Source: Acidobacteriota bacterium (GTDB taxonomy: Bacteria; Acidobacteriota; Thermoanaerobaculia; Gp7-AA8). From it: DNA of 39,721 nt. The stretch lies in NCBI GenBank assembly GCA_016184115.1, contig JACPDH010000008.1, forward strand, positions 1 through 39,721, read 5' to 3'. Below, piece by piece: positions 1 to 39,721 of this stretch. Positions within the stretch are counted from its first letter, which is position 1, and every line of letters begins with the position of its first letter. The notes beneath the pieces were generated by a model, which did no database searches, was not told where the DNA came from, and saw nothing but the letters and a program-made list of their open reading frames with translations. Both the position numbers and the translations under genes were made by a program.

Positions 1-40
1 CGGCCTCTGACGCGAATCGCGCCATACTCGATCCGACACG

Positions 41-66
41 AAGCCCTCGGGAGACCGAGGGCTTTT
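41..66 (+). terminator. Rho-independent terminator of an upstream gene
   Basis: A perfect 10-bp stem (AAGCCCTCGG / CCGAGGGCTT) closes a GAGA tetraloop and runs into a T tract. It probably ends a plus-strand transcript that starts left of the window. No coding sequence is visible before it. Confidence 0.85.
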
Positions 67-140
67 CGTTGGGGGCTCAGCTGCGCCAAGCCGGTTCCCG
101 CTCGCCCTCGCCCTCGTCGCCCGCGTCTCCGCTCACTGCA

Positions 141-170
141 TTGACGCCGCTTCCCCCTCCCTGCTACGCT
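141..170 (+). promoter_or_regulatory. Possible sigma70 promoter
   Basis: TTGACG (141-146) and TACGCT (165-170) are 18 bp apart. A transcript from here would be about 90-120 nt long before it meets the hairpin at 262-300, so it could be a leader or a small RNA. The match is modest and may be chance. The rest of 67-261 shows no gene. Confidence 0.25.
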
Positions 171-261
171 CGACGGCCGATGCCAGAGACGGTCACACGC
201 ACGCCGCCATGCCCGAACGGAGGCCTTACCCGCGCCTGATGATTCCTCACGCGCGCGGTCC

Positions 262-300
262 AAAGCCCTGTCCCGCATAGCGGGGCGGGCTTTTTCTTTT
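262..300 (+). terminator. Rho-independent terminator or attenuator abutting the ClpC-like gene
   Basis: AAAGCCC (262-268) pairs with GGGCTTT (287-293). An inner TCCCG/CGGGG stem (with one T-G pair) closes a short loop, and TTTTTCTTTT follows. The hairpin ends three bases before the first ATG of the next gene, which leaves no room for a separate promoter. It is therefore a leader attenuator, or that gene is transcribed by read-through. Confidence 0.75.
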
Positions 301-302
301 GG

Positions 303-3300
303 ATGAACTTCATGTCGCTCTTCGAGAAGATCTTCGGGACCAATGACCCGGCCAAGCCGAGCGCCGAGGCGTCGCTCGAGGTGTCGATCTACGATCTTGC
401 GAAAGGGGTCGCGGATCATTTCGGCGAAGTCGCACACCCTTCCGAGCTCGCCCGCCATCAACCGTGGAGTGATGCCGTCGCGAAGCTCGCGTCGTCACCC
501 AGCTCCGATGCCGATCTCTTCACCTATGCGCTAGGCGAGAATGCCGTCGTCGCGTCACTCGCCTTACTCGCACTCGCGCATCGCAGTACATCCGAGACCG
601 TGCCGTTTCTTCTCGAGCATATCGACTCTCTCTCGGGCAGCTCGACCAAGTACTTCGCTCTCGACGTTCTCGATCGACTCGTTCCCGTCCCCGAACCACT
701 CCTCGGATCGCTCTTCGTCGCGCTCAACGACGACTGGTCGGACGGCTACGACCGATTCCTCAGTCAGTTCATTCGCGAGCTCGCGCGTCGCCGGACACGA
801 GCGGGAGAGTCAGCGACGTTCGGAGACCGGTTGCCTAACGTGTCGACTCAGAGGCTCCGCGACGTCGACGCACTGCTCCGTCGCCTCGGCTCCGAGGTGA
901 GCGAGTCGTTCCGCGATGAGCTCGACGAGTTCCGCAACCGCACCGCGAACGTTGACTTCCTCCGGCACATCGGCGTCGTCTGGAGCGACGACATGAGCCA
1001 TCCGCCGATCGTCGAGCATGAACGGCTCCGCAACGCCGCATCGACGATCGTCAGCTCGCTCGACGACACTCCGCGCCGATCGGTCCTCGTCATCGGCGAG
1101 GATGGCGTGGGGAAGACTACGATCATTCGTACCGCCGCCCGCGAGCTCCATGCAAAGGGCTGGGTCGTCTTCGAGGCAGGAGCCACCGACATCCTCTCGG
1201 GCCAGTCTTACATTGGCCAGCTGGAAGAGCGAATGCGGACGGTTCTGCAGAGCGTTCGCGGCGAGAAGCGCGTCCTCTGGATCATTCCGCGCTTTTATGA
1301 GCTGCTCCACGCCGGAACGCATCGATACAGCGGCACAGGTCTGCTCGACATGATCCTCCCGGAGATCGACGCTGGCACGATTGCCGTCGTGGGAGAGATC
1401 TCACTCTCGGGCTGGCAGAAATTGGTCGAACAGAAAAGACGTGTCCGCACCTCGCTCCTCAACATCCGCATCGACTCGATGAACGATGGCGAGGCGCGCA
1501 GTCTCGCGCGCCGCTGGGCGATGGAGCGCGCGAATGGTGCGGAGATCCTCCCCGACGACGTCCTCTCCGAAACATTTCAACTCACCACGCAATACCTCGG
1601 GATGCGCGCAGCGCCCGGCAACATCCTCGATACGTTAGGCCTCACCTTCGAACGGATGAGCCGCATTGCCGAGCCAATCGTACCGCTCGCGATAGACGAC
1701 ATCCTCGTCACCCTATCTCAGCTCACTGGCCTGCCGAACAGCATTCTCGACGATCGTGAGAGTCTCGACCTCACCGTACTCCGCGAGACATTCGTCAACC
1801 GAGTCCTCGGCCAGCCGGAAGCGGTCGACACTCTCGTCGAACGTGTTGCGATGATCAAGGCTGGGGTCACCGACCCCAAACGCCCCTTCGGCGTGTTCCT
1901 CTTCGCCGGACCGACCGGTACTGGAAAAACGGAGATCGCGAAGACTCTCGCCGAGTTTCTCTTCGGTTCCGCTGACCGGATGATCCGGCTCGACATGAGC
2001 GAGCTCAAAGCATCAGACTCGATGGGTCGCCTGTTAGGCGACAATGACACGGGAGAGGGAGCCACATCGCTCGTCGACGAGATCCGGAAGCAGCCCTTCT
2101 CCGTCGTGCTCCTGGACGAGTTCGAGAAGGCGCATCCGAATGTCTGGGATCTCTTCCTACAGATTTTCGACGATGGCCGCCTTACCGATCGGCGTGGCCT
2201 GACGGCCGACTTCAGGCACGCGCTGATCATCATGACCTCGAACATCGGCTCCGCGATCCAGACGTCGGGGCGAGTCGGTTTCTCCGATGCCGAGATCGGC
2301 CTGCTCCACAGCAGTCGTGTCATCGCCGCGATCGAGCGGGAACTTCGAAAGGAGTTCATCAACCGGATCGATCGTGTCGTCGTCTTCCGTCCTCTCAGCC
2401 GCGAGACGATGCGCGGCATTCTCCGCAAGGAGATCGCCGAGGCATTCCAGCGGCGCGGACTTCGAAACCGTAGCTGGGCGGTCGAGTGGGACGAGGCTGC
2501 AATCGACCTTCTACTCGAGTGTGGTTTCACCCACGATCTAGGAGCGCGCCCGCTGCGGCGCGCCGTTGAACGGTACCTGCTGACTCCCCTCGCCGAGCGA
2601 ATCGTGAGCCGCCGGGTTCCGTCGGGCGATCAGTTTCTCTTCATTCGAGCCGAGGAGGACCGGCTGGCGATCGACTTCGTCGATCCCGACGCATCAGCTC
2701 CCGCGCGCGCACTCGCTGAGCCGGTTACTGGCGGAGATTCACTCCAACGGCTCGCCCTCGCTGCAGCGGGCCGACGGGACGAGCTCGAATTGCTGCGCGC
2801 TTCACTCGAGCGACTTGGGACGATCGTCGGAAGCGACGTGTGGAAGGAGCGCAAGACGATCGCGCTGCAGATGACGTCGCTCGCCGAGTTCTGGTCGTCA
2901 CCGGAGCGTTTCGAGATTCTCGGCGATGTAGAGATGCGCGACCGGATCGAGAGTGCGCTCGATTCAGCGCACTCGCTCCTCGGCCGCCTTACCAGCCACG
3001 ACAGGGCCGCACCCGCGGAGCTCGCCCGACGGCTCGCGCAGCAGATCTGGCTCATCGGAATCGCGATAGCAGACCTCGAGGAACGTCGCTCCGCGGAGGC
3101 GATACTCGTCGTCGAGTGCCGCGGCGGGACTAACGATGCTTCCCGTGATTTGGGACGCAAGCTAGCGAACATGTACGAATCATGGGCGCGAGGGCGCCGC
3201 ATGCGGTTCGAGAAGGCCGAGAGCGCGACCCCGTCACGATGGCGGTGGATCCTCCTCGCCTCGGGATTCGGCGCACACACCCTGCTCGCTCCCGAGACGG

Positions 3301-3590
3301 GAGTGCATGTGCTGGAGTCGCCAGGAACCGACCCCGGAAGCGTCGAGCGAGCGACGGCTCACGTCCGGGTCGTCGCAGTAAGGCGCGATGCCCCATCCGA
3401 GCATCGCGCAACGCTCATCCAGCGTGCCGACCGGCATCTCGATGGCACCGCCGACTCCCCAACCATTGTCCGCCGCTATCGCGAGATCCCCTCGCCTCTC
3501 GTGCGCGATGCGGTACGGAACTGGAAGACCGGCCGCGCCGATCTCGTCTTCGGCGGCGCATTCGACCTAATCGCGTCGGATGCGAAGTAG
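303..3590 (+). CDS. ClpC-like double AAA+ unfoldase fused to a release-factor-like domain
   Basis: This 1095-residue protein has four parts. Residues 1-240 are helical and unlike the Clp N-domain. AAA+ D1 has Walker A at 265-272 (GEDGVGKT) and a pore-loop Tyr in QSYIG, but at the Walker B position it reads IIPR (P329, R330) where family members have DE. AAA+ D2 has Walker A at 536-543 (GPTGTGKT), Walker B LLDE (D605, E606) and FINRID; a VGF tripeptide (658-660) sits where ClpC carries its ClpP-docking loop. There is no ClpB middle domain, and the GYVG pore loop of D2 is missing. Residues ~845-1095 resemble bacterial RF2: a coiled helical part, then VECRGGTNDASRD like the RF2 AGxGGTEAQDW motif, ETGVHVL like ETGVHRL, and an RxYREIPSPLVRD...TG tail. 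The catalytic GGQ domain is replaced by about 50 unrelated residues. Inferred role: an unfoldase recruited to ribosomes or nascent chains. ATG 303 and ATG 312 both lack a clear ribosome site. Confidence 0.82.
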   Translation: MNFMSLFEKIFGTNDPAKPSAEASLEVSIYDLAKGVADHFGEVAHPSELARHQPWSDAVAKLASSPSSDADLFTYALGENAVVASLALLALAHRSTSETVPFLLEHIDSLSGSSTKYFALDVLDRLVPVPEPLLGSLFVALNDDWSDGYDRFLSQFIRELARRRTRAGESATFGDRLPNVSTQRLRDVDALLRRLGSEVSESFRDELDEFRNRTANVDFLRHIGVVWSDDMSHPPIVEHERLRNAASTIVSSLDDTPRRSVLVIGEDGVGKTTIIRTAARELHAKGWVVFEAGATDILSGQSYIGQLEERMRTVLQSVRGEKRVLWIIPRFYELLHAGTHRYSGTGLLDMILPEIDAGTIAVVGEISLSGWQKLVEQKRRVRTSLLNIRIDSMNDGEARSLARRWAMERANGAEILPDDVLSETFQLTTQYLGMRAAPGNILDTLGLTFERMSRIAEPIVPLAIDDILVTLSQLTGLPNSILDDRESLDLTVLRETFVNRVLGQPEAVDTLVERVAMIKAGVTDPKRPFGVFLFAGPTGTGKTEIAKTLAEFLFGSADRMIRLDMSELKASDSMGRLLGDNDTGEGATSLVDEIRKQPFSVVLLDEFEKAHPNVWDLFLQIFDDGRLTDRRGLTADFRHALIIMTSNIGSAIQTSGRVGFSDAEIGLLHSSRVIAAIERELRKEFINRIDRVVVFRPLSRETMRGILRKEIAEAFQRRGLRNRSWAVEWDEAAIDLLLECGFTHDLGARPLRRAVERYLLTPLAERIVSRRVPSGDQFLFIRAEEDRLAIDFVDPDASAPARALAEPVTGGDSLQRLALAAAGRRDELELLRASLERLGTIVGSDVWKERKTIALQMTSLAEFWSSPERFEILGDVEMRDRIESALDSAHSLLGRLTSHDRAAPAELARRLAQQIWLIGIAIADLEERRSAEAILVVECRGGTNDASRDLGRKLANMYESWARGRRMRFEKAESATPSRWRWILLASGFGAHTLLAPETGVHVLESPGTDPGSVERATAHVRVVAVRRDAPSEHRATLIQRADRHLDGTADSPTIVRRYREIPSPLVRDAVRNWKTGRADLVFGGAFDLIASDAK

Positions 3591-3657
3591 GGCGAAGAAT
3601 CATGAGTGGCCCGCTGAACTGCCGCACGATTCTCGCGCTCTCATCGTCGTCGACATT

Positions 3658-4038
3658 TCAATCAGCGATTGCCGCAATGGCGTCGATCTCGACCAGGCAT
3701 CCGAAGTGGAGCTCGCGAGTCGGCACGACCGATCTGGCGGGTCGATGCTCCCCGAATCGCTCCGCGCACGTCGCGTTGACCCGTCCCCAGAGCGCGATGT
3801 CCGCAATGTAGACCGTCAGCTTTAGCACGCGGTCGATGCCGCTCCCGGCTGCCTCGAGGATCGCCGTGAGGTTTCGGAGCGCAAGCTCGGTCTGCGCCTC
3901 AATCGGTCCCGCCAGCAGTTCGCGCGTCGCGGGGTCGAGTGGCAACTGGCCCGACACGAACACAAGTCCACTGTGGACGATGGCCTGCACATAGTGCCCG
4001 GCAGGCGTCGGCGCGTCGGGTGTCGTGATGCTCTTCAT
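3658..4038 (-). CDS. ridA: RidA/YjgF family reactive-imine deaminase
   Basis: The 126-residue protein matches the RidA family along its whole length. These cytosolic trimers hydrolyse reactive enamine/imine intermediates (for example 2-aminoacrylate) released by PLP enzymes. Seen here are VFVSGQLPLDP near the N-terminus, the PARS segment carrying the substrate-carboxylate Arg, and the C-terminal VEIDAIA strand. The start is fixed by AAAGGAG seven bases upstream of the ATG. The gene converges on the ClpC-like gene with a 67-bp gap, so it is transcribed on its own. An aminotransferase, a typical source of such imines, lies 7 kb away, but nothing links the two directly. Confidence 0.9.
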   Translation of the reverse strand: MKSITTPDAPTPAGHYVQAIVHSGLVFVSGQLPLDPATRELLAGPIEAQTELALRNLTAILEAAGSGIDRVLKLTVYIADIALWGRVNATCAERFGEHRPARSVVPTRELHFGCLVEIDAIAAIAD

Positions 4039-4165
4039 CGTTCGCTCCTTTCGGCCGATTGTATCGACCTCGCGAGAGCCTCGCGCGTCACCGCGTATCC
4101 TCCGAACCCGCAGACGGGAATCCTCACGTCGCCGGCCTCACCCGATCCCGATCGCCACTCGTCCT

Positions 4166-4293
4166 CGCCGCGGAAGCGGCGACTTCTGGCTAGCCCCGCG
4201 CGTCAGCGCGCGGGACCGCGACGGACAAATCACGAAGCGCCGCGGTAGCGGCGCGGTCTGATTGCCCCGCGCGTCAGCGCGGGGGACCGCGAC
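4166..4293. repeat. Duplicated GC-rich hairpin unit, ~72-bp period
   Basis: There are two tandem copies. Each has an interrupted palindrome CGCCGCGGWAGCGGCG (4166-4181 and 4238-4253) followed about 13 bp later by CCCCGCGCGTCAGCGCG (from 4194 and 4265) and GGGACCGCGAC. Every part can fold as a hairpin. The pair lies in the 565-bp gap between ridA and the prepilin gene; I see no gene elsewhere in that gap. Confidence 0.7.
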
Positions 4294-4514
4294 GTTCTCG
4301 CACCTTCCCTTTTTCGCCTCACGTGAATCGACGAGGCCTTCGCTCGCCTCTCTCACCCTCGGCACTCGGCGCGTGCTCGCCCACGGTTTTCTCTTTTTGC
4401 ACGCTTTGCCCTAACAACGACATGCAACGACGATTGACTCGCCTCTTTGTGACTCCGCTCACAGTTTCTCCTCGAGAGCAAACACATCTTGCAGTGCATA
4501 AAACACAATTCGAG

Positions 4515-4561
4515 GCAAGGGCCGGAAACCTTGCGCCGCGTTCGTCGCGGTTACTTCCATG
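4515..4561 (+). promoter_or_regulatory. Structured 5' leader upstream of the prepilin gene
   Basis: Two hairpins, GCAAGG/CCTTGC (4515-4534, loop GCCGGAAA) and CCGCG/CGCGG (4536-4550), come just before an intrinsic terminator and the ribosome site of the next gene. The order aptamer-like hairpins, terminator, ribosome site is typical of a riboswitch or attenuator. I could not match it to a known class; c-di-GMP (GEMM) was considered because it often precedes prepilin genes, but its GCAAAGCC core is missing. Confidence 0.35.
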
Positions 4562-4583
4562 AAAGGGGCGTACGCCCCTTTTT
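4562..4583 (+). terminator. Intrinsic terminator just upstream of the prepilin ribosome site
   Basis: AAAGGGGC and GCCCCTTT form a perfect 8-bp stem (loop GTAC) that runs into TTTTT. It ends eight bases before the AGGAGG of the following gene, which suggests transcription attenuation and not the end of a separate operon. Confidence 0.8.
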
Positions 4584-4603
4584 CGCGTTCAGGAGGACTC
4601 CAC

Positions 4604-5773
4604 ATGATCACGATTGAGGCACGGACGATTCACGGAGATGAGAGCAGACTCGCAGGCGCTAGACGTGGAGGAAGCCGCGGTTTCACGCTCATCGAGTTGC
4701 TTGTCGTCGTCGCAATCATCGCGGTGCTGATTGGCCTGCTGCTCCCCGCCGTCCAGAAAGTGCGTGAAGCGTCGGCAAAGCCAACCTGCTCAAACAACCT
4801 CAAGCAGCTCGCGCTCGCCGCACACAATTATTACGATCAGGAGAAGCGTCTCCCGTCCGAGCTCTCCGATCTCAGCGGCTTTTGCGCGCGCAATCCCGCG
4901 CTGTGCGCAAATGTCGACGCGGATATCCTCGCCACCGGCCAGGATGAAGGCTACTGGTACTTCATTGACATCCTCGCCGCGGATAGCTTCAGGATCGGCG
5001 CCGAACCTTCGTTCCCGGGGCGCACCGGCTCCGAGACGTTCGTCAATGAGCTGAGGCTCGGCGATGGCCGATTCGTCGAGAGCTTCGGTATCGTACCCAC
5101 CCCTGGAGCGGACCTCGGACGGGCCGAGATGTTCGCAAACATCCGCGCCGAGGGGTCGCGCACGATCTCCGGGCTGCTGATGCTCGAGCCGAGCGCTGTT
5201 TTCGAAGCGCGTGACTTCGTGAGCGCGCCCGACGCGCAGTGGACGACGGCCGGAATCCTCGACCGAAACGGCGATGGAAGCGTCACGCTTCTCGAGCTCA
5301 TGGACTGGCCCGGCGCCTACGCGCAGCGCTTCGATGGGATCGACGAGAAGCTCGAGCCCGCAGTCACGGGCTTCGCCAGCTTTGTGCGCGACGAAATGAG
5401 GCTCGACACGTCGAGTCGCGAGATGCAGGAGCAGATCGCGATTCCTGCGAGCCTCGCGTTCGACCCGGACCTCGGCCGCAACTACTTCAACCTCACCGAG
5501 CTCTGCGCTATGACGAATCGACTGGTGACCGACGAGAAGGTGGCGCGTGCGCTGTGCGGTGACCTGGACAAAGCCAACCTCGCAGTCGGCCGCGGTGACC
5601 TTCCCGCGGTGCAGCGGCATCTCACGAATTACCAGGATCGTGTCGCCGCCGAGACTCATCTTTCCCTGACCGACAGGGACGCGATGACCCTGCTCGTGTG
5701 GCTCACCACTGTCTCTTTCGGCAACCGGAGGGACAGGTGCGATGCACTGTGTTCTCCATCCCGCGAAGCGTGA
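4604..5773 (+). CDS. Prepilin-type N-terminal cleavage/methylation protein with EF-hand
   Basis: The start at ATG 4604 is set by AGGAGG seven bases upstream; an in-frame ATG at 4559 overlaps the terminator and is unlikely. The 389-residue protein has a 26-residue leader ending in Gly, then [13 protein letters not shown] with Glu at +5 (E31), the signature cut by prepilin peptidase. The next stretch ([16 protein letters not shown]) is typical of DUF1559-type prepilins, which are common in Planctomycetes and Acidobacteria. Residues 220-231 form a canonical EF-hand loop (D220, N222, D224, S226, T228, E231), so calcium probably stabilises the globular domain. No other pilus or type II secretion gene is nearby, so it is an orphan pseudopilin-like surface or periplasmic protein. 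The rest of the C-terminal domain is not recognised. Confidence 0.8.
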
Positions 5774-5929
5774 TCGCGCAGAGTACTAAGTGCCCCGTTG
5801 CGCACCCCAACCGCGATTGCACCGCTCGTACCCTTACACGCGACGTCAGTTGGCATCGCTCCTGCTCAGTCCTCACTGATATCCCCCAAAGCACCGGATT
5901 ACGGCAATCAAATGAGTAGGAGGCCTTCA

Positions 5930-7108
5930 ATGAGACTGTACATTTTTCAACTGTTCGCAGTAATTACATTGGTTGTCTGTGCGGCTACGGCGAGCGCCGC
6001 GAGTCCCGAGAGCGGTAACGTGGATGGCAATCGAGGAGAGGCAACCTGGACGGGAGGGCCGTTCTACGTCTCGAACCCCGCCACTACTGCCGGACTCGTC
6101 AAACCGGTTCCTTGCGACTTCGGCCAGCCAGCGTGTGACACCTTCCGCGTGACTGTCGCCTCGAACGTCAAGGAGCTTCTGATCGCGATCGCGCCGGCGA
6201 ACGGCTACGAATCGGACGACTACGATCTCCACATCTACGACGACAAAGGTTCGCGAGTTGGAGAAGACGCCGACGAGGATGGATATGAATCGTCGGTCAT
6301 CGCCACTGACGGCACGTCCACATACTTCGACGTTCGTGTCCAGCCATACCTCGTCGTCCCAGGCTCATCGTATTCGGGCGTCGTTCAAGCGACACGGCGG
6401 CAACCGGTCGACGTCGTCACGGAGTGCCTGGAGCTGATCCCCGAGAACATCGGCTCGACGATCCTCGACGGCGGACAACGCGTCGAGCTTTCCTTGATGC
6501 TGCTCCTGGATGGCACGGATGCCGCCGTGGCACAGCAACTGGTTGCGCGTGCGGCGGAGTCATACAAGCCGTTGAACATCGATCTGACTCTCGTGAAGAC
6601 GAAGGCCGTCGCGTTTACGAGCTCGATTTCGACCGACCTGATCGCCGCAGCGAAGGCTACCGTGGGCGGCGTGCCACCCAAGGGAATCGATATCGTCGGT
6701 GTGTTGACGAACAAGACCATGCAGGCCGCGACGGCCGACGCCGGAACCGTGGTGGGCCAGGCGGACTGCATTGGCGGGATCCGCTGGGATAGCACGTCGT
6801 TCTTCGTCGCGACCGACATCCGGGACATCGAGAATCCAACGACCGGGACGACCGGCACGCTCAACTCGCTCGGACTCAATCCAAACGTCGACGCTGCATC
6901 CGAGACCGTCGCCCATGAGATCGGGCATCTTCTTGGAGCACACCACCACTACGCGAACTGCGTGGAGGGAAATCTCAGCAGCGGCGGCCCGTCGGATGTC
7001 TCGCCTTGCACGCTCATGTTCCCAGCCGTGAATTTCGCCTCGCTCAATTTCGCGGCGCTCGAGGGGGCCGTTGTGCGCGGTCACACGGTACAGCACGCCT
7101 CACCCTAG
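5930..7108 (+). CDS. Secreted metzincin-type zinc metallopeptidase with PPC-like domain
   Basis: ATG 5930 is chosen because TAGGAGG lies six bases upstream and it opens a clear signal peptide (MRLYIFQLFAVITLVVC..., cut near ASA/AS at about residue 23). The mature part of the 392-residue protein has a pre-peptidase C-terminal-like beta domain (~residues 60-160, with an acidic DDYDLHIYDDKG stretch) and then a peptidase domain. The zinc motif is H329-E-I-G-H333-LLGAH-H339, the HExxHxxGxxH signature of metzincins, so E330 would be the catalytic base. Cysteines near 350-370 may form disulfides outside the cell. The substrate is unknown. The TAG stop lies in CCCTAGTGTT, a string also found at the end of the EamA gene. 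Confidence 0.8.
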   Translation: MRLYIFQLFAVITLVVCAATASAASPESGNVDGNRGEATWTGGPFYVSNPATTAGLVKPVPCDFGQPACDTFRVTVASNVKELLIAIAPANGYESDDYDLHIYDDKGSRVGEDADEDGYESSVIATDGTSTYFDVRVQPYLVVPGSSYSGVVQATRRQPVDVVTECLELIPENIGSTILDGGQRVELSLMLLLDGTDAAVAQQLVARAAESYKPLNIDLTLVKTKAVAFTSSISTDLIAAAKATVGGVPPKGIDIVGVLTNKTMQAATADAGTVVGQADCIGGIRWDSTSFFVATDIRDIENPTTGTTGTLNSLGLNPNVDAASETVAHEIGHLLGAHHHYANCVEGNLSSGGPSDVSPCTLMFPAVNFASLNFAALEGAVVRGHTVQHASP

Positions 7109-7138
7109 TGTTTCGTCAAGAATCGGCCGGAAGCGCCT

Positions 7139-7484
7139 CGGCCTCCCGCCGTAGCGGTGCCGCGCAAGCGGCACGAGAGGCGCCGTGAGGCGCGCGGCGC
7201 TTCGCGCCGCCACGGAGGCGAGGACGCCTCCGCCACGAACGACACGGCCTTGTAGTGGCTACGGCCTCCCGCCGTAGCGGTGCCGCGCAAGCGGCACGCG
7301 ATGCGCCGTGAGGCGCTCGGCGCTTCGCGCGCCACCACGGAGGCGAGGACGCCTCCGCCACGAACGGCACGGCCTTGTAGTGGCTACGGCCTCCGGCCGT
7401 AGCGGTGCCGCGCAAGCGGCACGAGAGGCGCCGTGAGGCGCGCCGCGCTTCGCGCCACCAGGGAGGCGAGGACGCCTCCGCCAC
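7139..7484. repeat. Three tandem copies of a ~123-bp hairpin-rich repeat
   Basis: Units begin at 7139, 7262 and 7387 (periods 123 and 125 bp; the last is cut short at about 7484). Each unit holds a series of small palindromes: around GCCGTAGCGG, TGCCGCGCAAGCGGCA, GCGCCGTGAGGCGC, GCGCTTCGCGC and GGAGGCGAGGACGCCTCC. Units 1 and 2 are joined by a less GC-rich spacer containing GGCCTTGTAGTGGCTACGG. No plausible gene lies in 7109-7506. The structure resembles REP/BIME-type intergenic repeats. Confidence 0.85.
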
Positions 7485-7506
7485 CAGAGCTCACGCATGC
7501 GTGGAC

Positions 7507-7932
7507 CTAACGCGCCACGTATTCGTTCACGTCGGCATCGTCGAGCAGCACGGCGCCCGCGATGCCGACGAACCGATCGCAGGCAACGTTCTTGACCACA
7601 TCGCTTCGCGACAGGATCGGGCCGAGCTGCGCACGATCCTTCACCGGCGATTCCGACGGTTCGAGAAAGGCGATCTCGATCTCTCCTTCGACGGCGCGCG
7701 CGCGCATGACCGCCGCGAGTCGCGTCGAAGGGTCGACTTCGTGTCCCCAGTCACCGAGGCTCACGGCGAGGATGACGCTCTTCTCGCTGTGCGAAAGAGG
7801 CGCGAGCGCGGCGTAGTAGAAGGCGACGGTATCGCCGTTCTCGTGCACGAAGCCGAAGCTCGCGCGCCGCTCCTTGCCGCAACAGGGACAAGGCTCGGCG
7901 TAGACGGTCGCGCCCGTCTCGACTTGAAACAT
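7507..7932 (-). CDS. Conserved-looking hypothetical protein with CPCC motif
   Basis: This 141-residue soluble protein is not recognised. It has a CPCC motif at residues 14-17 (EPCPCCGKERR), which could bind zinc near the N-terminus, and an otherwise alpha/beta-looking sequence with no signal peptide or membrane segment. It lies 41 bp downstream of the transketolase gene on the same strand and is probably the last gene of that operon. No clear ribosome site precedes ATG 7932, so the exact start is uncertain. Its stop sits inside a CCTAAC hexamer (7506-7511). Confidence 0.65.
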   Translation of the reverse strand: MFQVETGATVYAEPCPCCGKERRASFGFVHENGDTVAFYYAALAPLSHSEKSVILAVSLGDWGHEVDPSTRLAAVMRARAVEGEIEIAFLEPSESPVKDRAQLGPILSRSDVVKNVACDRFVGIAGAVLLDDADVNEYVAR

Positions 7933-7973
7933 GTCAATGATTGTACGGGGCGCGAGGTCGTTCGTGTTGTTTG

Positions 7974-10364
7974 CTACGCGTGCGCGAGCTCCGGCTTGCT
8001 CGTTCCTCGCGCCACTCGGAGCGCCTCGACGTACTTCACGATCGAACGGTACTGCCCTTCGCCGTCGAGCCCAGCCTCCGCGATCACGTGCGCTCCCTGG
8101 CCGCTTCCGAGGAAATGCCCGCGCTGATAGGGATGAAGCGACATCGACCGACCGAGGTCGGAACGAATCCAGCGGTACATCGTCGCCATCGTAAAGCCGG
8201 TGATTCCCATCGCCTCCTGCGCGCTTGCCTCGGGGAAGATCCGGCGCCGCTCGGCTTCGGGGAGCAGGTCGAAGAGCTCGGCGCTCGCGACGTAGTAGAC
8301 ATCGAGATTGATGCCGTCGCGGATGAGCCGCGGAAGGGCATCTTCGACGAACGCATAGGCAACGCCCGATTCCTGCAGGACGATCGTGCCGTCGGCCACA
8401 CCCTTTGCCTTACGCAGGCAGTAAACGCCCCGCGTCGCGTCATCCGCCGGCGCGAGACCGAGCGCGGCGCGATCAGGAACTCTCTCGTTAGGGCGCGTCA
8501 CGAACGGCGCGATCACCGCCGGCCGCTTCGCAAGCGCCGCGGAGACGAGGGGGAAGATCTCCGCCGGATCCCACGGCGTGAGCGTAATCATCGTGCCGGG
8601 CGGGAAATTTTCCTGGAGGAGCTGGAGCGGCTGCGGGTCGGCGTGCGTGGGCCCATCCTCGCCCGTCTTGAGTCCTGCGTGCGCGCAGATGAGCACCATC
8701 GGCTTGAACGGCTCGTGCGCGATCGCCTCGCGCGCCTGATTACCGATCGCGTGCAGGCGCATCGCAATGTGCCCGAGCGGCGCAATGAACGCGCCGTACG
8801 ACGAGGCGACTCCCATGTGGGTCCCGAAGGCCGCAAGACCCGAGAGGACACCGCTGATGGCATCTTCGCAGATACCTCCGACCGCGAGCGTTCGCGAGTC
8901 GGCGTTCGAGTGCGCGTTGTAGAAGCCGCCAGGGAAGCCCTTCGCTCCTTCGTTGACCGAGGTCGAGCCGAGCAGATCGGCCGCGGAGATGAAGATGGAG
9001 CCCTTACTGACCTTGTTGTAGTGGCCGATCGCCCTTCCAAGCTCCGCGCGGAGCGTCGTCGAGGTGCCCGCGGCGAGCATCAGTTCTTCGGGGACGACGC
9101 CTTCGCGCGCCGCGTCGTAGATCGCGTCGATCGCACGCTCGGGGGCGCGCAGTTCACGCTTCCTGGAGTCCAGCCTCTCGATTGCCTTGCGAAGACGCGA
9201 AGCGAGCGTCTCCACGACACCTCGGTTTGCCTCGAGCACCTCGCGCAGCACGCTGAGCGACTGCCAGAAGCAGCTTTCGACGGTTGCGGTGTCTTTCCCC
9301 CCCGCACAACGCATGAGACCCGGCTCACAGCTCGGGACTTTCAGCTCGACGTCGCTCATCATCGGCTCGAGCGCGTCGTAGAAACCACCGGTGCAGAGCT
9401 TATGTCCGGCGCCATGCGACGCCCGGCCTTCGATTCCGTACTGCCATCCCTTCACCGTTCGGTAGATGATCGCAGTCGGCTGACCATTGTCGATCGCGAG
9501 CGCCTTTCTCTGCGCCGCCACGATCTGTTGGAAGTCCTTGCCGTCTGGCACCAGAATCACGTTCCAGTCATTGATGTGGAAGAGCTCGGCGGGTTCCCAC
9601 TGCACGTAGTCACCGCGCAGGTCGCCTTCGCGCGTCACGCGCTCGGAATCGATCGATGCCTGGTTCCAGTCGAGGTGGAGAACCACGTTACCTAGCGACA
9701 CCGTACCGGCAAAGGCTATCGATTCGGCGACGCGGCCCGGAGTCATGCCTCCCTCGCCCTCGATGACGTGAACCTTCGGTGCCTTGCCGCTCCCATACGC
9801 GTCGATCGCGCCTAACCCAAGCCCCATCGATGACGCGACCCCGACACCCGAGGCGCCCGTCGCGATTTTGATGAAAGGGGTCGCCGGAGTCGGATGACCG
9901 TCGAGCGCTTTCGAGCGGAACTGCCGGAAGAGAGGAGTGTCGATCGTCGGGTTGCGGCGGAATCCGAGAAGATCCTCGAGTCGCAGCTGGTACGCCTCGT
10001 TCGACGGGAGAAGCTCGGGCGAACCGATCCGCGCGATCTCGTTGCGCAGCGCCCACATCGCGTAGAGTCCCATCGCCTTATGCCCGGCCGCGTAGGAGAT
10101 CAGATCGGCGTCGCGACGGTCGGGTTGGGAGACGTCGTAGTCCATCGCGTCGAACAGCAGCGCGGAAACGATCCGGCCCGACGAGATCGACCCGCCCGGG
10201 TGTCCCGACATCGGTACGTAGTTGTAGAGGATCGCGCAGAGCGATCGGTAGAGGGCGTCGAACGTATCGAATCCCGCAAGCTCCGCGCGCGTGAGTGGCT
10301 GCAGCGCTCCGTCCTGCGTAATGTCGACGAACAGCGTGCTCCGCTTCACGAACGGTTCCTTCAT
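7974..10364 (-). CDS. tkt: Transketolase family thiamine-diphosphate enzyme
   Basis: The 796-residue protein has the full transketolase layout: an N-terminal ThDP domain with SGHPGGSIS near residue 54, a second HP motif (LDGHPTPATP), a metal/diphosphate motif read as GEGGMTPGRV...WNQASID (GEGG in place of the common GDG), a central pyrimidine domain with EDGPTHADPQPLQ, and a C-terminal domain. It should move two-carbon units between sugar phosphates in the cytosol. At nearly 800 residues it is longer than the usual ~660, and the substituted motif means a different donor is possible. AGGAGAG lies upstream of ATG 10364. The aminotransferase gene ends 36 bp before it, so the two are co-transcribed. 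Confidence 0.85.
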   Translation of the reverse strand: MKEPFVKRSTLFVDITQDGALQPLTRAELAGFDTFDALYRSLCAILYNYVPMSGHPGGSISSGRIVSALLFDAMDYDVSQPDRRDADLISYAAGHKAMGLYAMWALRNEIARIGSPELLPSNEAYQLRLEDLLGFRRNPTIDTPLFRQFRSKALDGHPTPATPFIKIATGASGVGVASSMGLGLGAIDAYGSGKAPKVHVIEGEGGMTPGRVAESIAFAGTVSLGNVVLHLDWNQASIDSERVTREGDLRGDYVQWEPAELFHINDWNVILVPDGKDFQQIVAAQRKALAIDNGQPTAIIYRTVKGWQYGIEGRASHGAGHKLCTGGFYDALEPMMSDVELKVPSCEPGLMRCAGGKDTATVESCFWQSLSVLREVLEANRGVVETLASRLRKAIERLDSRKRELRAPERAIDAIYDAAREGVVPEELMLAAGTSTTLRAELGRAIGHYNKVSKGSIFISAADLLGSTSVNEGAKGFPGGFYNAHSNADSRTLAVGGICEDAISGVLSGLAAFGTHMGVASSYGAFIAPLGHIAMRLHAIGNQAREAIAHEPFKPMVLICAHAGLKTGEDGPTHADPQPLQLLQENFPPGTMITLTPWDPAEIFPLVSAALAKRPAVIAPFVTRPNERVPDRAALGLAPADDATRGVYCLRKAKGVADGTIVLQESGVAYAFVEDALPRLIRDGINLDVYYVASAELFDLLPEAERRRIFPEASAQEAMGITGFTMATMYRWIRSDLGRSMSLHPYQRGHFLGSGQGAHVIAEAGLDGEGQYRSIVKYVEALRVARGTSKPELAHA

Positions 10365-10400
10365 GGCGTTCTCTCCTGGCGGCGCAACGGCCGCAGCAAC

Positions 10401-11744
10401 TCAGTAGAGGTTCTTTCCTTCGGCGACCCAGGCGGCAAAGCCGTCACGATCGCGCGATGCCTCGTCAAGGCGGCGGCAGGCTTCCTTCAAGTCGTCCATG
10501 CCGGTCGCGATCGACATCCGCAGGTAATGCTTGCCTTCGCTCCCGATGCGGCCGAATGAGCGGCGGTCCATCGTCGCGACGCGGTAGTTGTAGAGCAGGA
10601 AGTACTGGAACATGGTCGACGGCGTCGTGCGGGCCTTGACGTCGATCGGCAGGCTTTCCCACGCATCGATCACGCCGAGCCTCGCAAGCAGCCCACCGAT
10701 GTTAGGGAACGCATAGAACGCGCCGCCCGGTGTCTGACAGCTGACGCCTTCGATTGCATTCAAGAGCGCGACGACGACGTCGCGGCGCTCCTGGAACGCC
10801 GAGACCATCGTGCGGATCGCGATAGGGCTCTCGGGCGACTCGATCGCGAGCTTCGCGCCAAGCTGAGTAAACGGCGGCACGCACGAGTAGTAGTTGATGT
10901 TCAGGTTCTTGAAGACCGCAGCCTCGTCGGCCGTCGGGAAGACCGCCCACCCGATCCGCCCGCCGGTCCAGGAGTAGGTCTTCGAGACACCAGAGACGAG
11001 GATCGTTCGCTCGATCATAGACGGCAGCGACGTGATCGAGACGTGCTTCCTGCCGTCGAACGTGATCGCCTCATAAACCTCGTCGGAATAGACGCGGACG
11101 TTTGGCGGCGCCTTACGCAGAATGACTTCGGCGATCTCTTCGAGCTGCTCCTTCGTGGCGACCCCACCCGTCGGGTTGGAGGGGAAGTTCAGGTAGATCA
11201 GTTTCGTCCTGTCGGAAATCAGCGGCTCGAGCTCGGCGGCGCCGAAGTTGAATCCCGACGCCTCGTCGAGGTGAAGCGGCACCGGGCGAAGGCCGAGGTA
11301 GCGAGTGAACGACTCGTAGATCGGAAAGCCTGGGCTCGGGTAGATGACTTCGTCACCCGGGTTGCAGTATGCCTCCTGACAGAAGCCGATCGGCGGCTTG
11401 GCGCCCGGGAAAACGACGACGCGGTCAGCGGTCAGCTCGAGTCCTCGGCTCTTGCCCATCGACTCCGCGATCGTCTGCCTGAGCGCCAGGATCCCCTGCG
11501 GGTCGGTGTAGTGCGTCATGTCGAGGTCGAGCTGTCGCTTGACCTCATCGCGAATATGCGCCGGAAGCGGGAAGTCGGGCTCCCCGAGGTTGCACTTGAT
11601 GACGCGGTTCCCCTCGTCCTCGATACGCTTGATGTGGGGGCCGATCTTGAATGCGTTCTCGGTGTCGATCAGTTGAACGCGATCGGAGTAGAGGCTGCGC
11701 GCGCCGGTGGCATCGATTCGCGCCGATTCGAGGATCGTACTCAT
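10401..11744 (-). CDS. PLP-dependent class I/II aminotransferase
   Basis: The 447-residue protein has the fold-type I aminotransferase motifs: NFPSNPTGG, a YSDEVYE segment with the PLP-ring Asp, and SGVSKTYSWTGGRIGW with the Schiff-base Lys. It would transfer amino groups between an amino acid and a 2-oxo acid in the cytosol; the specificity (aspartate, aromatic or alanine type) cannot be read from sequence alone. GAGGAG lies upstream of ATG 11744. It is the first gene of a minus-strand operon with transketolase and a CPCC protein. One PN codon pair is written CCTAAC, part of the recurrent hexamer described in the findings. Confidence 0.88.
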   Translation of the reverse strand: MSTILESARIDATGARSLYSDRVQLIDTENAFKIGPHIKRIEDEGNRVIKCNLGEPDFPLPAHIRDEVKRQLDLDMTHYTDPQGILALRQTIAESMGKSRGLELTADRVVVFPGAKPPIGFCQEAYCNPGDEVIYPSPGFPIYESFTRYLGLRPVPLHLDEASGFNFGAAELEPLISDRTKLIYLNFPSNPTGGVATKEQLEEIAEVILRKAPPNVRVYSDEVYEAITFDGRKHVSITSLPSMIERTILVSGVSKTYSWTGGRIGWAVFPTADEAAVFKNLNINYYSCVPPFTQLGAKLAIESPESPIAIRTMVSAFQERRDVVVALLNAIEGVSCQTPGGAFYAFPNIGGLLARLGVIDAWESLPIDVKARTTPSTMFQYFLLYNYRVATMDRRSFGRIGSEGKHYLRMSIATGMDDLKEACRRLDEASRDRDGFAAWVAEGKNLY

Positions 11745-11819
11745 GCAGGGGCTCCTCTTCTGAGCTCAGTTCGTCGGCGCCATCATCCGTGGAAGCCGAG
11801 GCCTCGCGGGGTGCGAAAT

Positions 11820-11837
11820 GTCACATTGAGCGGTGAC
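11820..11837. promoter_or_regulatory. GTCAC-N8-GTGAC palindrome upstream of ric
   Basis: GTCAC (11820-11824) and GTGAC (11833-11837) are perfectly inverted. They lie in the 228-bp divergent region between the aminotransferase and ric. The same arms with N9 spacing occur before the genes at 12911 and 16431, which suggests a shared regulator. Confidence 0.5.
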
Positions 11838-11903
11838 GGAAGCAGCCGGAAGTCAGCGATCGACGACCGACGACGGCGAGAAGAGAGGCACCGGACACCA
11901 CTC

Positions 11904-11917
11904 ATGACCTAAGTCAT
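11904..11917. promoter_or_regulatory. ATGAC-CTAA-GTCAT operator, CRP/FNR-like spacing
   Basis: A perfect palindrome with TGAC half-sites 4 bp apart, the spacing used by FNR/DNR/HcpR-type regulators. Its centre is about 62 bp before the ric ATG. A TACTCT (11940-11945) could be the -10 element, which would put the site near -41.5, the class II activator position. The match to nitric-oxide-responsive regulators is inferred from the downstream gene. Confidence 0.55.
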
Positions 11918-11972
11918 CGCCTCGGCGCGTCGCTCTCCGTACTCTCGAATCGTCTGAGAGGAGGACATTCCA

Positions 11973-12704
11973 ATGACGGTAAGCCCGAACGACCTGGTCT
12001 CTGAACTCGCGATCCGCAACCGCTCGGCGATTCCGCTCTTCGAGCGGCTCGGCATCGACTATTGCTGCAATGGCCAGCGCAAGCTCCGAGACGCCTGCGG
12101 TGCGGCTGGAATCGACGCCGGCGCAATCGTTGAGGAGCTGTCGCGTACGAACGAACCGGCGCAACTCGCCGAGCTCACCACGAAGCCGCTCGCCGAGCTT
12201 TGTGCCTACATCGTCCGCTACCACCACCAGATCACGCGCGACGAGCTCGACCGCCTCGGTGGACTGGCCGCGAAGGTCGCCTCGAAGCATGGCCCGAATC
12301 ACCCGGAGCTTGCCGGCGTCGCCGCTGCGTTCCGTCGCCTCACGGACGACATGCTCCCTCACATGATGAAGGAAGAGCAGATCCTCTTCCCCTTCGTTGC
12401 GCAACTCGAGAGCGAGGTGAGCGGAGGCGGAGCGCTGACTCCCCCCTTCTTCGGCACGGTGCAGAATCCGATCCGGATGATGCTCGCCGAACACGACGTG
12501 GTGGGCGACATCCTTCGCGAGCTGCGGGCTCTGACGAATGGCTTCAACGTCCCGGAGGATGGCTGCACGTCGTTTCGCGCGTTGTACGACGGACTTTCGG
12601 CGCTCGAATTGCTGACACACGAGCACATTCACATCGAGAACAACATCGCGTTCCCTCGAGCGGTCGAGCTCGAAGCCAGGGCGATGGCGCCGCTTCGCGC
12701 CTGA
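11973..12704 (+). CDS. ric: RIC/ScdA/YtfE-type iron-sulfur cluster repair di-iron protein
   Basis: The 243-residue protein starts with a DUF542 (ScdA_N) domain carrying LGIDYCCNGQ (C31-C32), followed by a hemerythrin-like four-helix domain. Its diiron ligands lie in YHHQI, PHMMKEEQILFPF, AEHDVV and THEHIHIENN. RIC proteins repair FeS clusters damaged by nitric oxide or peroxide, probably by supplying iron. The ribosome site (GAGAGGAGGA, ATG 11973) is strong. Two palindromic sites upstream fit control by a CRP/FNR-family stress regulator. No NO reductase or nitrite reductase gene is visible nearby. Confidence 0.92.
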   Translation: MTVSPNDLVSELAIRNRSAIPLFERLGIDYCCNGQRKLRDACGAAGIDAGAIVEELSRTNEPAQLAELTTKPLAELCAYIVRYHHQITRDELDRLGGLAAKVASKHGPNHPELAGVAAAFRRLTDDMLPHMMKEEQILFPFVAQLESEVSGGGALTPPFFGTVQNPIRMMLAEHDVVGDILRELRALTNGFNVPEDGCTSFRALYDGLSALELLTHEHIHIENNIAFPRAVELEARAMAPLRA

Positions 12705-12772
12705 TTCAGGCTTTCGCGATCTCCGATGCCGGCCCCGGATCGTGTCGTTCATCGGCCGATTCGGGGCTGTTC

Positions 12773-12795
12773 ATTTGTCACTCGATTCTGGTGAC
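12773..12795. promoter_or_regulatory. ATTTGTCAC-N9-GTGAC palindrome
   Basis: GTCAC (12777-12781) and GTGAC (12791-12795) are inverted with 9 bp between them. The ATTTGTCAC arm is identical to one in the site at 16207-16220. It lies about 115 bp before the Cys-rich protein gene, in a 206-bp gap with no gene. Confidence 0.45.
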
Positions 12796-12910
12796 GCATC
12801 GCACGAGTGCGCGTGACCAGATCCATTGCGAGAGGTTGCCGGGAGGGCCACATTAGCCTCAGGACGCGTCCGGCATCCGTGTCTCGCGCCGGGCGCGGAA
12901 GGAGGCCGCC

Positions 12911-13480
12911 ATGACCGCGCTCGCCTGGACACTCACCGTTGCGATCCTAATCTGCTTTGCGGCCGTCGCCGCGCGGTACGCATACCGATTTGCGGAGCTT
13001 CATGGCAAACGCGTGCTCACCTGCCCCGAAACAGGTGAGGCGGTCGGAGTCGATCTCGACGCGCGCCGTGCCGCATCGACCTCGCTCTTCGGTAACCGGC
13101 CGGCACTCAGACTCACCGATTGCACGCGCTGGCCCGAGCGTGCCGGTTGCAATCAGGCATGCCTGCACCAGCTCGAGGCTGCACCCGAGTCGTGCAAGCT
13201 GCAGACGATCCTCGCCGACTGGTATCGAGGTAAGAAGTGCGTGTTCTGCCGCAAGCCGTTCGACGCGATCAACTGGACCGACCACAGGCCAGCGCTCCTG
13301 GCTCCCGACCTTCGCACCATCGAATGGACCGACGTCCGTCCCGAAATGGTCGACCTCGTGCTGAGTACCCATGGCGCCGTCTGCTGGAACTGTCACATCG
13401 CCGAGTCGTTCCGGCACGAGCATCCTGAGCTCGTCACCGACCGAAGGTTTGCGAAAGAAGAACCACCGACCCATCATTGA
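12911..13480 (+). CDS. Cys-rich membrane-anchored protein, function unknown
   Basis: The 189-residue protein has one N-terminal membrane segment (residues ~3-22) followed by Arg/Lys-rich residues, so the rest probably faces the cytoplasm. Nine cysteines follow the membrane segment: C38, C71, C80, C84, C95, and two CxxC pairs, C110/C113 and C158/C161. The last pair reads CWNCH, formally a haem c motif, but the predicted topology favours zinc, an FeS cluster or redox thiols. I do not recognise the family. AAGGAGG precedes the ATG well. It follows ric in the same direction and shares the GTCAC/GTGAC site type, so it may serve the same stress response. Confidence 0.75.
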   Translation: MTALAWTLTVAILICFAAVAARYAYRFAELHGKRVLTCPETGEAVGVDLDARRAASTSLFGNRPALRLTDCTRWPERAGCNQACLHQLEAAPESCKLQTILADWYRGKKCVFCRKPFDAINWTDHRPALLAPDLRTIEWTDVRPEMVDLVLSTHGAVCWNCHIAESFRHEHPELVTDRRFAKEEPPTHH

Positions 13481-13511
13481 GACACGCAGGCGGCAGGAGC
13501 GGAGGTCGATT

Positions 13512-13706
13512 ATGGTAGGTACGAGACACGAGGCGGACGCCAAGGGAGCGATCGAGGCGAATTTCGAGCTGATCGAAGTGATCGAGGCCGCCGAAGTGCT
13601 CGGCTACCAGGGGCGCGGCCGGGAAGAGCACAGCGGCGAGTCGAGCCCGGAAGCGATCGACGAAGTCGAAGTCGATATTCTGGAGGAGGTCGGCTCGGAG
13701 CGCTGA
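13512..13706 (+). CDS. Small acidic protein, function unknown
   Basis: A 64-residue, Glu-rich (pI clearly acidic), cysteine-free protein starting at ATG 13512 behind GGAGGT. It lies 31 bp after the Cys-rich membrane protein gene on the same strand and is likely co-transcribed. There is no membrane segment or known motif. It converges on hypC, with 37 bp between the stops. Confidence 0.6.
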   Translation: MVGTRHEADAKGAIEANFELIEVIEAAEVLGYQGRGREEHSGESSPEAIDEVEVDILEEVGSER

Positions 13707-13743
13707 AGCAGTGCAGTTTGTCTCGATCGGCGGCGTTGATGGC

Positions 13744-14022
13744 CTAACCAACGCCGTCCCGCGCGAGATCAGCGCACACATCGACACTGATCGGATCCTC
13801 ACCCGCCTCGCTCAGCAGAACTTCGTAGAGGCCGAGGACATCGAGCACCTCGTGGTCGGGGATCCTTCGAACCACCTCACCGGCATGCTCGATGATGTGG
13901 TCACCCGGCGCAATTGCTTCGACTGTTTTTCCGAGACTGACCGTGCGCTGCACGCCCCAACAGTCGATGACAGCGCTGCCGTCACTCACACGAAGGACTC
14001 TCCCTGGCATTCCAAGACACAT
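13744..14022 (-). CDS. hypC: HypC/HupF family hydrogenase maturation chaperone
   Basis: The 92-residue protein begins MCLGMPG; Cys2 is the ligand that HypC uses to carry the Fe(CN)2CO group with HypD. The conserved GDxxxxHxG segment is present as GDHIIEHAG. An upstream in-frame extension overlaps hypF and is rejected because family members always begin MCxG. It is 14 bp downstream of the hypF-like gene, so the two form an operon. HypA, B, D and E are not in the window, nor is a hydrogenase with intact NiFe ligands. Its client is therefore unknown. Confidence 0.88.
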   Translation of the reverse strand: MCLGMPGRVLRVSDGSAVIDCWGVQRTVSLGKTVEAIAPGDHIIEHAGEVVRRIPDHEVLDVLGLYEVLLSEAGEDPISVDVCADLARDGVG

Positions 14023-14036
14023 GACGGCTCTCCTCC

Positions 14037-16136
14037 TCAGCGTTCTGTCAGCAGTCGGGAATCTTGCGCGGCCGCGTCGATCGGCGCGCCCTTCCTCATC
14101 AGCGCGTCGGCGACGATCACCTGTCCGAGGGCGATCGCGCCTGGGCCCGCGGGAATCGTCTTCGGACGCAGAACCATCGCACCGTCGCCGAGCGACGAAG
14201 CGATCCGGTCTGCGAATCGGGTTCCTTCGAAGAGCTCGCCGGTGATGGCGACGGGAACGTGCGGTGCGCCGCACGAGCGGAGCACTTCGACGACGGCCGC
14301 GACGACGGAATTGCCTGCGCGTGCGAGGATCGTCCCGACAGGCACATTGGAGATCAGCTCCGCCACCGCGTTCTCGACAACCGGGCGGAAATCGATCTCC
14401 CAGGGCTGCGCGCCGTTTCGGATCACGAGCGGGTAACGGCCGGTCTCACTCCGATCCTCGATGCTCTCCCACTCTCGCACGAGGGCACCCGGCCAGGGCG
14501 AATCCTGTCGGTCGAGAATGATCGCGGCGAGCGCCTCGAGATGGAGGCCAATGGCGTGCGACGAAACGGTCGGGCCTGCGGCGACCACGCGGCGCACGAC
14601 ATCGATGCCGCGTCTCGGGATCGACCGAAAGAGAGGCAGAGCGTGGAGCGGCGGCTTGCCGCGGAAAACCTCGTCGATCATCGCGAGCGCAACCCGCCAA
14701 ATCTGCCGCGTTGACACATGCTCGCCTGCCAGAGCGATAGGCCGGAAGGTCGCGAGCCGCTCAATGCCCTCGGAGTTTCCCCGCAGCAACTCGCCGCCCC
14801 ACACCGTGCCGTCGCTGCCTAGGCCTCCGAAGTCGAAGACAACACCAAGCGCGGTTCCCGCCTCGGAGTTTTCCGAGAGGCACGCGGCCAGCTGCGCATG
14901 ATGTTGTTGCACTGCAACGCGCGGAACAGCGTGTTGATCGAGCGCGAAGCGTGTCGAGTCAAGGCGCGTATCGAGATCGTGAGCGATGACTTCCGCCGCC
15001 CTGGGCGCAGGCGATTCCACGCGCTCGATCGATTCTTCGAATCGCGGCGATACGTGGTGATCTCCGTAGGAACCGGTCGCGAGCTCGATACGAGCGTCTC
15101 CGTTGGCCACGAGGCAGACAGCGCCGGGCGACGCCGCTCCGCACGCCAGAATGACGCGCGACGACATCCCGCTCAAGCGGATGCGACGCGCCGAGTGTGA
15201 ATCAGATTCGGATGCAATGTCTTCTCCCGGAACATGGCACGCCTCCGAACGGTCAGCCACGAGCACGAGATCCGCATCCCCGAGAAGTTCCGCAACGTTC
15301 GTGCGTTGGGGAGGGTCCGGGACGCCCGCCGGGAGAATCACCAACGGGCGTCCGGACTTTTTGAGAAGGAGGTGGTGGAGCGACGTGTACGGGAGGAGGA
15401 GTCCGACGAGGCGGTTCCCCGTAGCCACCTCGCCGGGAAGAGGAGAATCAGTCCGAATCGACACGAGTACGACAGGCCGCTCCACCGAGGTCAGTAGCGA
15501 ACGTTGTCTGGCGTCGAGCTCCGCGACCCGCGAGGCTTCGTCGAGATCGCGAACCATGACGACCAGGGGTACATCGACGAGCCCGTAGCGCGCACGAAGC
15601 CGCGCGACGGCCCGGGTTGATGTCGCATCACAGAGAATCGAATCGCGTCGCTCATCGCGCAACGCGACGAGGGATCCGTCGCCGATGGCACGAACCGCGA
15701 TCCGCAACGGTTCGGCAGCCCCGATCGTCGTGCCAGCCGTCCGCTTGACGCGGAGCGTTGGGCCACACGCGGGGCATGACGTTGCCTCGTCGTGGAATCG
15801 ACGGTTGCCGGGCGTCCGATACTCTTCGAGGCACACCTCACACATTGAAAACGGTGCCATCGACGTGTTTGCGCGCGTGTACGGGCCGCGGTGGAGGATC
15901 GAGTGCCTCGGGCCGCATTCGTTGCACGAAATGAAGGGGTAGTCGAATCGACGATTCGCCGAGTCGGTCAGCTCCTCCTCACACGATGCGCAGATTGGCC
16001 GGTCGGGAATCGGACAGGCGCTCGACAGCGACGAGTCGAACAACGGAAGCTGCCGGCGGCTCCAGCCCGCCGCGGAATCGTGCTCGCTCTCTCGATGGAG
16101 AATCTCCCTAACGGCAGCATGACGTTCCGTTTGCAT
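14037..16136 (-). CDS. hypF: HypF-like carbamoyltransferase homologue, truncated and with altered active sites
   Basis: HypF makes the thiocarbamate precursor of hydrogenase cyanide ligands from carbamoyl phosphate. This 699-residue protein keeps the two zinc fingers (C49/C52 with C71/C74; C99/C102 with C121/C124), a YrdC-like domain (~140-320) and a Kae1-like domain (~325-699). The N-terminal acylphosphatase domain of normal ~750-residue HypF is missing. In the Kae1 domain the HHHAH metal motif reads Q411-H-H-A-Q415, so both expected ligand histidines are Gln, and DGTG reads DFGG. YrdC motifs are also weak (the usual TSGN reads LPAG). ATG 16136 is chosen; a longer frame to 16232 adds 32 residues that look non-coding. 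It precedes hypC and has a palindromic operator 71 bp upstream. It may be a pseudoenzyme or have a new substrate. Confidence 0.82.
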   Translation of the reverse strand: MQTERHAAVREILHRESEHDSAAGWSRRQLPLFDSSLSSACPIPDRPICASCEEELTDSANRRFDYPFISCNECGPRHSILHRGPYTRANTSMAPFSMCEVCLEEYRTPGNRRFHDEATSCPACGPTLRVKRTAGTTIGAAEPLRIAVRAIGDGSLVALRDERRDSILCDATSTRAVARLRARYGLVDVPLVVMVRDLDEASRVAELDARQRSLLTSVERPVVLVSIRTDSPLPGEVATGNRLVGLLLPYTSLHHLLLKKSGRPLVILPAGVPDPPQRTNVAELLGDADLVLVADRSEACHVPGEDIASESDSHSARRIRLSGMSSRVILACGAASPGAVCLVANGDARIELATGSYGDHHVSPRFEESIERVESPAPRAAEVIAHDLDTRLDSTRFALDQHAVPRVAVQQHHAQLAACLSENSEAGTALGVVFDFGGLGSDGTVWGGELLRGNSEGIERLATFRPIALAGEHVSTRQIWRVALAMIDEVFRGKPPLHALPLFRSIPRRGIDVVRRVVAAGPTVSSHAIGLHLEALAAIILDRQDSPWPGALVREWESIEDRSETGRYPLVIRNGAQPWEIDFRPVVENAVAELISNVPVGTILARAGNSVVAAVVEVLRSCGAPHVPVAITGELFEGTRFADRIASSLGDGAMVLRPKTIPAGPGAIALGQVIVADALMRKGAPIDAAAQDSRLLTER

Positions 16137-16206
16137 ACTCGTCTCGGACCATGACCAAGATAGGTTGGTCCTGCAACCACGGAGATGACCGGCGGCACGT
16201 CGACGC

Positions 16207-16220
16207 GTGACATTTGTCAC
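16207..16220. promoter_or_regulatory. GTGAC-ATTT-GTCAC operator, CRP/FNR-like spacing
   Basis: A perfect 14-bp palindrome between the divergent hypF-like and DUF6335-like genes. It has the same TGAC-N4-GTCA core as the site upstream of ric. Its centre is about 62 bp upstream of the predicted hypF start site if the minus-strand TATCTT (16157-16162) is the -10, a class I activator position. Confidence 0.5.
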
Positions 16221-16328
16221 GAAAGAACCCATGTTTTCTTCAGGGGTTCCGACGCCTCAGTCGCGTCGAGGTAGGCTCACGGAGATCGATTCAGCATACG
16301 CGGCAAACGGTTGCGCGCAGTGCCTCCC

Positions 16329-16347
16329 GTCACACGCGGGACGTGAC
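16329..16347. promoter_or_regulatory. GTCAC-N9-GTGAC palindrome upstream of the DUF6335-like gene
   Basis: GTCAC (16329-16333) and GTGAC (16343-16347) are inverted with the same N9 spacing as at 12777-12795. The site lies about 84 bp before the start chosen for the downstream gene. Confidence 0.45.
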
Positions 16348-16430
16348 CGTGCTAGCCGACGTCGCAAGGCGAAAGGCATTCAATGGAATCGAGGAACGGA
16401 GAGCCACCCAGGAACGAGGAGACACCGCAA

Positions 16431-16871
16431 ATGAGGAAAGAGAACCTGGTCAACTGGCGGATCGTCGAGCTCATCGATCGCAATGACAACGGAATCTCCG
16501 ACGAGCTCGAGCCACCGGTCGTCGATGTGGAGGCCTCGGCCATCGAGCTTCGGCATCGACTCGACCGAAACACCAGCACCGACCCTCATCTCGCGGCGGG
16601 AGACGTCGATGCATGCTGGGAAATGGCGGAATCGGTCGGGGATGAGACGGCAGGAGCCAGCAGCGCAACACCCGACCAGAGCGTAGTCGACGAAATCGGC
16701 GACGCGCTCGGAATCACCTACCGCGATGACGAGGAGCTCAATGTCGGCGCGAAGGAGCGCATGCGCGACGAACACCGTTGGGAGCTCGATCCCGCCTCAG
16801 CCGACGACTTCCTCGACAGAATGAAAGACAACGCGCCGCACCGAAAGCCGAAACCGCGGCTCATGCACTAG
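16431..16871 (+). CDS. DUF6335-like acidic cytoplasmic protein
   Basis: The 146-residue hydrophilic protein resembles the DUF6335 family in its C-terminal half (GDALGITYRDDEELN...ERMRDEHRWELDPASADDF). Family members I know of are mainly cyanobacterial and have no assigned function; this family call is from memory and should be checked. ATG 16431 is preferred because GAGGAGA lies eight bases upstream; an in-frame ATG at 16383 has no good ribosome site. There are no membrane segments. Two operator-like palindromes precede it, which puts it in the same putative regulon as ric. It converges on the M3-like peptidase gene with a 13-bp gap. Confidence 0.65.
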   Translation: MRKENLVNWRIVELIDRNDNGISDELEPPVVDVEASAIELRHRLDRNTSTDPHLAAGDVDACWEMAESVGDETAGASSATPDQSVVDEIGDALGITYRDDEELNVGAKERMRDEHRWELDPASADDFLDRMKDNAPHRKPKPRLMH

Positions 16872-16884
16872 TGGCCTGCTTGGC

Positions 16885-19014
16885 CTACGGCCTCTGGCCT
16901 TTGGCCTGCTTCTCGACCTTCCCTAACGCCTTTTCCGTTGCTTTCAACATCGCCGCGGGGCCGACGGGGGCTCCCGTCGCGCGACCCATCCAGAGGTCGG
17001 GGGTGAAGCGCCCCTGTTTCGTCATCCTCTCGAACTCCACGCCGATGCTGCCGGCGCGCTCCATCTGCTCTTCGATCTGATGCGCGATCAGGTGACCGAT
17101 CGGATAGTCGGGCAGGTAGAGGCCGTTCGAGATCATGTGCGAGTAGATGCCGAGCAACACGACATCCTTCGTGCGGAAGACCGGAGCATAGAACTCGTTC
17201 CAGACTTCCTTTGCGATACCGATCGTCGCGAGGCGAAGCTGTTCAGGCGTCGCGTCGGGATTCGCGTACATCCATCGCCAGACTCGCATATCGACGATGG
17301 CGACTCCTGCGATCTCGTAGGTCGCCCAGAAGTCGCCGAGCGTCGTCATCGCGATCGCCGTCTCGTCGGGCTTCGCGAGACCGAGCAGCTCGAGGTCCTT
17401 CGCCTGAAAGACGAACGCGAGCGCCTCCGTGAATGCCGTGTTAGGCACCCCCTCGATGGCGTTGAACGGAACGTCGTAGAGCGAAAAAGTCTGTTCAACG
17501 TTGTGTCCGAGCTCATGGACCGCGATGTTGTAGCCCTTGTAATCCATGCCGTCGGCACCGACGCGCGTACGAAGATGTGCCTTGTCGCCTCGCCGTTGTG
17601 CGCCCATCGCATGTCCGGCGCCGCGCGACGGATCGACAGTGACTCTGTCGGAGACGTACTTCGCACGCTCCGGGCTGAAGCCGAGATCCGCCAGGATTCG
17701 CGGAATGTCGGCTTCGAAGGCAGCAGGCGTCGGGTACTTCTTCTTCGTGATCTCATCGAGCTGCCCTTCGGTGTACGCACCGCGCGCCTTGAAGCCGTTG
17801 TACCAGATGTCGAACGGCTCGAGACGTCGCCCGAGGCGCGACTCGATCACGCGGGCCACGCGCGGAACCATCGGCGAGCGAAGCACCTCAACGAGCATCG
17901 CCTCGACCCGTGCCTCGGGGAGCTCGCGATCGTCGTTGAAGCGGCGCGCGATGTGCGTCGGTGCCGTCGGCGAATACGGATCGGCGAGGCGGCTCGCGCG
18001 GTAGACACCGAGAATCCTCTCGTAGCGGGTATCGGGCTCGCGCTCTGCACTGATCGCGCTGCCCTCGGCTGCTTTCCGGTCACTGTCGCTGACTGCCGCC
18101 GCCACGACCTGGTTCGTCTTCGGATTCCAATCGACGGTCGGATTATCGATCACGACTCTGGGGATCGTCTGCGTGACGATCCGCTCCATCACCTGCTGGA
18201 TCATCCGTTGCCGTGGCAGCCCGTCCGTTTCGCCGTATTGCGCCTTGAGCTCGTCGCGGAGGTTCCAGTGCGTGATCAGACGCTTCTTCGGCGGAAAAAC
18301 GCGCTTACCTTTGTCGTCGAGCAGGTGATGCATCCAGATGTTGTAACTCGCGATGTAGCTCTCCGCGTCGGAGTACGCGGCGGCAATGCGCTGATTCACC
18401 TCCGCCGGCACGCGTCGACCGTAGCGGTCGGCGAGACGCGCAACGGCCCACTGCTCTGGCGTCCACTTCTCTCCCCCTGCCAGCTTCTCGTCGAGGGTCG
18501 TGAGCGGGAAGTTCAACAGGATGACGAAGGCGACCTTGTTCTCGAAGAAGTCGTCGTTGACGTGCGCCGAAGGATCGTAGCTGGAGAAGATCTCATCGAA
18601 CGGCATGATGGGACCGAGGTCGAGATCGGTCTGCCAACGGAATGCGCGACCCAGTTCGAGCATCGTGCCGTCGAGCTGCTCGTGCAGGAAGTCCATGCGA
18701 GTAAGAAGTGCCTTGTAACTCGCCTCGTCACCGGCAAAGTTCGACGTCACGAACTCATCGAACGCTTCAGCGTCTCCGTCGCCATCGCGCCACAGGCTCG
18801 CCACCTGCTTGAGTCCGCGGTTTGCGCGCGACCGCACGCCTTCACCGTACTTCGCGACGAGTGCCTCCTCCATCGATTTCGAGGACGCATCGATCCACGC
18901 AGGTTTCGCTGCAGCCGCCATCGCTCCTCCGGTTGACGTCGCCACGCTCTCGGCCGAGCCCGTGAAAGGCATCATTGCAACGCTCAGAACGGCTGCAAAC
19001 ATCTTCGCTTTCAT
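16885..19014 (-). CDS. Exported M3-like gluzincin metallopeptidase
   Basis: The 709-residue protein begins with a signal peptide (MKAKMFAAVLSVAMMPFTGSA) and ends with a mainly helical peptidase domain. H500-E-L-G-H504 is the zinc motif and E530 (in TEAL, 26 residues later) is the likely third ligand, the arrangement of clan MA(E) oligopeptidases such as M3. The rest is only distantly like M3 or M32, so the family is tentative. It should cut oligopeptides in the periplasm. GGAGGAG before ATG 19014 fixes the start. It is the last gene of a minus-strand run with a beta-barrel protein (84-bp gap) and an M28 peptidase, which may act together in extracellular protein use. Confidence 0.75.
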   Translation of the reverse strand: MKAKMFAAVLSVAMMPFTGSAESVATSTGGAMAAAAKPAWIDASSKSMEEALVAKYGEGVRSRANRGLKQVASLWRDGDGDAEAFDEFVTSNFAGDEASYKALLTRMDFLHEQLDGTMLELGRAFRWQTDLDLGPIMPFDEIFSSYDPSAHVNDDFFENKVAFVILLNFPLTTLDEKLAGGEKWTPEQWAVARLADRYGRRVPAEVNQRIAAAYSDAESYIASYNIWMHHLLDDKGKRVFPPKKRLITHWNLRDELKAQYGETDGLPRQRMIQQVMERIVTQTIPRVVIDNPTVDWNPKTNQVVAAAVSDSDRKAAEGSAISAEREPDTRYERILGVYRASRLADPYSPTAPTHIARRFNDDRELPEARVEAMLVEVLRSPMVPRVARVIESRLGRRLEPFDIWYNGFKARGAYTEGQLDEITKKKYPTPAAFEADIPRILADLGFSPERAKYVSDRVTVDPSRGAGHAMGAQRRGDKAHLRTRVGADGMDYKGYNIAVHELGHNVEQTFSLYDVPFNAIEGVPNTAFTEALAFVFQAKDLELLGLAKPDETAIAMTTLGDFWATYEIAGVAIVDMRVWRWMYANPDATPEQLRLATIGIAKEVWNEFYAPVFRTKDVVLLGIYSHMISNGLYLPDYPIGHLIAHQIEEQMERAGSIGVEFERMTKQGRFTPDLWMGRATGAPVGPAAMLKATEKALGKVEKQAKGQRP

Positions 19015-19098
19015 GACTTCTCCTCCATGAGTGCGCGGGTGAAGCGCGCGCGGAAACAGCGGGGATGATACCGCAGTGGCTGGCTCTGCCGGCCGGCG

Positions 19099-20286
19099 TC
19101 AGCGGCGGTCGTAATAGTCGCCAAACAGGATCTCGAACACGAAGCCGACAGTTACGCCGCCCTCTCTCTGCTCATCCAGGCTCTCCCGAACCCAGCTGTA
19201 GCCGAGCGAGACCTCCGCGAAAAACCACTGCCGAAACAACTGCTCCCGATAGATCGTCAGGAAGCCGTACTCGCGAAGCGGAACGTCTTCAGCGGTCTCG
19301 CCGTTGGCCAGGAGCTGGTACGCGACTCCCCGCGGCTTGCCCGAGCTCAACTCGAGATCGTGGTAGAAGGTCGCGTAGCTTTTCCACTTCAGCCCGTCGG
19401 TATCCTCGGAGACGGTTCCCTGCGCAGAAATGCGCGCGAGGTTTGCCCTGCGAGGAATCCAGTCGTACCCGAGGTACGTCGTCGCGCCGAATTGGTCGTC
19501 GTTCGTGCGATAGAAGATCGTCTCGTTGAAGCGAAACGCGGTGTCGTGATCCGTGTAGTGGTTGTAGCGATATCGCGCCTGCGCGAACGCGTATGGATGC
19601 GAGCTGACCTTCATGCCGAGGCGATAGCTCATCTTCGATCCGCGCCGTCCGGGAGGGTTGTAGCCGAAACCGGCCAGCCACGACCGCTCATCAGAGGTTT
19701 CGCGGAACGCCTCCGGCGTCGCAAGATCCTGACTGCTGTCCGAAATGAACTGCTCGGGATTGTCTCGACCAAGAAACGCGGAGGTGCGCTTCGATAGGTT
19801 AGGCAGCGGAACGTTGGCATCGAACTTCGAGCGTTCGTTCCATTCTCCTTCCGCGTCGTAGAGCATGCCCGCCGAGAGCCGCCCGTACACCTGTCGGGGG
19901 TCGTATTCATGCTCGTCTCCGAAGAAGTTGTCGAACCAGGCCGCGGAACCGCACACGGTGTAGAACACCCCGCGCCTAACCTTGTCGAGCCACGCTTCCT
20001 TGAAGCTCCGGGGCGGCCGACACGGATTCGGATCCCCGGGATCCGCGCCGCCCTGATCAGGCTGTTCTCGTCCTGAAGGCTTCGGCGCCGTTGAATCCGT
20101 CGTCGAAGCCGAAGGAGCGGGAGCATCGGGAGAGACCGTCTCGGGGGGCATCGAAGCAGGCTCTTCGGACGGTGCCTCCGGGATCGAAGGAGGGTCGTCG
20201 CGTTGCTCTCCGCGCAGCGCTGACGCAGCCAGCGCGAACGCGAACGCCAGCGACAGCAAGGTCCACCGACGACGACGAAAAATCAT
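19099..20286 (-). CDS. Outer-membrane beta-barrel-like protein with Pro-rich linker
   Basis: The 395-residue protein has an Arg-rich signal peptide (RRRRWTLLSLAFAFALA), a Pro/Ser/Glu-rich linker (~residues 30-85), a short region with two cysteines, and then ~250 residues of alternating aromatic/polar strands typical of an outer-membrane barrel (for example RYRYNHYTDHDTAFRFNETIFYR). The chain ends in a strand plus DYYDRR. AAGGTGG before ATG 20286 supports the start. It is 45 bp downstream of the M28 peptidase gene and probably co-transcribed. The exact function is unknown. Confidence 0.7.
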   Translation of the reverse strand: MIFRRRRWTLLSLAFAFALAASALRGEQRDDPPSIPEAPSEEPASMPPETVSPDAPAPSASTTDSTAPKPSGREQPDQGGADPGDPNPCRPPRSFKEAWLDKVRRGVFYTVCGSAAWFDNFFGDEHEYDPRQVYGRLSAGMLYDAEGEWNERSKFDANVPLPNLSKRTSAFLGRDNPEQFISDSSQDLATPEAFRETSDERSWLAGFGYNPPGRRGSKMSYRLGMKVSSHPYAFAQARYRYNHYTDHDTAFRFNETIFYRTNDDQFGATTYLGYDWIPRRANLARISAQGTVSEDTDGLKWKSYATFYHDLELSSGKPRGVAYQLLANGETAEDVPLREYGFLTIYREQLFRQWFFAEVSLGYSWVRESLDEQREGGVTVGFVFEILFGDYYDRR

Positions 20287-20331
20287 TCCACCACCTTAAG
20301 GAGTACTCGAGCCGGGGGTCAAGTGCTGCCA

Positions 20332-22686
20332 CTACCGGAGCGCAGGCGTCAGCTCAACGCTACGAGTAACGACGAGGCGGTCTCCTCGGTGAGCCGGAAC
20401 CATCGCCGCTGATCGAGTTTCCGCGATCGCGCGGGCAGCGGCCGGAAGGCCGGGCGTCTCGTCCTGCAACATGATTCGCGCCCCGCGCTGCGGCGTGGCT
20501 TCGAACTCGATCAGCACTCCCTCACGTCCGACGGAGTGAACGGTGACGACTCCGGTATCGACCGGCGTCTCGAACGTGAAGTTGTGGACGCGCAGGATGG
20601 CAGGCGCGACCGCCGGATCGAGGCGGATGCGCGCAACTCGCGCTCCACGCATCGATCGGAGCCGTAGCGCGACACGAACGCGGCCGTTGGCCATCGGGGC
20701 CCAACTCTCGAGCGTGGCTTCCGGCGCCGGTTCACCCGCCGCGACCGCGGGCGACGACCAGAAGGTGCGCGCGGCCCCGCGCGATCCGAGGGTGAGCTCC
20801 GGAACCGCTTCGCGTTTCCACTCCCCTGGCAGCCGAGGCACGCGCGCCGCTGAGGCGTCGACCGCAACGAGACGAGCACCAGACTCCGAATCGAATTCGG
20901 CGAGACTCATCGGTCTCGGCGACAGAGGCGTCCAGACCGGGGTAATGAAAAAAAAGGCGAATGATGCGATCGCAAGCACGGCTGCGGTCGCCCCCGTTCG
21001 CGCGCCTGCGTCGCCGGCGACGAGCAGCGGCATGCACGCGAGCGCCAGCAGCGAAACGAGAAACGCGACGACGGGAAGGATCGAGGCGCCCATCGCGAGA
21101 GGAAGGTCGATCGCGACCGGTACGAGAAGGAGAACTCCGCAGCCGAGCGCCACGAACGGTGCCGCGCTTCGTCCCGCTTCGCCTCCGCTTACCGCGACAA
21201 GCGCTGCGAGAAGCAGCGGCAACGTGATGCAGTACGCGCCTCCCGGGAGCAGCAGAGCGAGTGCGATCGCCGACGACGACCAGATGAGACCGTACGCGCT
21301 CCGTGCATCGGCCGCCGTCACGCGACGCCGCACGAGATGCGATGCATACGCCGCGACGGCGACCGCAAGCAGCCAGCCGGTACTTTCAAGCCACGCACCA
21401 CTCGCCGGCCACGCGACTCCAAGCGTGCGTTTCTCCGCGACAGCGACGAGCCCGCGTGCGATCAGCGCGGTCGCAGCCATCGCGAGGAGCGCAACGGTCA
21501 ACGCGATCGCGACACCGCGCACCGAGGCGTCGCGACGGCGGATGTCGGTGGTGAGTACGGTGACCACGAGCAATGCGGCGATGATCGCGATCGGGAGATT
21601 CCAACTCTCGGGCCAGCGCAGCATGAAGAGCCCGAGGAGGTCGAAGTAACTGGAATTCGAATTCGAGCCGAGTTGCGCAGGAGCGGGATGGCGGGCGAGC
21701 GCAAGCGCCACGTCGCCGTACGCCTGAATCGTTCCTGGGCTCACGTTCTTCACGCTGTTGGCCGGCGTGTGGTACTGCGCTGGGTCGCCGATCGCCGCGA
21801 TCGCCATGCCATGCATACCCGCGCGCTTGAACACCGTGAAGTTCGTGTCGTTAGGCAAAAGCTGATAGATCGCAAACGAGAGCGACGATGCCGCAGGCGA
21901 GTCGACGGCACGGGCATACGCGTTGACGACGTCCGCGTTCCCGGGACTCGTCTCGAACATCAGCGCGCGTCCACTGCTCCCGCGCGCCTCGAGCACGACC
22001 ATCGTCTGAACCGACTTCGGATCATTGCGCCGTACCCACGCCTCCGCGCCAAGGAGTCCCGCTTCCTCTCCATCATCGAAGAGGAAGACGACGTCGCGTG
22101 GCGGCAGCCTGCCCGCTCGAATGGCGCGCGCAACCTCGACGAGGGCCGAACAGGCCGCGAGGTCGTCGCCCGCTCCCGGGCTCGCGGGTACCGAGTCATA
22201 GTGCGCATTCAAGACGAGCGCCGGCCCCGTCGTCGTGCCGTGGATGCGCGCAACGACGTTCTGCGTCGTCGCGCACGAGGCACGCGGAGAGCAGGCGAAA
22301 CCAACCTCGACCGTAGGCTTGAGGCCGACGGCGACGAGCTCCGCGATCAGCTTGTCGCGCGTGATGTCGTTCGCGTCGCTGCCGACCGGGTGCGGCACGC
22401 CGTCACCCGCGAGACGGCCGAGAATCACTCGCGCGCGCTCTGCCGAGAACTGACCTTCCGGCGCGCTGAACGGGGCCGGCGTGGGCTCGCGCCTCGAGAC
22501 GACGACGGCGCCTAACAGAACGACGAAGAGCGCAAGCGCCAACAGGATCCGCCGTCGCGCCGCCTTGAAGTCTGGTTGTGGAGTGGGTCGGGAGGAGCTC
22601 AGTGTTTCGTCCTCAGTTTCCGCCGGCAACGCGCCGGAGCGATTCGAGCTGTGAGGCCGGATACGTTGAAGCGTCGACCTTCGCAT
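20332..22686 (-). CDS. M28 family membrane-bound metallopeptidase
   Basis: The protein (up to 784 residues) has a membrane segment at ~46-64, an extracytoplasmic M28 zinc aminopeptidase domain and then about nine membrane segments (~345-600) followed by a C-terminal soluble domain, the layout of ER metallopeptidase-like (Fxna-type) proteins. The M28 ligands are visible: H162 in AHYDS, GAGDD around 174, the catalytic DGEEAG around 206, LEARG around 233 and YHTP near 310. It should trim peptides outside the cytoplasm. The start is uncertain: ATG 22686 lies inside the end of the peroxiredoxin gene and has no ribosome site; a TTG near 22629 is an alternative that still keeps the first membrane segment. 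Confidence 0.82.
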   Translation of the reverse strand: MRRSTLQRIRPHSSNRSGALPAETEDETLSSSRPTPQPDFKAARRRILLALALFVVLLGAVVVSRREPTPAPFSAPEGQFSAERARVILGRLAGDGVPHPVGSDANDITRDKLIAELVAVGLKPTVEVGFACSPRASCATTQNVVARIHGTTTGPALVLNAHYDSVPASPGAGDDLAACSALVEVARAIRAGRLPPRDVVFLFDDGEEAGLLGAEAWVRRNDPKSVQTMVVLEARGSSGRALMFETSPGNADVVNAYARAVDSPAASSLSFAIYQLLPNDTNFTVFKRAGMHGMAIAAIGDPAQYHTPANSVKNVSPGTIQAYGDVALALARHPAPAQLGSNSNSSYFDLLGLFMLRWPESWNLPIAIIAALLVVTVLTTDIRRRDASVRGVAIALTVALLAMAATALIARGLVAVAEKRTLGVAWPASGAWLESTGWLLAVAVAAYASHLVRRRVTAADARSAYGLIWSSSAIALALLLPGGAYCITLPLLLAALVAVSGGEAGRSAAPFVALGCGVLLLVPVAIDLPLAMGASILPVVAFLVSLLALACMPLLVAGDAGARTGATAAVLAIASFAFFFITPVWTPLSPRPMSLAEFDSESGARLVAVDASAARVPRLPGEWKREAVPELTLGSRGAARTFWSSPAVAAGEPAPEATLESWAPMANGRVRVALRLRSMRGARVARIRLDPAVAPAILRVHNFTFETPVDTGVVTVHSVGREGVLIEFEATPQRGARIMLQDETPGLPAAARAIAETRSAAMVPAHRGDRLVVTRSVELTPALR

Positions 22687-23131
22687 GCGCTTCGACGATC
22701 TTTCCGTCAGGGCCGATCAGATACGCAATCCTCGGAGCGAACTCGTCCTCGGATGTGTCGGCGGCGCCGTACAGCAGCCCGATCCGGCGGCTCTCATCGG
22801 GGATGAGCGGAAACGGGAACGAGTACTTCCTGCCGAACGCGAGGCTCGCCTCCGCCTTATCGAAACTGACGCCTACGATCTCCGCGTTCAATGCCTTGTA
22901 CTCCTCGTAGCGGTCCCGGAACCCGGAACCTTCTTTCGTTCAGCCAGGGGTGTCTGCTTTCGGGAAGAACCAGAGAACGACGAACCGGCCGCGAAGGTTC
23001 GCGAGCGCGATCGGATTTCCCTGGTGGTCCATCGCAGAGAAGCCTGGCGCGTCGTCGCCGACGGCACGCATCGGGAACTTCGTGCGAAAGACACTGTTCG
23101 TCACGAGCTTGACGATCCCTTTGAGCGACAT
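22613..23131 (-). CDS. Selenocysteine-containing Bcp-like peroxiredoxin (in-frame UGA)
   Basis: Read through one internal TGA (22940-22942), the frame gives a 172-residue peroxiredoxin. The first 63 residues contain DDAPGFSAMDHQG and VVLWFFPKADTPG; the TGA falls exactly at the peroxidatic Cys of the TPGCT motif, and the same frame goes on as TKEGSGFRDRYEEYK and NAEIVGVSFDK to GRKYSFPFPLIPD and the C-terminus. No other Cys is present, so the usual resolving Cys five residues on is Ser. A hairpin 9 nt after the TGA fits a bacterial SECIS. The enzyme should reduce hydroperoxides with Sec at the active site and a thiol donor such as glutathione or thioredoxin. Gene callers will split it into two ORFs. 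A plain nonsense mutation is the alternative, but the exact position and the hairpin argue against it. There is no strong ribosome site. Confidence 0.85.
22912..22930 (-). promoter_or_regulatory. Bacterial SECIS-like hairpin after the in-frame UGA
   Basis: On the mRNA, GGUUCCGG pairs with CCGGGACC over 8 bp (one U-G pair) around a GUU loop. The loop G is the 18th base after the UGA, close to the spacing SelB needs, and bacterial SECIS loops typically begin with a G. It lies inside the coding sequence, as usual in bacteria. Confidence 0.7.
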
Positions 23132-23179
23132 GACGCTACGTTAATCAGAAGTGCAGCGAGGCGCAAGGAGGGAACGCAA

Positions 23180-23227
23180 GGCGGAGTGCGAAATGCGGAG
23201 TGCGGAACGCGAAATGCGGAATGAGAG
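23180..23227. repeat. GCGGAATGCGGAGTGCGAAA-type low-complexity repeat, copy 1
   Basis: Short degenerate units of the type (A/G)A(A/G)TGCGGA or GGAGTGCG are repeated upstream of the peroxiredoxin gene. The same sequence in the opposite orientation lies at 23305-23430, so the pair could fold into a long stem. The ~77 bp between them show no gene. Confidence 0.65.
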
Positions 23228-23304
23228 GCTGATTCTCTACGGTCATCATGCGAGTCAACCCTTTCGAGTTGCTTAGGCTTCTGTCTCCCTTACTGGGGCG
23301 GACG

Positions 23305-23430
23305 TAATTCCGCATTTCGCACTCCGCGTTTCACATTCCGCACTCCGCGTTTCACATTCCGCACTCCGCGTTTCACATTCCGCACTCCGCGTTCCGCATT
23401 TCACATTCCGCGTTTCGCGTTTCGCGCTCC
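23305..23430. repeat. Tandem TTCCGCACTCCGCGTTTCACA repeat, copy 2
   Basis: About four 21-bp units read CACATTCCGCACTCCGCGTTT, with degenerate GTTCCGCATTT and CGTTTCGCG units at the end. The block ends right at the stop of the GNAT gene. Low-complexity NAECG/RSAEC-coding repeats of this kind recur in intergenic DNA of some phyla and are not CRISPR: units have no unique spacers. Confidence 0.8.
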
Positions 23431-23886
23431 CTACTCCTTCATCCATTCGAATACGCGGTAGTGGCCGCCATCCATCCCGAGCCGCTCGTAGACCTTTTGC
23501 GCGGAGCTGTTGCGCGTGTCGACGTAGAGGCGAATTCCGCGGATTCCCACGCTGTCGCGAACGAGGCTCTGGATCGCCTCGTAAAGTCGCCGGTAGACGC
23601 CCGATCCGCGCGCCTCGGGAGTCACGTACACACTCTGGATCCACCAGACCATGCCGTTGCGCCAGTCACTCCACTCGTACGTGATCATCAGGGAGCCAAT
23701 CACCACTCCGTCGCTCGCCGCGACGAAATAGCGGCCGAGCCCGGAATCGCTGAACACAGCATCGACTCCGCGCGCGAGCGTTGCCGGATCGAGCTCGATC
23801 CCTTCGGTCTCTCGCGCCATTGCGAGCTGAAACTCGACGATTCGCGCTGCGTCAGCAGCGCTCGCGTCACGAACGACAAGGGCCAT
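23431..23886 (-). CDS. GNAT family N-acetyltransferase
   Basis: The 151-residue protein has the GNAT fold markers: N-terminal VRDASAADAARIVEFQ, GSLMITYEWSDW..WWIQSVYVTPEARGSG (motif A, acetyl-CoA pyrophosphate loop RGSGVYRRL) and the C-terminal YVDTRNSSAQKVYERLGM (motif B). It acetylates an unidentified small molecule or protein amine. ATG 23886 matches the family start; the same frame runs on upstream for ~95 residues, but that part has no family similarity and lies under the EamA leader. Divergent from the EamA gene. Confidence 0.88.
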   Translation of the reverse strand: MALVVRDASAADAARIVEFQLAMARETEGIELDPATLARGVDAVFSDSGLGRYFVAASDGVVIGSLMITYEWSDWRNGMVWWIQSVYVTPEARGSGVYRRLYEAIQSLVRDSVGIRGIRLYVDTRNSSAQKVYERLGMDGGHYRVFEWMKE

Positions 23887-23983
23887 GGAATCCTCCGCGC
23901 GGAAACATAACACGCGGAGGAGCGGGAGCAACGAACGGTGGAATGCGTACCGGTTTCGCATTCCGCGATTACACTTCACAGGC

Positions 23984-24898
23984 TTGTCCTCGGTCCTCGC
24001 CCGCCCTTCCGATCCCAAAGCAGCTGCCACGCGCGGCATGCTCCTCTTCGTCGCTTCGTCTTCGCTCTTCGGCCTGATGGCCTTCATCGCAAAACTCGCC
24101 TCGGTGCGCATTCCGGGCGCCGAAGTCGCTCTGCTTCGCTTTGCCGTCGGTTTCGTTCCGATTCTCCTCATCCCTTCGATCCGAAAGCGGTCGTTCGCCT
24201 GGACGAGACTCGACCTTCTCCTCTATCGAGGCTTCTTCGGCGGAACCGCCGTGCTCTTCTATTTCGTGGCGATCGCCCACATTCCTGTCGGGATCGCGAC
24301 TCTCCTCAACTATCTCTCGCCCGTCTTCGCGGGCATGTATGCCGCGGTGTTCGCCGGTGAGCCACTGCGGGCGCGAATCATGCTGCCTCTCGGTGTGACC
24401 CTCGTGGGCGTGTGGCTCGTCGTCACGGCGGGAGCCCACGGCCCGAGCTTCCTCGGCTTCGGGAAGTGGGAGCTCGTAGGTCTCCTCTCCGCAGTCTGTT
24501 CCGGAGCCGCGGTGACCGCGATCCGCATCGCGCGACGCACCGAGAGCTCATGGGCAATCTTCTCGAGCTTCTCCCTCTTCGGCGTTGTCGTGACCGCGCC
24601 GTTCGCGATCTGGAGCTGGGTGACTCCGACACCTTACGAATGGCTGCTGCTCGTTCTCGTCGGACTCGTCTCGATCGCAGCGCAGATGCTCATGACTCAC
24701 GCGTTCCGATGGGTGCAGACTCTGATCGCGGGAGTCATCTCGCAGTTGGGAGTCGTCGTTGCGATGTTCCTCGGCACGATCTTCCTCGCGGAGCGCCTAA
24801 CTCCGAGATCGATGATCGGCACCGTCGTCACGCTCGCCGGAGTCGTCACCGTCATCATCGTGAGCAAAGAGCGCTGCGCCGACGAGATCGAGCCCTAG
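23984..24898 (+). CDS. EamA family (DMT) transporter
   Basis: Ten membrane segments in two EamA repeats (first from ~residue 19, second from ~160) mark a drug/metabolite exporter of the inner membrane, substrate unknown. TTG 23984 is proposed as the start because family members have ~15-20 residues before the first segment (…ATRG-MLLFVASS); ATG 24038 would begin inside that segment, and neither has a good ribosome site. The protein would then be 304 residues, a normal length. Its TAG stop is formed by the first three bases of the MITE-like element that follows, so the original C-terminus may have been changed by that insertion. Confidence 0.85.
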   Translation: MSSVLARPSDPKAAATRGMLLFVASSSLFGLMAFIAKLASVRIPGAEVALLRFAVGFVPILLIPSIRKRSFAWTRLDLLLYRGFFGGTAVLFYFVAIAHIPVGIATLLNYLSPVFAGMYAAVFAGEPLRARIMLPLGVTLVGVWLVVTAGAHGPSFLGFGKWELVGLLSAVCSGAAVTAIRIARRTESSWAIFSSFSLFGVVVTAPFAIWSWVTPTPYEWLLLVLVGLVSIAAQMLMTHAFRWVQTLIAGVISQLGVVVAMFLGTIFLAERLTPRSMIGTVVTLAGVVTVIIVSKERCADEIEP

Positions 24899-25170
24899 TG
24901 TTCTGTCCGTGAATTCGGTGCAATTTCGCTGGTGGCGCTTGCGCTGCGAAATCGAGGAGCGAGGAGGAGGCGATGTGGTGACATCGTCGACGACGAGCGA
25001 CGACGAGATCGCGGCGCAACGGCCACCAGCCCGAAGGGTTGCGGTTCCGACGGGCCGTTCGCGTTGTCGCGCCTCCTCGACGATGTCCCGCATCGCCTGC
25101 CTCGGCGCTCCGCGCGCCCGGCCCGTCGGAACCGCAACGAAACTGCACCCAATTCACGGACAGAACACTA
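24896..25170. mobile_element. MITE-like 275-bp nested palindrome
   Basis: The ends are perfect 20-bp inverted repeats (TAGTGTTCTGTCCGTGAATT), and the similarity continues inward, with gaps, through GTGCA(A/G)TTTCG and GGCGATGNGGNGACATCGTCGA. A second perfect 20-bp inverted pair, GTTGCGGTTCCGACGGGCCG, is nested at about 25035-25054 and 25117-25136. No transposase or credible gene is inside, so it would be moved in trans. It occupies most of the 353-bp gap after the EamA gene; 25171-25251 shows nothing. Confidence 0.75.
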
Positions 25171-25251
25171 ACGCGCCGAGAGGCAACAATTGGAGCTCCG
25201 GCGGCGAACCTGCAGCGGCGAGACCGACTACCCCATTTCACGGACGAACGA

Positions 25252-25641
25252 TCAGCCGCGCTTCCTTCGTTTCGACGCCCCCTGCAGCCCGTCCTGCGTC
25301 ACTCGAAGCTCGACGATTCGCTCGATCAGGTCATACGGGATCGGCTGGTCGAGCGGGAACTTCAAGTTCCCTTTCGGTCCGGCATAAGGCGCGATCGCCC
25401 TTTCGAGCTCTCCGTCACCCGATACGGGTGGAAAGAGTCCGATGTGTTTATTGAAGGCGGCGAAGTAGATCAGGATCCCGTGCTGACGAAACGCCGGCAT
25501 CCGATAGCTCATGACCTCCTCGGCCCGCGGCGCGGCGCTCCGGACGATTGCACGGATCTTCGAGAGAATCACCTGGACCGAAGGCGGGCAGGCGGCAATG
25601 TACGCGTCGATGCTCTGTGGTCTGCTCTCGATCGATCGCAC
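25252..25641 (-). CDS. DUF1801 (YdhG-like) domain protein
   Basis: The ~129-residue protein matches DUF1801: IDAYIAACPPSVQVILSKIRAIVR, EEVMSYRMPAFR, YFAAFNKHIGLFPP and GPKGNLKFPLDQPIPYDLIERIVELR. Members resemble frataxin in fold and have been linked to intracellular iron handling (YdhG), but the function is not firm. GTG at 25639-25641 is preferred because AGAGGAG lies nine bases upstream and the family normally starts just before SIDAYI; a GTG at 25666-25668 would add nine residues. The end is basic (KRRKRG). It stands alone, divergent from the HTH-EIIA operon. Confidence 0.85.
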   Translation of the reverse strand: MRSIESRPQSIDAYIAACPPSVQVILSKIRAIVRSAAPRAEEVMSYRMPAFRQHGILIYFAAFNKHIGLFPPVSGDGELERAIAPYAGPKGNLKFPLDQPIPYDLIERIVELRVTQDGLQGASKRRKRG

Positions 25642-25840
25642 GCTTGCCGGCTCCTCTCGCACTTTCACAATCTGGGTCGCGCCAATCCCGCTCTCCGCGC
25701 CGGGACTCGTCGAGGCGAACGCCGCCGCATGCCGTATCCCTGCCGGCTCCGACTTCGTTCGATGCTCAAACCGGATACGTAGATTCTAACTCGATCGGAA
25801 GCCGGCGCCCCCTCGCCGTCGGGGCAACCTGGCGACCGCT

Positions 25841-25890
25841 AATGACCGCCAATGTCCATCAATGTCCTTTACAAGTGGCCAATGGGACAG
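25841..25890. promoter_or_regulatory. 10-bp-phased AATG(A/T)CC direct repeats before the Ehr operon
   Basis: AATGACC (25841), AATGTCC (25851) and AATGTCC (25861) recur exactly every 10 bp, and AATGGGAC (25881) keeps the phase two turns later. All lie on one face of the helix 17-66 bp before the first gene of the operon. TGTCC and GGGACA also form a loose inverted pair. This is a candidate operator. Confidence 0.4.
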
Positions 25891-25906
25891 CTAATCTCAC
25901 TCCGTC

Positions 25907-26635
25907 GTGCCCGACACGCTGAACGCGGGAGAGATCCTCACGATCCGCCAACTCGCCGAGTACCTCATGGTCTCGGAGAAGACGGTCTACAGGATGCTCG
26001 ACCGGAATCAGCTTCCCGCTGTTCGCGTCGGCGCCCAGTGGCGATTTCGTCGCCAGGACATCGACAACTGGCTCACTGACGAGGTCCGCCGGGTCGAGCA
26101 TGAAGGACAGCGCAGCGTGCTCGATGCGCTGGAGCCTTCCGAGCTCGCGATTCACCCGATGCTGTCGCCCGAGAACGTCTGGATCGCGACGCATCCCGCG
26201 TCGCGCGACGAGCTACTCGCGCTCATGACGCACGAGGCATCGCTCGACCCTCACGTCGACCGGGACCAGCTCTACCGTTCGGTCCGCGAGCGCGAGATCC
26301 TCTGCTCCACGGCACTGCTCGATCACGCCGCGTTTCCGCATCCGGTCGATCCGCGCCCCTTCCGCTTCACGCGTAAGAGGGTGTTGCTCGCCGTTCTCGC
26401 CGCACCGCTCGATTTCCAGGATCCGCATCACCACACGCCGCGCGTCGTGGCGATGATCCTCGCCCGCTCGACGCAAGGGCACCTGCTGGCGCTCTCCCGC
26501 GCGATCAAGCTCTTCGCCTCGCCGCCGCTCATCGAGCGCCTCACGACGGCGCGCTCCGCAGAGCGCGCGATCGATGCGATCGCCGCGGAGGAAGCGCGTA
26601 TCGCGCGCGACGTGCCCACGAAGGACGGGCAATGA
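25907..26635 (+). CDS. HTH (excisionase/MerR-type)-PTS EIIA fusion protein, first of a pair
   Basis: Residues 11-57 of this 242-residue protein are an excisionase-type winged HTH (LTIRQLAEYLMVSEKTVYRMLDRN...RRQDIDNWL). Residues ~115-235 are a PTS EIIA type 2 (fructose/nitrogen) domain: RSVREREILCSTALLDHAAFPHP carries the phosphorylatable His (H145) and GHLLALSRAIK the second conserved His (H191). It probably binds DNA according to phosphorylation by HPr or a relative. Start is GTG 25907, with three phased repeats just upstream. Its stop overlaps the next ATG (ATGA), so it is the first gene of the operon. No PTS permease or EI gene is present in the window. Confidence 0.82.
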   Translation: MPDTLNAGEILTIRQLAEYLMVSEKTVYRMLDRNQLPAVRVGAQWRFRRQDIDNWLTDEVRRVEHEGQRSVLDALEPSELAIHPMLSPENVWIATHPASRDELLALMTHEASLDPHVDRDQLYRSVREREILCSTALLDHAAFPHPVDPRPFRFTRKRVLLAVLAAPLDFQDPHHHTPRVVAMILARSTQGHLLALSRAIKLFASPPLIERLTTARSAERAIDAIAAEEARIARDVPTKDGQ

Positions 26636-27288
26636 AGCTCACGATCGCCGAAGCCGCGTCTCTGCTCGGGATCTCCGACGACCAGGTCTACGACTGGATC
26701 GAGGAGAGCGCGCTGCCCGCGCAGAGAATCCGCGGACAGTACCGAATCAACCGAGCCGAGCTCCTCGAGTGGGCGACTGAGAGGCGGATCGACATTTCTC
26801 CCGGCGCATTCGAGAAGGAGCGCTCCGCGCCAACGCTCGCCGCCGCGCTCCGCGCGGGGGGAATCCACCAGGGAGTACCGGCGCCTAACCTCGAGACCGC
26901 GCTCCGTGCCATCGTCGACTGCCTCGCGATCGCGGACGAAGGCGATCGCGAAATGCTTCGGGACATTCTCCTCGCGCGTGAGTCGACCGGTGTGACTCCC
27001 GTGGGTGAAGGGATCGCAATCCCCCACGTTCGGGCGCCGATCATCGTCGATTCGGCGGGGGCACTGATCTCCCTCTCCTACCTCGACAGGACGATCACGC
27101 TCGCCGATGCCGGCTCGAACGCGATCGACATCTTCTTCTTCCTCCTCTCTCCCACCGTGCACGTGCACCTGGCAATGCTGGCGCGGCTCGCGCACGCGCT
27201 TCGCGATCCGGAGTTCCGCGCCGCCGTCCGAAGCCGGAACCCGGAGGCGATCTTCCGCGCTGCCACGGCGCTGGAAGGGCCGGCGTGA
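26632..27288 (+). CDS. HTH-PTS EIIA fusion protein, second of a pair
   Basis: The 218-residue protein has the same layout as its neighbour: an N-terminal excisionase-type HTH (residues 2-50, TIAEAASLLGISDDQVYDWIEE) and an EIIA domain (~85-218). The active-site segment LLARESTGVTPVGEGIAIPHVR gives His 132, and VHVHLAMLARLAHAL gives the second His (H179); it is closer to the EIIA consensus than the first protein. The two are probably old duplicates that act as a heteromer or respond to different donors. It overlaps both neighbours by 1-4 bases, so its level is tied to that of the Ehr complex. Confidence 0.82.
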   Translation: MKLTIAEAASLLGISDDQVYDWIEESALPAQRIRGQYRINRAELLEWATERRIDISPGAFEKERSAPTLAAALRAGGIHQGVPAPNLETALRAIVDCLAIADEGDREMLRDILLARESTGVTPVGEGIAIPHVRAPIIVDSAGALISLSYLDRTITLADAGSNAIDIFFFLLSPTVHVHLAMLARLAHALRDPEFRAAVRSRNPEAIFRAATALEGPA

Positions 27289-29234
27289 TGCTGGCGTTTC
27301 TTCTCGTCGCGCTTGCGCTCACGGCGATCAGCGGATTCCCCGCTCTCATCTTTCGCGGGCGGAAGGGCGAAGTCGTCAGTGCGGCGATCGCCGTCGCAGG
27401 CGCGGCGAGCGGCCTCACCGCGGTGGTCTCGACACTGCGCAGCGGCGCCTCGCACACTGCGACGGCGCAGTGGCAGCTTCCCAACGCCGCACTGGCACTC
27501 CGTCTCGATCCTCTCGCGGCGGCTTTCCTCGTCCCGATCTTCATCCTCGGCGCGGCGGCGTCGATCTACGCTCTCGGGTACTGGCCAGCGAGCGAACAGA
27601 GGTCGGCACCTCGAGTGCGCGTGTTCCTCGGCATCCTCCTCGCCGGCATGGCGGCGGTCGTCGTCGCCGCGCACGCGATCCTCTTCCTTTTCGCATGGGA
27701 GACGATGGCGCTCGCGTCGTTCTTTCTCATCGCTGCAGACGATCGCGACGGCGAGGTACGCGAGGCGGCGTGGATTTACCTGATCGCGACGCACATCGGC
27801 ACGCTCGGTCTCTTCGCGATGTTCGTCGTGCTGCGGCTCCTCAACGGGACGTTCGCGCTCGGGCCTGTCGCGGAGGCAGGTGCGATCGCCTCGACGGCCT
27901 TGTTTCTTCTCGCCATCTTCGGATTCGGCTTGAAGGCTGGCATCGTCCCGCTTCACTTCTGGCTCCCCGGCGCGCACGCGAACGCACCCAGCCACGTATC
28001 GGCGATCCTCTCCGGCGCGATGCTGAAGGTGGGAATCTACGGCCTCGCGCGCACTCTGAGCTGGTTCGACGCACCACCAGGCTGGTGGGGCGGATTTCTC
28101 GTCGCGGTTGGGCTCCTCGGCGCGCTTGCCGCGATGCTCCTTGCGATCGGTGAGGCCGACATGAAGCGCGCGCTCGCCTGGTCGAGTATCGAGAACGTCG
28201 GAATCATCATCGCGGCGTTAGGCGTCGCCACATTCGGCCGGGCGACAGGCAGCGCGGCACTCGCAGCGATCGGCCTCGCGGCCGCCATTCTCCACGTTTG
28301 GAACCACAGCCTCTTCAAGGGTCTCCTGTTCTTCGGCGCGGGGAGCGTCCTCCATGCGACCGGCACGCGGCGAGTCGACCTGCTCGGCGGGCTCCTCCAG
28401 CGCATGCCGGTGACCGGAGCGACGTTCATCGTCGGGGCCATTGCGGCGTCGGCACTTCCCGGCGCCAACGGTTTCGTGAGTGAGGCACTTCTCTACTACG
28501 GCTTCTTCGTCGTCGCTCCGACGGGAAGCATGCTCGGCCTCGGGGCCGCACTTCTCGCACTCGTCGGTGCGCTCGCCGTCGTCTCATTCGTCCGGCTCAC
28601 CGGCACGATCATGCTGGGAAGCGCGCGCAGCACGCACGCGTCGCATGCGCACGAGGCGGAGCCTTCGATGCGCTTCGCGCTCGGTTTCCTCTCAGCGCTC
28701 GTCCTGCTCGCAGGGCTCTTCCCGGCCGCACCCGTATCTCCTCTCTCCGCAATCGCACCGGGCACGCGCGAGCACGTTGCGCCATTCCTCGACGTGATCA
28801 CACTTCCGGTGCAGATCACCGCGGTGTCGTCCGCGCTCCTCCTGCTCGCACTCGTTGCGGCGACGAAGCGGAGCCCGCGCCACGTCACCTGGGACTGCGG
28901 CTACGCGGCGCCGACCGCGCGGATGCAGTACAGCGCCCGCTCGCTCGGAGAGTGGATCAGCGAACGCCTCGTCCCGAGGTTCTTCCGCCCGAAAGTACGA
29001 GGTACGATCCCCGCAGGGAGCTTCCCGACGTCGGCGAGTTTTGCCGTCGAGACGCACGAGCCATTCGGCGAGTCGATTTACAAACCAGCCGCCGCCACGT
29101 GGGCACGGCGCGCGATGCGTTTCCGCTGGCTGCAGCAAGGGCATCTACCGAGCTATCTCCTCTACATCTTCCTGACTCTCGTTGCAGGCATCTGCTGGGC
29201 GGTCGTCTACCCGCTCCTCGGAGAACTTCAGTGA
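27288..29234 (+). CDS. hyfB: HyfB-like antiporter-type membrane subunit of an Ehr complex (copy 1)
   Basis: The 648-residue protein (ATG 27288; GTG 27285 also possible) is a NuoL/MrpA-related proton-conducting subunit with ~14-16 membrane segments. Visible are the buried Glu in FLFAWETMALASFF, the signature PLHFWLPGAHANAPSHVSAILSG and the Lys of GAMLKVGIYG, all part of the ion path in this family. The C-terminal tail (TWDCGYAAPTARMQY…) is the one found in HyfB of formate hydrogenlyase-type complexes. It overlaps the upstream gene stop and the next GTG. Its role should be ion translocation. Confidence 0.88.
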   Translation: MLAFLLVALALTAISGFPALIFRGRKGEVVSAAIAVAGAASGLTAVVSTLRSGASHTATAQWQLPNAALALRLDPLAAAFLVPIFILGAAASIYALGYWPASEQRSAPRVRVFLGILLAGMAAVVVAAHAILFLFAWETMALASFFLIAADDRDGEVREAAWIYLIATHIGTLGLFAMFVVLRLLNGTFALGPVAEAGAIASTALFLLAIFGFGLKAGIVPLHFWLPGAHANAPSHVSAILSGAMLKVGIYGLARTLSWFDAPPGWWGGFLVAVGLLGALAAMLLAIGEADMKRALAWSSIENVGIIIAALGVATFGRATGSAALAAIGLAAAILHVWNHSLFKGLLFFGAGSVLHATGTRRVDLLGGLLQRMPVTGATFIVGAIAASALPGANGFVSEALLYYGFFVVAPTGSMLGLGAALLALVGALAVVSFVRLTGTIMLGSARSTHASHAHEAEPSMRFALGFLSALVLLAGLFPAAPVSPLSAIAPGTREHVAPFLDVITLPVQITAVSSALLLLALVAATKRSPRHVTWDCGYAAPTARMQYSARSLGEWISERLVPRFFRPKVRGTIPAGSFPTSASFAVETHEPFGESIYKPAAATWARRAMRFRWLQQGHLPSYLLYIFLTLVAGICWAVVYPLLGELQ

Positions 29235-31183
29235 GCGCGCTGCTCTATGCGACCGGCGCGTTGCTCTTCGTCATGAGCGGCGTCGCCGCGCTCCTCCCCG
29301 GCCGGCCGGCGCTGCGCCTAACGCCGCTGTTCATGGTTCTGGGAGCGATCACCGGGCTGGCGAGTTGCGCCCTCGGAATGACGGGCGCCGCGAGAACGCT
29401 CGCATTGCCTTGGTTGATCCCGGGCGGCGCGCTGACGATCACGGTCGATGCCCTCTCCGCCTTCTTCGCCACGCCGGTCTTTCTCCTCGCGGGTGCCGGA
29501 GCAGTTTTCGCGGAGCGATACTGGCCTCTCGATCGGCGGAGCGCGAGGCACGTCCGCGCCTTCTTTGGCGTCCTGACGGGCGCCCTCGTGACGGTGCTGG
29601 CAGCCGCAAACACGATCCTCTTCCTCGCCGCCTGGGAGGTCGTCACGATCGCCGCGTTCTTCCTCGTCGCTACGGAGCACGAGAACCAGGCGTCGCGGCA
29701 GTCGGCGTGGCTCTACCTCGCGGCGAGCCACGTCGCAATGCTCGCGCTCTTCGCGGTGATCGGTCTACTCCACGCATCGACAGAGTCGTGGGCGTTCGAG
29801 GCACTCCCCGCCGGCATCGCGGCACTTCCCACGGGGCGCGCGATCTTCGCGCTCGCGCTCTTCGGATTCGGGATCAAGTCGGGGCTCATGCCATTCCACG
29901 TCTGGCTTCCTGGTGCGCACGCAGCGGCGCCCGCACACGTCTCCGCGGTGATGTCGGGTGTCGTGGTCAAAATGGGGATCTACGGATTCATCCGGGTCAT
30001 TTCGCTCTTCGACACGGTTCCCGTTGCATTTGGCACGACTCTGCTCGTTCTCGGCATCATCTCGAGCGTACTTGGAGTTGCACTCGCGCTCGCGCAACAT
30101 GACCTCAAGCGGCTCCTTGCCTATCACACGATCGAGAACATCGGGATCATTGTGAGCGGCCTCGGCGTCGGGCTTCTCGCTCGCGCGCACGGTGCGTCGT
30201 GGATTGCCGCGCTCGCGTTCGCCGGCGCGCTACTTCACGTCTGGAATCACGGCCTCTTCAAAGCGCTGCTTTTCCTCAGCGCAGGATCGGTGATCCACGC
30301 GACGCACACGCGCGAGATCGACCGGACGGGCGGGCTAGCGCGGCGCATGCCGCATACGGCGCTCGCGTTTCTCATCGGCGCCGTCGCGATCTGCGGCCTC
30401 CCGCCGCTCAATGGATTCGTGAGCGAGCTGCTCATCTACCTCGCAAGCATCGGCGGAGTCAACGCCGCGGGCGCCGACTGGAGCTGGCTCCTCGTCTTCG
30501 GCGTCGCCCCCGCGCTCGCGCTCACCGGCGCGCTCGCCCTCGCCTGTTTCGTCAAGGCGTTCGGCGCCATCTTCCTCGGGTTACCGCGAAGCGAACGCGC
30601 CGCACACGCCAACGAGAGTCCGGTCGCGATGCGCGTCGCGATGGTCCCGCTCGCACTTGCCTGCGCCGCAATCGGCCTTGCACCGACGCTCCTCGCTCCG
30701 ATCCTTGAACGGGTGACACGGGATGCGGCGCCTGGTCTGACTTCGGCAGGGCTTGCGCACATGCTCAATGGAGCGCAGTCAGTCTCGATTGCGACGGTGG
30801 TCGCGGTTGCCATCGCGTTTGCGATCGTTTCGATTCTGGCCTCACGCCGCAGCTCGGCTCCAACCTGGGACTGCGGATACGCAACTGCCGCTCCGCGTGC
30901 GCAGTACACGGCCTCGTCGCTCGCACAGTCGATCGCGAGCGTCTTCTCCTGGGCGATGCCTCCTGACGTGCATTCGCCACGAAAGCTGCCGCTCTTCCCC
31001 GAGAAGGCATCGTTCGGAAGCCACGTTCCCGACCCGGTCCTCGACCGCGCACTCCTCCCCGCGATTCGCCATGCCATGCGCCTCGCCACTCTCGCGCGCT
31101 GGGCGCAGGGAGGTCGCGTTCAGTTCTACCTCGTCTCGATTGGCCTCACGCTCGTCGTGCTGCTCGTCTGGAGTGCCCTATGA
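29231..31183 (+). CDS. hyfB: HyfB-like antiporter-type membrane subunit of an Ehr complex (copy 2)
   Basis: A 650-residue paralogue of the preceding protein: FLAAWEVVTIAAFF (Glu), FHVWLPGAHAAAPAHVSAVMSG and VVVKMGIYG (Lys) are kept, and the same TWDCGYATAAPRAQY tail follows. Start is GTG 29231, overlapping the previous stop (GTGA). Two HyfB-type proteins plus the later HyfF-type subunit give this complex three antiporter-like subunits, as many as complex I, while hydrogenase-4 uses HyfB, HyfD and HyfF. The second copy probably takes the place of HyfD. Confidence 0.87.
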   Translation: MSALLYATGALLFVMSGVAALLPGRPALRLTPLFMVLGAITGLASCALGMTGAARTLALPWLIPGGALTITVDALSAFFATPVFLLAGAGAVFAERYWPLDRRSARHVRAFFGVLTGALVTVLAAANTILFLAAWEVVTIAAFFLVATEHENQASRQSAWLYLAASHVAMLALFAVIGLLHASTESWAFEALPAGIAALPTGRAIFALALFGFGIKSGLMPFHVWLPGAHAAAPAHVSAVMSGVVVKMGIYGFIRVISLFDTVPVAFGTTLLVLGIISSVLGVALALAQHDLKRLLAYHTIENIGIIVSGLGVGLLARAHGASWIAALAFAGALLHVWNHGLFKALLFLSAGSVIHATHTREIDRTGGLARRMPHTALAFLIGAVAICGLPPLNGFVSELLIYLASIGGVNAAGADWSWLLVFGVAPALALTGALALACFVKAFGAIFLGLPRSERAAHANESPVAMRVAMVPLALACAAIGLAPTLLAPILERVTRDAAPGLTSAGLAHMLNGAQSVSIATVVAVAIAFAIVSILASRRSSAPTWDCGYATAAPRAQYTASSLAQSIASVFSWAMPPDVHSPRKLPLFPEKASFGSHVPDPVLDRALLPAIRHAMRLATLARWAQGGRVQFYLVSIGLTLVVLLVWSAL

Positions 31184-32079
31184 GAGGTCTCGCGCAACTA
31201 CTTCTCGTCCTCGTTGCCTCACCGCTCCTGCTCGGCGTGATCAACAGGACGAAAGCGATCATGGCAGGCCGCCGAGGCCAGCCTCTGTTTCAGGCGTACT
31301 GGGACATCGCGAAACTGTTCCGGAAGGGCTCGGTCATCAGTCTGACGACGACATGGATCTTTCTCCTCGGGCCCGCGGTCGCGATCGTGGTTCCGCTGCT
31401 TGCGTCACTGATGCTACCGCTCGCCGCGCCACGCGCTCCGATCGCGTTTACCGGCGATGTGATCGTGTTCGTCTACCTCTTCGCACTCTCGCGCTTCTGC
31501 ACGACCGCCGCGGCGCTCGATACCGGCTCCGCGTTCGAAGGGATGGGGGCGGCGCGCGAGCTGACCTTCGCGGCGCTTGCCGAGCCTGCGCTGTTTTTCG
31601 GCTTCCTCGCACTGGCGCGCGTTTCGGGAGGGATCTCGCTCACGAGTTTCATGACGATGGACGGGAGCCATTGGCGTAGCGCGAGCGCCGCGCTCGTGCT
31701 CGTCATCGCGAGCTGGTTCCTCGTGCTGCTCGCCGAGAACTCGCGCGTACCATTCGATGACCCTAACACACACCTCGAGTTGACGATGATTCACGAAGTG
31801 ATGGTGCTCGACCATAGCGGGCCCGCTTTCGGATTCATCCTCTGGGGCGCAGCGATGAAGCTCTTCGTCTACTGCGCGCTCATCGTCGGCGTGATCCTGC
31901 CCACGAGCGGTTCGCCTCTGGTCGATCTCCCGGCAATCCTGGGAGGCGTGCTTCTCGTCGGCGTCGTAATCGGACTCGTGGAGAGCGGGATGGCACGCCT
32001 CCGTCTCGTCCGGGTCCCGCAGCTACTCGTCACCGCGAGCCTCGTCGCGGGGTTCGCCGTCGTTCTCGTATTGAGGTAA
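31180..32079 (+). CDS. hyfC: HyfC/NuoH-like membrane anchor subunit
   Basis: The 299-residue protein is the NuoH/HycD/HyfC homologue, with about eight membrane segments. Two cytoplasmic loops that contact the peripheral arm are clear: GQPLFQAYWDIAKLFRKG and ENSRVPFDDPNTHLELTMIHEVMVLDHSG, with conserved acidic residues at the channel entry. It overlaps the previous stop (ATGA) and couples redox in the peripheral arm to the antiporter-like subunits. A DPN is encoded with CCTAAC. Confidence 0.88.
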   Translation: MRGLAQLLLVLVASPLLLGVINRTKAIMAGRRGQPLFQAYWDIAKLFRKGSVISLTTTWIFLLGPAVAIVVPLLASLMLPLAAPRAPIAFTGDVIVFVYLFALSRFCTTAAALDTGSAFEGMGAARELTFAALAEPALFFGFLALARVSGGISLTSFMTMDGSHWRSASAALVLVIASWFLVLLAENSRVPFDDPNTHLELTMIHEVMVLDHSGPAFGFILWGAAMKLFVYCALIVGVILPTSGSPLVDLPAILGGVLLVGVVIGLVESGMARLRLVRVPQLLVTASLVAGFAVVLVLR

Positions 32080-32083
32080 CTCG

Positions 32084-32719
32084 ATGCCGCCGATTGCAGA
32101 CAGCATACTGATCATCCTGCTTCTGACGAACTTCTTCATTCTCGGAACGGCGAGCCTTCGGGCTGCGATCCGCGTGATCGCGCTGCAGGGCATCCTGCTC
32201 GCGCTTCTCCCGCTCTTCGTCGAGACGCATCTCACGTTTCGCCTCGTCGCGATTGTCGCGATGACGGCCGGCATCAAAGGGCTCGCGATTCCCAGCTTCC
32301 TGTTCAAGGCGATCCGCGACGTCCACATTCATCACGAAATCGAGCCGTACCTCGGCTACATCCCGTCGCTCTTCCTCTGCGCCGTCGGTACGGCTGGAGC
32401 GCTTCTCTTCGCCGACCAGCTTCCGCTCGCCATCGATCACCGCAGCTCGCTCTTCGTTCCGGCCGCGCTCGCGACGCTGCTCGCAGGCTTCCTCGTGCTC
32501 ACGACGCGACGCAAGGCAATTTCGCAGGTCGCCGGCTACCTCATGCTGGAGAACGGCATCTACGTCTTTGGTCTCCTGCTCTATCAGTCGATGCTCGTCG
32601 AGGTCGGCGTCCTCCTCGACCTCGTAGTGGGCATCTTCGTGATGGGGATCGTCCTCAACCACATCCAGCGGGAGTTCTCGTCTCTCGACACCGAGAAGCT
32701 CTCGAGCCTGAGGGAGTAG
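32084..32719 (+). CDS. hyfE: HyfE-like membrane subunit
   Basis: The 211-residue, six- to seven-segment protein matches HyfE, whose C-terminal part corresponds to NuoK (AGYLMLENGIYVFGLLL with the membrane Glu that takes part in ion transfer). It is four bases after hyfC and uses GAGGT in the end of that gene as ribosome site. In hydrogenase-4-type and Ehr complexes it bridges the NuoH-like and antiporter-like subunits. Confidence 0.82.
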   Translation: MPPIADSILIILLLTNFFILGTASLRAAIRVIALQGILLALLPLFVETHLTFRLVAIVAMTAGIKGLAIPSFLFKAIRDVHIHHEIEPYLGYIPSLFLCAVGTAGALLFADQLPLAIDHRSSLFVPAALATLLAGFLVLTTRRKAISQVAGYLMLENGIYVFGLLLYQSMLVEVGVLLDLVVGIFVMGIVLNHIQREFSSLDTEKLSSLRE

Positions 32720-32721
32720 CG

Positions 32722-34152
32722 ATGATCGTCTCACTGATTCTGGTTCCGCTCGTCGCCGCTCTCGTGGCCTTCATCGTTCCTTCGGAGCGCGTACGCCCGT
32801 GGATCGTTGCACTCACCGGCGCCGCACACACCGCGGCGACGATCGCGATCGTCGCGATGGGCCTCCGCCTCACTAACGTCGCCCCATGGCTCGAGCTCGA
32901 TGCGTTAGGGCGGCTCGGACTCGTTCTCGTCTCGATCGTCTTTCTCGTCTGCGCGGTCTACAGCGTCGGCTACCTCCACCTCCGTGCCGAGCGGCCGAAC
33001 CGCGTCTTCTGCACCGTCCTCCTCGTGTTCCTCGCGATGACGAGCCTGCTGATGCTCTCGCAGCACCTGACGCTGATGTGGGTGGCGATGGAAGCGACAA
33101 CGCTCGCCACCGCGCTCCTCCTCTACTTCAACCAGAACCAGCGATCCCTCGAGGCGACGTGGAAGTACCTCATGGTCGGCGCGGTCGGCATCGCGCTCGC
33201 ACTGCTCGGCACCCTCTTCCTCGCCTATTCGGCGCTCATCGGTCTCGGTGATCCAACTCTCATGTTCTCGCAGCTCGTCAAGGCGGGGCCCGACCTCTCC
33301 GCACCATGGCTCCGGACCGCGTTCGTCCTGCTACTCGTAGGCTATGGCGCGAAGATGGGACTCGCTCCATTGCATACCTGGAAGCCGGACGCCTACGGCG
33401 AAGCTCCCGGAGTCGTCGGCGCGCTGCTCGCGGGGGGCATGACCACCTGCGCCTTCGTCGCGTTGCTCCGCGTCTACCGCGTCGCGGACGCCGGCGGCCA
33501 GGGCGACTTCGCGCGCGGACTGCTCGTCACGTTAGGCCTTCTATCGATGGCGACCGCTGCGATCTTCATGATCGGGCAGCGTGATTTCAAACGCCTCCTC
33601 GCCTATTCGAGTGTCGAGCACATGGGTATTCTCGCGCTCGGCATAGGCATCGGCGGCCCCGCGATCTTTGCCGCCCTCCTCCATACCGTGAACAACGCGC
33701 TCGTGAAAGGGATCCTCTTCCTTTCCGCCGGGAACATCCATCGAGCGTTCAAGAGCAAGCGAATCGAGGACGTAACCGGGGCGATGCGGCGACTGCCTCT
33801 CTCCGGGAGTCTCTTCCTCGTTGGCTTTCTTGCGATTACTGGCGCGCCGCCGTTCGGTCCCTTCGTGAGCGAGCTCCTGATCCTGACTGCAGCCATCGAC
33901 GCCCATCGCTGGGTCATCGCGGCGCTTTATCTCATCTTCCTTGCCGTGATCTTCATCGGGATGGGGAGCACGGTGCTCGCCGTCGTGCAGGGCGAGCCCC
34001 CTAACGATGGCGACGGGACGAAGTTCCGCGAATCACCCCTCAGGGTCATGCCGATGTTCGCCTGCCTCGCGCTCGTGTTGATGATGGGTGTCTGGATTCC
34101 CGAACCGGTCACCGACTTGCTGTATGCGGCTGCACGGCTGCTCGGAGCGTGA
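32722..34152 (+). CDS. hyfF: HyfF-like antiporter-type membrane subunit
   Basis: The 476-residue protein has ~14 membrane segments and is of the HyfF/NuoN-like type: LMWVAMEATTLATALLLYFN (Glu), YGAKMGLAPLHTWKPDAYGEAP and a repeat of DFKRLLAYSSVEHMG, the usual motif before the second half. The Lys of typical antiporter subunits after the HTW motif is replaced (GGMTTCAF). It overlaps the next start (GTGA), so coupling in the operon is tight. Confidence 0.85.
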   Translation: MIVSLILVPLVAALVAFIVPSERVRPWIVALTGAAHTAATIAIVAMGLRLTNVAPWLELDALGRLGLVLVSIVFLVCAVYSVGYLHLRAERPNRVFCTVLLVFLAMTSLLMLSQHLTLMWVAMEATTLATALLLYFNQNQRSLEATWKYLMVGAVGIALALLGTLFLAYSALIGLGDPTLMFSQLVKAGPDLSAPWLRTAFVLLLVGYGAKMGLAPLHTWKPDAYGEAPGVVGALLAGGMTTCAFVALLRVYRVADAGGQGDFARGLLVTLGLLSMATAAIFMIGQRDFKRLLAYSSVEHMGILALGIGIGGPAIFAALLHTVNNALVKGILFLSAGNIHRAFKSKRIEDVTGAMRRLPLSGSLFLVGFLAITGAPPFGPFVSELLILTAAIDAHRWVIAALYLIFLAVIFIGMGSTVLAVVQGEPPNDGDGTKFRESPLRVMPMFACLALVLMMGVWIPEPVTDLLYAAARLLGA

Positions 34153-35663
34153 CGACGATGGACGGACGATTTCTCGCACGCAGAAACGCGCAACCCGCAC
34201 GCCTTGCGGACGTTCCGCTCCTCCAGGAATCGGCGTTCCGCGCCGCGGTGCTCGACGCAGTGCAGACGGACGGTTGCCACATCGCGTCGTTGTTTGGCCG
34301 CGAAACGGATGGCGCGATCGAGCTCATTGCCGTGGTCGCCTCCGACGAAGCCAGCGAGCTCGGACTGATCCGGACCCGCCTAACGGGCGACTCGTTCGCG
34401 TCGCTGACCGCAGACTGCCCACAGGCGCAGTTGTTCGAGCGCGAGATCGCCGAACAGTTCGGCGTGACGCCAGAGGGCCATCCCTGGCTGAAGCCGGTTC
34501 GATTCCACGCGCCGTGGCGCGAGCCGCAGCCGGGAGGGACCCACACACCGGGAGTCACCGACTTTTTCCGGGTCGAAGGGGACGAGGTGCACGAAGTCGC
34601 GGTTGGCCCCGTTCATGCCGGGGTCATCGAGCCGGGACACTTTCGCTTCCAATGCCACGGAGAGCAGGTATTCCATCTCGAGATCGCGCTGGGCTACCAG
34701 CATCGAGGTATCGAGGCCGCGATCGCCGGGGGTCCGTCGAAGCGCACCGTTCACATGATGGAAAGTGCGGCGGGCGACACGACGATCGGGCATACGCTCG
34801 CATACGCTCAGGCGCTCGAGGCGCTCGGCGGAGCCAAACCGCCTGCGCGGGCGCATGCGATCCGCGGCATCGCGCTCGAGCTCGAACGGCTCGCAAACCA
34901 TGTCGGCGACCTCGGTGCGCTCGCGGGCGATGTCGCGTTCCTCCCCACTGCGTCGTTCTGCGGCCGGATCCGCGGCGACTACTTGAACCTGTCGGCTGAG
35001 CTTTGTGGCTCGCGATTCGGTCGCGGCCTCGTTAGGCCAGGCGGCGTAACCTTCGACATCGAGCCGACCCGCATTTCGGCCTTACAGGAGCGGCTCGACA
35101 CCGCGACGCGCGACGCAAAGGAAGCCGTTGCGCTCCTCTGGGAGACGCCGACGGTGATGGAGCGCTTCGAGGCGACGGGAGTCGTCGACTCCGACGCATG
35201 CGAAGAGATCGGCCTCGTCGGAGTCGCGGCGCGCGCATGCGGCCGCGCCATCGATGTACGCCACGACTTTCCGTTCGGCATCTATCGCTTCGTTCACCTG
35301 CCTGTGATGACGGCGCACCACGGCGACGTAAATTCACGCGCGTTCGTTCGCTGGCTCGAGCTGCAGCGCTCCGCGGAGTTCGTCGCCCTGCAGCTCCGTA
35401 CGCTTCCGGCTACACCCGTGCGCGTCGAGTGTGGCGCACCCGCGGCCGACTCGATCGTCGTGTCGATGACTGAGGGTTGGCGCGGTGAGGTGTGCCACGT
35501 GGCGATCACCGGAAGAGACGGGGCATTCACGCGATACAAGATTACGGATCCGTCGTTTCACAACTGGTTCGGTCTGGCTCTGGCACTGCGCGGGGGTCAG
35601 ATCTCCGACTTCCCCCTCTGTAACAAGAGTTTCAATCTTTCATACTGCGGCCACGACTTGTAG
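34149..35663 (+). CDS. hyfG: HyfG/HycE-like large subunit lacking NiFe ligands
   Basis: The 504-residue protein fuses a NuoC-like part (~1-140, with AEQFGVTPEGHP) to a NuoD/hydrogenase large-subunit-like part (VGPVHAGVIEPGHFRFQ and LGYQHRGIEA). In [NiFe] hydrogenases the next motif is RICGIC; here E205-SAAGDTTIGH215 is aligned so that the two Cys are Ala208 and Thr211. The C-terminal DPCxxC pair is also missing: the end reads DPSFHNW...DFPLCNKSFNLSYCGHDL, with single Cys at 491 and 500. It therefore cannot hold a standard NiFe site and is an Ehr- or NuoD-type subunit that could bind a quinone-like or other substrate. Start GTG 34149 or ATG 34158. Confidence 0.85.
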   Translation: MTTMDGRFLARRNAQPARLADVPLLQESAFRAAVLDAVQTDGCHIASLFGRETDGAIELIAVVASDEASELGLIRTRLTGDSFASLTADCPQAQLFEREIAEQFGVTPEGHPWLKPVRFHAPWREPQPGGTHTPGVTDFFRVEGDEVHEVAVGPVHAGVIEPGHFRFQCHGEQVFHLEIALGYQHRGIEAAIAGGPSKRTVHMMESAAGDTTIGHTLAYAQALEALGGAKPPARAHAIRGIALELERLANHVGDLGALAGDVAFLPTASFCGRIRGDYLNLSAELCGSRFGRGLVRPGGVTFDIEPTRISALQERLDTATRDAKEAVALLWETPTVMERFEATGVVDSDACEEIGLVGVAARACGRAIDVRHDFPFGIYRFVHLPVMTAHHGDVNSRAFVRWLELQRSAEFVALQLRTLPATPVRVECGAPAADSIVVSMTEGWRGEVCHVAITGRDGAFTRYKITDPSFHNWFGLALALRGGQISDFPLCNKSFNLSYCGHDL

Positions 35664-35674
35664 GAAGAGAGACG

Positions 35675-36448
35675 ATGCTGAAGATTCTTCTCGCACGGGC
35701 ACACCAGGGGCATCGGACGATGCGGTATCCCGACGGACCCGCTCCGGCGATGCCGGTGCACTTCCGAGGAACGCCTCGGATCGACACATCGCGCTGCCCG
35801 GACGGTTGCCGCGAGTGCGCCGAGGCGTGTCCCACCGACGCAATCGCGTTCACCGAAGGCAAGCCGGTCGTCGATCTCGGCCGTTGCATCTTCTGTCCCG
35901 AGTGCGAGCGCGCCTGTCCAGAGGGTGCGATCTCCTACTCGAGCGATTACCGGCTTTCCGTCACTTCGCGCTCCGATCTCCACGTCTCCCCTGGAGAAGA
36001 ACTTCGACTCGCAGCCGCGCTGGACGCAAAGATGATGAGCCTGTTCGGCCGCTCGCTGAAGCTCCGGGTCGTCAGCGCCGGAGACTGCAACGCCTGCGCC
36101 TCCGACGTCAACGTTCTCGGCACCATCGGATGGGATCTCGGCCGATTCGGGATTCAGTATGTTGCGTCGCCCCGGCATGCCGACGGAATCGTCGTGCTCG
36201 GCCCCGTCACCGAGAACATGCGCCTCGCGCTGAGGAAGACCTATGACGCCGTGCCGGAACCGAAGCTCGTCATCGCGATCGGAGCCTGTGCGATCTCCGG
36301 CGGCATCTACGCGGAAAGCCCGGAACAGCATGGAGGAGCGCAGTCGGTGGTTCCCGTCGACCTCTTCATCGCCGGATGCCCTCCGCAACCGTTGACGATC
36401 CTCGATGGTCTGCTGAGGTTGTTAGGGCGGATCGAAAAAGGGCGCTGA
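35675..36448 (+). CDS. hyfI: HyfI/NuoB-like small subunit fused to a two-cluster ferredoxin domain
   Basis: The 257-residue protein combines two usually separate subunits. Residues 36-90 are a 2[4Fe-4S] ferredoxin (C41, C45, C48, C52 with an x3 first gap; C71, C74, C77, C81), like HycF/HyfH. Residues ~125-257 are the NuoB/HycG fold with C138, C141, C205 and C235 for the proximal (N2-like) cluster, all intact. It passes electrons from a donor, probably a ferredoxin-like protein, to the large subunit. AGGAAGAGA lies before ATG 35675. It ends the operon; a hairpin follows at 36463-36482. Confidence 0.88.
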   Translation: MLKILLARAHQGHRTMRYPDGPAPAMPVHFRGTPRIDTSRCPDGCRECAEACPTDAIAFTEGKPVVDLGRCIFCPECERACPEGAISYSSDYRLSVTSRSDLHVSPGEELRLAAALDAKMMSLFGRSLKLRVVSAGDCNACASDVNVLGTIGWDLGRFGIQYVASPRHADGIVVLGPVTENMRLALRKTYDAVPEPKLVIAIGACAISGGIYAESPEQHGGAQSVVPVDLFIAGCPPQPLTILDGLLRLLGRIEKGR

Positions 36449-36462
36449 CCGCACGTACGCTT

Positions 36463-36482
36463 CCGTACCCTTACAGGTACGG
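36463..36482. terminator. Possible bidirectional terminator hairpin
   Basis: CCGTACC (36463-36469) and GGTACGG (36476-36482) form a 7-bp stem around CTTACA, between the convergent HyfI-like and RDD genes and overlapping the RDD stop. There is no T tract, so termination here is uncertain. Confidence 0.4.
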
Positions 36483-37172
36483 CAGAGCGACCGTGACGAT
36501 CACGAGGACGATTGCGAGCCATCCGAAGAGTCCCGCGGCCCACGCCCAGGCGGGCACCTCTTCGCCAGGCTCCTCGATGACGACTGTCTTCGCAAGGATG
36601 TCGAGGGCCCTCTGCTTCTTCGGCGTGAAGGGAATAAAGATCGCGTCGACCGCGAGCAAGTCGAAGTAGAAGGAGAGCCTCCGGATCACCGCCTGACGCA
36701 GCTGTAGCGGGCGGCCGTTCTCTTCGATGACCCGAATCCTCATCAGCTGCTTGCCGAGCGTCTTTCCGAATCGCGCCTCGAGCAGCGGGAAATACGTGAG
36801 CGAAAGGCCAAAGATCGCAAGGGCACAGAGAAGCATGAGCGCGACTCCGACCTTGTCATTGATAGCGTGTGCCTCCATCGCAACGACGGTCATGACGACT
36901 GGAATCGCCGCGAGCACGAAGATGCTGATGTCGGCGAAGAACGCCGCGAGGCGCCGCCAGAAGCCGGCGTACGCGAGCGGACGCTCGGCGTTGAACGCTT
37001 CGGCGACCGCTTCCGCGGTCCCCAGTTTGAATATCAGCTCCGCCGTAGTCTGGTTGCGGGAAAGACCCTCTTCGAAGTGCGCACGCAGGTCGGCCGCGAA
37101 ACGTTCGCGCTCCTCGCGCGTCGCAACCACGAGTCGCATCACCTCTTCGATGTATCGATCGCTCTGACTCAC
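36471..37172 (-). CDS. HAAS/RDD family membrane protein
   Basis: Residues 1-75 of this 233-residue protein form a HAAS (DUF1700-like) helical domain (SDRYIEEVMRLVV...ADLRAHFEEGL), which often goes with PadR regulators. Residues ~80-215 are an RDD domain with four to five membrane segments (YAGFWRRLAAFFADI...GKTLGKQLMRIRV). A further segment ends the protein. GTG 37172 is chosen since GGAGGAG lies just upstream and it overlaps the PadR stop (GTGA); a longer frame to 37226 adds basic residues from the padR frame. Substrate unknown. Confidence 0.82.
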   Translation of the reverse strand: MSQSDRYIEEVMRLVVATREERERFAADLRAHFEEGLSRNQTTAELIFKLGTAEAVAEAFNAERPLAYAGFWRRLAAFFADISIFVLAAIPVVMTVVAMEAHAINDKVGVALMLLCALAIFGLSLTYFPLLEARFGKTLGKQLMRIRVIEENGRPLQLRQAVIRRLSFYFDLLAVDAIFIPFTPKKQRALDILAKTVVIEEPGEEVPAWAWAAGLFGWLAIVLVIVTVALPYL

Positions 37173-37528
37173 TGCTCTCCTCCTTCGGCGGTGCCGTCGA
37201 GCACCGTGTTTACGACGCGGACCCACGTCTTCCAGCTTTCAGTCAGCTCATCGAGCCGCTTTCGTCCCTTTGCCGTGATCCTGTAGTACTTGCGCGGAAC
37301 GCCGCGCGCGGGAGGATCCCACTCCGCCGCGATCAGTCCCTGGTCTTCGAGGCGGTAGAGCACCGGATAGAGCGTCCCTTCCTTGAGATCGATCCACCCC
37401 CCGCTCCGTTCGCTGAGGTCGCTCGACAGCTCGTAACCGTAGCTCCGACGCTCCCTGACCAGCCGAAGCAGCAGCAACTCGAGCGTTCCGCGCTTGATCT
37501 CCCTGTCGAATGGTTCGTTTTGTGCCAT
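37169..37528 (-). CDS. PadR family transcriptional regulator
   Basis: The 119-residue protein is a typical short PadR winged-helix regulator: FDREIKRGTLELLLLRLV, YGYELSSDL and LKEGTLYPVLYRLEDQGLI, then the wing and KYYRITAKGRKRL with a short C-terminal dimerisation helix. The direct overlap with the HAAS/RDD gene is a common PadR arrangement in Acidobacteria and suggests it represses its own operon. A strong promoter and a TACTAC direct repeat lie upstream of ATG 37528. Confidence 0.92.
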   Translation of the reverse strand: MAQNEPFDREIKRGTLELLLLRLVRERRSYGYELSSDLSERSGGWIDLKEGTLYPVLYRLEDQGLIAAEWDPPARGVPRKYYRITAKGRKRLDELTESWKTWVRVVNTVLDGTAEGGEQ

Positions 37529-37545
37529 CGCGCCCCCTGGACACC

Positions 37546-37565
37546 TACTACGTACGCCATACTAC
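37546..37565 (-). promoter_or_regulatory. TACTAC direct repeat in the padR leader
   Basis: TACTAC at 37546-37551 and 37560-37565, 14 bp apart, flank GTACGTAC-like sequence between the predicted start site and the padR ATG. Binding of PadR here would block its own transcription. This is a candidate site only. Confidence 0.35.
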
Positions 37566-37577
37566 TTTGTTACACAT

Positions 37578-37606
37578 AATATATAGCTGCGCCGCTTAAT
37601 TTGCAA
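37578..37606 (-). promoter_or_regulatory. Sigma70-type promoter of padR
   Basis: On the minus strand TTGCAA (37601-37606) and TATATT (37578-37583) are 17 bp apart, near consensus, in the most AT-rich stretch of the window. Confidence 0.6.
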
Positions 37607-37648
37607 GGCGGGGCTTTTGCGCTGGCGGGCGGTCAGTGCTACGGACGT

Positions 37649-37676
37649 CACCACTCCCGTGGTGTCTTGCTAAAAT
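37649..37676 (+). promoter_or_regulatory. Likely hsp20 promoter with overlapping palindrome
   Basis: TGC-TAAAAT (37668-37676) is an extended -10, about 70 bp before the hsp20 start. The palindrome CACCAC-TCCC-GTGGTG (37649-37664) fills the -35 region and could be a repressor or activator site. A CIRCE element or HrcA site is not visible. Confidence 0.4.
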
Positions 37677-37745
37677 GAAACGTTGCAAGCCCGGCGCGCC
37701 ACGACCCCGAAGCGGGACGGAGTGCCGCGAGGGTGGGAGGTCACG

Positions 37746-38183
37746 ATGGGTGCAGGTCGCTGGAATTCGACGCACGAGCTCTTGAGGCTCCAGGACCGCC
37801 TTAACAGGATGTTCGGGCCATCGCTCGACGACGACGACGAGATGGTCTCGGGGCAGTGGACGCCTCCGTGCGACATCATCGAGACCGCGGACGCGGTCGT
37901 GCTTCGCGCGGAGCTGCCGGGAGTGCGTGAGGAAGACATCGAGATCCACGTCGAAGGAGGCCTCCTCACGCTGCGCGGCGAGAAGGAATTCGAGAAAAGG
38001 ACGGACCGGAGCTATCACCGAATCGAACGCGCTTATGGTAGTTTCATGCGCACATTCACTCTCCCTCGCACCGTCGACGCCGAAGGAATCTCGGCCAACT
38101 ATGAGCGAGGCGTGCTCGAGTTGACGATGCCCAAGCGGTCAGAGACGCGCCCCCGGCAGATCAGGATCGACGTGAAGGACTGA
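37746..38183 (+). CDS. hsp20: Hsp20 family small heat-shock chaperone
   Basis: The 145-residue protein has the alpha-crystallin domain (~residues 35-130: PPCDIIETADAVVLRAELPG, GVREEDIEIHVEGGLLTLRGE, YGSFMRTFTLP, GVLELTMPK) and the I-x-I motif near the C-terminus (I139-R-I141) used for oligomer assembly. It holds unfolding proteins in a soluble state without ATP. ATG 37746 is set by GGGAGGT; the frame is open further upstream to 37683, but that part is leader. Divergent from the padR promoter, and tail-to-tail with the AI-2E family gene. Confidence 0.93.
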   Translation: MGAGRWNSTHELLRLQDRLNRMFGPSLDDDDEMVSGQWTPPCDIIETADAVVLRAELPGVREEDIEIHVEGGLLTLRGEKEFEKRTDRSYHRIERAYGSFMRTFTLPRTVDAEGISANYERGVLELTMPKRSETRPRQIRIDVKD

Positions 38184-38189
38184 TCTGGA

Positions 38190-39311
38190 TCACTCGCTCG
38201 CTTCGATCTCGTCGACGAACATCTGGCGGTAGAAGCCGACGACGGTGACGAAGACGACGATGGTGAGCGGCCCGAGCAGAATCCCGAGAATCCCGAACAC
38301 CTTCATCCCGCCGAGGATCGCGAAGATCAGAACGATTCCGGACATCGACGTTCCCCCCTTCATCGCCCAGGGCCGGATGAGGTTGTCAATCGTCCCCACC
38401 ACGAGCACTCCCCAGATGAGGAGAAAGAACGTGCGCCAATCGGCGCCCTGCGTGAACGCCAGATAGCCCACGGCGGGAATCCAGACGAGACCTGCGCCGA
38501 CCATGGGGATCAACGACGTCACGGTTGCGACCGCGCCCCAGAGGAACGCGCCGGGAACTCCTGTGATCGCGCAACCGACACCGGTCAGGATTCCCTGCGC
38601 AAGCGCCGTGAGTCCCTGCCCGCGCAGCGTCGCGTCGATCACGCCGCGCACTTTCGCGAAAATCTCATCGGTCTGCTTCCGCTCGAGCGGCGATAGATCC
38701 TCGAGCTGCGTGATCAGCCACCTGCCGTCGGTGTAAAACCAGGTTGCGGCAAGGACCATCAAAAAGAAGCCGACGACCATGTCGAGCACGCTCGTGAAGA
38801 GCTGTGCTCCGCGCCCCGCGACAAACCCGGAGACCTTCTTCGCGGCGGCGTACCCAAGGGCGGGGAGATTCACTTTCGTGGCATCGAGACCCGGGATCTT
38901 CTGGACGATCTCATTGACGCGCGACTCGAGCTGCAACTGCTCCACCTTCGCCATGACATCCGCTTGCTGGAGCGATTCGACGACTCCGCTCGCCTGCTGG
39001 ACGAGCAGCCCCACGAGGCCGACGCCTGGCAGAAATACAACCAGCGTAAAGCCCGCGAGCATCGCCGCCGCCGCGAGCCCAGGCCGATTCCCGAAGCGAA
39101 TCCGAAGACGCTCGTACGTCGGAAAGGTGAACGAGACCAGAATCGCGGCAAGAAGAATGGGCGTCGCGAACGGGATCAGGATCCGAAGCGTAAGTGCCGC
39201 GACGAGAATCGCGATCGCGAAGAATCCGACGACTGGAATCCAACTACGGCGAATGTCCGCGTGCAGCCGCTCGTTGTTGCGCGACGATTTCACTACTCGA
39301 CATAGTGTCAA
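38190..39311 (-). CDS. AI-2E family (PerM) transporter
   Basis: The protein of up to 373 residues has the AI-2E/PerM layout: two or three N-terminal segments, a long periplasmic helix-rich part (~95-160), and five C-terminal segments with GCAITGVPGAFLWGAVATVTSLIPMVGAGLVW. Members export signalling molecules or act as Na+/H+ exchangers; the substrate here is unknown. The start is unclear: TTG 39311 gives MTLCRVV..., GTG 39293 gives VKSSRNN...; neither has a clear ribosome site. The stop is 6 bp from the end of hsp20, convergent. Confidence 0.85.
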   Translation of the reverse strand: MTLCRVVKSSRNNERLHADIRRSWIPVVGFFAIAILVAALTLRILIPFATPILLAAILVSFTFPTYERLRIRFGNRPGLAAAAMLAGFTLVVFLPGVGLVGLLVQQASGVVESLQQADVMAKVEQLQLESRVNEIVQKIPGLDATKVNLPALGYAAAKKVSGFVAGRGAQLFTSVLDMVVGFFLMVLAATWFYTDGRWLITQLEDLSPLERKQTDEIFAKVRGVIDATLRGQGLTALAQGILTGVGCAITGVPGAFLWGAVATVTSLIPMVGAGLVWIPAVGYLAFTQGADWRTFFLLIWGVLVVGTIDNLIRPWAMKGGTSMSGIVLIFAILGGMKVFGILGILLGPLTIVVFVTVVGFYRQMFVDEIEASE

Positions 39312-39514
39312 CTATGCCGTCGTCGCGAAATCGCCGCGCGCCTCGCATCCAGGCTACTCTCGACTGTCTCGCGACGAAGGGCTGTGAGAAATGCGGGCTA
39401 GTATCCGTCATGGTGACGTGAGTCTACCGAAGGCAAGGCGTTGGTGAAAGGCGCGCGGCCGGAACGTGGAAGCGGCGGAACGATCGAGGGCTTGCCTCCG
39501 CCCTCGTGAGCCGC

Positions 39515-39721
39515 CTACTCGAGACCATCCGCGACGTACAGGTCTCCGAGCGATCGGAGCACGTTGTACGCGAGGAACGAACCGTCGCGCGCAATCACGA
39601 CGGGGCTGATCCGGTAGACGCCGGTCGGATCATCAGGCTTGATCTCCCTCCAAAGGGTCCGCTCCCCTGTCGCGAGGTCGATACGAAAGACGCTCGCCGG
39701 CAGTGTTACCGACTTCGCGAC
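39515..39721 (-). CDS. C-terminal end of a beta-propeller protein, probably a Ser/Thr kinase (partial)
   Basis: The last 68 codons of a gene that continues beyond the right edge, ending in TAG at 39515-39517. The tail (VFRIDLATGERTLWREI, GVYRISPVVIARDGSFLAYN, SLGDLYVADGLE) has the repeat form of WD40-like/PD40 propeller blades and closely resembles the C-termini of acidobacterial Ser/Thr kinases with a propeller sensor domain. The kinase part is outside the window, so that function is inferred. The gap to the AI-2E gene (39312-39514) contains only a GAGGGC...GCCCTC inverted repeat (39486-39505). Confidence 0.65.
   Translation of the reverse strand, partial: VAKSVTLPASVFRIDLATGERTLWREIKPDDPTGVYRISPVVIARDGSFLAYNVLRSLGDLYVADGLE

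What the first reader, a model, noticed from the sequence alone, without database searches (positions are those of the whole stretch)
303..3590. ClpC-like AAA+ unfoldase fused to an RF2-like domain that has lost the GGQ peptidyl-hydrolase part
Seen: two Walker A motifs, a VGF tripeptide at the ClpP-docking position (658-660), and a C-terminal ~250 residues that follow RF2 in order (helical part, GGT motif, ETGVH-like motif, RxY...LVRD...TG tail) with the GGQ segment missing. Known: RF2 domains bind ribosomes, and ClpC with a VGF loop hands substrates to ClpP. Inference: the protein could recognise stalled ribosomes or nascent chains and pull them into ClpP, a quality-control route separate from tmRNA and RqcH. 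The terminator-like leader hints at regulated expression.
Basis: partly seen in the sequence, partly recalled or inferred. Interest (0 to 1): 0.82.

Follow-up and report, generated by a model that had tools for sequence, protein, structure and literature searches.

The report
Clp-type ATPase carrying dead release-factor module
This gene encodes a protein-pulling motor of the Clp family joined to a copy of the translation-stopping factor RF2 that has lost the parts that cut the finished protein off and read stop codons; relatives occur sporadically across many bacterial phyla, mostly tethered to the membrane, which suggests an undescribed machine that may dock on ribosomes.

Summary
Window 303-3590 encodes 1095 aa: an unknown helical N-terminal domain, two AAA+ modules of Clp/Hsp100 type, and a C-terminal ~270-residue RF2 module. 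A profile of 65 homologous C-termini matches PDB sequences of RF2/RF1 only (best E 3.7e-17); 63 of 65 members match prfB; the AlphaFold2 model (pLDDT 91) aligns to E. coli RF2 over 268 residues (Z 18.7). The GGQ domain is deleted: about 52 residues stand where RF2 has 126. Stop-codon-reading residues are gone as well. The fusion is a real, conserved family: homologues in at least nine phyla, 56 of 65 with an N-terminal transmembrane helix (the window protein lacks one). No conserved neighbours, none on plasmids or phages; patchy (6/247 genomes in its phylum). The GF of the ClpP-docking loop is invariant (67/67), but AAA1 has lost its Walker B acidic pair and AAA2 its aromatic pore loop, so canonical unfolding and ClpP feeding cannot be assumed. 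Most likely mechanism: a dead RF2 module docks the ATPase on ribosomes (inferred). Ribosome binding, ClpP binding and substrate are untested. Not described in the papers searched. New variant of the Clp/Hsp100 kind.

The parts
303..3590 (+). whole gene, AAA+/RF2 fusion protein, 1095 aa (alternative start ATG at 312)
   Evidence: family of 80+ homologues
267..289 (+). terminator-like hairpin with T tract, ending just before the start codon; probably the terminator of an upstream gene or a local feature
   Evidence: not conserved in relatives
387..1022 (+). N-terminal all-helical domain (about residues 29-240), HEAT/ARM-like arrangement, no Pfam family; replaces the Clp N-domain; in most relatives preceded by a transmembrane helix that is absent here
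1023..1682 (+). AAA+ module 1 (about residues 241-460)
   Evidence: Pfam AAA
1095..1118 (+). Walker A of module 1 (GEDGVGKT, 265-272)
   Evidence: first G, second G and K 67/67
1197..1226 (+). pore loop of module 1 (SGQSYIGQLE, 299-308), aromatic kept
   Evidence: Y/F/W in 66/67
1272..1295 (+). degenerate Walker B of module 1 (324-331): acidic pair replaced by x-P-D/x, predicted unable to hydrolyse ATP
1695..2687 (+). AAA+ module 2 with D2-small domain (about residues 465-795)
   Evidence: AAA_2 E 3.4e-44, ClpB_D2-small E 2.3e-15
1908..1931 (+). Walker A of module 2 (GPTGTGKT, 536-543)
   Evidence: 67/67 conserved
2037..2069 (+). site where the canonical GYVG aromatic pore loop of module 2 is missing (579-589)
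2103..2120 (+). Walker B of module 2 (VVLLDE, 601-606)
   Evidence: DE 67/67
2274..2282 (+). VGF tripeptide at the ClpP-docking position (658-660)
   Evidence: GF 67/67; first residue hydrophobic in 48/67, Pro in 18/67, Ala in 1
2772..3083 (+). RF2-like domain 1, helical bundle (about 824-927)
3084..3386 (+). RF2-like domain 2 (about 928-1028); GLH-type motif (GVH here) kept, SPF and codon-reading residues lost
3387..3464 (+). short linker where RF2 domain 3 with GGQ is deleted
3462..3584 (+). RF2-like domain 4 tail (RRYRxxPSPLVRDxxRxWxTGR...GxFDL) with conserved basic residues

Best explanation
A two-module Clp/Hsp100-type ATPase, in most relatives anchored in the inner membrane by an N-terminal helix, carries a C-terminal RF2 module (domains 1, 2 and 4) that can neither hydrolyse peptidyl-tRNA nor read stop codons. 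The module most likely works as a docking arm that brings the ATPase to ribosomes through the surfaces RF2 uses (decoding-centre face of domains 2/4, L11-stalk face of domain 1). ATP hydrolysis in module 2 then remodels or pulls something ribosome-bound, such as a nascent chain or an A-site factor, and a GF loop offers an option to pass substrate to ClpP. Shown: the fusion, its conservation, the RF2 fold (predicted), loss of the GGQ domain and codon-reading residues, the anchor in relatives (predicted), the motif status of both ATPase modules. Inferred: ribosome docking, the substrate, the ClpP partnership.
For: RF2 homology by profile and by fold, with RF2 clearly closer than RF1 (E 1.9e-17 vs 1.8e-11). 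GGQ domain cleanly removed while domains 1, 2 and 4 are kept together, including domain 1, which in RF2 faces the L11 region (established knowledge of RF2). The module carries conserved basic residues (positions 1016, 1057, 1058, 1060, 1068, 1075, 1078 basic in 87-100% of members); four of those in the tail stand where RF2 is not basic, compatible with RNA contact. Module 2 has complete Walker A, Walker B, Arg-finger-type and sensor-2 motifs. GF loop 67/67 at the ClpA/C position. clpP strongly present in 26/28 carrier genomes. Membrane helix, often followed by basic residues, in 56/65.
Against: No ribosome-binding data. The residues that give RF2 its codon specificity are gone and the conserved remainder may be only structural. 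AAA2 lacks the aromatic pore loop and AAA1 lacks the Walker B acids, so threading into ClpP is doubtful. 18/67 members have PGF, outside the usual [LIV]-G-[FL]. A 60%-identical relative (G010:C328) ends right after the D2-small domain and has no RF2 module at all. No gene neighbour links it to translation. Two carrier MAGs show only weak clpP matches.
Confidence: 0.45

Rival explanations
1. The RF2 fold is reused as a protein-interaction or assembly module (substrate selection, hexamer packing, regulation) and no longer touches ribosomes; the protein is a membrane-tethered Clp-like remodelling ATPase with unknown clients.
For: Codon-reading and catalytic elements all lost; module attached by a low-confidence, probably flexible linker to the D2-small domain; anchor in most members; helical-repeat N-domain typical of protein binding; relative G010 does without the module.
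Against: Domains 1, 2 and 4 are retained together with a conserved basic tail over a wide phylogenetic span, more than a generic scaffold would need.
Confidence: 0.27
2. The module is an RNA-binding device that recognises mRNA or other RNA, in the manner of plant PrfB3, an RF2 paralogue that lost SPF and GGQ and binds the petB 3' UTR.
For: Documented precedent for a dead RF2 turned RNA stabiliser (PMC5897788); conserved basic residues in the tail.
Against: No RNA target known; fusion to a protein-remodelling type of ATPase favours a protein substrate.
Confidence: 0.15
3. The protein is a stress or defence factor that seizes the A site or stalk to shut down or protect ribosomes, for example during phage attack.
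For: Patchy spread across phyla; a conflict-driven origin of several release-factor-like rescue systems has been argued (PMC6514570).
Against: PADLOC gives only generic AAA matches; solitary gene without shared neighbours; no matches on plasmids, phages or viral contigs.
Confidence: 0.1
4. The resemblance is chance or a gene-fusion artefact of assembly.
For: Single-sequence match to PCRF is sub-threshold (E 0.0073).
Against: Over 60 full-length single-ORF homologues in independent assemblies and highly significant profile and fold matches.
Confidence: 0.01

Closest known systems
ClpA/ClpC (Hsp100) unfoldases
   Same: Two AAA+ modules, ClpB_D2-small, GF loop at the ClpP-docking position, D1 aromatic pore loop, complete module 2 ATPase motifs
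   Different: No Clp N-domain, AAA1 Walker B acids lost, AAA2 GYVG pore loop lost, RF2 module at the C-terminus, membrane anchor in most relatives
Bacterial release factor RF2 (prfB)
   Same: Fold and order of domains 1, 2 and 4, GxH motif, R-x-Y...P...V-[KR]-D...G...VL-x-G-x-x-D tail
   Different: Domain 3 with GGQ deleted, SPF and codon-reading residues lost, fused to an ATPase
Plant PrfB3
   Same: RF2 derivative that lost both SPF and GGQ and was put to another use (PMC5897788)
   Different: Stand-alone organellar RNA stabiliser, not fused to AAA+
PrfH
   Same: Release-factor paralogue; weaker fold match (Z 9-10)
   Different: Solved bound to damaged ribosomes (9mq4, 7sa4); stand-alone, no AAA+ fusion
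FtsH (works-like comparison only, from general knowledge)
   Same: Membrane-tethered AAA+ machine in the inner membrane
   Different: Different AAA clade, own protease domain, no release-factor module

Membership tests
Clp/Hsp100 (ClpA/ClpC type) | AAA_2 plus ClpB_D2-small module 2 with Walker A/B, Arg finger, sensor 2 | tested here: met
Clp/Hsp100 (ClpA/ClpC type) | catalytically complete AAA module 1 (Walker B acidic pair) | tested here: not met
   IDE-type motif replaced by W-x-[VI]-P-[Dx]-F
Clp/Hsp100 (ClpA/ClpC type) | aromatic pore loops in both modules | tested here: not met
   module 1 aromatic 66/67, module 2 GYVG absent
Clp/Hsp100 (ClpA/ClpC type) | Clp N-domain | tested here: not met
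   no Clp N-domain match by Pfam in the window protein or 55 homologues
Clp/Hsp100 (ClpA/ClpC type) | NCBIfam ClpA / ClpB equivalog cut-offs | tested here: not met
   290.8 vs 993 bits and 315 vs 1232 bits
ClpP-partner unfoldase | [LIV]-G-[FL] docking loop | tested here: met
   VGF here; GF in 67/67 but Pro before it in 18/67; consensus from PMC8745299
ClpP-partner unfoldase | physical and functional ClpP binding | not testable with these tools
   needs biochemistry
Class I release factor (RF2) | sequence and fold of domains 1, 2, 4 | tested here: met
Class I release factor (RF2) | GGQ peptidyl-hydrolase domain | tested here: not met
Class I release factor (RF2) | SPF stop-codon motif and codon-reading residues | tested here: not met
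Ribosome rescue / RQC factor | ribosome binding | not testable with these tools
   needs co-sedimentation or cryo-EM
Ribosome rescue / RQC factor | genome association with rescue genes (neighbours or mutual exclusion) | tested here: not met
   no shared neighbours; SmpB 26/28 and RqcH 13/28 of carriers

The most novel reading that the evidence does not exclude
A membrane-anchored Clp-type machine uses a dead RF2 module to dock on ribosomes at the inner membrane and pull out jammed nascent chains or factors, a co-translational quality-control route at the membrane not described before.
Probability: 0.2. Interest if true: 0.92.

Novelty: new variant of a known kind. Interest (0 to 1): 0.74.

Why it matters
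If the module docks on ribosomes, this would be a direct physical link between a Clp-type ATPase and the ribosome in bacteria, where the known rescue routes tag or release the chain first and degrade it later. It would also be a bacterial case of a release factor stripped of catalysis and codon reading and reused as a targeting arm. The family is present in cultivable strains such as Lysobacter antibioticus, so the idea can be tested directly. Even if it does not bind ribosomes, the family shows an unusual split of labour between two AAA+ modules, one keeping the grip loop and the other the ATPase, which is informative for how Hsp100 motors work.

Tried and rejected
Conserved operon partners: clustering of neighbours in about 80 loci gave only lineage-specific genes such as mutS in Lysobacteraceae and aconitase and TPR genes in Acidobacteriota. 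Mobile or viral origin: no match of the C-terminus in plasmids, phages or viral contigs. Conserved regulatory leader: hairpin in 1 of 64 loci; no Rfam hit in the window. N-domain identity: no Foldseek match at E <= 0.001; Z at most 8.1 to assorted HEAT/ARM proteins, which may be a common arrangement only. Replacement of tmRNA or RqcH: not supported. Own-genome 36% match on C78 is an ordinary ClpA/C-type protein with its own N-terminal region and no RF2 module. G036:C15 carries a second, very divergent AAA/RF-like fusion; a phylum search with its C-terminus returned mostly ordinary release factors plus one member of the present fusion family, and no further copy of the G036 type was recognised.

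Full report
Observation. The ORF at 303-3590 (+) encodes 1095 aa. Pfam finds AAA at 261-327, AAA_2 at 527-691 (E 3.4e-44) and ClpB_D2-small at 698-777; the C-terminus alone gives PCRF below threshold (E 0.0073). NCBIfam Clp models match but far below their cut-offs. The start is probably ATG 312: the nearest relative in G010 begins with the equivalent Met and no ribosome-binding site is evident before 303.

Family. A scan of the genome-contig collection (one genome for each of 84,980 species) kept 80 loci with relatives at 34-51% identity, most of them along the full length, from submitter-named Acidobacteria, Planctomycetota, Proteobacteria (Lysobacter, Xanthomonas, Luteimonas, Hyphomicrobium, Labrys, Inquilinus), Latescibacterota, Krumholzibacteriota, Eisenbacteria, Gemmatimonadetes, Bacteroidota (Ulvibacterium) and others. 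A clear score gap separates them (over 500 bits) from ordinary Clp proteins (at most 261 bits). Distribution is patchy: 6 of 247 genomes of the window's phylum and 9 of 99 in the family of Lysobacter antibioticus. A quick tree groups rows partly by phylum with several mixed groups, compatible with some transfer. The gene is solitary, without conserved neighbours, and its C-terminus was not found on plasmids, phages or viral contigs.

The RF2 module. An alignment of 65 C-termini used as a profile hits RF2 and RF1 chains in the PDB, RF2 first at E 3.7e-17; nothing unrelated scores below E 0.5. hhalign to RF2 gives 98.9% and E 1.9e-17, and the alignment bridges the missing domain to the tail; to RF1 it gives E 1.8e-11. 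Of 65 members 63 match prfB and 61 match PCRF. The AlphaFold2 model has pLDDT 91.4 and pTM 0.89; all 50 Foldseek matches at E <= 0.001 are RF1/RF2-type factors, and the best structural alignment is E. coli RF2 1gqe, Z 18.7, 268 residues, rmsd 4.8. Between GLH and RRYR there are 34-62 residues (median 52) against 126-127 in RF2, so domain 3 with GGQ is deleted. GGQ tripeptides that occur by chance in some members lie elsewhere. The tail RRYRxxPSPLVRDxxRGWRxGRxDxVLxGxFDL aligns without gaps to the RF2 tail; residues 1057, 1058, 1060, 1068, 1075 and 1078 are basic in 87-100% of members.

The ATPase. Against ordinary Clp proteins: AAA1 keeps Walker A and an aromatic pore loop (66/67), but the Walker B acidic pair is replaced by a W-x-[VI]-P-D-F type motif. 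AAA2 keeps Walker A (67/67), Walker B DE (67/67), the NR-D segment and sensor 2, but the GYVG pore loop is missing. GF at the ClpP-docking position is invariant, preceded by a hydrophobic residue in 48/67, by Pro in 18/67 and by Ala in 1. The docking consensus (L/I/V)-G-(F/L) is from PMC8745299. So the protein is neither a canonical ClpA nor a canonical ClpC.

N-terminus. 56 of 65 members with enough sequence start with a hydrophobic helix (mean hydropathy 1.6 or more over 19 residues), often followed by basic residues, which predicts a membrane anchor with the ATPase in the cytoplasm. The window protein and the Krumholzibacteriota members instead have a short start without such a helix. The following ~220 residues form a helical domain of unknown family.

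Partners. Of 28 carrier genomes, 26 have a strong clpP match, 26 have smpB and 13 have RqcH over its cut-off; the window's genome has clpP and smpB and no RqcH match. The fusion therefore does not replace these systems.

Variants. G010:C328 carries a 60% identical relative that stops after the D2-small domain, and that genome holds no RF2-like match other than what look like ordinary release factors. G036:C15 carries a second, divergent AAA/RF-like fusion whose C-terminus matches RF1/RF2 weakly (E 2e-4 to 4e-2); by eye it keeps more of domain 3, again without GGQ.

Interpretation. Identity is close to certain; function is inferred. Keeping domains 1, 2 and 4 together with a conserved basic tail, while losing GGQ and codon reading, is what a ribosome-docking arm would look like, and the ATPase would then act on something held there. 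The precedent PrfB3 (PMC5897788) shows that such a derivative can instead bind mRNA, and a purely structural role is possible. The missing pore loop and Walker B acids argue against simple threading. The literature searches found no account of this family, but the library is partial, and PCRF matches in many members are strong enough that databases probably list the architecture without comment.

Noticed in passing
L134 576-2981 (G010:C328): 60% identical relative in the same bacterial family that lacks the RF2 module entirely; another reading frame (thioredoxin-like by eye) follows closely.
   Followed up: partly
L133 1558-4557 minus (G036:C15): A second, very divergent AAA+/release-factor-like fusion that seems to retain more of RF domain 3 but again no GGQ; possible intermediate or independent fusion.
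   Followed up: partly
L132 about 953-3310 (G000:C78): Ordinary ClpA/ClpC-type protein in the same genome with an N-terminal Clp-like region and an IVGF loop; a ready internal comparison.
   Followed up: yes
window 4559-7108: Pseudopilin-like protein (N_methyl, DUF1559) followed by a reprolysin-like metallopeptidase match.
   Followed up: no
window 7974-10364 minus: Protein with transketolase-type thiamine-binding domains.
   Followed up: no
L028 5224-9186, L065, L071: Family members split over two ORFs, either frameshifts in draft assemblies or decaying genes.
   Followed up: no
window 40-66: By eye, a further terminator-like inverted repeat followed by T residues upstream of the one at 267-289.
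   Followed up: no
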